This document shows positions 1 through 64,000 of a stretch of DNA of 64,000 bases, piece after piece. The translations under genes and the position numbers were made by a program. The notes beneath the pieces are model-generated. The model was not told the origin of the DNA. It ran no database searches and worked only from the letters and a program-made list of their open reading frames with translations. The stretch covers positions 7,116,073 through 7,180,072 of the forward strand of contig NC_087378.1 of the NCBI RefSeq assembly GCF_963675165.1. The letters run 5' to 3'. Source of the DNA: Halichondria panicea (Eukaryota > Porifera > Demospongiae > Suberitida > Halichondriidae). Numbering within the stretch: position 1 is the stretch's first letter; each line of letters begins with the position of its first letter.

Positions 1-13
1 CTTTCACCTACAG

Positions 14-1525
14 ATGGAGACAGATGATATTGAGGCCATGGATACGGTTGATGACACTCAACCCACCACCCCTCCCCTAATGCACATCACCCTCAAAACG
101 GGGGACGACGGAGAGCCCGTGTTGTTGTCCTACACTCCCCTCCACTCTCCTTTCTGTCAGCAGATCTCTATGCAAGAGTACAAGGAACAGGCTACCAGCT
201 ACACTCAGCAGTCTGTCAAGGAGCTGAAGGCTTCACAAGAGTACAAGAGACACGTGGAGAGATGTCACAGGTAACAAAATAACAGCTCAAGAATTACAAC
301 AACTCAGGCTTTCTTGTCGTCCTTCCTCAGTATAAAATTACTAGGCTTTTTTTGCATGCTGTTAATTGATATTGCTCTAAATATTGTTTTCTCAGTCGCA
401 GAAGATAATTATTTTAAGTGCCATTTACCCCCCCCCCCCCGGTAGTTGTGGAGTGGTGTGGTACGATGGTCATGTGACTCAGGGTTGTAAGGAATGTGGA
501 GGGTATGCCATGACTCGAGAGTGCCCCATCTGCCGAGGCGTGTGTGGGAAACGATGGAGAAGAACAGTGGACATGGTGAGCCTGTAATAGCTGTCCATTG
601 ACATCTATCATTTCAAGGATGTCCAAACACTATACATGTGCACTTTATCTGCTCATGGTCCCACCTAGCCTCATTCCCAGGCCGATTTGTCAACAAATCG
701 GCCTAGTTGTCGACCTAGCATTATTTTAAAGACAAATCGGCCTGGGAACGAGGGTAGGTCCCACTTAGTCTCATGAATCAGCTGCACCTTTGGTGTCCGT
801 CTGAGCACTCTTTACGTGAACTCATGGGCCACGGTGGATTTCCAACGTGCCAATGGGATTGCTCACAAGCATCAGGTGACTTGAATAGGAGGCAGCAAAT
901 AGTGAAACTTTACATGCAGTTGAGCAGCAAGCAGTGATGTGGCTGAGCAGAGATAGCGGATGTGGTTGCATTTTTATGGTTTTGTTAGCTTGTACAGTGA
1001 CGTAATACATTCCATTGTGAAATGACTTCACGTAAAGAGTGCTCAGACGGACACCAAAGCTGATTCACGAGACTAGGTCCCACCATGCCGCCCCCCAACC
1101 CCGTGGAATGATTGATACACAAACAAGAAATGAAGCATTCAAGGAAATACGTGTTCTATCTAGGAGTTTGTAGGGGAAGACGAATAAGGGGTCCTGTGGG
1201 TCTTCTCGTGGGAAAAAGTTCTTTTAGCAGCTTCTCAGAATGATATTTGAATGCCATACGTAGTAGATTGTAGACCTTAGTCTCTAGTTTTGAATTTGCA
1301 GAATAGTGGGGGGGGGGAGAGAGAAACTCTTTGCCCCACCCCCCCTCTCACTGGATAGAACCCTGCATAATTAAATGCATTGTCCATGTATCCTTCTTAC
1401 AGAGTCACAGCATGGCCGATGCTCACTGGGAGGGGGAGTGTGGACACAAGGAAGCAGCTGCCAAATTGAAACAGTTATTACATATTCACAGTATAACAGA
1501 TGCTATGGAAGATTTGCAAACATGA
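14..1525 (+). CDS. Pinocchio-like cysteine-rich protein, 3 exons
   Basis: Three exons join in phase: 14-270, 446-575 and 1403-1525, giving about 169 residues. The first ~85 residues are acidic and low in recognisable motifs. The rest is Cys/Trp-rich: CGVVWYDGHV, GCKECGGYAM, CPICRGVCG, WRRTVDM and HWEGECG appear in that order. This spacing matches my recollection of insect Pinocchio (smell-impaired) proteins, a small family of unclear function. The paired CxxC motifs suggest zinc binding, which is inference. The first ATG lies directly behind a 3' splice site (ctttcacctacag), so a 5' UTR exon or further coding sequence probably lies outside the window. Intron 2 (576-1402) contains two MITEs. 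The exon model is firm; the family name is less certain. Confidence 0.6.
666..756. mobile_element. MITE, TAGCCTCG family, inside an intron
   Basis: A 91-bp inverted-repeat element. The left arm starts tagcctcattcccaggccga and the right arm ends tcggcctgggaacgagggta. The flanks are ggtcccacc (657-665) and ggtcccact (757-765), a 9-bp target-site duplication with one mismatch. Related copies lie at 35423-35531, around 38600-38690 and at 61991-62046. Target duplications of 9-10 bp fit a Mutator-like (MULE) origin, which is inference. Confidence 0.75.
766..1075. mobile_element. MITE, TAGTCTC family, abutting the previous element
   Basis: A 310-bp element with ~50-bp terminal inverted repeats: tagtctcatgaatcagc at the left and its near complement ending gattcacgagacta at the right. 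The left arm has a 5-bp insertion. It is flanked by ggtcccact (757-765) and ggtcccacc (1076-1084). The left flank is also the right flank of the neighbouring MITE at 666-756. Confidence 0.75.
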
Positions 1526-2059
1526 TTGTGATTTTAATTTTGCTTGCTAGATCTTTTTTATGTTGTGTTGTGATTCATTGGAATGTGTGACGTTCGTTTT
1601 GCAAACCACTAAATCCGTTCTATTAGGGAAAAATCAGCATGTGAACCCACAGTATGAAGAAAGGAGGTGTGGCAGCTAGCTGCAGTATGAACTCCCGGAT
1701 CTCTGTAGCAAATGCTACTAGATCAGAGCTGCTGCGATCTGGCTTGGTATGCCATTGCTTGGTAACAACAGATGGCTGTGGGTGGTCCTCTTGCTCTCCA
1801 CCAACCTCCTCACTGGTCTCTTTGTCTTCATCAATCTGAAGGACACTGGTGAGAAATCTTGTGGCCAGGGTAGCTGCCGACCAATGGCGACCATGTGGGC
1901 TGACTAGACTTACTGTACATCTACTGTAGCTGGCTAGAGAGAAGTGCATGGACTCAATCAATCAGCCTCCCTATTTAAGTAGGTAGATCCATAGATGTTA
2001 GATCCACGTATGCATGACGATAGCGTAGCCTTTCAGAAATCTGCTCGTGTATAAAAGTA
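1526..2059. other. Intergenic region with one unexplained minus ORF
   Basis: The 534 bp between the Pinocchio-like gene and B3GAT hold a minus-strand open frame from an ATG at 1949 to a stop at 1623 (about 109 residues). It has an acidic middle and a hydrophobic C-terminus (FILWVHMLIF) and overlaps no recognised exon. I do not recognise it and it may be chance. A TATA-like gtataaaag lies just before the B3GAT start at 2060. Confidence 0.3.
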
Positions 2060-4754
2060 ATGGATGTTGTCTACTCTTGTTCTTCATACGCAGGTGATCC
2101 TGATAGATATGACAGCAATTACCACCAATTTAATGTGTACAGTAGCCATCAAAACAGCAGGAGAATATCACCACGACACACCATTATTGAATCACCTATT
2201 ACTGTACAAAGACGAACACAATCTCAACTGAAGTTGAAGAAGCTGCTGGGAAGATTCGGACTTTTGCTAGCAAATTCCTCAGCGACTTCAGTGTATGCAA
2301 ACTGCTCAATAGCCTCCGAACGGAATAGTTGCGAGGTGGCCAGTGTACGAACTATGATGAACTTTGACCTGGACTCTTCAAGCGCCTGTTGGACTATGTC
2401 ACACACTAATTTGACTATCACGGGACAATGTTCACACAGCACAGAGTCTTCGACCACCACTAGCCAACCGAGCGTGCGGAGTATATTTGCCATCACACCA
2501 ACTTATGCACGCTACACTCAAAAAGTTGACCTCACTTCTCTGTGTCAGATGGCGATGCACGTGCAGAACTTAGTGTGGATTATCGTGGAGGATTCTAGCG
2601 AGAAGACGGATCTAGTTGCAGACCTACTGGACCGATGCAAAGTCACGAGTGTTCACTTGAATGTACGCACACCACCCTCCTATAGACCACGCCCAGGTGC
2701 CGATAGATACAAGGAGATGTACTCTCGAGGGGTTAAACAGAGGAACTTGGGGTTGGGCTGGATCAGGAAACATTGCTCAATAGTGAAGAACTGCACGGGA
2801 GCTGTGTACTTTATGGATGATGACAACAAGTATGACCTGAGGCTGTTCGAAGAGGTAACTATTGTGATTAGACTAAAGACTAATGTTTTGACTCCCTTAA
2901 AAGGTTTCTTTCAATTAGTTTAATTATAAAGTATACCAGATGGTATCTTTTCAGAGGGAGGACACGATTAACCTTAGCTCTAATTAGCTAATTATCGCGA
3001 CCTTTTAATTACATTCTTTGAACGATTCATCTTTTCTTTCTTTATAACCTCTACATATTGGGACACACAGAACAGTACTGTAGTATGAGTGACAGGCAAT
3101 TCTTGCAGGCACAGAGCAAACCATACAAATAAAGGGGTGTTAGAAGCTGAGACTGTTAGTGTCATTGATGTTCTTCATGTTGGAGACACTCTGAACTAAA
3201 CAATTCCATGTTGCAGCTTTATCACAGAGACAGGAGTGCCTAGCGCCTGGGGTGCTTCTCACAGGGATCTTGGAGACAGGAGTGCCTGGGGTGCTCCTCA
3301 TAGGGATCCTGTCTCCAGGATCAAGAGTGCTTCTCACAGAGACAAGATCAGAGTGCCTGGGATGCTTCTCACAGGGATCTTAGAGATAGGAGTACTTGAG
3401 GTGCTTCTTATAGGGGTCCTATTACCTTCAGGTCCTGACAACTTGGCCATAGGGGTACCTCCAGTAGGAGAAAAGGCTTACTTTGCTCTAGCTCTTGTGT
3501 TCAATATGTAGAGGTTATAAAGAAAGAAAAGATAAATCGTTCAAAGAATGTAATTAAAAGGTCGCGATAATTAGCTAATTAGAGCTAAGGTTAATCGTGT
3601 CCTCCCTCCTCTGGTATCTTTTAGTTCAGTACCTCCTCTGTTTTAGTTTGCAAGTTTTTGTCAGCATGGCCAATCTTTGATAACTGAGCTTGTGCTGTTA
3701 GTTCAAGAGAATTATGCAGCTACATGTAGTGGCCACTTTCATGTCCTCTGCTTTTGTATGCTAGAAATGGAATACAAATGTTACGTAATTAAGTATTATC
3801 CCTTTGTTCCTCACTCGCATCTGTAGATAAGGAAGACGGAGAATGTGTCGGTGTTCCCTGTTGGTTTCAGTGGGGGACTCAAGGTGGAGGGGCCCACGTG
3901 TAACAAGGAGAGACGGGCAGTCTCATGGCATGCTGAATGGGGACCTGACAGGTAATGTACTCCAGCTAGCATAATGTAACAAAGTCGAAGGTTTATAGTA
4001 TAGAAAGAAGATGAATAGATCTACTATCACTTGTTATTCAACTTATATAACATTTATAGAGCTACGTCTGAACTTGAACAATGCATTCATGTAGATTGTT
4101 CGTTATTGTTCCCCCAGGCCTTTCCCTATAGACATGGCTGGGTTTGCCATCCAAGTGACGGTCCTCCTCTCCAAGCCGGATGTGTGGGTGGGATTTGACG
4201 AGTTAGGGGAGCCCACTCAGCGAGGTTATCTTGAGACTAGCTTCCTGGAAAAGTTTACCAGTAGAGACGCAGTCGAGTGTAGGGGAAACGACAGAGAGGT
4301 GTGTTGTGCATACTAGCTCTAGTGTGCATGTGCATACCTCATTGTACCCAGGAAAATAACTTGTACTAAAACAACGTTGTGACTTACATGTACAGTATGT
4401 AGGGAGATTGTATGTATCCTTCGTGTCCTAGTTGAATTTGTAGGTATTCGATAGCTCAATTGAATGATGAGCTATGATTGTTCGGGTCCAAATATTCTGT
4501 TTTTGAAGAGAAGCATGAGCCCTGGTGATGTTTCCAACCTAGTTGGGATTGTCTGATTCCACAGTCTCTACCCATGATAATTATTACCATGTATTTGTAC
4601 CGTGTAAAGTGATGATAGCAACAGTATTTCATGCACTGTGTCATGACTTGCATTGTTCTGCTTTATACAGGTCCTGGTGTGGCATGTGAAGACACAGAAA
4701 CCCTGGATCTTATATGAAGTCAACAACCCAACTGATGACCATTTTGAAGTCTGA
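2060..4754 (+). CDS. B3GAT: Galactosylgalactosylxylosylprotein 3-beta-glucuronosyltransferase (GT43)
   Basis: Four exons join in phase: 2060-2854, 3827-3951, 4118-4298 and 4671-4754, giving 394 residues. The family transfers glucuronic acid from UDP-GlcA in the Golgi, finishing the proteoglycan linker or making the HNK-1 epitope. Visible hallmarks are FAITPTYAR at the start of the catalytic domain (~153), the metal-binding DDD at 253-255 in YFMDDDNKYDL, PVGFSGGLK, GPDRPFPIDMAGFAI, SFLEKF and the C-terminal VLVWHVKTQKP. The ~150 residues before the catalytic domain contain no transmembrane anchor, unlike family members, so a first exon carrying the signal anchor may lie upstream. A cag at 2091-2093 could be its acceptor. 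Intron 1 carries a 660-bp MITE. Which of the B3GAT1/2/3 subgroups it belongs to cannot be told by eye. Confidence 0.9.
2952..3611. mobile_element. Large MITE with internal minisatellite, B3GAT intron 1
   Basis: Terminal inverted repeats of about 110 bp enclose the element. The left end starts cagagggaggacacgattaa and the right end is the near-perfect complement. Direct repeats tggtatctttt at 2941-2951 and 3612-3622 form an 11-bp target duplication. The interior (about 3225-3435) is an imperfect minisatellite of 30-45-bp units around gggtgcttctcacagggatc. No transposase frame is present. The long target duplication suggests a MULE-derived non-autonomous element. Confidence 0.75.
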
Positions 4755-4983
4755 TAAACAGTGATTATTTTTTCTACATCTATTATCATTATACTGTGTG
4801 TTATTAATTTATTTTTTCACTTCCATTTTTTGTCACATGTAAATTTTGCAATAATTAACGATTCATAAAAATCGAGGAAAGTAAACACATTATGAAATAG
4901 CACATAATACTTATACAGATCTATAAAAAGTATACACAAGCACAAACGTTAATTAGCCACAAACGTTATAATTAATTATATTG

Positions 4984-7900
4984 CTACATTGGAGAGTAGG
5001 TACCAAGTTTAGTTTCAAAGTCTAGCTTGAGTCTCGTCTGTAACTTGAACACCTGCGTCTTGTCATGCCACTTGAGCAGCTCTTGTGGTAATAGGAGGAC
5101 AAATGGCCACAGAAAACCAATAATCCATACATAAAAGGGAATGGAAGATAGGCTTGAAATGACCGGCAAATTTCTGACAGTGGTTGCAAACGCTTGAGAT
5201 ACAGCAAAGTATATGACTTGTAAGGTAACAACAGTAAGCAGGACAACAATATACTGCCATGATAAGAATCGCCATAGTTTCCAAATTTGTTTTGTGCGAT
5301 GGATGAATCTGAGAGAGTAAGAGGATAGATACAAACAAAGAAAGAATGATACAAGATCTTGAGCCAATAACAGTCCTTGTTCGCTGTTTCCACGCCAACC
5401 GTTCCAAGCAGACGACCCATTTCTGTTCCCCAGTAAAACATGACAGTCTGAATTAGGGATATCGTTGAAGCATATTCCCGATAGAGTCAGTCCAAATAAC
5501 AGTAAACACACAGCAATCGTAGGGACAAAGGTCACCACAAAGTCGGACAATAATAAATACTTCTCGCTCAATATTTGCTTCTTTCTAGCCGGCATCTGTG
5601 ACTTAATTCTCGGGTCTTTTGGAGTCCATAGAAACGACATTGAGATGCACGGAATAACAAAAAACACAAGCCAAAACAAGTGGCTGCCATCAAGCGGAGG
5701 AGGGAGAAAGAACAGCTCTGCCAGCAACAGTAGGAGTGCTACACTTAGATACGACCCCAGGCCATACAGCAGTCCATGTCTGATCACGCTCAGGATGTGC
5801 CTAGACTCTGTAATGAGACACAAGAGGGAGACGTCTTGGTCACGATTGAAACACAGCTGACTTGTGGTCGAGTTGAGATTCGCGGCCATTTCCAGCGGAC
5901 TAGGCCACACCCCTTCCCTGCTCAGGAGGCTGGTGCTCTGGGAGGAGGTGGAGGTACTGAGGGCACACGTTTCCGTCTCCACACACGTTGAAGTGTTGAC
6001 ATACTCAGGGATCAAACTCAAACTGATGTCAGACTGCGAAAAAATTGAGAGATTCTCCCGATTCCAAGCATTTCCCAGACAGAGGACAACTTCAGAGTTT
6101 TCCTGTAATATTTTAATCATCTCTGTGATAGTATCCGTGTTGCAATCGGTAAATAGAGGCACTTGAAGGGGAACATTGTCTACGTTCTCGATGTGCGGTC
6201 GAATACTCTCGATTCCGATCGGTAGTTTTGCTCGATAGTTGGACATGTAAGGGTTAATGACGGAATTGAGGCTGCTAGTACTGCTGCTTCTACTCAGCCC
6301 CAAACCAGAGCTGAAAATATTTTCCATTGCATATTCGACATCGGGGGCAAGAGAAATATGACAGTTCCAGTCCGTTTCCAATCCTAGTTTCAGTGCAAAT
6401 GCTTTCCCTCTGACTTCATTCTCACAAGTAAAATGCACAAAGCGAATACCGGCCACTTGCAGGTCTTCAATAAGAGCAACTACGTCCATTTTTGGCTTAA
6501 ATTGAAACGAAACGAGACCTAGAAACACTTGATTGCATTGAAGGGCTCCGAATACTTGAGAGGCTGTTTTCAGCTGAGCGGACTCTTCCACAGTCGAACA
6601 CATCATGCTCATTTCACTATAACTTCTAGACATTTCCGAGGCAGGTACAAACATTCCGATGCTCTTCTCGGGAATAGAGTTGCTTAACAACAGTGGGTTG
6701 TACGCTAGGGCAATGCAGTAGCCAGTGTTACTTCGTCTGGTATAAAACTCCAAAATGGTCGTCCGTTCCACATCGGTCATCGGCTGAAGATCTCGTCCAT
6801 CCCAGAAATCGCTACAACACGAGATAACCATATCCCCACTGCCCCTGCTCATTAAGAGATGATTGGACGAATTAACGGGCTTCAAAACGAGAGACACAAT
6901 GTGTGGTTGGATAGCATTCAAGCTACTCATAGTAACAGCAGACGACTCAGTTTTAAGACTGCGGGCGCTAAGGGGAGGGGATTCACCAAAACTGTAAAGA
7001 TAGACTTTTTTCTCGAATAAATTAGAGGCGTAATCTGACACGCCAATCTCCAGACCAAGAGAGCACGCACACGAGGTCTGGTCAACGAGGCGAATCAGCT
7101 GGGAGGAGATGCTGGGAAGTTGCCAGTTGGAGTTTTGTTTGGTTAGGTGAGCGGTTGTCAATAGGTTGACTCCTACTGGTTTGAGGGATCCCAGGTACGT
7201 CTTCCAGTTCACATCATCGAAACAAATGCCTGAACCATGCTCGAAACTTGGGGAGATGTCCAGAATCTCTTTTACGACTTGAATGGGAGAATAATCGGAA
7301 TAGGTACTGACACTGTCCGGAGTTATTAACTTAACGTCTAAAGTTTGTGCAGCTGTAGAAGAAATGGAATCTTCAATATCGAGTTTGACTGCGAGAGGGT
7401 TGGTGACCTCCATTCTGTCTTGAGAGTTTTGCATGCTTGGTGGTTGAAATGATTCTGCTTTGCTATCAGGGCCAGTGAAAGTCACTTTGACAGCGTTTTT
7501 TAGAGAGGACTGCAGCAGCTGGAGGGAGGGAATAGATAGATCAATGGTAGTGTATTGGGTAGTGGTGGTATACACAACATGTCCACAACACAGGCTTACA
7601 GCAGCATACAGTACATAGCCAGAACATTGCAGGGAAACAGCTCATCTATAACTGTATACTTACACACAACACTTGTTCTAGTACATAACACGTTGGGTAA
7701 AGGTCCAAAACAACATTTAGTTATAGTACACAAACACTAAACTACTGTATTCAGGTGGCTACCAGTCCGAGAATATTCCCCCTATCAATGTTTGTACTGT
7801 ACCTAAACATACAATTTACAGCACTCGAACATTCAGGGGAAGTCCCCATGCACACCATGTACACACACACACACGTATATACAGTACGTACCTCTTCACT

Positions 7901-9163
7901 CTGCTCCTCAGCACTCTCCATTTTGTCCAGCTGTGCCCTCTCAGCTTCCTCAAAATCCTCCGTCCTCAACACTAACACCTTCTCTGGTGTGGGGAATCCC
8001 CCAGTCAACAAGTTCTCTTTGTCCACGGCACACAATGAAGTTAAACTGCCAAGGATGTGAAAAGATCGATAGTTTGGGTAACTTGCGTGATTCCATAAAA
8101 GTTTGAACATTCGAGAGAACGTAATGAAAACTTTTTTGATTCTGTCAGCTCGTTTATTCGATGTGAAGGTTGGTTCACTCTCGATCAAAAGAGTCACTAT
8201 AGCTGTACCATAGAGATTGACGACAGTCCATACAATAGGTAGGGGTACCAGTAGAATAGGTAGCACTGTGTACACTGGTTGCCGTAGGAGCATTTCAGGC
8301 CAGCTGTCTTCAAAATCACTCGTAAGGGAGTAGTACCTGATAATGTTGTATAGTAGGGAGACCAAGTACACTATCACGGTCAGTAATTCCATTGCAGCCA
8401 TAACACGATTTCGTTCTTTGGTTAGCACAGTTTTTGATCGATGTTTCGCCACATTGGTAGTCAGCAGTGAGGTGATGGGAGTCTCTAAAACGGTCCATTT
8501 CGGTGGAGCAGATTCTGGAATAAAACTAACGGTATTACCACCGGGAATATTCACATTAGCAAATACATCGGAGGGAGGCAATTGTCCAAGTTCTAAACTG
8601 AGTTCTTTATACAATTGTGAGCTAGTCAGGAGAGAAACTTTAGCTGGAGAGGGTACCTCTGGATGCAGTTCAATCACATCACCTTCAACAAGAAGGCTGG
8701 TGGGTAGATTCACACAAGCTCGATCTCGATATGCCAAAACAGTGAAATTTCCCCTCAGAGTGGAAATGGGTGACTTTGGGTACGAACGAGCGGTCCATGG
8801 ACAATTAGTCCTAAGGAGTGGTTTGATGTGAGAGAGAAGACGTCTGATTCGTCTCGTCTTTAGTATGTACATTTCCCATACGAATAGAACAATGTTGATA
8901 ACGACAAACAGTAGTAAGATAAATGCTTGTAACAGGACTGTTGCATCCTTTCTCCCCGAAACGAAGAATTCCACAATCAGAAAAATAGCTGCTATAATAG
9001 TCAGTACACTTGAGATAAGAGCGTAGGGTGAGCGTATGATCTCACGGGGCCAGTTGACACGGCAACAGCTGATAGCGTACTCGTGTAGTTGGGTCAGTAG
9101 TCTCTCCTGGGCCTGTTGTGAGCTTAGTCCAAGAACGGCTGAGTTGTCCTGTTTACGATCCAT
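4984..9163 (-). CDS. TMEM94: TMEM94 (P-type-ATPase-like multi-pass ER membrane protein)
   Basis: Only two coding exons, 9163-7892 and 7518-4984, join in phase to give 1268 residues; the human protein is 1356 as I recall. It has four membrane spans in the N-terminal half (about residues 48-70, 75-100, 255-275 and 295-325) and about six in the last 250 residues. TMEM94 is an ER protein related to P-type ATPases and linked to magnesium handling. The phosphorylation motif of ATPases is degenerate here: CAVDKENLLT, with Asp at about 381. Other family hallmarks are SLKPVGVNLL, GIRFVHFTCENE, LGLETDWNCHISL, VPLFTDC and VVLCLGNAWN. A single intron of ~370 bp contrasts with the many-intron neighbours. 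The start ATG at 9163 is the first in frame and begins MDRKQDNSAV. Confidence 0.9.
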
Positions 9164-9703
9164 AGTCGAGGCAACGGTTCAGCCGACTGAGGATACATAG
9201 TGTATGCGTTATTGGATATAAATCACTGCATAGTTTAATACATTGGGCAGTGGGCCTGACTTTTTAATATAATGCCATGTTTTATTTAAAGAGCTATCTA
9301 CCATGAGCTACTAAATTGAGCTAGATTAGATCATTGCATTTCCCTCACATGCAGCTCTGGTAGCAGGTCCCTGAAGTCCTGTACGCAGTAAAAAACTCTT
9401 TGCAGGCCTTTCTGAAGCTCCAATCAGACTTCTTTCTTTAATACTGTTTCTCAACTCATATCATTGAAATAAAGGGAAAGGTCGTCTTTAGAACAAACTA
9501 TTAGAGCTTGCTGTTAAAAGTTGTTAAAGTTCATTACCATCTTTACCCAATTGCACCTTGCTTGCACTGAGTGGGTGGGTATACAGAAAGGGGTGTACTT
9601 TGTAGAAATTACACACACACACATACACAAAAAAACTAAATACACAAGGGTAGAGTTGTTCAGTTCCATAAATCATCTAATCGACTCCAATTCTGGATAC
9701 ACT
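9164..9703. other. Intergenic, nothing recognised
   Basis: These 540 bp lie between the 5' end of TMEM94 and the 3' end of the SHFL-Death gene, both on the minus strand. They are AT-rich with a short CA run near 9611. A plus-strand ORF at 9521-9766 shows no family motif and is probably chance. The region should contain the TMEM94 promoter, but no clear element stands out. Confidence 0.5.
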
Positions 9704-12700
9704 TTACTCTACCTCCAATTCTGCCTCCAATTCTGCAAACATAAACAAAAATTAATATCAAAATGAACATATGAACCACAATTTGTGTTGACCTTTAGCA
9801 ATCCTGCAAACTCTTTCTGCCAGAACTGCATCACCTTGTAAAGCTCCTATTAATATTTTGTACGATGCCATGAACCCGTTGGCACGGTGCCATTGGTCCA
9901 AAACACTGTGTGCTTTCATAACGGGACCAGTAAGCTGTTGATCGCTGTTAATGTCCATAATATATCCTTTTTGAACTCCCAAATTTATTGCCAACTCCCG
10001 CCAATTCGGAACCAATACAGCAATCCTTTTGAGGTGTTCACTTGAGCATTGTGTTTTCAACACTGCTTCAGAAACACCCACATGGTCAACTATAGACTGA
10101 TACGTAGGACCTACAACAGTGGGTACATGCAATGTGAAACAGGATAGCAGTTACTTAGTTACTTACCATCACTAGCTTCACTTCGGGATGAGTGTGTGGA
10201 CAAAGAGGGAGGTCTGGATGGGGGAACTTTAATATTGAACTCGATTTTTTCCTCTGTTCCTATTACCCCAAATGTGCACACTTGATGCTGTTCTGAGGTT
10301 CCGTGGATGGACATAGCGATTCGTGGAGGATAGAAACCACGCTTTTTCCTCTTTGGCAGGTCTAAAAGCTCTTGTTTAATCTGAAAGAAAATATAATTCT
10401 AACAAAGATGCTGATAGAGAGTACAGCTTACAATGCAAGGAGACGAATGGAGTACAACCTCTACTTCAGTGTTTGTGGGTAACAAAAGCTCAATTTTGTT
10501 AGCAGACAGCCGAATATGACGTGGCTCGCCATGATAACTATCTTCTTTGAACTTTTTACGTAGATAGTCTTCAAAGTCCTATAAAGTGATCATAATAATA
10601 ATTATTATTAGTATAAAATCATTATTATTATTATGGGTTTCTTACGTGCATGTACACATCACTGTCCAATGAAGCTGTAAAGAAGGCAAGGCAAGAAGGC
10701 AACAGAAAGTACAGGCAGACAACATACAGATCTTTTCGCCCTAAAAAAGAAAAAGTGAAGGCACAACAATCTATTTTGATTCACTCACTTTTCGTTTTGC
10801 GTCTTGCCAACAGTCCAAAGCAAAAGTGCCGCACTGATACTGACACCGCCGGACAGCCATCAGAATAATATGGTTTAGCAAACACATCAACTTCTTCCAT
10901 GAAAATCCATACGTTTTGCTTTTTCCGAACCGAAGGCTTATCTCGGCTTGTAAGAAAGATAATCTCGTCACTGTTCTTGATATCAGCAAAGACCTTAATC
11001 TTAAGCTCAACGTAGGATTTAAATATATGCGGTGGATGGAGCAAGTAGACAGGGCTGATGGGCTCATAATCAGAGGGAAATTCGAACGGACCCTCTAGAT
11101 CTAGACATGCTTGAACTGTCACAGAGACCTCATCACCTTGGTGGATTGCATTGGGAGGGATGGTGACATGAATTCCTTCACCGATGATATCAGCTCCATG
11201 ATGATCGACACTTTTTTGGAATTCCCTCCGCGAGAACCTAACTGGAAGGTAATCATGCTTAATCGTTGAAGAACGCTCCCAATCTGGAATGGAATGTATA
11301 ATTATAATTATGATACCTTAAGGTGACATATTTTCACAGGTAGATTTGTTTGCGTTTTTACAGTTTTGTACATTTTGCGGTATAATTTTTTGCGAAATGT
11401 CGATCTGGATACATTAAACAAGAGGGCGGCCAATTATATGCGAGTACTAATTTTTGCGATTTTACTCTCATTCGCAGAAATAGCAGAAATTAATACACGC
11501 GAAAATATGTCACCTTAAGGTACACATCACAAGAAATTACCATGAGAAGTTGTGTGAACAATAGCAGCAGTGTTCTTTGCACTGTCAGCAGTGCTCACTG
11601 TGTCGATGTTACTAGCAGTACCGATGCCCGAGTCGTGGATGGTAGACACTTGAGAGGAGAGCTTCTCAGAACCGGCGGACCCAGTCTCAGAGGGCTCAGG
11701 CGTTTTGTCATCATTCTCAGAAGAATCATCACAAGAATGCGTTCTCAATTCACGTTTTCGAGTTGGATGATTGGAGCTTGTAGCGTCATCACTATCAAGA
11801 TCTGAATCTGAAGAGTGCATTGTTGTCAGTGAGCCTTCTCGTACAAAGTCGTCATCAGATTGATCAAGCGTAGAGTCAGAGTCAGTTCCATTGTCACTGC
11901 TGGAGTAGTGTGAATCATCATCACTACTGGCAACTGTTGATTCGTCATCACCGAAGTCTGAACTGCCTGCTTGGGTCAGGAATGTCCTTTCGGTTGATCC
12001 TGTTGAAACATGCGCGGTACTTGGGTTAAAAATACACTTTCTCTTTTTACGTTCATACGGGGAAACATCATCAAGAGTAGCTACATTCTGAGGAGATTCT
12101 TCTTCAGTTGGCCATGGGTCAAATAGTTTAGTCTCAGGATCTACGGGTTTGCGTATCTTATGTGTTTTACGAAACCTGGGATGAATATGTGGATGATGAA
12201 CCATCTCATAGCATTTTTTGCATTTACAAGCCAAGGTAGCATGACAAAATCGAAAGAATATGCGGTTGCAATTTTTATTCTGGCAAATATAGCGACCGCG
12301 ACCAAACTCTTTGTCTCGAGGGAGGGCATCGTATTTTACCCAACAGTCTTTGCACGTAGATACCCGTTTTGTGGTGAAGACTTTTCTCCACCAAAAATGA
12401 TTACAACGGAGACAAGCGAATTCCCTAAGTTCAGACACTTCATTAAGCATGTTATGCTGTCTGAGAACAGCCTCTGTTAAGAGGGGTTGTCTAGGATCAA
12501 CACCACCTTCAAGAATTTTAATCTGATCTTCCTTCTTCATAGATCGTAAGCCTTTTCTTGAACTATGAGCTTTGGCATTTTTGTCACCAGGCTACATGTA
12601 CGTATAGAGAAAAATGGTAAACATTGGTTACAAAATTATGCTTTTACGGTACCTTGTAGAAATGTTGCTGTATGTTTCTCAGTGCTTTATTGACACCACT

Positions 12701-12935
12701 CTTGGGCCCAATAACTTCAAAACGAACACCAGCAGGCACAGTTCGAACATCAATTTTACATTGTGTGTATCCTCCTATGACTTTGCACATTGCAAATCGA
12801 TTCCCTTTATTCAGGTATTTTTCTTTTAGCTCCACACATTGAATAACCAATTCCTGTGGTACAGATGGGATAGAGAGGGTCATCTACATTGCATTGCATC
12901 ACATGCACACAAACTACCTTTTGATGTGTTGCCAT
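9704..12935 (-). CDS. SHFL-like zinc ribbon + ZU5 + UPA + Death domain fusion protein
   Basis: Nine exons join in phase: 12935-12918, 12883-12653, 12591-11541, 11283-10789, 10674-10646, 10578-10432, 10380-10167, 10110-9793 and 9732-9704, giving about 843 residues. Residues ~115-300 match vertebrate Shiftless (SHFL): LTEAVLRQ, FACLRCNHFWWRKV, CKDCWVKYDALP, DKEFGRGRY, further CxxC pairs, and FNPSTAHVSTGSTER. SHFL binds RNA and blocks programmed -1 frameshifting and some virus replication. A Ser/Asp-rich linker (300-430) follows. Next come a ZU5 domain (~434-598; GIHVTIPPNAIHQGDEV), a UPA-like segment (~600-730) and a Death domain (~755-833; LVPNWRELAINLGV). ZU5-UPA-Death is the known supramodule of UNC5, PIDD and ankyrins. 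There is no signal peptide or membrane span. The last intron uses a weak donor (gtcaac); without it the frame ends at 9758. Exon 5 is only 29 nt and is the least certain. Confidence 0.8.
11316..11520. mobile_element. MITE between the SHFL and ZU5 exons
   Basis: Inverted ends ccttaaggtgacatattttc and its complement gaaaatatgtcaccttaagg lie at 11316 and 11520. TA dinucleotides flank them (11314-11315 and 11521-11522). Both tips carry the palindrome ccttaagg. The TA flanks suggest a Tc1/mariner-type origin (inference). It fills most of the intron that joins the two halves of the fusion gene. Confidence 0.65.
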
Positions 12936-13080
12936 TGCTCTGGCTCTTGCTGTACTGTCTCTTTACTAGCAGCAGGAGTTTATTTTGGGGGTGTGCCAGA
13001 GCCTTACCCAGGAGTGCATGAATAACACTGATATTATTCATAATCATAGACCATAGACAATACTGCTAGATCTATAGATC

Positions 13081-15903
13081 TGTCACTGGAAAAATGGTCC
13101 TGAAAAAACTGGTCCGGGGACCAATTTTTTCAATGAAAATTTTGGTCCGGGGACTGAAATTTTCAGAAAAAATTGGTCCCCCCCTGAAATAATCAGTCCG
13201 CCTAGACAAAAAGACGTCTCTGGACCAGGAGCGTATGTAGGGCAACCTAGGGTCCTCTCCACATCATATTACGACATACAGATACGCACATACCCATGTA
13301 CAGGGATGCAGTCACATAATATTCAGGAACTATAGCAGCCTAGCTTGTCAGCCAGGTGTACTAGATAGAGCTGCAGCATGTGAACCTTGAGGCCTCCACA
13401 TTCTTAAGACTCAAGTGTTTCAAAAGAAAGATCTATTAACGATTGACAGTTTTATAGCTTGATAAAATAATGTTACTACTACTACGTATAATTATAATGC
13501 CGAAGTTCTGTCCGGGAATAGATACAGACGGTACGGGTGCATGGTTCATAGTTTATGGACGGTTAACAGTTACGTCTTAGACTGGTTTAGCACTGCACTG
13601 CATACAGTGCCAAACAGCTGATTTTTTGAGAAAAGCAGCAGGAACGTTCACACAGGTGTCATAATGATATACCACTCCTTGCATGTGCTGCATTCCACCC
13701 AGTTTTCCATAGTCGCCATCTCTGGCATTCCAGGTGAGCGGAGGTTGTGTGAGCGGAGTCTTCAAGAGGGGATTCCAGGTGAGCAGAGGTTATGTGAGCA
13801 GAGTCCTCAGGAGGAGAGTGAGCAGAGTCCATTGATCCAGAATCGCAAGTAGGTGGATCGTTGTATGGCTTGAGATGGGGTCCTGACACTAGTACTGTCT
13901 TTGATCCATCGCTTATCTCATATGCACCTCGTGGTTTAACAGAGATGATTTTGTAAGGGCCAGTGTACCTCTTCTTCAGCTTCCCACCTTTTGTCTTTTT
14001 GCGAGTATGATTTAGTTTCAGGACTAATTGACCAACCATATATCTCTTAGGCTGTGCATGTTTCTTATCATACAGTTCCTTCTGTTTCTTTTGGGCGGCA
14101 AGAATATAGGTTTTTGCTTGGCTCAGTCGTACATGATTGTGTTCACGAGTACGTGTAACATCTAGATTGGGCATTTGCTGCTGATACTCGCGAGCAGCTT
14201 GGTCAGGAGAAATGCTTGAGACTTCTACATCAATGGGAAGAGTAGCTTGACGATTGAACATGAGTTCAAAAGGAGTAAACTTTGTTGAATTATGACGAGA
14301 GGTATTGTATGCGAAAACACATGTGTCCAGGTAGCTACTCCAGTCTTCTAGCATGTTTTGCAACGTCTGATTGAAACGCTTGTCCAAGCCGTTAGTCTAT
14401 AAAATAATATTATAGTTGAAAATACATTTTAAATATAGGATATATCAGGAGGATATGCACCTATGTATCCTCCGCTATGCCATGATTACTTTGAGGCATA
14501 GCCAAGGGGTATATAACCACGGTATAGCGGAGAATATAATTATGGGTGCATATCCTCTGAGTACAAGTGTGATATAATTATAGTTTTAAAACTGTAGTGC
14601 ATACCTGAGGGTGGTAAGGAGTTATAGGGGGCCCTGGATCCCCAGGAGAGAACAGAGACTATAGTGTCTAAATCATTGTTGAATTCACGTCCTTGATCTG
14701 AGAGAATTACCCGAGGCAGACCCATTCTCATAAATACCTAAGAAGGAAAAGTGTGTGATCATTATTTATTGCCCGTGCGTGCATGCAGTGGGTGCATTGT
14801 GCATGTGTGTGGCATTCATACATAATTTATACCTTGAACAATGATGTTGCTACTGATGATGCACTCTTGTCAGGTGTAGGAATAGCTTCTATATACCCAC
14901 TTGGTAAAGTAATCGCTCATGGTTAAGATGTAGCGGGAACCATCGTTAGCAGTTGGAGAGAGAGGACCAACAAAATCAATTCCTAGCATGTACCAAGGAA
15001 ACTGCACACAGATGGGGTGAAGTTCGGGCCTGCCAGTAGTTAGCTTTCGATTAACTCGCTGGCAAATGTCACAAGTAGACACCTATAAAGTAGACACATA
15101 AATATTGAGGGAAGGTATTCCTGTTTGATAACTTTGTATACATGTAGGTGTAACAATAATACAGAACCAAGTTGACATCCCAATAATTATAGATATTGAC
15201 TATTATGTGCACTAAAATACAAGGACAGATGAGCAAATCTACTAACCATTTCTTTCACATCCTTTACCATGCCATGCCACATGTAACGCTCCTTAATTCG
15301 GGCAAGTGTGCGAGTCACCCCCATATGTCCAGATGTTTCATCAACATGGCAAGCGAACAGTATTTTCTTTCTCTCTCTTCGGTTGATAATGTATCGGATC
15401 AACACATCATCCTAAAATATCGAGAAGGCAATAATTATATAGGAGCTATAATACCAGAAGAATCGAACATAGATGACGCGTTATATATACCTAGAGATGG
15501 CCACTCCTGTAATGATTGTAATTTCAACTACATTACAGATACACCAACTCACTCTGTCCTTTCTCTTGTGTTTGTACATGAAGTCACCATTGTTCACTAC
15601 AAACTGCTTGGCCTTTCTTCTGATGACCCTTTTTCTTCCCTCTTTACAGTTATCAGGGTACTCCTTGGTGGTGACATAGTGGAATACCTCTTCTATCAGC
15701 TCTTCCTCCCCTGTGTGTAGCTCAAGCTCCATAAGAATAACTGGAACAAACTTTTCAGCTGCATCAAAAGCTGTGCAAGTTGCGCAGCAACCAGGACTAC
15801 TTTTTTCGAGGGCGGACCAACATTATCAGCTAAAATTGGTCCGGGGGACCGATAATTTCAGTCCGGGGACTGAAATTATCGGCGGACCAAAATTTTCGTG
15901 ACA
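13081..15903 (-). mobile_element. Fossil integrase-bearing element, Ginger/gypsy-integrase type
   Basis: Between tgtcac (13081) and gtgaca (15898-15903), with related subterminal repeats built on ggtccgggg at 13110-13195 and 15800-15895, lies a minus-strand integrase-related region. Recognisable parts, in order from 15732 down to 13659, are an N-terminal H2C2-type zinc finger region, a DDE-type core and a C-terminal domain. The coding parts are separated by gaps that look like introns, which fits Ginger-type integrases and their domesticated relatives (KRBA2/GIN-like) better than an LTR retrotransposon. I find no reverse transcriptase, no LTRs and no clear target duplication. It looks incomplete, with a few interruptions. 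Age cannot be judged without other copies. Treat as a fossil. Confidence 0.6.
14446..14560. mobile_element. MITE nested in the integrase element
   Basis: A 115-bp inverted-repeat element. The left arm starts caggaggatatgcacctatg and the right arm ends with its near complement gggtgcatatcctctga. The arms are about 38 bp with a short spacer. It sits in a non-coding gap of the fossil integrase element, so it is the younger of the two. Confidence 0.6.
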
Positions 15904-16093
15904 GCTAGATTTTAAATTCAACTGTCCAGGCTCCGGTTTTTTTCCACTCTGCTGTAGTACTGGGTCAGGGTTGCTTGGACACCAGAACCAAAATAAGGGG
16001 AAAGGTCCTCGGTAGAACTAGCTATGTTTTTTTGCTTGAAATTAATTAAGGAAAAGGTCGCTATGTTTCAGAATCGTGAATGTCTTTAAAAAC

Positions 16094-19000
16094 ATGTCTC
16101 TTCACCCTCCCTCCTTTTTCTCTGCTCCTAGACCAGCTGCTAAGGCCACGACTATTCAAGCACAGCAGCAGATAAATGAGCCTGCAAGACCTCCAACTGA
16201 AGATGAATTGGCTGCATTGAAGAGAGAGAACATTGCGCTGAAGTGAGTCACTCGACGTGGCCGGCCTGGGTTGTATAGTTTGATCTACAGGTGGCCTCTG
16301 TGAATTTTTACTTCGTAAATTTATATACACAATACAGAATGTCTCTACCGGCTTTATAACTTTCATCTCTACAGACAACGGCTAAGCTCCACTGCCGTGT
16401 CTGGGGGTGTGCTGGCCCCACCCACCAGCCCAGCCATCCTGACTGCCGACCTGCTCCAGGTTGAGGCCCACCTCCAGAGCCGAGTACGACTGTTGGAGGG
16501 TGAGAGGAACGAGTTGGTACGAGAGTTGGAGAGAGGGAAGTTGTTGCTGAGTGAGAGGGAGGAGAGACATGTTGCAGAGCAGGCGGAGATTAGACTGGCC
16601 CACAAGGCAGCCATCAGCAAGGTGCATGTAACAACAGTGAGAAGAGTCCCTGTAGTCTTATTAAACTAGCTACTTATTATAAGCTAGCCGCACGCTGGTG
16701 CACACAGTCAATGAGCTACATACGTGTAGAAGTGGCTCACCAAGACTTCCCTAAGTATGCATTAGTAAATTAAATATATAATTATTGTTGTTCCTGTTGT
16801 AGGTGCAGTTGGAGAAGGACAGATTAGCGGAGGAGCACAACAGCTGTCAGGAGGAGAGTCGGATGAGGATTGATACACTCCAGACACAACTCACCACCTC
16901 TCAACAAGAGTGTGGGGCTCAAGTGGAAGAGCTCAACACTGGACTAGAGCGACTGGAGCAAGCCAATGCAGGTAAATTGTAGTCATTGCTGTGAACCTCT
17001 AGATAAGCTAGAGCTTTCAAAACTTTTTAATGAGCTGAGGTATTTTAATTGAAATTCAGGTGGAAATTATTATAGTTTACGAGCTTATGTTATCATTAAT
17101 TCTGTAGAGTTGCATGTGGTGATGGGCATAATGGAGGTGTCTCCTTCACACTGTTACTAACCTGTTACAGCTCTTACGTTGAGACTAGAGCAGGAGACAA
17201 GTACACACGATGAACTGACCTCACAGCTTAGAGGGCAGCTGGTGGCAAGTGAGACAGAGAAACAAGCACTCAGTGAAGAACTAAATGAGCAAATTAAGTA
17301 AGTGCATTTTATTCACAGCTTGAAACATGTACTCACTGGTGTATGCATACACTGTAGACACCTTCAGAGTGAGTTGGACCTCCGTTGCCAGAGAGTGAGC
17401 GAGCTAGAGTCATACCTGGGTGGGGAAATCCCGGTCGTAAGGGGAGAGGGACTGGGGAGGGGCGTAACCTGGATAGATGAACGGGAGACACTCTTCAAAA
17501 CGCTTTCTGTGAGTAGACAGCTAGGGGCTGTTGTAGTCTATGTTTAAGTAAGGTTATCCATGCCCTAAACAGTACTTTGGGCCAATTGCTTTGTGCTTTG
17601 AGCTCAGTCACTATAATGGCCACTATAATTATGTGCTTACTGGCTTCTAGCTTAGCTGCTACAGAGTGTTAGTGTATCCACCCTTAATTGATAGTACCAT
17701 TTGACCATTTCTGTCTGGTGGTCCAGGAACAAGAGAGTGGTTTGGAGAGGCTGACGTCTGAGAACAAGCTAGTCAATATTCGACTGTCCTCTCTCTCTGA
17801 GATACTCTCCATTCAAGAGGCTGAGGTGGCCAAGGTGCAGCACACACTCTTATTAATAAGAGACTTAAGATTACACAAACAACTTTACAAACTAACCCAA
17901 TTACTTCAATTTTACATAATTACATATGTAAATGCCTTCTAGATTCTTGTCTACTCCAGGCTTTGCTTATGTACCCAAACTTACACTAGTTATACCAAAC
18001 GCTTATACACACGCTCTGCTCTCACTCTCCCTCCCAGCAGGGGGCGGGCATTGATGGTGATAACAAGGCTAGTATGGTCAAGAGTCTCCTCACCCGCTGG
18101 AGAGAGAAAGTGTTTGTGTTGATGCTGCAACAGAAACTGTGGCAAATGGAGGAATCAAAAATGTCCAGGGAACACGAGAAAGAGGTATAACAGTGTTATT
18201 TCCGTACATTTACATACCCATGCAAGCTCATAGCACTGTGTATGTACACTTTTTGCCGAGCAGACAGCAACAAAAACACATTACAAAATTGTTCCCCTCC
18301 TCAGAGGCTGTCCCTGTTGGACCAGATTGCTTGTCTGGAGAGAGAGAGGGAGAGGCTCTCCCACACACTTACTGACAGGACAGCAGAGCTACAACTGGAG
18401 ATCAACAAAACAGAGGTACGTACGTAAGATCACACTTCCTACAATTCAGTTTCATTTCCTACATGTGTACAATGTATTTGTTTCTTAGAACTGCAATAGG
18501 ACTTTGACTGCATGTATGTTGCCTGCTGTGTAGAAATTCCATTCACATAAAACAGTAGTACTTTTGATTGATTCTTGATTTACAGGATTTGACGAAAGGG
18601 CTTGATATTGCCCACACAACCATAGACCACTTAAACGCCCAGCTCACAGACCATGTCACTCAGGCCTGTCATCTCAAAGCAGCTGCTCAAGAAATGGCCG
18701 AACACTTTAACACACACAGGGGTGTCTTTGCTCAGGCCCTCACAAGAGCAGCTGGGCTAGACCAGAGACTCACCTTCGCTACTAGACGCATAAGCTCTCT
18801 ATCAGGTACTGCTGAAAGTATTAAAGGTCTTAAAATTCATTGTTGTTTCATTTCTTTCAGCGTCTCTGTCTTGTAAACTGGCCATGCTCCATTCTCGTAC
18901 AAAACCTTCCCCATCAGCTACAGAGTTTGGATGTCAGACTGATACTACAGTGGAACCTGATCAAACAGACCTATCAAGGCAAGCTAACCATTCACAGCTT

Positions 19001-21401
19001 TGCGATCTTAAAAAATACCCATTTTTATTGCGTGTGTATTTACTTTACTATAAGCATTAAATTTTAGGCACCACTGTGTGTACTTGATCTCTAGTAATGG
19101 TGATCATTAGTGGATGAGTTAGCCTATTACTAGTGGTTGTCTCGTAGCTTTTCCCCTGTAAATGCTATGAGAATGTGTTAATTAATGCATGCAGTTTCTC
19201 TCGGGAGCAGCTAGAACGTGAAGTGAGGTCTCTTGTGGTTGAAAGGGACACTCTGGTGGCTCGGCTGAGGGAGAGCACACAGTCATTCCAGCAACAGCTG
19301 GCAAGTCTCAACGAGACCAGTGAGTCCAGCCTGAGGGCAAAGTATTAATTATTGACAGTATGTATGACCTTTAAGTATAGTGTGTATGTATACATGTACC
19401 AGGAGTGCAAAAAAGTACAAAAAAGGGAAGGAGCTTCTATACATTTAACGGTGTAAAAAAACTGTTGTCTAAGTAGCCTCCTACATAGTGAAGTGGGCGT
19501 GGTGACGATGCTATAATGTCTAAGTGGTTTTATCAAATTTCCTTAATGCAATGTAGTGGGGACACACGAAACCCACAGTGTTTACCACAAACTTTACTCT
19601 GCTTAGTATAGTATTGTCGTGTATGTTTAGCCACAGGTGCTTGTATTGCACAGGTCAGTCCAGACCGACTTTATAGAATGTAGTGGGGACACACGAAACC
19701 CACAGTGTTTACCACAAACTTCATTCACTATACTCCCCATATAATTATAGTATTGTCGTGTATGTTTAGCCACACATGCATGTATTGCACAGGTCAGTCC
19801 AGACTGTCTGTACTGGAGGGAGCTCTGGTGGAGGTCAGACAAGAAGGGGCATCACTGGAGGAACAGCTGAGTGAGTTACAGACCCTCCATGGCCGTGTGG
19901 ATGGTGAGAGACACTCACTTGGGGAGACAGTGGAGGAACTGAATGCAGAGCTGAGAAGAACACAGGCCACTCTGGAAACTAGTAAGATTCGCTGTACGTA
20001 ACTTGTTGGCTACCATAAAGTCAGTTCTAGCCGCCGATTTTTCTCACATAGTAGCAAGCTTCTGCCCCAGTATCTGTTATGTGCTAGCTACTAACTGGTT
20101 TGTTTGTTTCTTGCTGCGTGTATAATCTTTGCTATCCTATCCTACATGTATGAAAACTCAGCCTAGGAATTAATGAGGCTAGGTTAGTCTGTTGTGTGGT
20201 GTCTCATGTTAACTGCACACAGAAATACAGTAACGTTTCTGTACTTCTATAATGTCTAAATCTCATAACAATGACATTATCTTTCACTCAGGGGTGGAGA
20301 CGGCCGTCCAGAAGCAGAGACAGGAGAGTATGAGTGAGCTGGCTGAGATGGAAGCTTTGGTCAATGTAGCCAGGAGAGAGCATGCGAAGGCAGTGGTTCA
20401 GCTGCAGCAGTTACAGAGGCAACTAGACAGAGATAAACACAGGGCAGTGGAGGCCATGGAGATGAGCAAGGCCAAGCTGGAGCACGAGTTGGAGGCATGC
20501 CGGAAGAAACTACACACAACACAAGTGGAGAGGAATCTACTTATGGTAAGCATCTACACTATGCCTGAGCTCACTACTCGCCCAGAAATGACATCACTTA
20601 CAACAAAACCCCGTGCTGGTTAAGGTGCTGCTTAACCTTCTCCCTCATACGCTCGGCCATCTAAGGAATCAGAGGTACGTGCAAGGTTGTCAGTGGGACA
20701 CGCAGCAAGGACACCCATTGAGACTGACATGATCTCAGCAGAATCTCATTTCACAATGAATGGACAGTAATCTATTTACAATTAATCTACCATATACACG
20801 TACCCTTAAGTTCTCTGCCACTCTCATTACTGTACACACTATACATGTGTACAGTGTATGTGTAGCTAGCACATGGTTGTGGTACTCTAGACTACTATAA
20901 CCTAACCATTGGCTTTCTACTTTAATTTGTATTCCGGCCATCAGCCTAGCGTAAGCCATTTACACCCCACCCCTATTCCCCACCCCTATTAGTGCAGCAC
21001 ATTCAACCCAACGTATGTACGGTATGGGTACGTTGGCTGATTACCTTTGCTGTTGCTGAAAAGAACCATGTCAATAATTATGACATCACACATTATATAT
21101 AGCTACTAGGGCTGTCATGATTATCTATACTGATCCTCTCCCACTGCAGACTACTCTGAGGCAAGAAGGAATTGTGCTACCAGGGAAGCAGCTGCCTGTA
21201 CAAAGACAGTCTGAAGAAAGAGTGGACAACGATGCTAACACCCAAGATTCCCCTACTATAATCCAATCACCTCAAGTTACTCATGAACTTGCTCCACTTA
21301 GAGACAATATTTTAGAGACTACCGACTTTAGAACAGTTTTGAAAGACTTGCAAATGCTCTCAGCATCATTACTAGAAATGGACAATGAAGAAACAGTGTA
21401 A
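16094..21401 (+). CDS. CCHCR1: CCHCR1, coiled-coil alpha-helical rod protein
   Basis: Fourteen exons join in phase to 788 residues (human 782 as I recall): 16094-16242, 16375-16621, 16803-16971, 17171-17297, 17358-17508, 17727-17834, 18038-18184, 18305-18415, 18586-18805, 18861-18978, 19195-19319, 19793-19981, 20292-20545 and 21150-21401. The product is almost entirely heptad coiled coil. Family signatures are LLTRWREKVFVLMLQQK (exon 7), VARREHAKAVVQLQQLQRQL (exon 13), TLRQEGIVLP and VLKDLQMLSASL at the C-terminus. CCHCR1 is a centriole and P-body associated protein that helps centriole duplication. The start at 16094 is chosen because the frame reads straight through a splice-like tag at 16129-16131. 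Intron 10 appears to be GC-AG (AAG then gcaagc at 18979). The 3' part is duplicated downstream. Confidence 0.85.
19553..19807. repeat. Tandem duplication of an intron end with its splice acceptor
   Basis: Two copies of a ~127-bp block lie head to tail in CCHCR1 intron 11, at about 19553-19679 and 19680-19807. Each starts tgtagtggggacacacgaaa and ends with ttgcacag followed by gtcagtccagac. The second copy supplies the real acceptor and first bases of exon 12 at 19793. The first copy keeps the acceptor and 12 exon bases, then meets the second copy. The copies differ at scattered positions, so the event is not brand new. Confidence 0.8.
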
Positions 21402-21470
21402 AATAATACGTATACAAATGTACGTATAATTATGAATGTATAACAAAAATAAAATTGTTGATATATAGAT

Positions 21471-22293
21471 CTATCCTTGTTCATAACAGTATGTTTGTGC
21501 GCATGTATCGAGGCCAACTTCTTCCAGTGCTGTGGCCAGTGTTGCATACGTGCAGGAGTCACCAGCTTTACTTTTCCACATCTGAAACATCTCCATTGGT
21601 TTGAGGTGGTGTTCTATGTTGTGGTCATCTTTGATTGTGTTTTTGAGGTCCTTGTACTTCATTCCTAATGCCACACCAACATTCATCCACTTGTCTCCAA
21701 GCTCGTTGCCAATTTTCATGAAAACTTGATCACTCTCGATCTTTCCTGGCTTTAACACTTTTGCTCTCTTTGGGCTGACAGCAGGTGGGTCACTCACGTG
21801 TTTTTGACCAGATTGTTTTGCCTCTTCAGTGTTAGTAGCAGATGCACTCTTTCTCTTCTCATTACTTCCTGTAGGCCTTGCTGATGCATTTTGTGCACCT
21901 GTAGTCATTGAATTATATTATAATTATGATCAGGTATATACATTGTACAAAGTCTAGTCAGCGATAATACTATAGCATACCCTGTCTTAAGACATCGCGT
22001 TCTATCTGTTTTGCCAGCCCATGTCTCCCAACAGATAGAGAGCATAAAGAAGCACACACCTTCTCCCAGGTTGGCTCCGCTTCTATAAAAAACCATTTTT
22101 GAATCATTTCCAACAGAGCTTTATAATCGTTTCCTGGTCCAGCTCTACGACCAATTTCCTCCAAAGTGCCCGTATCGATCCTCAAAGCCAATCCAATATT
22201 GTACCACTTGGTCATTGCGAGAGACAACTGCTTACAGACAAGGCCTATGTCATTCCGGCACAGGATGGATGTGAGTGGACCACCCTCGCTCAT
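21471..22293 (-). CDS. Double Death-domain protein
   Basis: Two exons, 22293-21981 and 21898-21471, join in phase 1 to 246 residues. Exon 1 encodes one Death-fold domain (WYNIGLALRIDTGTLEEIG, PTWEKVCASL, LAKQIERDVL). Exon 2 begins with a basic linker (SPKRAKVLKPGKI) and encodes a second, different Death domain (DKWMNVGVALGM, LKPMEMFQMW, YATLATALEEVGL). There is no signal peptide, membrane span or enzymatic domain, so this looks like an intracellular adaptor. It lies tail to tail with CCHCR1, only 69 bp away, and is the first of the Death genes in the island. A close relative is at 34396-35191. Confidence 0.8.
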
Positions 22294-22860
22294 TGCAAAT
22301 TCAGTATAATAATAAATTAGAGAGCCCGCCAAAATGTGATGATTCTCTTTGGGGTAAGTAGCCTCGATTCCAGGCCGATTATACGGTGGCCCTGAGAGCT
22401 AGCTACTAGTAGTGGACATTCGAAGTACGGCAGGTTGGCTATTAGCTATTTAGCTTTCTAAGTAGATAGTTGGCTTAGCTAGCTAGCTATCTAGTTGGTG
22501 ACCTTTAAACTCTAAACGGAATGTCAATAAAATAATATGAACCAAAACTGAAAGTATAATATCTCCCAATGTTTTCACCCTCCATCCTCGCCCTTCCCCC
22601 CCCCCATTACCCTCATAATCAAATTATTTTTAAACCATTTCAAATTATTTTTAAACCCTAGCCCATAGACATTCCTTTTTTGTAAGCGTAAAAATCCCTA
22701 TTTGGAACTCCCTTCCCCTAAATGTTATCAGTATAACCCTAGCCCATCTGCTTTCAAACTCTCCCTGTCAAACTAGTAACATAATTATATAAGTTACAAC
22801 TTTTCCTTTTTTCACTTAAGTACAAGTACCTGCATGCACCTGCACCTGCACCTGCACCTT
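22294..22860. other. Intergenic, MITE fragment only
   Basis: This contains the upstream side of the double-Death gene and a solitary half of a TAGCCTCG-type MITE near 22358-22385 (gcctcgattccaggccgatt). Short direct repeats of caaattatttttaaac lie near 22619 and 22639. A stretch of acctgcacctgcacctgcac ends just before the CCHCR1 duplicate. No gene is seen. Confidence 0.5.
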
Positions 22861-24278
22861 TACTTTTGATGGTGATGATAAGGCCGCTAGTATGGTCAAG
22901 AGTCTCCTCACCCGCTGGAGAGAGAAGGTGTTTGTGTTGATGCTGCAGCAGAAACTGTGGCAAATGGAGGGATCAAAAATGTCCAGGTAACACGAGAAAG
23001 AGGTATAACAGTGTTATTACCTACATAGCCATGCAAGCTCATAGCACTGTTTATATACTTTTAGCCGAGCAGATAGCAACAAACCATCCGCCATTATTGA
23101 CAAATTGTTCCCCTCTTTAGAAGCTGTCCCTGTTGGACCAGATTGCTTGTCTGGAGAGAGAGAGGGAGAGGCTCTCCCACACACTCACTGACAGGACAGC
23201 AGAGCTACATCTGGAGACCAACAAAACAGAGGTACGGCAGTGGTTTAGCTGCAACAGTTACAGAGGCAACTGGACAGAGATAAACACAGAGCAGTGGAGG
23301 CCATGGAAATGAGCAAGGCCAAGTTGGAGCACGAGTTGGAGGCGTGCAAGAAGAAACTACACACAACACAAGTGGAGAGGAATCTACTTATGGTAAGCAT
23401 CTACACTATGCCTGAGCTCACTACTCGCCCAGAAATGACATCACTTACAACAAAACCCCGTACTGGTTAAGGTGCCACTTAACCTTCTCCCTCATACGCT
23501 TGCCATCCAAGCAATCAGAGGTACAAGGTTGTCAGTGGGACACGCAGCAAGGACACCCATTGAAATTGACCTGATCTCAGCAGAATCTCATTTCACAATG
23601 AATGCACAGTAATCCATTTACAATTAATTTACCACATACGCGTACCCTTAAGGTCTCTGCCACTCTCATTACTGTACACACTATATACACTATAATACAT
23701 GTATACAGTGTATGTGCAGCTAATAATTATAGCATATAGTTTTTTGTTGTTGTGGTATACTCTACATGTAACCTATAACCATTGGGCTTTCTACTTTAAT
23801 TTGTGTTCCGGCCATCAGCCTAGCGTAAGCCATTTACACACCACCCCTATTAGTGCAGCACATTCAACCCAACGTATGTACGGTATGGGTACGTTGGCTG
23901 ATTACCTTTGCTGTTGCTGAAAAGAACTATGTCAATATGACATCACACATTATATATAGCTATATACTAGGCTGTGTCATGATTATCTATACTGATCCTC
24001 TCCCACTGCAGACTACTCTGAGGCAAGAAGGAATTGTGCTACCAGGGAAGCAGCTGCCTGTACAAAGACAGTCTGAAGAAAGAGTGGCCAAAGACAATGA
24101 TGCTAACACCCAAGATTCCCCTACCATGATCCAATCACCTCAAGTTACTGAGACTATTCATGAACTTGCTCCACTTAGAGACAATATTTTAGAGACTACC
24201 GACTTTAGAACAGTTTTGAAAGACTTGCAAATGCTCTCAGCATCATTACTAGAAATGGACAATGAAGAAACAGTGTAA
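22861..24278 (+). pseudogene. Truncated tandem duplicate of CCHCR1 3' exons
   Basis: Copies of CCHCR1 exon 7 (about 22866-22990), exon 8 (23121-23231), the second half of exon 13 (about 23242-23393) and the last exon (24012-24278) lie in order with their introns, at visibly high identity to 18045-21401. An internal deletion fuses exon 8 directly to the middle of exon 13, dropping exons 9-12. The exon 7 copy carries an in-frame stop (AGG TAA where the parent has AGG GAA). The last exon is still open and encodes 88 residues. It has a few residues more than the parental exon (VAKDNDAN and TETIHEL against VDNDAN and THEL). Confidence 0.85.
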
Positions 24279-24764
24279 ATAATATGTATACGTGAATGTA
24301 AATTATATAAAGTGAAATCGAAGTTGTCACGTTGACCTAGATCTTGTTGGCATGGGATCTAATGAGATTAGCTAAGTCAGACAGACAGAGGTTCAAGTAA
24401 CAACAATCGAAATCAGTATACACACGGAGACACACATGCTATTTATACAAAACGGAAAACCAGAAGAAGTTTCTAGAACACCTTACTGAATAAGGTCAAG
24501 CAACTAAAGCTACCCGGTACCACTAGAACTTGTGACAGTTCACTATTTGACAAATCACAAGCTATCTAAAACCATAGTACGAGTGTTAATGTCCTTTCCA
24601 CAGACCTATTATTGTTCATAACAGTATGTTTGTGCGCATGTAACGAGGCCAACTTCTTCCAGTGCTGAGGCCAGTATTGCATACGTGCAGGAGTCACCAG
24701 CTTCACGTTTCCACTTTTGAAACATATTCATTGGTTTGAGGTGGTGTTGTATTGTGGGATTATT

Positions 24765-26468
24765 TTAAATTGTGTTGAGGCCCATGAAATCCATTCCTAA
24801 TGCCACCCCAACATCCATCCACTCGACTCCAAGCTCCTTGCCAATCTTCCTGAGAAGTTGATCACCCTCGATCTTTCCTGGCTTTAACACTTTTGCTCTC
24901 TTTGGGCTGACAGCAGGTGGGTCTGACTCTCTGCTATGTTTTCGACTAGATTGTGTTGCCTCCTCAGTGTTAAATAGTTGAGTTTCACTCGTTCTTGTTG
25001 GTGATGCCTTTTGTGCACCTGCAGATATCAAGGTTTTATAGGCAGTAAGGAAATACAGTTTTTAAGTGTCCTGAAATCGAGGCAAGTAGACAAGTATACG
25101 ATGCCACCCTCTAAATATGCAACACCACTTTTTTAATCTCCAAAGAAGCGAATTCTGGCTTCGTAATTAGTTAAAAGTGTCGCCTTAATTAGAGGTTTCA
25201 TGGTACACTTATTGTAACAACTTATCTTATCACATTACTCACTGTGTGCAGCTGGTGGATGTGGGACTTGTGGGTTTAACTTAGAGGTATTAGTATGATC
25301 ATGAGCTGCAATGAATGGTTTAAATTACTTGAAAGGTATTAGCTAGGGTACACATCTTACCATAATAAGCCTCGGCAATGAAGTCACAATCCGTTTTGGA
25401 AATCTCCTGAGCCAACCCCTTTCCTTTCCTCTGAAGAAAGCCTTTCAGAGCTCTTTTTTGCTCACCAGTAATGTTGGGATGTTGATCCACCTTTGCCTCG
25501 GTGTTGTATTCATCTTGAAGCCAATCGGGTTTAAACCTGAGCATTAAGCAAAAAAAGGAGAATTTGTTTTATCAAATTGAGGAAACTTTTTGTCTCACAT
25601 ATCGTAATGCATTATGCTGTCAGGGTCATACTCAGATGTTTCCCCTGTCTGATCTTTGTATGATGCAACATTGCTGAGATATGCTTGACCAAATTTCTTT
25701 TCCACAACATCTTTTCGAAAGAATTTCCCGATGTTGTTCCAGAAAAACACTGTCTGATGCTCGTGACCCAGACCCAAGGCATGGCCAAACTCGTGCATCA
25801 CTAGGTGCTCATTGTACCTGTCCCCAGCATAACTCAGATTCAGACACATTGTGGCATTCTCCTCCTTCGAGCCCTCAGTAACACACTTAGCCTCAGTACC
25901 AACTTTTGACTCGCTTGCACCAATCGCTGCACATGTACACATAGAATAATACCATAAAATTGATAATTTGGTGCAAAGCTATCAACTTACTGCTAAACCA
26001 AACACGAATGTCGGAATCCATTGCGTCACAAGCTGATACAAAAATAGGCACTTTCTCTCTCTTCTCCTTGGGAATACTAGTAGGCTGCTCGGTTGTCCAG
26101 CAGTTGGCCAGTCTGAGAATGTCGCTTTGGGTGAAGACATGCCCTACTTCACCGCCGGGAACAGGGTACTTGTGACCATTGTATTTCCAAGAGGAAGGAA
26201 TAGGATTGAGGAAGTAAACCTTGAGGTGTGTTTTATCCCACAGCCTGTTTCTTGGGAACATTGCTCTAGCTTTTCCCTCTGCTCCCTGATCTTGAGATAG
26301 CACGTGATGTTTGACCGCTTGCTCACAGGGAAAGCAGGTTTCACATTTATTCTGATTATAAGTATACTCATGAAGCTACACTGAACAATTGAATAAAGCT
26401 AATACCTCTGGAGGGAGTTCTTTAAGAGCAGCAGAGGGCGTGGCGGCATCGGACGGTTGGGCTAACAT
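24765..26468 (-). CDS. Astacin-like zincin fused to a Death domain
   Basis: Exons 26518-26406, 26351-25991, 25926-25599, 25536-25361, 25305-25243 and 25018-24765 join in phase. The first ATG in the open frame is at 26468, and the model gives 414 residues. A CxxC pair (CETCFPC) precedes the protease. The metzincin zinc motif HEFGHALGLGHEH is complete, and the Met-turn DSIMHY lies ~60 residues later. The last exon carries the same basic linker (SPKRAKVLKPGKI) and Death domain start as the neighbouring genes. There is no signal peptide in the visible model, unlike secreted astacins. An in-frame TAA at 24767-24765 cuts the Death domain short. The homologous frame continues cleanly to a stop at 24609, with family motifs CTYAILASALEEVGL, so the nonsense change is recent or the truncation is tolerated. 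Confidence 0.7.
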
Positions 26469-26518
26469 ATTTGGTGAAGGTTTCTCAATGATGGTCTCGG
26501 GTGGTGTGAGTTCAGGCA

Positions 26519-27239
26519 CTGGAAAGGACAGTAATAACAGTAGTTAATGAGTGGTAAAGCACACAGTGCAAAATGCCTCGAGCATGCACATGTTGCTTCG
26601 CTCACAAAGTATTAGAAAGAGGTATAGTTGGAAGTTAGTCATTCTCATGTATATGGGGAATAATGGACACAATTGTGCGATTACTATAGTGTGATATTTT
26701 GTTTAGCTCAAAAAGTATTGAAGAGGAAATTACGGAAGCCGAAAGCCTGTCAATGAGTAGATCTATAACACTACTATCCTAGAGAGGTTGAGCTGATATG
26801 ACATAGACCTAATACTTACCTTGCAGACCTGCCAACCTCTAATACTAAATTTACTTCTTGAAATAGATTTTTCTGCTTGAAAACTCTTCCAATATAAAAA
26901 TACTTACAAAAAGTCTGGTAGAGCTGACATTAATTTCCTGTTTATTTTATAGATTTTTGTGGGTTTTGTGCACTTCCTGCCACATGGCTCATTGGGTTTT
27001 AAATCATGCATGTTTTCATTATCTTAGCTGTATAAGTGTTGATTGCTAAAAGTGTAAATAAATAAATAAACCACAAGTTATTACTTCCGTTTGCACCTAT
27101 AATTGGAATGTTAACATGTGCAGTATTTAGCAAAAATGTTTTGTGCTTGAAATTAGACCCCTTAGCGGGGATACCGGGAAGAGAGGTAAAAAAACGCCTT
27201 TTTATGCCTTGGTGCGCATGTACAAGCATATATTCTGAT
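26519..27239. other. Upstream region with a probable non-coding leader exon
   Basis: On the minus strand ctgcaag followed by gtaagtatt lies at 26827-26812, a strong donor. The same sequence context (leader, gtaagta, then aagtctatgtcagctcaacc-like) occurs at about 32860-32810 upstream of the Death-ankyrin gene. It is probably the shared 5' UTR exon of these genes. Otherwise this is AT-rich intron and intergenic sequence. Confidence 0.4.
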
Positions 27240-27690
27240 TATGTTCCGGCAATCACGGTCTTGTAGTTCACATCCCATGGATTTCTAATTTTTAGGGCAA
27301 ACTTCTGGATGTCCTCTATAGTGACTTAATATCCTTGGCCAGGTGGGGACTGCAAACGGCAGAGACATATTCTAGATGTGGTCGTATTTGTAGAAGTATC
27401 TGTTTTGAGTATTTGTAGGAAGCTCCTGTAAAGCACAATACCAACGAATTTCTCGATATTGCATGTACATAAAGGTAAGATGCTTGGCCCAGAAGAAATC
27501 GCTTGAGAAGGTGATACCAAGGTATTTAAGAACATCTACCCTTGAGAGGGGATAATTGTATGTCATCGATAGTGAAAGGGGTATTAGGAAGTGTGGGTGA
27601 GTGCTTCCTATAGAGAAGGTCAGTAGTTCTGAACATTCAATTTCATGTGGTTGTGAGATATCCAGGTGCAAAGTGCACAATTCAACACAT
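27240..27690 (-). mobile_element. Degraded LINE reverse-transcriptase fragment
   Basis: Minus-strand frames contain VLKYLGITFSSDFFWAKHL, followed in another frame by EYVSAVCSPHLAK. These match the region after the catalytic YxDD box in Jockey/CR1-like LINE reverse transcriptases (the KYLG-x-W-x-xH and Y-x-x-x-VW-x-P blocks). The fragment is short, crosses frames and has stops. No endonuclease or 5' end is visible. It is an old LINE remnant. Confidence 0.6.
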
Positions 27691-27712
27691 CAAAGGATGT
27701 TAACCATATCAC

Positions 27713-27846
27713 CAGAGGAGGTCCGACACGAGTACCTCAATTTATGCGAGTTAATTTTGTCACATGCAACAATGCATGACTTGTTGACTACTAGCTGTTC
27801 AATTTTGCACGTGATCAAGGCCTAATCGAGGTACTCGTGTCGTACA
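27713..27846. mobile_element. MITE with GAGGAGGTCCGACA ends
   Basis: The left end gaggaggtccgacacgagta is followed by cctcaatt. The right end (aatcgaggtactcgtgtcgt) is its partial complement. The outer motif cagaggaggtccgaca is shared with the element at 40289-40640. Confidence 0.5.
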
Positions 27847-27883
27847 CAGACTACCCTTATATATATATATATATAGCTACCAG

Positions 27884-28062
27884 GGAAGTAGCTGTCTGTA
27901 CAGAGACAGTGTAATGGCCAAAGACATGATGCTACCACCCTATAGAGTTACTATATGCCAATGTTATATGTAGAGACTACCAACTTTAAAACAGTTTGAA
28001 GGACTTGCAAATGCTCTCAGGATCATATTACTAGAAATGTACAATAAAAAAAAACAGTGCAG
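27884..28062 (+). pseudogene. Third, decayed copy of the CCHCR1 last exon
   Basis: The sequence gctaccagggaagtagctgt onward follows the CCHCR1 last exon (21150-21401 and 24012-24278) through gactaccaactttaaaacag and ggacttgcaaatgctctcag to the end of the exon, with several deletions. Like the other two copies it sits 60-70 bp before the 3' end of a minus-strand Death exon. Confidence 0.75.
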
Positions 28063-28125
28063 CTACTATAGTACGTCCATGTATGAAGTGCATGTTTATA
28101 TATATAAGCTAGCCAATCTATATTA

Positions 28126-28975
28126 TCATTGTTCATAACAGTATGTTTGTGCGCATGTAACGAGGCCAACCCTTTCCAGTGCTGAGGCCAGTGTTGCATA
28201 CGTGCAGGAGTCACCAGCTGTACTTTGCCACATCTGAAACATCTCCATCGGTTTGAGGTGGTTCTGTATTTTGGGGTTATCTTCAATTGCGTGTTTGAGG
28301 TCCTTGAATTTCATTCCTAATGCCACCCCAACATTCACCCACTTGTCTTTAAAGCTCGTCGCCAATGCTCAAGAGAATTAAATCATCATCAATCTTCCCT
28401 GACTTTACTACTTTTGCTTTCTTTGAGCTGCCAGTAGGTGGGTCACTCCTGTGTTTCAGACCAGATCGTGTTGCCTCCTCAGTGTTAACTAGTTGAGCTC
28501 CGCTCGTTTTCTTCCCCTTGCTTCTTGTAATTGGCTTTGCTAATGCGTTTTGTACACCTGCACCTGCAATTACAATTACAAATCATGATTAGCTATAGGC
28601 AGTAAATAAACATACCTTCGGCTTGTTTAATTACATAGTCTTGTATTTCATCTGCCAGACAATTTCTTGACACTGTCACTTTACGTAAACAATTGCACAG
28701 CTTCTCCCAGGTAGGCTTTTTCGTATCAAACCAAACTTTGAGCATTTTATGAAGAGCTTTATCGCTCTTACCACGACACTCCTCATCAATTGCACTCAGT
28801 GTATCGAAATTTAACTTCAAGCCTAATCCAATATGATTCCAAACTGATTTTGCAGGAAGTACTTTCTCATAGACAGTGTACAGGTCTTCCTCCGCATTCA
28901 GGATGATAGTGAGTGGATTAACTCTTTCTTTTCCCCTTGCTTCTTGTTCGCTTTGCTGACCCCTTGCGTACACCT
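28126..28975 (-). pseudogene. Chimeric double-Death relic
   Basis: This contains an upstream Death exon (28975-28616; VWNHIGLGLKLNFDTLSAI, PTWEKLCNCL) and a linker-plus-Death exon (about 28557-28126). The upstream exon begins with the linker sequence that normally starts the second exon (gtgtacgcaaggggtcagca). It then switches directly into the Death exon, and the linker is out of its usual frame, so no ATG precedes the domain. The second exon has an extra base at the DEL/DKW junction (gagctttaaagacaag against gagcttggagacaag in the paralog). Both points suggest an unequal-recombination product that no longer makes the standard protein. Confidence 0.7.
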
Positions 28976-29181
28976 GCGGACATAATTATTAGGTAATAGC
29001 ATATTATACTTTGTTTGTGTTCTGTTCTAGCTGCTTGCATAATTAATAGATCTCACACAGTACAATACTACTCCTTTGCACATCATGTAAACGTACCTTT
29101 TTTGTTTCTGATGCCTTCTTGTATTTACAGATATCTGATAGGAGAATCTCATGCCCAGACGTGCGAGCAACATTTTCGACT

Positions 29182-32100
29182 TTATCCTGCGTTAATGGTC
29201 TTGTTAAGTGCATGGTGAGATCTACATGTACTTAAGAAAGGGACCCTGAAGTTTTTAAGCTGGTACGCTGAGCTGAACATAATTATACAACAGTACTGCG
29301 AGGGAACGTTACTTTTACGAAAGCTTATAGAGAGAGGCCTTTCAGATGAGGTGTTAACAAAGCTGATAATTGTATTATAGTTTCTTTGGTGCAATAAATT
29401 TTGTACAGCGATTAAGGCTTCCAGACTCACTAATGAGGTCTCTGTTACTGCTCCTCGACACAACAATTCTCTAAACACATCAGATTTTCCCGCTTTGGCA
29501 GCAAAAAAGAGGGCTGTCCAACCACTTCCCTGTATACACAACGCAATAATTACTGGGGTTATGTTTGGGGCACAAATAAAACTCACAAGACGTTCCTTGT
29601 TCACGTCTGCTCCACCTCTCCGCAGAGCTTGCACTGCATCCATAAGTCCCTTACTGGAGGCCAGCATTAGAGCAGTCAGGCCATCCTATTATATGAATTG
29701 ATTGCGGCTTGGTGCATCTATACATGAAACATTAAAACAGTACCTTGTTTACATGATCAACATTTGCTCCATGCTTGATCAAAGTGTCCATGACAGCAGA
29801 GTTGTCTTCATAGTAACTCGCAATTTGCAGTGTGGTGAATCCATTCTACAAGAATTAAAGTCTCACTCAAAGCAGATAATAATATTTTCTGACTCTCACA
29901 TTTTTCTGTATGTCCACTGCAGCTCCTCTCTTCAGAAGTGTGTCCACCACCTCAGTGTGCTTGTTCTTAGCAGCCGCCATCAAAGCACACCATGTTGTCT
30001 GAATGCATTACTATTATAAGGCACTATTTTATTTGAAACTGCAAAGAGCCTTACAGAAGAAGTTAAGTGATTAACTTTAGGGTTGTGGTCAAGCAATACG
30101 TTCACCACGTCCACGTGACCTTTCTGGCTTGCTTTCATGAGTGGAGTCCACCCATTCTGAATTGAGATTGGATATTTGGCTTAGTAATACTATTTAGTTA
30201 TGGATTCATGATGCTTACAATATCACACAAATCCACAAATGCTCCCTTCTCCAGTAGAAATCTAGCCACCTCTGCATGACCCTCTTGAGCAGCCCACATC
30301 AGAGGAGTCCAACCATTCTATAAGTAACATTGTGTCCCCATAGACCATGAACAGCTGGTGCATGAATGCAGACCTATCACAATACCACAATCAATGTATG
30401 TAAGCCGATGGGTTTTGAGGAAACTCTATCACATCATGTCCAAAACCAATAATTATAGCAATATATGGTTTCGTGTGTTGTTAGGTTTCATATTGAGTGG
30501 AGAGCTACTCACATGTGTGGGTAGGTCAATCTCTGCTCCCAGTGCCACTATTCCCTGCACTATCTCCAGGTCTCCTGCTCTACTGGCCAGCACCAACGGA
30601 GAACACTCTTCCTGTACACAGACACACAATCTTATATGGACACAGTTACCTAGTGCAGTCAGAGGATTACATTATCCTGAATATTAACTTGAGGCTTGTA
30701 TTTCAGGAGCAATTTAGCAATCTCAAAGTGTTTGTTCTCAAGAGCCCACATTAACGGACTCCGCTTGAACTGAAAAGGTTTAGCAAGGAAAGATCAATAA
30801 GCCCTGAGGTCATAATTATTGTTCACTACCTCATCGCCTTCTCTCATGTTAACGTCACATGTGTTTTGATCCAGATAGCTTCTAACCTGGTCAATATCTG
30901 GGGTCTTACTGCGACAGGCTTTCAGCAACATCACTGAGACAGGCTATTAAAATATTAAATCAGAGTAATCAGTGTGACTACCGAATAACAAAATTTGGCG
31001 GGTGTTTTAATTTGCCAACTTGGTGAACTTTACTGAATTAAAGTTGGACAAAACGTCATTGCTGCAGTAGCCACGCCTGAGACGCTAAATTATAAACCAT
31101 CAAGTCAGTTTAAATGGCTCATTCGTCTATAATCTTGCCAAATTTATCAGTATATATACGATATACATAATTATAACAATTTTATTTATCCACCAAATTA
31201 TTGAACGCAGCTTACTTTCACTTTGGAAAACTCACCTCATAGATAATTTGCTCTTTCAATGGCCCATCCAACACTGTCACACCAAGCACAGTAGGCGTCC
31301 AATCGGCTACTTCAGAGAGATTGAGGGATGGCAGCCTCTCAACTGCTGTCGTTGGTAGCGCAAAGATGAGCTCAACACAACCAAGCATGATTTCTACCAG
31401 AATTACTTCATACACTTTCACCTTAAAGAACTTTGCAATGGCGCCTTGGAGATCTTTATACCATTTCAGTGAATTAATGTCGAGCTTGAAATTCAACTTT
31501 GTCTGATGTTCCGCACTCTCGTTGACTTCAAGAGGCTTTACTTTCCATGTCTCGAGGAAATGCTTGAGTCGCTCTGTATATTCTGCCAAATTCTCTTTGT
31601 CCTTCGGTTCTCCGTGCTTTGTGATGATCCTTTCCAGGATATGGTAATCCAGGAATGACGTAAACTTCCCCATCACATCAAAGATATCATCTATTGACTC
31701 ATAATCGCTGTGATACTCAAGCAACTCCTTACGATCTTTAACAACCTTTTTACTTGAAAGACCGTCAAAAAAAACAGCAATATCTTGTGGCTTTGTTTGA
31801 TTTCGTTTTAAAGACTCTTTTGTGTCAATTTGCAAATCTATAAATGCCTTCTGTATGGACTCTAATTCATTGTCCACCTGTATCTTTTCATCCTCTGTAC
31901 TGTTACTTCTTGTTGGCCTCGCAGGTGCCTCGTGTACACCTGAAGGACATTAGTTCATTGACATAAGGCTACTAGTAATTGCAAAGTTGTTTTCCGTCCC
32001 CCACCCACATGCCTATAGATTTAAAAAGCAATTTGCTTCAACAATCTAATTAACCGAAAACCAGCAGTTGATACATCAAAACAAGAGGTACAATCATTGA

Positions 32101-32651
32101 GTCAAAATTAATTACAATAGCTACAAAAACTGATAAATAGCTAGCTGGTAGCTGTAGTAAAGCCACAATAGCTTTTAGACTGAAAGGGGGAATCCATGCA
32201 TGGCACCCTGGGATCTCCCCCTGGATCCGCCACTGCTGATCAGCCACATAAATGAGTGAGCACCTTGCACCATGTGTTCCCCTAGTTACTACATGTAGTG
32301 GCCTACACAGTAAGTAACCGAACAAGATCAAGTAGTGTATATCATACCTTCTATTACATAGTCTTGTATTTCAGCTGCCAGAACATTTCTCGACACAGTG
32401 TCTTGACGTAAGCATTTGCACAGCTTCTCCCAGGTAGGCTCTTTCGTATCAAACCAAACTTTGAGCATTTTTCGAAGAGCTTTATCACAATCAAGAGGAA
32501 AATCCTTATCAATTGCAGCAAGAGTATTGGGATTTATCATCAAACCCAATCCAACATTTCGCCATTCTGTTTTTGCAGTACACATCTTCTCATAGACAGT
32601 GTCCAGGTCTTCTTTCGCATTCAGGATAGTAGTTAGTGGATTGGAGCTCAT
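29182..32651 (-). CDS. Death domain + helical module + nine ankyrin repeats
   Basis: Eleven exons join in phase to 722 residues: 32651-32348, 31939-31236, 30943-30830, 30769-30671, 30611-30513, 30317-30219, 30156-30055, 29998-29900, 29845-29744, 29685-29587 and 29529-29182. Exon 1 is a Death domain (MSSNPLTTILNAKED, WRNVGLGLMI, PTWEKLCKCL). Exon 2 encodes a helical region (~105-335; FTSFLDYHILERIITKHGEP, LGCVELIFALP) that I recall from large sponge and cnidarian protein families but cannot name. The next nine exons each encode one ankyrin repeat (NGWTPLM, GHVDVVNVLL and similar). They are phase 0 and 99 or 102 nt long, with 114 nt for the first. The C-terminal ~70 residues are unrecognised. 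No signal peptide or membrane span is seen. A cytosolic scaffold is likely. Confidence 0.85.
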
Positions 32652-33229
32652 TGTGAATTATCTGTATTAAATGTGTATGAGGAATAAATCAAGGTATCAA
32701 GTCACAATAATAATTTTGTATGCATCAAGGCTGACATTGTGATAGTATAGTAGATTTACAAGCTGACCTAGCTATAGCTACACTATACTACTCAAACCAA
32801 TCCTAGAGCTCGAGGTTGAGCTGACATAGACTTCATACTTACCAGCCTTGGAGAATCTCTATATAATATATAGATCTATCTAGTTTTCATGGTTTTGCTG
32901 GTCTAGAAAGTCGAAGCTGCACATTTTAGGGAGGGGCTGCATCACCAAACCTGACCTCTTTTTTACAAAAATAGTGCACCATTGGCAATCCAAGCTTTTG
33001 AACTGAAAAAGAAAGAGAATCTGCAATGTGAAAAATTGCTAGGATTGGCCGGGGGGGAAACACCAAAAAGCGTGGAAACAAGAAATCAGACGAGAGTGTA
33101 GACTAACTCCAATCCGTACAATTCAAGTCATCAACATGTAGATCTACAACTAGATCTATAGTGTTGATACATTTCACTATAGCATCACTATATTTAGGAA
33201 TTATAGAACAAAAAATAGTGCACCATGTA
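32652..33229. other. Upstream region of the Death-ankyrin gene
   Basis: An acceptor (tttaatacag) at about 32671-32662 on the minus strand lies 10 bases before the ATG at 32651. A donor-like gctg then gtaagtatg lies near 32843, so a 5' UTR exon is likely around 32845-32890. It resembles the leader upstream of the zincin-Death gene. The rest is AT-rich without recognised features. Confidence 0.4.
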
Positions 33230-33960
33230 TTGAGAGTTCGCTTCTGTAACATCTTCATTGGTTTGAGGTTGTCCGACTCCTGTATTCAACCGCAAATCAA
33301 TTGTGTGTTTGATGTGACTGTCCCTGTACTAGATCTACATTCTTAATACCACCCCAACATTCATCCACTTGTCTTTAAGCTTTTCGCCAATCTTCATGCG
33401 AACAAGATTATCCTCTGGCTTTCTTGGCTGCCAGCAGGTGGGTCACTCGGTCTCCCGCGTTTTCGACCAGATATTGTGTTGTCTCCACAGTGCTATAGTA
33501 ACAGATTGTGAGGTTCACTCTTTCTACTTCCTGTTGCCATGCAGTGTTGGTCTTGCAGATGCCTTCTGTGGATCTGCAGTCATTATTATGATAAGGTATA
33601 GACTTCTACAAAGGTCAGTGAGTAATTTTAATAGCCTTTTTCCTGTTTTATGCATGTCAGTGTCTCTTATATCTATTTCCCCAGTAATTATACCTCTCTC
33701 TCAACAATTGGAGAGCATAAAGAAACACACATGTGCATGCACCTTCTCCCAGTTTGACTTCTGCAAACCATTTCTCCATGATAGCTTTTATAACACCATT
33801 GCCATGACAATTACTACCAATCCCATTCAAAGTGTCGTATCCAACTCAAAAACCATATCCAATATTGTACCACGTTTACTGGGATCCTTGCATGCATGCA
33901 GGAAAAACACCTGTAATATATATATATATATATAGTCAGAGGCCAGGTTGCATGTCGGAG
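33230..33960 (-). pseudogene. Decayed double-Death gene copy
   Basis: Reading minus, 33960-33640 resembles the first exon of the gene at 21981-22293 (gagaaggtgcatgcacatgt, ccattcaaagtgtcgtat in plus sense). 33590-33230 resembles its linker-plus-Death exon (ttgcagatgccttctgtgga, ccaacattcatccacttgtc). No long frame survives, and indels are scattered throughout. The order and spacing are those of an intact double-Death gene. Confidence 0.65.
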
Positions 33961-34395
33961 CTCATTGCAAAAACTGTCAACTATACTATGTGGGAACTAT
34001 ATATATATATATATATAGATCTACATACAAATTTTAAGGGAGGGGCTCAATATGCATGGTTATTGTCAACAACTCAACTCTCTTCATAATTATATAGATC
34101 TGCAAAATCTAAAACATAATTTTTCATGCAATCAAGATGCAATGATATAGACTATTGGATGCGACACTTTGAATGGGATAGTGGTAATAATTGTCACGGA
34201 GATGACATCTACTAACATCCAAAATTTCTTTATTTAATCATTGAGACGTAAACTTGTTAATAGAGACGAGACTATACATAACTTGTCAAAATAATTCCTA
34301 ATGGAGGAACAGTGTAGCTATAATTATTAGAAAAAATGAAAAAAATAGCTATTTATAAAGTGTTAAAAAATAATATTTTTTACTGTCTAGATCTA

Positions 34396-35191
34396 TCATT
34401 GTTCATAACAGTGTGTTTGTGCACATGTAACGAGGCTAACCCTTTCCAGTGCTGAGGCCAGTGTTGCGTATGTGAAGGAGTCACCAGCTGTACTTTGCCA
34501 TTTCTGAAACATCTCCATTGGTTTGAGGTGATGCGGTATTCTGGGGTTATCTTCAATTGTGTTTTTGAGGTCCCTGAACTTCATTCTTAATGCCACCCCA
34601 ACATTTATCCACTTGTCTCCAAGCTCCTCACCAATCTTCATGAGAACTAGATCATCCTCAATCTTTCCTGGCTTTAACACTTTTGCTCTATTTGGGCTGA
34701 CAGCAGATGAGTCTGACTCTCTTCTACGTTTTCGACCAGACTGTGTTGTTTCCACAGTGCTAGTAACAGATTGAGGTTCACTCTTTCTTTTCCCCTTGCT
34801 TCTTGTTGGCTTTGCTGATGGCTTTTGTACATCTGCAGACATAATTATTAATAATCATGATTAGGCAGTATGTGAATGAAAAAACCACACCTTGTACATA
34901 GTCTTGTATTTCATCTGCCAGCACATTTCTTGACACTGTCGTTTTACGTAAACAATTGCACAGCTTCTCCCAGGTAGGCTTTTTCGTATCGAACCAAATT
35001 TTGAGCATTTTACGAAGAGCGTTATCGCTCTTACCATGACACTCCACCTCAATTGCACCCAGTGTATCGGGACTTAACCTCAAACCCAATCCAATGTTAT
35101 TCCAAACTGTTCTTGCGGGAAACACCTTCTCATAGACAGTGTCTAGATCTTCCTCCCCTTTCAAGATAGTAGTGAGTGGACTGGAGCTCAT
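34396..35191 (-). CDS. Double Death-domain protein, intact paralog
   Basis: Exons 35191-34891 and 34832-34396 join in phase 1 to 245 residues. Domain 1: MSSSPLTTILKGEEDLD, WNNIGLGLRLSPDTLGAI, PTWEKLCNCLRKTTV, LADEIQDYV. Linker: KPTRSKGKRKSEP through SPNRAKVLKPGKIEDD. Domain 2: DKWINVGVALRMKFRDL, LKPMEMFQKW, YATLASALERVSL. Domain 1 is closest to the first exon of the Death-ankyrin gene, and domain 2 to the gene at 21471. The protein is probably a cytosolic adaptor; a basic linker could act as a nuclear localisation signal (inference). Confidence 0.8.
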
Positions 35192-35422
35192 TTCAAATTT
35201 GTACTTAATAATCTGTATGAGTAGATTTTTAACAAATTCATAATAGCTACAGTGTACAACATTTGTATTAGGCTAATACTATAACTTATAATTTATATTG
35301 TATTAGATCTAGCTTAGTTATATACTGCAAAACAATTCGACCTGGTATCTAAGCTGCTTGGTCAGTAGTCACTACTCAGGCAGATAGAGCTGACAAACAT
35401 ATCTGTTTTCTAGGGGAGGGGC

Positions 35423-35531
35423 TAGCCTCGACCCCAGGCCGATCCGTCTCCAATTGAATGCTAGGTCGCCTACTATATAGGTATTTTTCAACTTCGTTCT
35501 ATTAAAAAAAATCGGCCTGGGACCGAGGCTA
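35423..35531. mobile_element. MITE, TAGCCTCG family, with 10-bp target duplication
   Basis: The left end is tagcctcgaccccaggccga and the right end is atcggcctgggaccgaggcta. The direct repeat ggggaggggc flanks it at 35413-35422 and 35532-35541. The right half (gtatttttcaacttcgttct onward) recurs almost unchanged at 38600-38650, so the family was recently active. Confidence 0.75.
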
Positions 35532-35579
35532 GGGGAGGGGCTGGAATGTGCAATCATGCCAACCGGTAGAAGCGATATG

Positions 35580-35700
35580 GGGCTCCCCCCCGTTTTCGGG
35601 GGCCCCCCGGCCCTAAAACGCTAGCGATTTGGGGGGGCCTATTGCGATAGTGATATAGGCCCCCCATAGTGATTTAGGGCCCCCCTCGAGATAGCAACGC
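35580..35700. repeat. GC-rich palindromic repeat
   Basis: A cluster of imperfect G/C-run palindromes: ggggctcccccccgttttcg, gggggccccccggccc, taggccccccatagtgattt and agggcccccctcg. Units of about 20-25 bp with gatttagggcccccc-like cores alternate orientation. No coding potential is evident. It is probably a small degenerate satellite or the core of a MITE. Confidence 0.45.
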
Positions 35701-35780
35701 AATGTTCTACCATGTAGTCTCCTGATCTGGTCAATCATGAGTCTCATGATGAGAGATACAAGGGGAGAGACAATTAATTA

Positions 35781-38200
35781 ACAAGAACTAGAGCACTAAA
35801 GTGCAAACCCTCGGCTGGTGACATGATTATAAAGAAACCAGAAGACTGATATAATGCAGTGCATATAGTGATGTTGTTATCATCATCATGCATGACTTGC
35901 ACAGCAACTCAGGAGCAATAAAACTAAACCAGACTGGAGGCATGCTGAAACATTTGAGAACAGGTAGTAGTACTATAAATATATGCACTGTGGATTAGGA
36001 TCACAGCAAAGAAGCATGGAGTCTCAGAGAAGTATGGCTCCAGGTCCTGCATGGATCCCAGTCAGCTAAAGCAAGCTTTCTGCTTTAGTGACCCTGTTCC
36101 AATATTGTTCCTGGTATATACAGCTTTCTACTTTAGTGACCCTGTTCCATTGTTTCTGGACCTGGTACAGGATCACTTCAGTTATAAGTAACGCATGTGC
36201 AAGTTCTGTTCAAGCTACATTTTGCTTGCTTTTATTAGACAACGAAGCTTTAACACCGAAAGCTGCCACTATTAGAAGTACTGACTTGTTGTGTGGAGGC
36301 TACCCATGCTGTAAACGCAGTGCTAGAGCATCCAGGTAAGCAGACCCAGTCACAAGCTTCTTAGCTTTTGCTCGTTTTTATTTGACAACGAAGGTTTAAC
36401 ATGAAATTCTGCCACTATTAAAATTAATAACTTGTTGTATGAAGGCTATCCATGCTGTAAACGCAGTGTTGTGGCATTCCAGGTGAGTAGATTCACCTGT
36501 CACAAACAAACAAACAAACAAACTAGAGCACTAAAGTGCAAACCCTCGGCTGGTGACATAATTATAAAGAAACCAGAAGACTGATATAATGCAGTGCATA
36601 TAGTGATGTTGTTATCATCATCATGCATGACTTGCACAGCAACTCAGTAGCAATAAAACTAAACCAGACTGGAGGCATGCTGAAACATTTGAGAACAGGT
36701 AGTAGTACTATAAATATATGCACTGTGGATTAGGATCACAGCAAAGAAGCATGGAGTCTCAGAGAAGTATGGCTCCAGGTCCTGCATGGATCCCAGTCAG
36801 CTAAAGCAAGCTTTCTGCTTTAGTGACCCTGTTCCAATATTGTTCCTGGTATATACAGCTTTCTACTTTAGTGACCCTGTTCCATTGTTTCTGGACCTGG
36901 TACAGGATCACTTCAGTTATAAGTAACGCATGTGCAAGTTCTGTTCAAGCTACATTTTGCTCGCTTTTATTAGACAACGAAGCTTTAACACCGAAAGCTG
37001 CCACTATTAGAAGTACTGACTTGTTGTGTGGAGGCTACCCATGCTGTAAACGCAGTGCTAGAGCATCCAGGTAAGCAGATCCAGTCACAAGCTTCTTAGC
37101 TTTTGCTCGTTTTTATTTGACAACGAAGGTTTAACATGAAATTCTGCCACTATTAAAATTAATAACTTGTTGTATGAAGACTATCCATGCTGTAAACGCA
37201 GTGCTGTGGCATCCAGGTGAGTAGATTCACCTGTCACAAACAAACAAACAAACAAACAAACAAACAAACCAAACGACTACTATAACCCGTGGCCGCCCAC
37301 GCGCCTCGGGTTAACTAGAGCACTAAAGTGCAAACCCTCGGCTGGTGACATGATTATAAAGAAACCATATAATGCAGTGCATTGCCATAATTATAGTGAT
37401 GTTGTTATCATCATCATGCATGCATGACTTGCACAGCAACTCAGGAGCAATAAAACTAAACCAGACTGGAGGCATGCTGAAACATTTGAGAACAGGTAGT
37501 AGTACTATATAGATATATGCACTGTGGATTAGGATCACAGCAAAGAGAAGCCTGGAGTCTCAGACAAGTATGGCTCCAGGTCCTGCTGGATCCCAGTCAG
37601 CTAAAGCAAGCTTTCTACTTTAGTGACCCTGTTCCATTGTTCCTGGTATATACAGCTTTCTACTTTAGTGACCCTGTTCCATTGTTCCTGGTATATACAG
37701 CTTTCTACTTTAGTGACCCTGTTCCATTGTTTCTGGACCTGGTACAGGATCACTTCAGTTATAAGTAACACATGTGCAAGTTCTGTTCAAGCTACATTTT
37801 GCTCACCTTTATTAGACAACGAAGCTTTAACACCGAAAGCTGCCACTATTAGAAGTACTGACTTGTTGTGTGGAGGCTACCCATGCTGTAAACACAGTGG
37901 TAGAGCATCCAGGTAAGCAGACCCAGTCACAAGCTTCTTAGCTTTTGCTTGTTTTTATTTGACAACGAAGGTTTAACATGAAATTCTGCCACTATTAAAA
38001 CTAATAACTTGTTGTATGAAGGCTATCCATGCTGTAAACGCAGTGCTGTGGCATCCAGGTGAGTAGATTCACCTGTCACAAACAAACAAACAAACAAACC
38101 AAACGACTACTATAACCCGTGGCCGCCCACGCGCCTCGGGTTAACAAACCAAACGACTACTATAACCCGTGGCCGCCCACGCGCCTCGGGTTAACAACAC
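35781..38200 (+). repeat. Three tandem copies of a ~740-830 bp unit of unknown nature
   Basis: Units start at aactagagcactaaagtgca near 35785, 36520 and 37313. Each contains gagaacaggtagtagtacta, then tataaatatatgcactgtgg (tatagatatatg in copy 3), then agtatggctccaggtcctgc. Two related ~130-bp sub-blocks follow, each ending catgctgtaaacgcag and a splice-donor-like catccaggtaagc or catccaggtgagt. A caaa-repeat tail closes each unit. Copies 1 and 2 are nearly identical. Copy 3 has an extra ~45-bp repeat of ttctactttagtgaccctgt. Copies 2 and 3 end in a hairpin-forming cassette (taacccgtggccgccc / gcctcgggttaa), doubled after copy 3. Each unit has an 83-97-residue open frame ending GYPCCK plus RSARASR (HSGRASR in copy 3), but the frame is not clearly a protein. 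It could be a tandem array of alternative first exons, a satellite, or a retroposed cluster. Confidence 0.7.
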
Positions 38201-38212
38201 TTTTGTCAACAG

Positions 38213-38419
38213 GAGGAGCCTTGGTCCTACCTAGCTTGTAGTCCATTAAAAAGGGTAGCAACTGATATAGCAGAGAGACTTGCCATACCCCGTTGGGAAC
38301 CAGATAAACACGTCCCTTCCCTCAAACAGGAGCTTGAGAGCCTGGGCCTGTTCTGCCATGAGATCGAGAGTGAGGCCATCTTGCTTCAAACAAGACAACG
38401 CGTTGCATGCCATAGCTAG
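38213..38419 (+). CDS. Possible terminal exon of an uncharacterised gene
   Basis: After an acceptor (ttttgtcaacag) a frame of 68 residues runs to a TAG at 38417-38419. It contains EEPWSYLACSPLKRVATD, WEPDKHVPSLKQELESLG and CHEIESEAILLQTRQRV. The composition looks like real protein, and no other feature explains it. If real, its upstream exons must come from the tandem units just before it, whose sub-blocks end in donor sites. I do not recognise the family. Confidence 0.35.
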   Translation, partial: EEPWSYLACSPLKRVATDIAERLAIPRWEPDKHVPSLKQELESLGLFCHEIESEAILLQTRQRVACHS

Positions 38420-39064
38420 CTAGCTAGCTATAAATTGAGAACATGACACGGAGCTAAATTACTGTAACTTTTACGGGAGTAAAATGCCTCTACGTACACC
38501 TTTAGTATTATAGAAAAAAAGCAGGAAACAAAATGTAAAGAATCTCTGCTTTTGTTTCCTGTTCCTGCCACGCCCAGATACAATCAATACCAGGCCGTAT
38601 TTTTCAACTTCGTTCTATTAAAAAAAAATCGGCCTGGGACCGAGGCTAGGGGGGCCCCTAGCCTCGTTCCAGGCCCAATTGAACGCTAGGTCGACTCCAT
38701 GAGGTAGCCGGAGGCCATTTGTTGTAGTCTACCATTCTTCAATGCCCTTGGCCTTAGACATTAGCTCTTTAAGTTTATATAACAATATCCCCTCAGGCCT
38801 TACGCTAGTCCAACCCTCTGCGTGGATAGATTTCCTTCACACATTTGGTCTACGTAAATTAAGAATTTCTGCACATGTACTGTTTTACTTGTGTGCATTG
38901 GGAATATGCAAATATTAATAGATGTGATTTTAAAGTGAAACTGCAAACACAAACAAATCAGGTGGACAAAAAAACGAACAAGTGTGGCAAAACTATTTCA
39001 ACAAAAACAAAAACAGGTATATAACTTCGGTGAAAGTGCATGTACATTAATAATAGCAATTCAG
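38420..39064. other. Intergenic with MITE fragments
   Basis: Two fragments of the TAGCCTCG MITE lie back to back. One is about 38596-38652, the right half, ending tcggcctgggaccgaggcta. The other is about 38659-38700, the left half, starting tagcctcgttccaggccc. Between them sits ggggggcccc. The remainder is AT-rich and has no recognised gene. Confidence 0.5.
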
Positions 39065-39888
39065 TTATTCTTGCTTTTTATCCAGCTGCTTGAGTTCATC
39101 GAGATGTGTGTTTACAGACAGGCAGGTGGGCTGTTGGTAGGAGCCTGCTAACTTGTCCCACAGTGTAAAGAACTGACCATAGTTGTATTTGTATAGCAAA
39201 TGGTGATCGGTGTGATGTGCAGTGCTATTAACGAAAGGCTCCAAAATGTTGGGTACCCTACAATCTCCATCGTGAATGGACAATGTCCAGATGTTGGCCA
39301 CCACAAAGAGTATCAAGTACAAACCTTTATGCGATGGGAATATGAATGGATAAACGTGGTAGGGAAGACTCTGCAGGAAGTAGATGCAATGCATGGCTGG
39401 CAAATGGAGTAGAGAGACCTTCCATTTATGATGTCCTTATAGACTGAGCGATGATGCAAGCCTCGATGAATCCAGTAGATGAAGTAGTCAGTAAACATGA
39501 GAAAAGCAACCACACTGATTGCCAAGGAGCCAGCTAGAGTAGACTGCATTGTCGTTGCCACTGTAGTGCATGGAGTTTGCTGTATCCTTTAACTTCAAGC
39601 ACAAACATTAGGGCAGTGAGCAAACCCAAAAACGGCACACTCATGGTGGCGTAAGTGATCTCAAGGCGAACTTGGTTCTTTAGAAATTGTGGATGCTCCA
39701 TATATTTGTGATCAAAAACGAAACAGTAGCTAAAGCAAGCTGTAGCAAAGTAGAGAAGCCATCCACCGATGCTGGTGATAATGGACAGAGAGATGTACTG
39801 TCTCACAACGTAGTCTTCAGGCCATGACACTGGATACACAACAGGAGAAAAGAAGTATTTGTCCACAAACTTGGAGAATTAGATCCAT
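39065..39888 (-). pseudogene. SC5D: Lathosterol oxidase (sterol C5-desaturase) copy with disrupted frame
   Basis: Three overlapping minus frames together cover the whole SC5D protein without introns. Landmarks are MDLILQV at 39888, FFSPVVYPVSWPED, FVFDHKYMEHPQFLKNQVR, GYSKLH, FTDYFIYWIHRGLHHR (a histidine box), LQSLPYHVYPFIFP, ANIWTLSIHDGD, and STAHHTDHH with YNYGQFFTLWDKLAGS (the last histidine box). SC5D is an ER di-iron enzyme introducing the C5 double bond in sterol synthesis. The frame changes about four times: near residue 7, after GYSKLH, and twice around the middle histidine region. This looks like a retrocopy or decayed gene. Sequence errors in the assembly are the alternative. Confidence 0.75.
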
Positions 39889-40288
39889 GATTCTTGCATA
39901 TAGCCTATATATAAGCTCAGCAAAAGCTGCGATAGTTATTTTGAATAGAATGAACCGATTTTTTGTGTTGGAGCGGTGTGAGATATATACAGCTAGTCTG
40001 AAAACTTAGAAAAACTGGAAGTGATTGGGGGGATTGCACCTGCATGCCTTAATAATTGATTGTGTACTATGGTTGCACCAAAGGCTTATAGTTCTCACAA
40101 ACTTGGAGAATTAGAGAAAAACTGGAAGTGATTGAGATTGCACCTGCCATGCCTTAATTGATATTGTACAATGGTGCAAGTTGTACCAAGGGCGTATACG
40201 CCCTTGGTTGTACTAATAATATAAGATGTCTGATGGTATAATCATTATGGCAGTTATATATACCATACAGGTATACCGTATTATATAC

Positions 40289-40640
40289 GCAGAGGAGGTC
40301 CGACATTGCGTGCACGAATCACTGTACAAGTGCTAGTGCTAGTGTATATACGAGGAGCCAGATGTTCTCGCGGCAAGCCAGTTATTGCTGCAGAGCTGGC
40401 TACAGTGGAATCAATGCTGCAACAATGAACGCCTTATACTTATGTAACTTGTTACAATCCTTGCTTTCGTTTTTGTTTTCGTTTATGTTTACTGTTCTAC
40501 GCCCCGATATGGAGTGCATTATACAGTAAAAAAAAAAAAAGTGCTAGTGTATTTGGCCTATACATGTTATCCCGTGGCCACAATGACATTAATGCACTGA
40601 ACTTGTAGTGATTCGTGCACGCATGTCGGACCTCCTCTGC
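40289..40640. mobile_element. MITE with GCAGAGGAGGTCCGACA ends
   Basis: Inverted ends gcagaggaggtccgacattg then cgtgcacgaatcac at the left, and gtgattcgtgcacgcatgtc then ggacctcctctgc at the right, enclose a 352-bp element. The interior has a poly(A) run at 40529-40540 and no frame. A related element is at 27713-27846. Confidence 0.7.
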
Positions 40641-40928
40641 CGTATACATGTAGCACGAAATTTTCGAGGGGCTTAATTTTCTTCGGGGATCGGTCTCTAA
40701 AATAGCACTAGTATCTAGTACTATACAGCTTACTGCACAGCAACTCTTTATTTTGCATCAACCCGTCCGATCATTATTGTGCACGTTTTACTGGTTTACA
40801 TTGCAACTGTTGCTATCCACCGTCGTGAGAGTGGCAAAATTTTTTTCTTTTGCCACTCATGCATAGCAACGGCTGCTAACATTTTTTGCTTGAAACCACG
40901 CCCCGTGCTAACCAACCTCTGCTATATA

Positions 40929-41237
40929 TACCCTATTGTTACTATTATAAAAAAAACAGGTACTTTTAGCGAATTTGAGTGAATTTGTAAATTAAGTACG
41001 CACTAATAATTAAAAATTATGAAAAATAAATAAGTTTTTTTTTCTTTTTTTCTATTGTACTTTTTTTACTAAGCAAGCTAGCCCCCCCTCCCCCTATTCA
41101 ACCTTAAAACTAAATAGTTGTACATCTTTTGAGTGGTAATGAATTTGCTACAAATCCGCCAAAATTAGTACCCTAAAAACAAAGAAAAATCTGAAAACGC
41201 TAAAATTATACCCGTCTATAATAGTAACATTAAGGTA
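40929..41237. mobile_element. MITE with TACCYTA ends
   Basis: The left end is taccctattgttactattat and the right end is ataatagtaacattaaggta. The arms extend about 40 bp to ttttagcg and cgctaaaa. The total is 309 bp, AT-rich, with no coding potential. It lies between the SC5D copy and the 3' end of the membrane-protein gene. Confidence 0.65.
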
Positions 41238-41477
41238 ATAGGCCAGAAACTAATGGACCTCCGAATTGATGGTGGTATCATTAATTTTGTGACAATAATA
41301 ATAGTAGTATCAATTTGCAGTGTGATCATGAGATTATAGTAATAATCATTATTATACAAAGTCCAAATGCAAAGTGATAGAGTACGAGCTAATCACAAAT
41401 AGAACTATTGTTTCAATATTTCCGATCAAACAATTAAAAATTAACACAAAAAGAAGGGGGTAACAAAGCTACAATCG

Positions 41478-44400
41478 TTATACAGGTTTGGGGTGTAATT
41501 TTTGCAAGTTCTGTCTTGTCTCTTCATCAATCTCTTCATAAGGTCCTTCTTCCTCCAAATCAACATCTCGTGACTCAGCATTGGTGTCCGTCAACGTATC
41601 ATACGTATTCTGAGACACATCTTCTTCTTCTTCAGGAGTGCCAATGACCACAGACACTTCCGTAGGAGACTTAGGCGGGCTGAGGGTATCGTACATATGG
41701 TTCTCATCATTGTCAGCTGCATCTGTGTTGTCCTTGGTGGCTGGTACAGTGATCATGTCATTACTCGAAGCTTCGTTCTCGATGGGGCTGGACGGATTTG
41801 AGCTATTTGTAAGATCCGGCTTGGCGCTGCCACCAATATCCAACTCAGCGTACGGATGTTCTACTTTCGACTTTACTTTAGCGTATGGAGGATCAGCACC
41901 TAGAGTTGGTCCAACTTTCAATACTTTCGAGTATCCGCTATCGTTCTCAACTTCAACCATCAGGTGATTAGCTTCATCCAATCTCTCGGGCAAAGGGGGT
42001 TGGTCAAACTCGGACAAATCCCCCAGATCCCCCATGGGAGGTAGAGGAGGGGGAACGGGGGAGGAATTTTCAATGTCTCTTTCAGTCACACCCAAATCTT
42101 CAGATTTTTTTTTTCTGTTTCTCTTTTTGGCTGCCATGTCAATAATAGCGTACACTTCGTCGGGGGAAGTGGCTCGTTTCAGGACACCAGTATCGTCCGT
42201 TGACATTTTTTTTTCTGAATTAGGCTTCTTCATGGCACCTTGATTTGCTGACATTGCACGTTTTCTCATTCGATGCATCTCTGGCACTCGTGCGTATCCG
42301 ACTTCATCGTGATCAGGAATTGGTCCAGCTACAGAGTCATCCAGTTCTGGTGAGGGGATTTCCGTCACAACAATCTCCCCAGCGCCGCCAGGGCTTGTAC
42401 TTCTCTCTGACCCCCTGTCCTCATCCGATAATGCGTTACTTTCTTCAGCACCGTCCAGTTTTATCCCTACTCTGTCATAACCAGGGTCAGGGTCGCCTCT
42501 CACTTCCAAACTGGGGTTTACATGTAGAATCAAATCAGGTCGTACAGTGTCATAGTTTGGTTCCTCTGTTTCATCAATAGGGGGAGGGGATATGTGGACG
42601 ATGTCGTAGGGCTCGGTAACTTCGCTACTGTCTTCCAAATGGCGTGTGTGAGTCACAGTGACCAGTCCTTGGCCGAAATTTTCAGGGAGCTCAGGCAATG
42701 GCAGATTTTGGCTGAATTTGAAGCTATTGACCCCAGAGGATCTACCGGTAGCAGGAAGGGTTTTGGAACGAGCTTTTGCATCTTGTGTGGTTCGAACATT
42801 TGCTGCAGTAGTTTCTGAATCAGAAGTCTTGGGTAGAGAGATTTCTGGTTTGTCGTACATGTCTTCCTCTTCATCATCGTTCGGGGGTACAGGTAGGGGG
42901 GTTTTGGGATGTGCGAGGGGGAGAGAGGGGGAGAGCTGTGGAGGAATGTCCGGTAATGGCTCCCCTTGGTGTGGTTTTGGTGATTGCAATTCTTTCTCGG
43001 GTTTTTTCTTTGTTTTGGCAACACCTTCCGACACGGATATTGCTTTCTTTCGATTGAAAATAGAAAATGTTCGTTTCTTTTCAGCTTGATCAGAGGTACT
43101 CAGTGTCTTCTCCAGAGCTTTTTTATCGGCCTTTTTCTTTTTGCTTGACTCGTCAACTTTCAACTCGAGCCCCAAGTTCTGATTAGTGGGTGGTCCGGTG
43201 GTGGGGGAGTCAAGTGGGTGACGTGGGGATGTGGGGAGAGGGGGGAGCTCTGGTGAGCTCGGACTGAGGATTAGCGGACTCACAACAACAGGACTGTCTG
43301 GTTTCAACTCCTCGGGAACACTCTCGTACATGTCTTCAGCATCGTTCGCCATTTCATCGACCGATTCATACAAACGCTCTCTCTTGACTATAGCAGGCCT
43401 TGCTTGAACTCCTGCCATTGTTTCTGGAATACTGTCATACATTGCGTTGTCCTCTTCAAGTGTAGGCCTCGGTCCTTTCGGGATGGCCGGCAAAGGAAGG
43501 TGTGCTGCAGATTCTGTAAAAGCTCTGTTATCACGAACTCTGCCAACTTCGGAGGGATCAACTGGTGCTGTAACGGAGCGATCTCTCCTGCCCTCTCCAG
43601 TAACTTCAGCGTACTCTCCCATCATGTCGTCTAAAGGAGCTTGTTTGCCCTTGTCAGAGGCAGTGACCTTTCCATATGGGGGTATGGCTGGGGGGCTTAT
43701 TTCACGGTTTGGACTATCATTTCCATCTTCATCACTCGAATCAGATTGCGGTACATCACCACCCTTTGGTACTCGAGCATACGAATAGGGAGCTTCTTCT
43801 TCATTGTCTTCTTTATCGTCAGCTGATGACAGTTTTTCGGCAAGATCCAATTTTGGTAGCTCGGGGAGTGGGTCAAAACTTCTTGCTGATAATGTTCTGG
43901 CTCTTGCGGTTTGTTCTTCAGTGCTGGCAGCAGCAGAAGCAGTGGGGTCACCTGACAGTGAGCCGAGGGATTGTCGCTTGGGTTCAGTGGGTTCGGTGGG
44001 TGGTCGTGGGTGAGATGCATTGCCATTTTGTTCCTTGGCTGTCGCTTCCACCTGCACAGGACGAGATAGAAAGTGACGGTAATAGAGACATTCTGATAAA
44101 TAAATAATACTGATATCCACACATTGTTCACTTGTTCCTAGATAATTAATTATATACGGAGTATAAAATCGCCACTATTGTGTCTCTTACGTACCTGGTT
44201 TGTGGTTGGCTGGTCAATAGGGGTCACTGAGACAGTCACACTCACAGCCACTTCATTGTCAGTACTATAGTGAAAGAACTCGATATAAGTTTACAAAACA
44301 AACAATGCAACAGGTATTTGTTGTGTGGAATGTGTTTGTGCAAACTTTGGCAGTGTGTACATTACACTAAATATCCAGGCATTACAATGAATTATGTCAA

Positions 44401-46645
44401 CACAGTGTCTACAGTCAGGTAGTTAAATGCAAGCAAGCAAAGACATCCGATAAGCAAATGTTTATTGAGTCAAAAGTTTGTCCTCACCGTTTATCGATGG
44501 CTGTGTTGTTGCTCGTCTCGTACGTGTTCGACCCCCCACACAGTGCAACCACGGAGATCAGTATTAACAATCCAATTACAGTCACAATAGCTCCTCCAGT
44601 GATCGCTTGCACCCTCCCCCCCGAATCATGTGAGCTACCCTCTGATGTCATGTGACTAGCAGCTCGTACATGCAATCTCCGGGGTGTATGAATAGTCTCT
44701 GCAATGGGTGGGAGAAGGTTGTGTCAACATGATATGCTAGAGTAAGGTGAGAAAACTCCTTAGAGAAAGGTTATATAGCCCAGAGTGTATAATATTAGTT
44801 CCAGCAACAATGTCAGACTGGGCCTAAAAACGGTGTGAGTGATAGATAATGTGTTCCTTCAACTGGTGTAGTTAAGTACATGAGATATCCTGTAGTTGCT
44901 AAGTGCATGTAGCTAGCGGCTTGCATTAATTGTAGTGAGTTAAATGTTACACTAGTTGCATGCAGTATAATAGCCGCGACCTTTAGGCATAGACAAACGA
45001 TTATGTGTCACATGTAGTGTTACTCTGCAGATAACTATATATACCTGTGAATGTTATATTGAGGCATATGACTCGCTGGTCACAGGAGACCTTCAATACC
45101 ATGGCTGTGTCGTGCTGGTAGCTGTCAGGGGCAACAAGCAGTATAGCCTGGGGGGGAAGACAACATCACTTTGTATAGAATCATGCAGCCACATTGACAT
45201 TACAAGGGAAGTACCACAGCACATTGACATTACAAGGGAACTACCACAGCACATTTCAGTTTCCATATCTCAAGGAAGTCACAACGTACAATATCGCCCC
45301 TAAAGTTTTTATCACCTTGACTACAGTAAATGTAAGCTTAGAAGCTGGTAAAGTGGGAGGCCACACATGAGTTAAGTACTTGAGTCAAGAGCCTGCTATT
45401 GTATTTGTGTGGGTTCTCATCATGCGGCCCAGTGTGTGGTGGATGGTCAATCTCAAGTGTTTTACAGTGACAAGTTATACATACATGAGTTTTTACGTGA
45501 TAAAAACTCCCATTCTGGTTTATGACAGTTGGGGCTATTAAGGTGGTTCATTTAAAGAAAATGAGGGTTACGCTCCATTAGTTATAATGTGTCTGTTATT
45601 TCAGTGAATACCGAAACTAGACAAATCGTATACACAAGCTACATGAATATATATCTAACTAAATGCTAAAGTATTTCAAAAACAGTGTGTAATTTACACA
45701 ATCGACTATTGTATCGCAAAATAATTATTATTATTCAGAGCTCTATTTTGAATTGATGCCATTTTAATCGACAGTATGGCACGGTATATAGTGACTAGAA
45801 GCTGCATGCATATAAGGACTATTGCATGGGCTACCTACCATAATTATACATAAAGTACAGACATAGCTTAAAGAATTACAACAGTAAGACGTAACTGTTA
45901 AAGGTGTCAACATCTTTATCTTAACGGACATTGCTAACATGCCTCCCTATAGTAATGGCTAATATGCTCCCAAAGAAACAAGCCTAAAAAAGAATCTAAA
46001 AAAGAAGAATAGAAATAAACGAGTGAGCCTTAAGTCAGTGTAGTATACCATAGATTGAATATCACATACTGTGTGGGAGTGCTAGTATAAGATATGGAGA
46101 CATGGACTCGGTGTGTTGTAACATCATGTAATACGATATGGCCGTAAGGTGATGCACTAGAACAAGCATTACTTACATTCCATGGAGTCAGCTACACACA
46201 TCTACAGCCATTATAACACTGTGTACATACCGCATAACAACACACACCTCTAGTTGATGATTCATTGTGGTTTACTTATCTCGCTGAAAAATACACAAAC
46301 ACCTACCTCTGATTGTAATTGATTCGATTTCATCTCCTGGTTACTCTCAAACACCACTTGGAGATTTGATGCATCTCCCAGGCCGTTACACACTCGTCCA
46401 TTTTTGAGCAGACTACCAACATCTTGCAGCTCCTTCAAAGAAGTAGAATCTCTCAATGCGAACAATCGGTAGCGATCTGCGATTTGAGCTGGAACGATTT
46501 TGTGGTCGACTTCGCTAGCTAGCCACGACTGACATGATTGCTGTTTTGACGTCCTCTTCTTTGAAATCGGAATGGCTGATGATAATTGCAATGTGAGAAG
46601 GACCAGAATAAAGATCTTGCAGATTTTAGTTTGTTTTGACTTCAT
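41478..46645 (-). CDS. Type I membrane scaffold with 17 YxxPhi tyrosine motifs
   Basis: Five exons, 46645-46307, 45147-45045, 44698-44488, 44264-44195 and 44051-41478, join in phase to 1098 residues. A signal peptide starts MKSKQTKICKIFILVLLTLQ. A short ectodomain (~25-178) has about four cysteines. One membrane span lies at ~179-203 (AIVTVIGLLILISVVAL). The ~890-residue tail is disordered, Pro/Ser/Glu-rich, and carries 17 YxxPhi sites, for example YARV, YGKV, YAEV, YDSI, YESV (twice), YDIV, YDTV, YDRV, YAII, YAKV, YAEL, YDTL (twice) and YEEI. It also has proline motifs such as PLPELP, PPLPP and PSSPELPPLPTSP. This is the layout of transmembrane adaptors (PAG1/LAT-like) that recruit SH2 and SH3 proteins after Src-family phosphorylation, but those lack a signal peptide. 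I cannot assign a family. It shares a 306-bp head-to-head region with TCP1. Confidence 0.75.
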
Positions 46646-46951
46646 GTTGATCACTTTATAGATAGAATTTCAGTACCTAAGATATGTCAATACAAAGCTG
46701 ATTGAGATTTCACTGATGCTTGACACGTTCACAACTTGATTACTTGAGCTCCCAGAGAAGTCTAACATGTATGGGTACAGTGTAGAGAGAGTAAGCAAGC
46801 TCTATAACTAGATATACTGGCTGGGTGGGTCTTGTTGAGATCGTGAGTGATTGGATTGCACAGTGTAATGGGGGAACTCCCATCGCGAGTGTCTTCACAT
46901 GCGCAGGCGCATAACGCATGGGTGGAAGTCACCACGTGGGAATCTAGAAAG
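46646..46951. promoter_or_regulatory. Bidirectional promoter region, membrane scaffold / TCP1
   Basis: The 306 bp separate two divergent start codons. At 46900-46911 tgcgcaggcgca is an NRF-1-like palindrome, and at 46935-46940 cacgtg is an E-box. Both are common in housekeeping promoters. No TATA box is evident on the TCP1 side. Bidirectional use is inferred from spacing. Confidence 0.55.
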
Positions 46952-49900
46952 ATGTCTACTGCTGGTCAGCTTCTTGTTGGTGGAGAAAGAACTACTGGAG
47001 AGAGCATCCGTAGTCAAAATGGTGTGTGTTATTTTGCTTTTGAAGCCTTGCTTTACAACCCAGTCGTTTTGTAGAATACAATTCGTCAATGAATTTGGTA
47101 GAGCACATCCATTCAGATTTGAGGATCTTTTTGTCTTTTCCCTACAGTAATGGCTGCTGTGTCAGTGGCCAATATAGTGAAGACATCACTTGGCCCAGTC
47201 GGATTGGACAAAATGCTAGTGGATGATGTCGGGGTGAGGTAGCATGAGTACACAACCTTCGTGTCGGTGCGGTACATTGATCTTAGAGAAGGAGTGATTA
47301 GAGTGTTTTACGTCTACCCTTTTAGCAAAAAAGAAGTAGAATTTGGAACTGTTTTATTGATCCTCAATTGATATTAATGGTGTATACATGTGTATGTGTG
47401 TGCGCCAATGATGATATGCACAATGCCAGTTCTGCTGCTGATTTACAGTGACTGAGAACATGTGCTCCTATTTCTGAGACAGAACACACTAGGGGTTTAA
47501 TCGCCCAAAAAAACTGTTGATACATGTAGCTGTCTCTTGAGTATCCCCTTTTAAAATTAATTCTCTTATAGGATGTCACGGTGACAAATGATGGTGCAAC
47601 AATACTGAAACTATTAGAAGTAGAGCACCCAGCTGCCAAGGTCCTCGTTGAGCTTGCCGAGCTACAGGACCAAGAGGTCGGAGATGGAACTACCTCTGTG
47701 GTGAGGGATTGTGTGTCTCTAAGCAAATAGGGCGAAGAATTTGAGTCCTTTTTTATTGAGAAGTTTTTTTATTGTCTTGTGATATCTTGCCCTCTGTCTA
47801 CCATTTACTTCCACCCCTAACCCCACCCCCTTTTCGTTAATTAGTTTAGTGTTTATGTGCTGGTGATGATGAGAACGCACAATGCCAGTTCTGCTGCTGA
47901 TTTTCCGTGACTGATAAAGTGTGTTATATATCTGAGGCACTTTGACAACTAGCATCGTCAACGTATAATTATACATAATGTAAGTAAATTTATGTGAAAA
48001 TTCTCAGGTGATCATCGCAGCCGAGCTACTGAAGCATGCAGAGGAGTTAGTCTCTTACAAGATCCACCCCACATCCATCATCACTGGATATCGGCTGGCC
48101 TGCAAGGAAGCGTGCAAGTACATTCAGGAGCACCTCTGTATCAAGGTGGACGAGCTCGGACGAGATTGTATCATCAACGCTGCCAAAACATCAATGTCTT
48201 CAAAGATCATTGGAGCGTGAGTGTGAATCATAGTAATCACTGACATAACTATTTGTTGGGATCTGTACTGCTGATATTTATTAATGGTGTATACATATAA
48301 ATTATGTGTGTGTGCCAATGATGATATGCACAATGCCAGTTCTGCTGCTGATTTACAGTGACTGAGAACATGTGCTCCTATTTCTGAGACAGCACACACT
48401 ACTGTGGTCTTCATAATTATGCCTCGAGGCGTAGCCGCACGAGGGATACGGTAAAGCTGACCGTGTGTGTGTCTGTGTGTCTGTTCCAGCTGTAACTGCT
48501 CAACGGTTGCAATGCGACGAAAACTAACAGCTTCTATAGGCTTCTAGCCACGTTCTCTTGGATTTTGATTCGTGGATTAGCAAACTAAAGCTTCTTTCTC
48601 GAGTTATGGCTAGTTTGACTCACATTGAAGGCTGTTGCAGTCTCTTCAGAATCTTTCATAGCGTCATCTGTCCGCACAAACTTTCTATTCAACATATGAG
48701 TTAGCCTTGCACTAAAGCGCTAGCTTTTTGTTAGCTACAATACTCAGAAAATATATGTTAATTAGCTAGCAGTAGCCATTTGTGAAATTGATCTCTTTGG
48801 ACACACCCTTTAATTATTCCTGTGGATGTAATGCGCATGCGCGCTCAATCCCCCATGTGTGAGAAATAATATCCAAGATCCAGATCCAGATCCTCCTGGC
48901 AGAATCATCTTTGTCTTGAAGGCCTGGTAAGCCACAAAACACTACCATATAACAATATAGATAGCAATATGCATGTACACAGGTCTTTTCTTCTTAGATA
49001 TTATATACACTGAAGTACAGATCCTGGAAGAATCAATTTTCTTCTTTCTTGAGGTCCTAGTAAGCCACATAATACAACAATAGATGCATGTAAATAAGTC
49101 TTTTCTTCTCAGTGACTTAATATAGATAAGCTAACTTTAATATAAAATTCATTATAGAAACTAATATGACACTCTAATACTTTTCAGCGAAAGCAAAACC
49201 ATGGTGAGAGGCATTAGCACAGCGCCAGCTTGAACACTAGTTCTGTATGCACAGTGAATAAACTGTTGATAGCTATCTCTTGAGTAGCTGCTAGTACTCA
49301 ATAAATGTATACCTCATCTTATAGAGAGTGTGACTTCTTCTCCAACATGGTGGTGGACGCTGCCATGGCAGTGAAGAGGACCAACCAGAGGGGGGAGATC
49401 AAGTACCCAATCAGTGCCGTCAATATTCTCAAGGCCCACGGGCGGAGCTCCTCCGAGAGTGTGCTTATCAATGGTTATGCTCTCAACTGCACTGTAGCCT
49501 CACAAGGTGAGAAAACTGTCTTTGTGAAAACATATAATTATGCTGACTGTACACATACTGTGTGTGCCAATAGGCACAATGTATGTCAGCTCTGTTATAG
49601 CCTATAGTTTGAAGTGGGTACAGTTGTACATTATGTACAGTAATGAAGGTAGCAGGCTCTCAAGGTATGGAGGTCGATCATTTTGTGTGAATGTGTGTGT
49701 GCCAATGATGATATGCACAATGCCAGTTCTGCTGCTGATTTACAGTGACTGAGAACATGTGCTCCTATTTCTGAGACAGCACACACTAGTATACAGTAGT
49801 AACTTACTCCCTCACATCTGCTATTATATAACTGGTAACACCATCACTCAGATTTCCTAATGGTTTCCTCAATTACCAGTTGTGATTGTGTTCTGACTGT

Positions 49901-52900
49901 TTGTTTTGTAGCCATGCCTAAGCAAGCGAACAAAGCAAAAATAGCCTGCCTGGACTTTGCCTTGAATAAATCCAAATTGAAGCTGGGCATTTCAGTGGTG
50001 GTCGACGATCCCGAGAAGCTGGAGGCCATCAGAAAAAGGTGGGCATGTGCTGAAAGAATTACGTCCTTGAAACTATTTGAAGACTTTACAATTTGTGTGT
50101 AAAAGCCCCACTTATGCCACACCTCCACTTGTGTTAATTAATGTGTAGCAAATTATGTAATGTTGAACAATCCCCTCAACCGTGGCTACTGTTTCTCCAG
50201 GGAGGCTGACATCACCAAGGAGAAGATAGAGAAAATACTGGCGTCAGGCGCAACGGTGGTACTCACCACGGGGGGCATCGATGACCTTTGTCTCAAGTAC
50301 TTTGTGGAGGTTGGGGTCATGGCCGTACGGAGGTGCAAGAAAGAGGATCTCAAGAGAATAGCCAGAGCCACTGGAGGTGAGCACGTGGTAATGGGAGAAT
50401 TTTGTTACGTTACTAGATAAGATTTGCAAAATGGTGCTTTTAAAAGCATTTTTGTTAATGCTAACTAGCTCCTATGCTTGAGATTCATTCGTGCTACTAG
50501 TGGCTTTTGTAAACCCACAAGTACGTCAGTGTTGGTTTCATTGTTTGATTTGTACTCCTTTCAATTTTGAAATATGTTCATTGTTGCTCTTATTTTGAGT
50601 GTGGTGGTGTGTCTGGTAGGCCGGTGATTAAAAACCATGCACCACTCTGAAAACAGCCACTTCTGTGGCTCAAATGTGGACTACCACTCCATCAACTATG
50701 AGGCCTATTATACCAGTCACATTGCATGTCAACCACACTCTTACCTCAATCCGAATCAGCTCATGTGTATATCTGCGTGTTTAACTCTCAGCTATCCATT
50801 GTGTTGACCACCCCCTTCCCCTTATAGCCACTCTGGCAATATCTCTAGCCAACCTGGAGGGAGATGAGAGCTTTGATGCTTCCCTATTGGGCTCTGCAGA
50901 GAGTGTCACTCAAGAGAGAGTGTGTGATGATGAACTTCTCTTGATCAAAGGGTAAGTGGATGTTTTGTTTGGTGTATCGCAAGACCTATGATTATAAACC
51001 ATGCACCACTCTGAGTTACCCCACCATTGTGGTGAGGGATATAACGTTGTGGATACCCACTTTTATTTATGAGGTCAATCTGAGCTTAATATATTAGGTA
51101 GCATGTGTGAATGTATATACCGTATAGTGCAAAATTTTTGCAGATTTTGTGGGTTAGCAATCTTATATGAAAATTAAGTCCACGAAAATTGTTCTTTAAT
51201 TAGTATAACATGCAAAGATTTAAAGGCGTGGCTTCCGGTAAGCAGTCATTCTGCGAACATTATGCAACGAAATGCTTTTAGAGGCTAATCCACGAAATAT
51301 AAGTGCCTCGAAAATTTCGCGCTATACGGTAACTATGATGTTAGCATTCCTCCCCTAACCCACCGCGCACACACGCACACGTAGTCCCGGCTCTAGAAGT
51401 GCTGCATCCATCATCCTCCGTGGTGCCAATGACTTCATGGTGGACGAGATGGAACGCTCTGTACATGATGCTCTGTGTGTTGTCAAGAGAGTGCTGGAGT
51501 CCAACCAGGTGGTCCCAGGGGGCGGGGCCGTAGAGGCTGCTCTGTCCATATACCTGGAGAATTTCGCCACTTCCATTGTGAGTGCTCCTCTTATGTCGTG
51601 TCTTAACCAAACCATTGTTGATTGCTTTTTACAAATGTCTACGATGTGATTAAGTGTCAAGCTCAACTTTTCATTGTTGCTCTTATTTGAGTGTGGTGGT
51701 GTGTCTGTTAGTAGGCCGGTGATTAAAAACCATGCACCACTCTGAAAACAGCCACTTCTGTGGCTCAATGTGGACTACACTCCATCAACTATGAGGCCTA
51801 TTATACCAGTCACATTGCATGTCAACCACACTCTTACCTCAATCCGAATCAAACCATAGTATTGACCACTCTTGTGTGTTCTATGTACACATTCTTGAGT
51901 GTTACTCTGCCCCTCCCTCCCCCACCTACAGACATCCAGAGAACAGTTGGCCATTGCCGAGTTTGCCAGTACTCTGTTGGTGATCCCCAAGACATTGGCT
52001 GTAAACGCTGCCCTGGACTCCACCGACCTCGTGGCCAAACTGAGAGCTTTCCACAACGCGTCTCAAACTATGGCCGAGAGAGAGAACCTCAAGTGGTAAG
52101 TAAATAATCTTCTAGTATACGTGTTCCCCTAATGCATGCATGTTCGTAAAGATTGTTTTGATCGAAGGAGTGGGTGGATGTTTTGTTCAGTGTATCACAA
52201 GACCTATGATTATAAACCATGCACCACTCTGAGTTGCCCCACCATTGTGGTGAGGGATATAACATTGTGGATACACATTTTTATTTATGAGGTCAATCTG
52301 AGCTTGATACATTGCGTAGAGTGTGTACATTTAACATTGATTTTAGTGAGGTGTAGCTATAATTACAGTTTAGTAGCCACCAGTATATGGACACAAAAGT
52401 GCAGTGAAGGTTATAATTTTTTTTCTTATAGCTGACATTTGTCAGACCATGCTGCAATTTAGCATAATTGTATCTCGAAAATTACAATGGTAACAAAACC
52501 AAAACGTTTGTTAATCCAATGGTCTAGTGTTCAATTTCTAGCTCTGTACTATAGACACTCTACACCGTCGAGGTGTGTCGCTGATCGATTTTCTGGGCTT
52601 ATTATATTGTTTGCAGAAAAATAGTCTTGTTGTAGTTCTTCAATGTTGACTTCAAGGAGATCTGAGACAGCCACTAGAGGTAGTCACTGTAACCTCTTTT
52701 TCTCGCACTAAAAGAGCTACAGCACTGCACTGCTTCAAATCATGGCCAGTAGCCTACTAATAACTATTAAATAGCTAAACTTCTCTTACATGTGGCAGAT
52801 TCTATATAGTGCACATGCTCTTTAGATTTATGCATGTAGATTATCTAGCCAGCTCGGCATAATTATTTGGTCTGTCAATAGTGTCCGCTCAAGCTGATGT

Positions 52901-53252
52901 GTTGAGCCTGTCATTCGAGCCATTTGGTCGGTTTTTGACCGATGACAGACTGTTATAATCCTCACTGACTTAGGTGTATACACACATTCATTCAAAGCAT
53001 TGTGCTTGACTTTTAAGTTGTTTATATACTACTACTTTCTTGTGCAGGTTTGGACTGGATCTAATAGGAGGTGTTGTGAGGGACAACAAGAAAGCGGGTG
53101 TGTTAGAGCCAGCCATGAGCAAGATAAAGAGCATCAAGTTTGCCACCGAGGCCGCCATTACCATTCTAAGGATTGACGACATGATCAAACTAGTCCCTGA
53201 GCAAAAAGACGAGAACACTTATGCCGATGCTGTAGCTAGGGGAGACATGTAG
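46952..53252 (+). CDS. TCP1: T-complex protein 1 subunit alpha (CCT1)
   Basis: Eleven exons join in phase to 554 residues (human 556 as I recall): 46952-47021, 47148-47233, 47572-47700, 48008-48216, 49325-49506, 49912-50038, 50201-50376, 50828-50951, 51385-51577, 51932-52095 and 53048-53252. TCP1 is the alpha subunit of the cytosolic CCT/TRiC chaperonin, folding actin, tubulin and other proteins. Hallmarks are [14 protein letters not shown], the nucleotide-binding TNDGATIL (57-64) and VGDGTTSV (88-95), [27 protein letters not shown]-like in exon 7, [17 protein letters not shown], and the C-terminal [17 protein letters not shown]. All subunit-alpha landmarks are intact and collinear. Several introns carry snoRNA-like units (see separate entries). 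The start ATG gives [17 protein letters not shown]. Confidence 0.97.
47396..47489 (+). ncRNA. Box C/D snoRNA candidate 1, TCP1 intron 2
   Basis: A terminal stem (gtgtgtgc with gaacacac) encloses box C atgatga (47408-47414), box D' ctga (47438-47441), a C'-like gtgactga and box D ctga (47474-47477). The box D end is about 90 nt before the intron 3' splice site, close to the usual spacing for intronic C/D snoRNAs. The D' guide region is atgccagttctgctg. A conserved LSU rRNA segment containing gcagaactgg may be the target (from memory). Confidence 0.65.
47855..47942 (+). ncRNA. Box C/D snoRNA candidate 2, TCP1 intron 3
   Basis: Box C gtgatga (47863-47869), box D' ctga (47897-47900), C'-like gtgactga and box D ctga (47932-47935). 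The terminal stem differs from the other copies (atgtgc with gcactt) but still pairs, which suggests compensatory change. The D' guide is identical to the other copies, while the D guide region has diverged. It lies about 70 nt before the acceptor of exon 4. Confidence 0.6.
48306..48399 (+). ncRNA. Box C/D snoRNA candidate 3, TCP1 intron 4
   Basis: Box C atgatga (48318-48324), box D' ctga in gctgctgattt, C'-like gtgactga and box D ctga (48384-48387), closed by gtgtgtgtgc with gcacacac. It is nearly identical to candidates 1 and 4. The intron was later enlarged downstream, so the unit is now more than 900 nt from the acceptor. Confidence 0.65.
48412..49300. other. Enlarged part of TCP1 intron 4, repeat-derived
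   Basis: It starts with atgcctcgaggcgtagccgc and acgagggatacggtaaagc, followed by a gt-rich run. This looks like one end of a dispersed repeat family. Later, two related blocks occur (cttgaaggcctggtaagcca near 48916 and cttgaggtcctagtaagcca near 49053), each followed by gcatgt and aagtcttttcttct-like sequence. No frame and no exon is seen. Confidence 0.4.
49693..49786 (+). ncRNA. Box C/D snoRNA candidate 4, TCP1 intron 5
   Basis: Box C atgatga (49705-49711), box D' ctga, C'-like gtgactga and box D ctga (49771-49774), with terminal stem gtgtgtgtgc paired to gcacacac. It is nearly identical to candidates 1 and 3. The distance to the exon 6 acceptor is about 125 nt. Confidence 0.65.
50597..50724 (+). 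ncRNA. H/ACA snoRNA-like unit 1, TCP1 intron 7
   Basis: A 128-nt unit. Hairpin 1 pairs gagtgtggtg with caccactc. It is followed by an H-box-like aaaaca (50650-50655), then a second folded part containing gccacttctgtggc, then aca (50719-50721) three bases before the end. Length and box placement fit an H/ACA snoRNA. It ends about 100 nt before the exon 8 acceptor. Duplicated at 51689-51817. Confidence 0.45.
50955..51060 (+). ncRNA. Possible H/ACA-like unit, TCP1 intron 8
   Basis: Starts just after the donor of exon 8. Agtggatg can pair with catgcaccact, the same 3' arm found in the intron 7 and 9 units. A second part contains caccattgtggtg. No clear H box is seen, and the expected ACA is not intact here (acccacttt). 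The copy at 52168-52280 has a better stem. Confidence 0.3.
51118..51331. mobile_element. MITE with TACCGTATAG ends, TCP1 intron 8
   Basis: The left end is taccgtatagtgcaaaattt and the right end is aaatttcgcgctatacggta. It is 214 bp with no frame. The same terminal sequence is at 59243-59357. Confidence 0.7.
51689..51817 (+). ncRNA. H/ACA snoRNA-like unit 2, TCP1 intron 9
   Basis: A near copy of the intron 7 unit (about 1.09 kb downstream): gagtgtggtg with caccactc, H-like aaaaca (51745-51750), gccacttctgtggc, and aca (51812-51814) three bases before the end. It differs from copy 1 by a few single-base gaps, mostly outside the paired parts. It ends about 115 nt before the exon 10 acceptor. 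Confidence 0.45.
52168..52280 (+). ncRNA. Possible H/ACA-like unit, TCP1 intron 10
   Basis: A copy of the intron 8 unit with an extended stem: gagtgggtggatg pairs with catgcaccactc. A second hairpin region (ccaccattgtggtg) follows, then aca (52275-52277) three bases before the end. The H box is not evident. Confidence 0.35.
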
Positions 53253-53664
53253 ATACCCAGGTTGTGTGTGCATATACTCTTATTGTAGCCCATCTCTTAT
53301 GTTAATTGCGTTATAAAGTGGATTATTTCATGTCATATCTCTAGCCTCATTCTCAGGCCTTCCTTTTATTGCTGACTTGGTCCTAGCTATTATTTTGATA
53401 GCTGTAAAATTGAAAACAAGGCAAACGTATTTTATCTTATAGAACAATTATTTTACATTGACAAAGATGGGTGTGGCTGCATAAAAAGTATATGAACACA
53501 TAATAATAAAGTAAATCAATAGTACAGAGGTGATATAAGCAATAACATTATTGTAGAGCATAATTTGTTAGAGAGAATTAAATGTGTGTTAGATAAAAAT
53601 GTTCATGTATGTTTTGCATGTATAGAACAAAGACAAAAAGGTAGCTAATAGTGTTTGAATAGTT
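53253..53664. other. Convergent intergenic region TCP1/RAD21
   Basis: These 412 AT-rich bp hold both 3' UTRs. An aataaa-type signal occurs near 53505 on the plus strand. No further gene, and no complete repeat, is seen. Confidence 0.5.
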
Positions 53665-56082
53665 TTAAGATACGTCAGTGAACTTGACTCCCTTTGTGAC
53701 GGTGATCTCAGAGTAAGCTTCTCCCTGCTCCAGTGTAATCATCTTCTCTTTAGCCAGTAGTAGACAGGTGTAGAATCTTGATGCAGCAAGTTTGCGATTA
53801 CAGCGTTGGGTCAGAGATGAGAACTCGACTGAATTTTCGTTCTTGAAGCCACGATCCAACACTCGAATCACTTGCTGTGTGCGTTTGGTCCAACGTCTTG
53901 CCTCAAACTCTTCAGACAGCTCGTTGCTTTCTTGCTGATCCTCTGCGTTTTCTGTTATGCCATCTTCTAAGCTGGGCATTTCAGGAATAACTCTTGACGT
54001 TGGGTCTTCTTCTGTTGGTTCGAGGATATCTCCTTGCATATCTGGTGGTCGCTCCTCTCCCATTTCAAACTGGAATTCGTCGATTATTGGCTCTCTCGTG
54101 TTGTCCGGTAGGGGTATGGTGCCGGCAGTAACATCACCAATAGCAATTGAGGCTGTCTGATTGCGAGGTTGTTCGATGTCCTCTGTCACGTCTTTGATAT
54201 TATCCAATTCGTCCAGTTCCAAAATTGCGTCCACTTTGGCTCCCTCTGGCAACTCAGGCTTGTAGTTCCTTGTCACAGCTCGAGAAAGTTTTTTGTGTAC
54301 AATAAATGTTGGTCTACTGAATAGTTGCTCGCAACTGGCCATTGCTTTCCACATCATCGCCTTCTTAGTAGGAGGGGGGAAGCACTTGGGCTGCAGAGTT
54401 TCATGGTAATCTGTAAACTGTGACTTGATTACGTCTCCAGAGAATTCCTTGGCAGTATCAATGACTAGTCTACGTTTCTTGACAGCTTTGACCTTTTTCT
54501 CGACCCCAGTGACGTCCAGGGGCTCCAGTGTGAAACCCTCCTCCATGGCCTGAGGGGCTGCGTCAGGAATTCTCACTGTCTGGTCATCACCAACTGCAGA
54601 TAGCGAATTTAACATGTCACACACAGAGTACAGGTACATGTGCATACAATATTGTGCATCTATGTATGTAAGTACATTCAAGTACGGTAACAAACCACAG
54701 AGCTAGCTTTTTTATTGGCACAATCCACACCCAATATAACCATAAGTAACAACAGGAGTTAGCATACAATGGACACGCAATGCTACACTCAAAATAATCT
54801 TACTAAGTGATAGGCAGAGACTAATCACTAGCATAAGCCTACATGTACAATGCACAGTATAAAACACACTGCATGCTTCACTCACTGGTTTGCTCGTTGG
54901 TCTGATCCACTTCCATTGGAGTGGGCTCTTTGTCGCCTTTATCATCGTTAGTTTGGTTCCCAGGATGGTCCATGGTGAGGTCAGATACATTAGGCATCTC
55001 TCCAATATCCATCATACCGCCATCACCGACTCCAAAGCCCTCCATTAGACCACCCCCCATGCCCCCCACATCCAGGGGCAGCTGATCCTTCATTGTGAGT
55101 GGGCCACCGTTCCCATCGTCACCCAACAAGGTACCATTGCTCATGTCACTGAGCTGTGAAAAGAAAAGATAACATAAAAATGCTCACTAAATGCACTGCA
55201 TAAATAATTAGAAGTCTAGACCAGTTTTAAAATCCAAGGAGATGTACGATGTGACAGCAGCCATGTACATGTGTACAATACAGAACAATAGACTGCTACT
55301 AAGAGCAACAGCAGCTAACTAACCTGTATTCCCGTGCGGTCTGTGGTTTCACCATCCAGCACATCGACCCTTGCGTCCCTGGCCACCTCTATATCCTCCA
55401 TACCACCTCCAAATCCACTTCCCACCAGGTCAAACTCTCCAAATTCACCAAACATGTCATTCTCTACAGAAGAGAAATCAGAACTGTAAATTCGAATTCT
55501 TTGAGTAACAAAAAAATGGAAGTTAGCAGAGTTTGTCTCAACCATTAACAGCTTTAATATTATTAGTCTCACTGGAAGAGGTGACATTTTCTGCCATGGT
55601 GATCTCGCTGGCTCTACTGGGGTTTACTGTGAACTGGGCCTCCACATCCAAAGACCTGTAGAGTGGAAGATTCTAGTGGCAGGGTTAATTTTAGGGGGGG
55701 GGGGGGTAGAGGGGCAATCACCCTTCCTTGGATTTGGTTTGCTCCTTCTTGGAAATAATATACATTCAGCATATAGTCAAAATGTTTGAACAGCCAAATT
55801 TTAATTCCATTGGTCCAATAACATTAATGTTATGCTTTTCTGAAAGCTTAGAGAGAGGCCTTTGAGATGATGTGTTAAATCAAAAGGCTCTTTTCGGCCT
55901 ATTTTTGACAAAACACCAAAATAAGGGGACCTAGCGTTAAACAGAGCAATCTGTGGTGAGGAGCAGGAGCAAAAGCCTACGTAAGGCCAATGTTTTAGGA
56001 AGGTACAAAACTAGCTTTCAAAATAAGTATAGGTATGGACGTCTACTAAATGCACATTCACAGCTTAGAGCTCTCTTGTTTT

Positions 56083-56175
<93 letters not shown>

Positions 56176-56746
56176 CCCCAGATCAGCCACCGCAGCCTCA
56201 AAATCGTGGAAGATTTCCGGCAATGTGATGGCTTCAGCATTGTCCACTCTGCTCTCAGGGGGGAGGTCCACAACTCCTGGTCTGTGTGTGGGGGTAGTGG
56301 GGACCAATCACTCAAATAAACAAAATAATTGGCACATGACATACCTCCTAAAGGATGGGCAACCATTACAGTTGTACCATTACAGTTATGAGTGTGTGCA
56401 TTAACAAAGGCCAAAGTAGATACATTTGTATTACAGGGGCCACTTTTGTGCTCTAAGATGCTACAAAGAGTGACTACCTAAAGGCCATCTTGATCTTAGC
56501 ACAAGCCTCTCCAAGATCGTGAAGGAGGTACTTCTGCTTCCGGGAGTAGATTCTCACAACACCGAGGAGGAGATGTCCGGAGGTCCTCAGAGCCATCTTC
56601 ACTTGAGGTGAGATGATACTGTCGACTGTGGACTCCACATTTGTCTCAAAGACCTGGGCTTTGGTGAGCTTCTTGTCCCAGTGAGCAGCGAGCCAGACCT
56701 TGGCTAACGGGCCCTTCTTGGACAGCACAAAGGCTCCATAGAACAT
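53665..56746 (-). CDS. RAD21: Cohesin kleisin subunit RAD21
   Basis: Six exons, 56746-56478, 56281-56177, 55655-55543, 55463-55324, 55153-54886 and 54593-53665, join in phase to 607 residues (human 631 as I recall). RAD21 closes the SMC1-SMC3 ring of cohesin, in chromosome cohesion and looping. The N-terminal kleisin domain is very conserved: [23 protein letters not shown]-like [16 protein letters not shown], and [20 protein letters not shown]. The middle is acidic and Gly/Met-rich. [17 protein letters not shown] is a mid-protein signature. The C-terminal winged helix reads [18 protein letters not shown] through [16 protein letters not shown] 5' UTR intron is likely, because ctttcacag precedes the ATG by 8 bases. 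Intron 2 begins inside a long (GT)n tract. Confidence 0.95.
56089..56170. repeat. (CA)n microsatellite abutting a RAD21 splice donor
   Basis: About 41 uninterrupted CA units (GT on the RAD21 strand). The tract begins six bases after the 5' splice site of RAD21 exon 2 (gtacatgtgtgtg). It produces the low-complexity frames seen on both strands here. Confidence 0.95.
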
Positions 56747-57240
56747 TTTGAAATCTGTGAAAGAGAAGTGTGTCATGATTTATCTTGCCCCAAGACTATA
56801 AACCACACCTGTGGCGATCTTTACCATATTGTAAAAAGCCTAAGGCAGTAAAGCTTTGTATCTCACTAACAAGCCTACAAACATGATACACAGCATACAC
56901 TTACTGTTTATATTATTCTTCTCTCCTCCCAGATACTGTGCAGTACTTGTTTACAGTCGTAGAAAGAGTTCTGTACAACTTCAGATCAGTTCATACACTT
57001 CTTGTCGCCCGGCTGAATTTGACTTGTTGCCAACTAATGCGCATGCGTGAGTTGGATTCTGCTTTATATTCGAGGAATAACCAAGTGCTATGATTCATGT
57101 TCTGGCCGCCCTTATTTTATGGCTTCCTCTACACACAACACGTGTACTTGCACAATGATTGTGAACAAAGAAATTGCTTTGTTTTGTGGCAGTGCAGTGC
57201 AGTGCAGTAGACCGGCTAGCAGTGAATGTAACAGATCAAG
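56747..57240. promoter_or_regulatory. Bidirectional promoter region RAD21 / PYCR
   Basis: The 494 bp lie between divergent start codons. At 57038-57048 tgcgcatgcgt is an NRF-1-like palindrome. A gcagtgcagtgcagtgcagt run lies near 57191, shortly before the PYCR ATG. The RAD21 side holds the probable 5' UTR intron. No TATA box is clear. Confidence 0.5.
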
Positions 57241-59591
57241 ATGGCACAGAGAGTAAGCTCAATGGGATTCCTTGGGTCAGGGCAGATGGCAAGAGCTCTT
57301 GTCAAAGGATTCATTAGATCAAGTAAGTTTAGTAGTTGTTTACTACAAGAAGCAGCTACATGTGTCTTGTGCAAATTTTAACACATTGAGTTCATGCTGT
57401 CAATATTTCCTTGCAGATTATATCAGTCAGGAGAATATAATCACATCAGCAACCAGTGAGAGATCATTCTCCCTTCAGAAAATGAAGGTAAAACGGTGTA
57501 CACACTTCCAATATATCACCAGAAGCTGATTGTATAACTAAAATTGCATGTTTGCTCATTAACGTTTCTTATGCATTGTGTGTGTTGTACTGTGCACTTA
57601 GTGTTCTCCTACATGCATTATAATTATACACTGCGTGGAGACTTTCATTGCACTATAATATACTGCGAACAATAATGTACCTCCCAGCAGAGAGGCTGTT
57701 TCTTGTGATTCATTAGCTGGTTAACAAACACACACTGCATTGTGCATAGGCGGACCCCAACTGCTCCAAGGTGAATATAACGGCCAACAATGTGGAGGTG
57801 GTTGAGAACAGCGAGGTCGTGTGGATAGCTACCAAGCCGCATGCTATACCCAGAGTTATGCGGGAAATAGCTCCTTTTGCAAAACCAAATCAGATATTTA
57901 TCTCTGTGGCGGCTGGAACCACTATCAAAACCTTGGAGGAGGTACCTCAAATGTTAATAAGTGCATAACATGACTGTACCAACATGTACAGTACATTACA
58001 ATGTATACACAATATCACGACTGCGTTTAAATCCAAAGCTAGATAACCATGAATCAAAGCATTTCTTGCATCCCAATTCTAAGCTCTGCACCAGTTATAA
58101 TGGTTGGTTTGCTCCAGGGTCTGCCCACTAAGTCTAAAGTCGTCCGCACGATGCCCAACACACCAGTCATCGTTCAAAAGGGTGTCACCATATATGCTCT
58201 CGGTAATTCAATCTCAGACGTGGACCATACTGTCGTTAAGGACATGCTTGATGTGGTGGGTGTTGGCATGGAGATGCAGGAGCACTATATGGACATCATG
58301 ACTGCTCTGAGTGGCGGTGGTCCCTCTTTTGTGAGTGTGCTTTGTTTGTTTTCTGTGCTGTGTCTGTCTGTCTCATGTTTGTTGTGACTATAATTATAGT
58401 GTACCCAGTATAATGTTTATTATGTCTTTCAGTTTCTGATACTCTACACAATGCCTGGCTACTTCATTGCAAATTAAATAGTAAGCTGCATCTAGTGTGT
58501 AAGCTGTGAGGCTTTTGGTTTTCCTAGAGAATGTTTGAATCTCTACAACTACGTTTAAACAAGAGCCCAACTAAATACCTATACAGCTTCTTGTATTGTT
58601 ATTCCTCCACTCTTATACTGTGCTTGTGTAATCTATTACTTTGATTCCCCTCCTCTTCACAGATGTACCTGATGATGGATGCGCTGGCAGATGGTGGGGT
58701 CTATGCTGGAGTGCCTAAAGACATTGCCCTCAAACTGACAGCACATACCATGATTGTGAGCAGACTTATCTAGTGGCTTATAGAGAGGGGATGCTCTGTA
58801 GTGCATTACCAAATCGCAAGTCAGTGGTTAGCCAGCAAAGTGGAGTGGTCTTAGTTAGGACCAAGTTGGATCCTTATCTTGGATTTCAGTATACAATGTA
58901 GTACCATTCCTACACCATAATCATACAGTTACTTACATGCTTCTAACTTGTGGCGGACCGTTTTTATCTGTGTTGTTATCCACTTGCAGGGGTCGGCGGA
59001 GATGGTCCTCTCCAATGGGGTGCATCCACAAGAGGTATATATATATTGTTCAGCACACCTCATTACATTTAGCATCTCACCATACTGTTGGCATTCTACA
59101 CTATTGCACACTTCTCATCTACCCTATGTATTTACATTTCTCTATCTAGTGTAGCAGATACATGCATAATGCACACCCTTTATCGTAGGCCCCACCCTTA
59201 CACCGTAGCTAACCCCCCTCACCATACCCACCCCCATGCACATACCGTATAGCAGGGTATACAAATTTAATATCGCATGCATGCATGCTGCAGAAAGGCT
59301 GCTATTCGGCAAAAATTAAAACATTCCGCGAAAGTTTATACCCTTTGCTATATGGTATCACAAACTTTTCCCCAACACACCCTAATGACCAATCCCTCCT
59401 CCTCCCCACAGCTCAAAGACTCTGTGTGCTCACCTGCTGGGACGGCCATTCAGGGAATTAGATTGTTGGAGAGAAAGGGCTTCAGAGGAATCATGATGGA
59501 CGCCGTTCATGCAGCTAGTAAAAGAGCTCTAGAACTGTCTAAACTTCAAAATGGAAATGGAGAAGAAAGAGACGTTTATGTCAAGAGATAA
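57241..59591 (+). CDS. PYCR: Pyrroline-5-carboxylate reductase, canonical copy
   Basis: Seven exons, 57241-57322, 57417-57487, 57750-57941, 58118-58330, 58663-58755, 58990-59034 and 59412-59591, join in phase to 291 residues. The enzyme reduces pyrroline-5-carboxylate to proline with NAD(P)H. The Rossmann motif MGFLGSGQMARALV is at residues 8-21. Further signatures are VWIATKPHAI, ISVAAGTTI, VRTMPNTPVIVQKG, MTALSGGGPSF, DALADGGVYAGVPKDIA, HPQE and SPAGTAIQGI with ERKGFRGIMMDAV. All family motifs are intact. The short N-terminus without an obvious targeting peptide suggests a cytosolic (PYCR3-like) enzyme, which is inference. It is convergent with a second paralog, 137 bp apart. Confidence 0.95.
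59243..59357. mobile_element. MITE with TACCGTATAG ends, PYCR intron 6
   Basis: The left end taccgtatagcagggtatac and the right end gtttataccctttgctatat then ggta form inverted arms around a 115-bp element. It is the same terminal family as 51118-51331. Confidence 0.6.
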
Positions 59592-59728
59592 GCATATCAT
59601 TGAATCATGGCAGTACTATATATATATAGCACATTTGTTATTGTTGTTTTTATTTTATAAAAGACAAATCACAAGATTTTTAATATTGAAAAGTAAAAGT
59701 GAAAATATTATTGGGAATAATTATATTT

Positions 59729-61838
59729 TTAAGTCTTTGATAAGGAAGGGTTCATTTCGTCAGCTCGGTTAGCTGCAGTCTTGATTGCTGTCATGATTGC
59801 TCCTCTGAAACCACTGCTCTCCAGACATTGCAAACCACTGATGGTAGTACCAGCTGGAGATGCTACAGCATCCTTCACCTATGATAAAATACAGAGATAC
59901 ACTTTATAGACTTGTGTCATGGAGCTATGATCTAAGTACAAGTACGTAAAGCTTTACAAAATGCAAAACCTTCAGAAATTGCCTCGAGTTATGGGCTCTT
60001 AAAATTAGATTGTACAGGAACGAACAACACGCACACTCACCTCCGCAGGATGAAGTTTTTTCTTTATAACAAGTTGAGCAGTACTCTGAAAATAACAAAA
60101 TTAGTTGATAAACTAAAATGAAGAGTACTGTCGACAGTAATTAGATTCCTGGTTACAAGCACCTAGCTAGTGTGTGGCCTACCAGCATTGTATGGGCTGC
60201 CACTCTCTGGGACAAGGCCCGTGGAATACCAGCCATCACTCCTCCATCAGCCAGAGCCTCCAGAGCCACAGCCATCTGCAACAATAATTATGTTATAGAA
60301 TTTGTAGAGGGGATATCTGACTATACCCAGGCGAGTACATTGGTACAAGAGCTCGTAAAGGTAATGAACTGTACGGGAAGGTTGCTTATTCACTCACAAA
60401 AGCGATTCCACTGCCGAAAGCTGCGAATGCATTCATGTGCTTCTCCTCCACCTCCTCACAATGGGAGACCAGCCCAAAGACAAAGAGAAATGGTTCCACA
60501 TCATCCTCGTTACAATATCGGCCCTTGGTGTATGCCGTGATGCCAGCGTTGATGGCTGTACCGAGAGTGGGAAGACAGCGAATGACTGGAAGATGACCTT
60601 TGACTGGGTAGCCAGTGATTTGCCACGACACTGAGGTCTGTAAGAGTTCAAATGGAATGAACTATTAAAGCTACAGACAGTAGATGGCCTCTGTATTTAT
60701 CTGTACTTATATAGGCAGTTATCAAATCATTGAGGCACTCAAAGTAAAAATAATGGGTTGGTATTGTTGATTGCTTTAATTATTAGATTGGCCATAATAA
60801 TTTTTGAGTCAATTTTGTATTGCAAACTCGTTGCAAGCATTGTGTAACTGCCTAGCCCTTCAATATAATATTAGCTCACCTTGCTTTCTATGTCAGTGAT
60901 AGTAATGGCTGCTGCTACGGACACAATCAAGGGTCTCAGGTTCTTGGGAGGATTGCCCGAAGACTGTGCTGAGACGTAGCAATCGTGCAGGTCCGATAAC
61001 ACGCTCAACACATGATGTGGTTTTACGGCGATTATAATGATGTCAGATGATGTCATCACCAGGTTGTTGGAGGTGGTGGCATTCACTCCAAGTGCCTGTG
61101 AGAATAAGATGTCAATTTTTAACATGAGCAATCACTTTATACCTTCATTTTCTTGAGGTTCTCGGAGTTTGCACTAGTGGCTGATGCAGTAATTTGAGAC
61201 GGTGATACTTGTGCTGTGGGTCAAACAATCAAATAATTTGAAAGTAGTGTTTCAGTGTGAAAGATTGCTATTTAACACATAGTGGTCGCCCTTGGGCAGA
61301 CTAACAGAGGCTGAAATTCATGCTATGTAGACTTTTAACCTTGAGCCTCTCTATTTAGCTAGGTATTATAGATGATGACCTGCTTATAGGGTGACCACAA
61401 TGCAGGTTTCACTGCACAAGTGCACAATACACAGACCAAGTGGCATATACAGCACAGATGTAATTGTGGAAGGGAGGGGTTCGGGTTAGCAAAAGAAAAG
61501 TAATAAAAATTAGGGCGTTTCCACATCCGGTACCGTATAAGCCTCATGATCCCAATACACAATGTGTACCCTTAGCTACCTGATCCGATCAGTCCCTCTG
61601 TAATAGCCCTGGCCATATTGCCAGCTCCAATGAAGCCTATAGCCCATTTCCCAAGCCCAGGCTGCTTAGTCTGTTGAATCAGTGAAGAAGACCTTGCTCT
61701 CTTGACTGGAGGAGGGCCTGACCCTGTGAGGTTTCTTGTGCTTAATGATCTACCACCTCCCGAGGCAGTGACAGTGGTATTTTTGGTAACAGCTGCTGTG
61801 GCTGTGAGCACAACAGAAGGAGAGGTGCTTTTAGACAT
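59729..61838 (-). CDS. Pyrroline-5-carboxylate reductase-like paralog with altered motifs
   Basis: Seven exons, 61838-61580, 61213-61143, 61095-60880, 60637-60398, 60275-60183, 60085-60041 and 59878-59729, join in phase to 357 residues. Exons 2, 5 and 6 have exactly the lengths of the neighbouring PYCR (71, 93 and 45 nt), so the two are paralogs with one gene structure. A 60-residue Ser/Thr-rich extension precedes the Rossmann motif IGFIGAGNMARAI. IIIAVKPHHVL, VSVAAAITI, LADGGVMAGIPRAL, HPAE and SPAGTTISGL are kept. Two conserved stretches are changed: MPNTP is LPTLG, and SGSGP is FGSGI. Substrate use or catalysis may differ. The extension could be a targeting peptide. Confidence 0.85.
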
Positions 61839-62193
61839 TCTTAGCCGGCCTTCAGTTTGGAGAATTTTTAATATAGGCCATGCGGGCCTCTTTTGCAGCC
61901 CGAATTTTCTCTATTGTAACACTGTAAATTTGGATTGTGATGTCACATCTGCAATGAAAAACATCCTTCATAATTATGCCTACCACAATGTAGCCTCGAG
62001 ACCAGGCCGATTAAAAAGTATTTTAATCGGCCTGGTCTCGAGGCTAACCACAATGGTGAGTGCATTGTAGCTACATTGTTATAAGTTGCTGAATTTTATT
62101 GATTATATGCACACAATCACACAATCATGTATATAAAGATGTATAATTATTTATATAAATGGAAAAATGTCATTGATTGTTTGTAATTTATGT
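61839..62193. other. Intergenic with a perfect-looking MITE palindrome
   Basis: This covers the promoter side of the PYCR-like gene and the 3' side of the peroxidasin-like gene. The only structured feature is the 56-bp palindrome described separately. No frame of interest is present. Confidence 0.5.
61991..62046. mobile_element. Minimal MITE palindrome, TAGCCTCG family
   Basis: 56 bp: tagcctcgagaccaggccga and its complement flank a short ttaaaaagtatttta spacer. The direct repeat accacaatg flanks it exactly (61982-61990 and 62047-62055), a 9-bp target duplication. The arms are nearly perfect, so the insertion is young. Confidence 0.85.
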
Positions 62194-64000
62194 TCATTCC
62201 AGGCAGACAGGGCAGCATTCACCCTCAGTCTCCATAGTGTCTTCACATGACAGCTGTGGACACTCCAGGGCACGGCAATCCATCACACCTCCCTACAAGG
62301 AAAAGAGGAGAGCTGTTCTCAATACCTGCACTAAACTCGTTTTGAAGCAACAGGGCACTCATAGTTAGCTAGCTATTAAAACAGGCCTATTTCGGAAAAT
62401 CACAGGCTATATATATGCCCATGCATGGTTTTTCTTCAAGAATGGAACATTTCGATCAAAGGGCTACAGAAATGCTTTAACTACACAAAATCCTTATTAT
62501 TATATACTCTCAGTAACCTATAGGAAACGTGTTGATTAACTTACTTGACAGATGCATGTCTTGCAGTCAGGGGTAGTCCACGTCTCCAGGTTGTCATGGT
62601 AAGTGCCATCTTGGATGCAAAAAGCAAGCTGCAGAAATAAGAGTCAGTGTAATTGTACATCTCATACACACGATGCATACATACTACACAAAAGAGCTCA
62701 TTCACTCACGATGAGTATTACCTTCTGTTCCAGTGAAGCAACCCTAACACTCAACTCGTTGTAGTAGTCTTGAAGCTCAAGGGATTTGAACAACGTTGAT
62801 CGTCTTTTACGGCTGAGGTTCTCACATTGACCTCCATCACAATCTGTACATATTGACAAGAAGCAAAGCATAATCATGTGCCTCTCATTATACAGCACTC
62901 TTATCTTATTACTATACGTTAGCTGATTTACACTCAATGTTTATGAAACAAAAAATGAGATTTGCACAATTGACACATATATAAGGATTGATATACAGTC
63001 TCATGCAGCCTATTAAACATTAATTCCCAAAGCTACACACACACACACTACTCACCGGGACACTCCTGCCACAGCTGCAGGTTCACAGTCGGTACCTCAT
63101 TACAAGACACAAACTCAGAGATACTTTGAAGTACAAAAGCATCTAGTGGAACACGACTAATATTGTCAGCATTGTCACAAATCACTCTAGACAACGATGC
63201 TTGCTTCAACTGGACCAGCTGATCGGGAGAGAACTGACCTTCACGCTCGAAATAAAACCTGAAGAGAGGGAAATAAGAATGAACACAATGTGTGTGTGTT
63301 TGCACACTTCTAATAGGTAAATATGCCTAATTGCCAGTAAAAGTTGTTTAATTGCTTTGCTAACCTGTCTCCTCCTCTTAGCCTCCTGAACTGGTCATTG
63401 ATGATACAATGGAAAGTGGGTCCTAACTGAGTACCAGGTAGAGTGTCTTCTACTAGTCCACCCACCCACAGGTCAATGTTGTTGGGGTCGTCTCCGTACA
63501 CTTCTCTCAGCCTTTCCCTGACCGTTGAATTCGTGATCTCTTTGTAAAGGTCTGAGATGGTTTGAGCTGCTGATAGACCACAGTAGGCACGCCATTGATT
63601 GTAGTTGGGTAGGCCATGGTCTCTACCTCGCTGAATGTTGAGTGCCCCAAGATCAAGGGACACCTCATGCGCCTGCAGGCAAACAAATACATTCATTATA
63701 CACGTGCACATGCATGTGTATTGAGAATGTGCAGTATGTGCATTGAGAATGCAATGCTTGTAATTGGAGAAAATTTTTATCCACACTATGATTATAGCTT
63801 CATAATTTAGCTATTTATTACATACCTGAGCAAGCAAATACATAATTATACACGTTTGAACATTGTAATTGGAGAAATTTTAACCCACACTATATAGCTT
63901 CGTAATTTAGCTATAATAATATCTGTCACGTACCTGAGCAAACAGAGCTTCAGTAAGGTTATTGTTGAGCCCTTGATGGGAGGTCCTTTGTTTCACAGGG
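62194..64000 (-). CDS. PXDN: Peroxidasin-like haem peroxidase, 3' part (VWC at C-terminus)
   Basis: The gene enters from the right edge. Exons 64000-63934, 63672-63365, 63258-63056, 62843-62722, 62628-62545 and 62292-62194 join in phase. The first two give the end of an animal haem peroxidase: [65 protein letters not shown]. Next come [14 protein letters not shown], a predicted coiled coil ([20 protein letters not shown]) and a C-terminal von Willebrand C domain with ten cysteines (CKTCICQ, CCPVCL). Peroxidase plus VWC is the peroxidasin layout: a secreted enzyme that makes sulfilimine cross-links in collagen IV using hypobromite. LRR and Ig domains, if present, lie outside the window. A basic KRRR just before the coil could be a proprotein-convertase site. 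Confidence 0.85.
63673..63933 (-). repeat. Tandemly doubled intron with a zero-length exon
   Basis: This 261-bp peroxidasin intron consists of two related halves. Both contain tgtaattggagaaa, ccacactat, tagcttc and taatttagcta (plus sense). At the junction on the coding strand, tatttgcttgctcag meets gtatgtaat (63826/63825), an acceptor joined directly to a donor. Confidence 0.65.

Follow-up and report, generated by a model that had tools for sequence, protein, structure and literature searches.

Results

A nine-exon gene model joins a Shiftless module to ZU5 and Death domains

The window, the 64,000-nucleotide stretch of Halichondria panicea DNA analysed here, carries on its minus strand a chain of nine exons running from 12935 to 9704, for which the computed gene model gives one open frame of 855 amino acids. 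All eight introns are of the GT-AG type, with running phases 0,0,1,1,0,0,1,1. The preliminary description had claimed a single frame chain of phase-compatible exons at this place, and chain, introns, matching phases and frame were all found. The features of the locus are as follows.

12918..12935, minus strand: exon 1, encoding MATHQK, with donor gtagtt; the start is kept at a second locus, L007 (MATHQE)
12653..12853, minus strand: exon 2, a 67-amino-acid N-terminal part of no known family
11541..12591, minus strand: exon 3, the SHFL/UPF0515 zinc module and an acidic Ser/Asp-rich linker, with a phase-1 donor at its end
12211..12420, minus strand: zinc-ligand core (FACLRC, CKDC, CQNKNC, CKKC), with every one of its eight Cys found in 90% or more of the aligned rows
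11992..12027, minus strand: NPSTAHVSTGST block, common to window exon 3 and human SHFL
11617..11634, minus strand: DSGIGT, which resembles a DSGxxS phosphodegron
11284..11540, minus strand: SHFL-to-ZU5 intron, 257 nt, phase 1
11314..11522, no strand assigned: MITE-like repeat of 209 nt with inverted ends, inside the junction intron; 40 scored places including that of the window, 97-100% identical
10789..11283, minus strand: exon 4, ZU5 domain (PF00791, 25.4 bits, E 1.8e-5 for the exon alone)
10820..10828, minus strand: HFC, where ZU5 is predicted to cut itself (His-Phe/Cys); present in all 19 aligned rows
10646..10740, minus strand: exon 5, where the UPA-position region begins; PF17217 undetected
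10432..10578, minus strand: exon 6, UPA-position region
10167..10380, minus strand: exon 7, UPA-position region and PPSRPPSLS linker
9793..10110, minus strand: exon 8, Death domain (PF00531, 22.6 and 22.1 bits at a cut-off of 22.6)
9704..9732, minus strand: exon 9, final codons and stop; L007 has an equivalent

A genome search with exon 2 returned only itself and L007 (59%), and the equivalent in a third locus, L008, was assigned by place and by eye. Modelled alone, exon 2 gave a low-confidence arrangement of three strands followed by a helix (mean pLDDT 57.4). This order is reminiscent of a double-stranded-RNA-binding domain, a reading that we do not claim because Pfam finds no match; with so low a pLDDT we draw no conclusion on the fold.

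The Shiftless module

Inhibition of programmed frameshifting and binding of RNA and ribosomes are the activities by which SHFL is known. The preliminary description had named the vanishing of SHFL similarity in profile searches as one possible refutation; instead, PF15135 (SHFL/UPF0515) scored 77.8 bits on the 855-amino-acid protein (cut-off 29.8, E 1.2e-21), and the human SHFL structure PDB 9kbo was matched at E 3e-14 and, with exon 3, at E 2.2e-14. In a 29-row alignment (the window plus 28 of 35 matches), itself aligned to 9kbo, the Cys pairs C60/63, 80/83, 103/108 and 124/127 were each present in at least 90% of rows; the third pair of the window module has four-residue spacing. The model of the SHFL exon reached a mean pLDDT of 53.9, too weak for a fold claim, and in a low-confidence model the acidic linker after the module was without helix. 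The stand-alone form with a Glu-rich C-terminal helix, a trait of human SHFL, is absent, exon 3 continuing into ZU5 in the gene model. A DSGxx[S/T] motif was found in 20 of 26 SHFL exons (P0001-P0026, P0001 being the window exon), and it resembles a degron. The motif lies in a Ser/Asp-rich linker and may partly reflect composition.

The ZU5 domain carries a conserved HFC site

The ZU5 profile PF00791 scored 25.4 bits on the exon and 21.7 on the whole protein against a cut-off of 21, and 9 of the 19 members of the ZU5 alignment matched it at E 0.01. When the 19-row ZU5 profile was compared with the PDB, no chain matched at E up to 1. HFC stands at the ZU5 end in all 19 aligned rows and also in L008. 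At the sequence level, the F/[S,T,C] site that marks an autoproteolytic ZU5 is present, HFC being likened to the HF/S of PIDD by position. PMC3210808 gives the self-cleavage sites as HF/S in PIDD and SF/S in CARD8, and states that the nucleophile in such ZU5 reactions can be Ser, Thr or Cys.

HF[SC] occurs in 11 of the 30 ZU5 loci looked at in this genome, the window's included, and HFC may therefore be a feature of the fold. This count would fit a real fusion whose ZU5 stays uncut, as would the replacement of Ser by Cys at the site and the finding that ZU5-Death genes of this genome can bear other N-terminal parts, for example Kelch. In UNC5, ZU5 packs with the middle region and the Death domain into a closed form; here the same three parts would close in that way until a ligand of the SHFL module opened them, and HFC would be structural. 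We consider this arrangement somewhat unlikely, as HFC is invariant in the aligned rows and UNC5b has Leu at the equivalent of the buried Phe (PMC3210808).

The Death domain and the region at the UPA position

The preliminary description had also placed a UPA domain between ZU5 and Death. PF17217 was undetected in the whole protein and in the window, L007 and L008 copies, so that this part of the claim is not confirmed; a genome-wide PF17217 search matched nowhere, controls included, and so says nothing either way. Among the domains expected of the product, SHFL and ZU5 were recovered by profile and Death was borderline in the window copy, and the name UPA rests on position between ZU5 and Death. 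Searched against the PDB, a ZU5-to-Death profile built from the window and L007 copies retrieved no UPA structure; its best row was 1wxp (THO complex subunit 1; E 0.091), a death domain, over the Death part. Compared profile to profile with its counterpart in two further ZU5-Death genes from this genome, the UPA-position region gave nothing significant. The region is nonetheless conserved and constrained, and there is therefore something at this place.

The Death profile PF00531 scored 22.6 and 22.1 bits on the window exon and 17.8 on the whole protein against a cut-off of 22.6, and was clear in the other copies, with 26.7 bits in L007 and 29.7 in L008. The genome holds 32 Death matches, that of the window included. 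A whole-protein profile search at E up to 1 returned UPF0515, one ZU5 and Death alone, with no LRR, second ZU5 or CARD.

The exon order recurs and five coding stretches are under purifying selection

The exon order of the window gene recurs at two further loci of the genome. L007 has the same order and, with exon 2 set aside, the same phases; its exon 2 is frameshifted, and skipping it leaves an 806-amino-acid frame. L008 matches over exons 1-8 and is broken, the frame being lost in the SHFL part and a TAG standing in the ZU5 exon. A weak YdaS match in L008 exons 1-2 lay below the family cut-off and was taken as chance. Within the genome, close relatives of the fusion ZU5 number just two (78% and 51%), each lying in an SHFL locus; the match ranked after them reaches 30%. 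Elsewhere, 6 of 20 related ZU5 exons lie on contigs identical in size to one carrying one of 35 SHFL exons (5535, 8218, 14304, 39122, 474804 and 1115423), and across 8 loci the identity of the SHFL part tracks that of the ZU5 part (r 0.84, a value that 3 of 5000 shuffles attained). Judged from sequence, the SHFL-ZU5 pairing is more than chance, by its recurrence at two loci and the shared contig sizes elsewhere. Relatives sought in genome contig and viral contig collections gave 13 and 6 pattern matches, none of which was confirmed.

Between the window and L007, dN/dS was 0.31 in the SHFL core, 0.45 in the linker, 0.40 in ZU5, 0.47 at the UPA position and 0.30 in Death; bootstrap upper limits were below 1 for all five stretches tested, which indicates purifying selection. 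The frameshift in L007 and the broken L008 mean that the family may be decaying here, and the window locus could then be one of a set of pseudogenes with little present function. We regard this as very unlikely, since the window copy is open across 855 amino acids, dN/dS is 0.30-0.47 over the stretches tested, and relatives with open SHFL and ZU5 exons occur on other contigs.

The same values bear on whether the protein acts chiefly as an SHFL-type effector, directly blocking frameshifting or the translation of foreign RNA, with a ZU5-Death tail that serves for oligomerisation or localisation only. SHFL is the strongest profile match and has a low dN/dS, and human SHFL is prone to form oligomers (PMC11055011). 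The Death domain is equally constrained, however, and the genome also has short SHFL genes (L009) that could already serve in that role, so that we think this reading improbable.

One gene or two at the SHFL-to-ZU5 junction

The junction intron amounts to 48 nt plus the 209-nt repeat, and the equivalent intron measures 88 nt in L007 and 50 nt in L008. If two adjacent genes lay here, an SHFL gene would end at the stop at 11527, which unspliced read-through of exon 3 meets, and a ZU5-Death gene would follow. The 257-nt gap is long for this gene, and a whole-protein search of a 5.8-billion protein set (7993 candidates with most words in common scored) found no fused frame, unlike single-exon searches of the same set, which gave matches. 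Against this, exon 4 has no in-frame ATG ahead of its domain, phase 1 matches across the junction, and SHFL and ZU5 exons lie on contigs of identical size in other records. An end near 11540 with a restart near 11283 is unlikely because of the missing ATG, the make-up of the intron and the recurrence of the junction at two loci, and we give the two-gene arrangement hardly any weight. The earlier claim that a single gene joins the SHFL module to ZU5 and Death has good support, and the fusion is very probably real; the RNA recognition and Death output that the preliminary description gave it are inferences. The HFC site, the degron-like motif, the N-terminal exon and the paralogues are additions to that description.

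Discussion

We tentatively favor a reading in which this one gene may specify a self-cleaving cytoplasmic sensor like PIDD, CARD8 or NLRP1, with the Shiftless-type module as its sensing half. The fusion gene model, the recurring exon phases, purifying selection over five stretches and the conserved HFC at the ZU5 exit are read directly from the DNA. The zinc module would engage RNA, or stalled or frameshifting ribosomes. ZU5 would cut itself at HF/C, leaving an N-terminal half (SHFL, acidic linker and ZU5) clamped on a C-terminal half made of the UPA-position region and Death. Once phosphorylated, DSGxxT could then target the N-terminal half for degradation, and the Death fragment so released might assemble with a Death-domain partner, leading to cell death or to an immune signal. 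UPA-CARD is described as being freed when the N-terminal fragment is lost (PMC7794386).

Several observations count against the sensor reading besides the undetected UPA profile: no fused frame turned up among the scored candidates of the protein set, the Death match of the window copy is at or below cut-off, the ZU5 profile matches no PDB chain and fewer than half of its members match PF00791, Cys stands in HFC where PIDD has Ser, HF[SC] is shared by other ZU5 loci, the DSG motif may be partly compositional, the family may be decaying, and the antiviral activity of human SHFL is reported to be independent of RNA and ribosome binding (PMC11055011).

A search of openly accessible papers returned none combining Shiftless and ZU5 and none combining SHFL, frameshifting and Porifera, and for C19orf66 with invertebrates it gave two papers that, by title and opening of the abstract, deal with other subjects. 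The words ortholog, homolog, metazoa, invertebrate, phylogen and conserved are absent from PMC10747187. In the passages available, Shiftless is portrayed as a vertebrate restriction factor acting alone. Its conserved joining to a ZU5-Death output points to sensing as a possible part of the older job of Shiftless. In its fullest form, which we rate as rather unlikely, the model would place in the sponge lineage a Death-domain equivalent of the NLRP1/CARD8 inflammasome: Shiftless would watch frameshifting or foreign RNA, ZU5 would cut itself at HF/C, and N-terminal loss driven by the phosphodegron would release the Death fragment. On that view, an ancient sensing function linked to cell suicide would stand beside the direct inhibition for which Shiftless proteins are known. 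Abnormal RNA or translation, once sensed, could be relayed straight to a cell-death signal, and the means by which animals may link the detection of viruses to cell death would then include a sensor tied to translation. The model predicts that one Cys at a defined place controls self-cleavage and that one short motif controls release.

Comparison with known systems

The window module shares with vertebrate SHFL (Shiftless, C19orf66, UPF0515; PDB 9kbo) the UPF0515 profile, the Cys pairs, a WW(R/K) stretch after the first pair and an NPSxxHxSTGST-like block. Human SHFL is a 291-amino-acid protein with an alpha-helix at its end (PMC11055011), whereas the window module makes up a single exon within a larger predicted protein and leads into an acidic linker. 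In the same genome, the Kelch-ZU5-Death genes L067 and L068 have a ZU5-Death exon distance of about 1.1-1.2 kb, as in the window gene, but carry upstream Kelch repeats rather than SHFL, and neither of their ZU5 exons was among the matches listed for the window ZU5 query.

UNC5 is a membrane receptor. The window gene shares its order of ZU5 ... Death and differs in the Phe of the site, which is Leu in UNC5b (PMC3210808). PIDD1 likewise has ZU5 ahead of Death and an HF/S-type site at the ZU5 end, HF/C in the window gene, but it has an N-terminal LRR and two ZU5 in place of SHFL and one ZU5, with UPA undetected in the window gene (PIDD layout from PMC3210808). CARD8 and NLRP1 (FIIND) are alike in a ZU5 with an F/[SC] site followed by a death-fold end (PMC3210808 and PMC7794386), and CARD8 also in its N-terminal disordered region (PMC9213247). 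Their C-terminal domain is a CARD, whereas the window gene ends in Death and has SHFL as its N-terminal module.

Structure and domain content of the gene

The window occupies positions 7116073-7180072 of contig C2, and the genome searched comprised 131 Mb in 39 contigs. The gene model consists of nine minus-strand exons with GT-AG borders, which join into a coding frame of 2568 nt (855 codons plus stop) with running phases of 0,0,1,1,0,0,1,1 after exons 1-8.

Features of the gene and its surroundings (window coordinates)
13659-14396, upstream of the gene: retroelement-like fragment; Tf2-1-like SH3 match below the cut-off (Pfam)
12935-9704, minus strand: coding frame (start codon ATG, 12935; stop codon TAA, 9704)
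12653-12853: exon 2 part, 67 aa, matching no Pfam family
11634-11617, minus strand: DSGIGT in the linker that follows SHFL
11314-11522: 209-nt element in the SHFL/ZU5 intron
7751-9178, downstream of the gene: open frame with hydrophobic stretches, without Pfam match at E 0.01

A Pfam scan of the 855-aa product at E up to 1 returned three families.

Pfam matches in the whole product
Residues 89-282: UPF0515/SHFL (PF15135), E 1.2e-21
Residues 448-535: ZU5, 21.7 bits against a cut-off of 21
Residues 767-832: Death, 17.8 bits, short of the 22.6-bit cut-off

The SHFL similarity seen by eye in the preliminary description thus held in profile searches, and human SHFL (PDB 9kbo, E 3e-14) was the sole match when PDB was searched with the product at E up to 1. 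Across an alignment of 29 SHFL exons (the window exon plus 28 of 35 search matches), each of eight zinc-type cysteines was kept in at least 90% of the rows and the STGST block in every row. By itself, the Death exon of the window copy scored 22.6 and 22.1 bits against the cut-off of 22.6. Of the four domains originally proposed, SHFL, ZU5 and Death stood by profile, Death chiefly through the other copies. UPA did not: neither PF17217 nor the PDB profile search detected it between ZU5 and Death, a stretch that occupies its expected place by position. Exon 2 had a frameshifted relative (59%) at L007, another SHFL-ZU5-Death locus; at a third, L008, the exon in the same place was similar by eye, and the genome search gave no match there.

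The SHFL-to-ZU5 junction

An intron of 257 nt separates SHFL from ZU5 in the window; its counterparts in L007 and L008 measured 88 and 50 nt. The window's gap allows a reading as two genes, one ending near 11540 and the other starting near 11283. It holds the 209-nt element, whose 29-nt inverted ends are 90% complementary. The element showed 97-100% identity over 40 scored genome places, the window's included (514 candidates at first look), which suggests a MITE-like repeat that was active recently. Removing it would shorten the intron to 48 nt, in keeping with the 48-67 nt of the gene's other introns. The gap is therefore explained by the element enlarging a 48-nt intron. The ZU5 exon also has no in-frame ATG ahead of its domain, and both observations favour the single gene first proposed over the two-gene split.

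Paralogous loci

PF15135 matches occurred at six places in the genome. Three were SHFL-ZU5-Death loci, namely the window, L007 (on contig C1) and L008 (C2, 8.29 Mb), and three lay in tandem as short copies at C2 8.19 Mb (locus L009). The L009 frames (7920-9971) all scored above the PF15135 cut-off, had no ZU5 nearby among the ZU5 matches listed, and are perhaps stand-alone SHFL forms.

L007 had the window's exon order, and equal phases with exon 2 omitted. Its exon 2, of 205 nt versus 201 in the window, shifts the frame; leaving this exon out gave a predicted open frame of 806 aa. L008 kept the window's exon order with borders at equivalent places across exons 1-8, but we regard it as a broken copy because its SHFL part is out of frame and a TAG lies within its ZU5 exon. 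Three of the 32 Death matches of the genome, the window's included, had SHFL on the same strand within 9 kb upstream, and these were the window, L007 and L008. The closest ZU5 domains to the window's were those of L007 (78%) and L008 (51%), with the next best at 30%. Judging from the shared order, the Death-SHFL pairing and these closest ZU5s, the set was probably duplicated as a unit.

Between the window and L007, over five stretches of exons 3-8, dN/dS (Nei-Gojobori, 95% bootstrap) was 0.31 (0.19-0.48) for the SHFL core, 0.45 (0.27-0.74) for the linker, 0.40 (0.23-0.65) for ZU5, 0.47 (0.26-0.86) for the UPA position and 0.30 (0.15-0.57) for Death.

Relatives in other sequence records

Searching proteins with the SHFL exon produced 35 matches (P0001-P0035, the window's own included), and a profile built from ZU5 exons produced 20, both as exon-sized frames from contigs. 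When the longest contig of each match was compared, six sizes were common to both lists, namely 5535, 8218, 14304, 39122, 474804 and 1115423 bases; 14 of the 20 ZU5 and 29 of the 35 SHFL matches were unpaired by equal size. If equal size means the same contig, as we infer, SHFL and ZU5 would be tightly linked on the 5535-, 8218-, 14304- and 39122-base contigs. The 1115423-base pairing is loose, since SHFL match P0003 lies on three contigs and a contig that long may hold several copies.

Over eight loci, made up of the window, L007, L008 stand-ins and all but one of the six contig pairs, SHFL and ZU5 identities co-varied with r of 0.84, a value reached in 3 of 5000 shuffles. By eye, the frame continued beyond a Gly into row-variable letters in 16 of P0001-P0026, which may reflect a phase-1 donor read through. 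The fusion gene is very probably real and recurring. In the SHFL-like matches P0027, P0030 and P0032-P0035 the protein ends with a short acidic stretch, and some of them carry several CxxC units in series; they are perhaps stand-alone forms of the family.

Candidate degron and cleavage motifs

DSGxxS is the phosphodegron of I-kappa-B and beta-catenin, which we take the window's DSGIGT to resemble. Of the 35 SHFL matches 22 contain DSGxx[ST], 20 of them among P0001-P0026, a frequency that may be partly compositional because the linker is Ser/Asp-rich.

The window ZU5 exon terminates in VRHFCFGLLARR. HFC was found in 17 of the 20 ZU5 matches (P0041 is out of frame there; P0052 and P0056 stop short of the site), in all 19 aligned ZU5 rows, and in L008. 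This alignment had nine invariant columns, those near the ZU5 end being favoured because several rows have no N-terminal part. Self-cleavage at HFC would accord with excerpts of PMC3210808, in which the nucleophile of such reactions can be Ser, Thr or Cys and UNC5b has Leu where the site's Phe would stand. Against it counts the presence of HF[SC], scored as a motif rather than by aligned position, in 11 of 30 ZU5 loci looked at, the window's included.

Comparison with known ZU5 and SHFL proteins

The genome held at least 61 ZU5 matches. Two more ZU5-Death loci, L067 (1401-5198) and L068, had Kelch-type frames upstream, identified by Pfam in L067 and by reading in L068, which was Pfam-scanned for its ZU5 alone. 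Several sensors, the SHFL gene among them, may therefore share a ZU5-Death output. As excerpted, one account reports large TRADD-N protein expansions with death-fold parts in Amphimedon, and also fusions to a UPA-Zu5 module (PMC8195603), and another mentions NACHT-Zu5 in early animals (PMC12909245); neither excerpt mentions SHFL. No paper found in the literature search had Shiftless and ZU5 together, or SHFL, ribosomal frameshifting and Porifera all together, and among the titles and abstract openings listed by wider searches none describes an SHFL-ZU5-Death fusion. Going by its sequence, the gene appears to be a novel form of ZU5-Death sensor, with a predicted function.

The HFC and DSGIGT motifs suggest a mode of action. 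From the architecture of the gene model we infer a series of possible steps, in which the SHFL module would be the sensor, ZU5 would cut itself at HF/C, the degron would drive removal of the N-terminal half, and the Death half would then signal. Excerpts of PMC11055011 connect the core domain of human SHFL with its binding of frameshifting RNA and its association with ribosomes, both of which a section heading there calls dispensable for antiviral activity. For comparison with the HFC of the window ZU5, the excerpted PMC3210808 gives HF/S as the self-cleavage site of PIDD, and SF/S as that of CARD8 and NLRP1; in the latter two, as excerpted from PMC7794386, the UPA-CARD fragment is released once the N-terminal fragment has been degraded.
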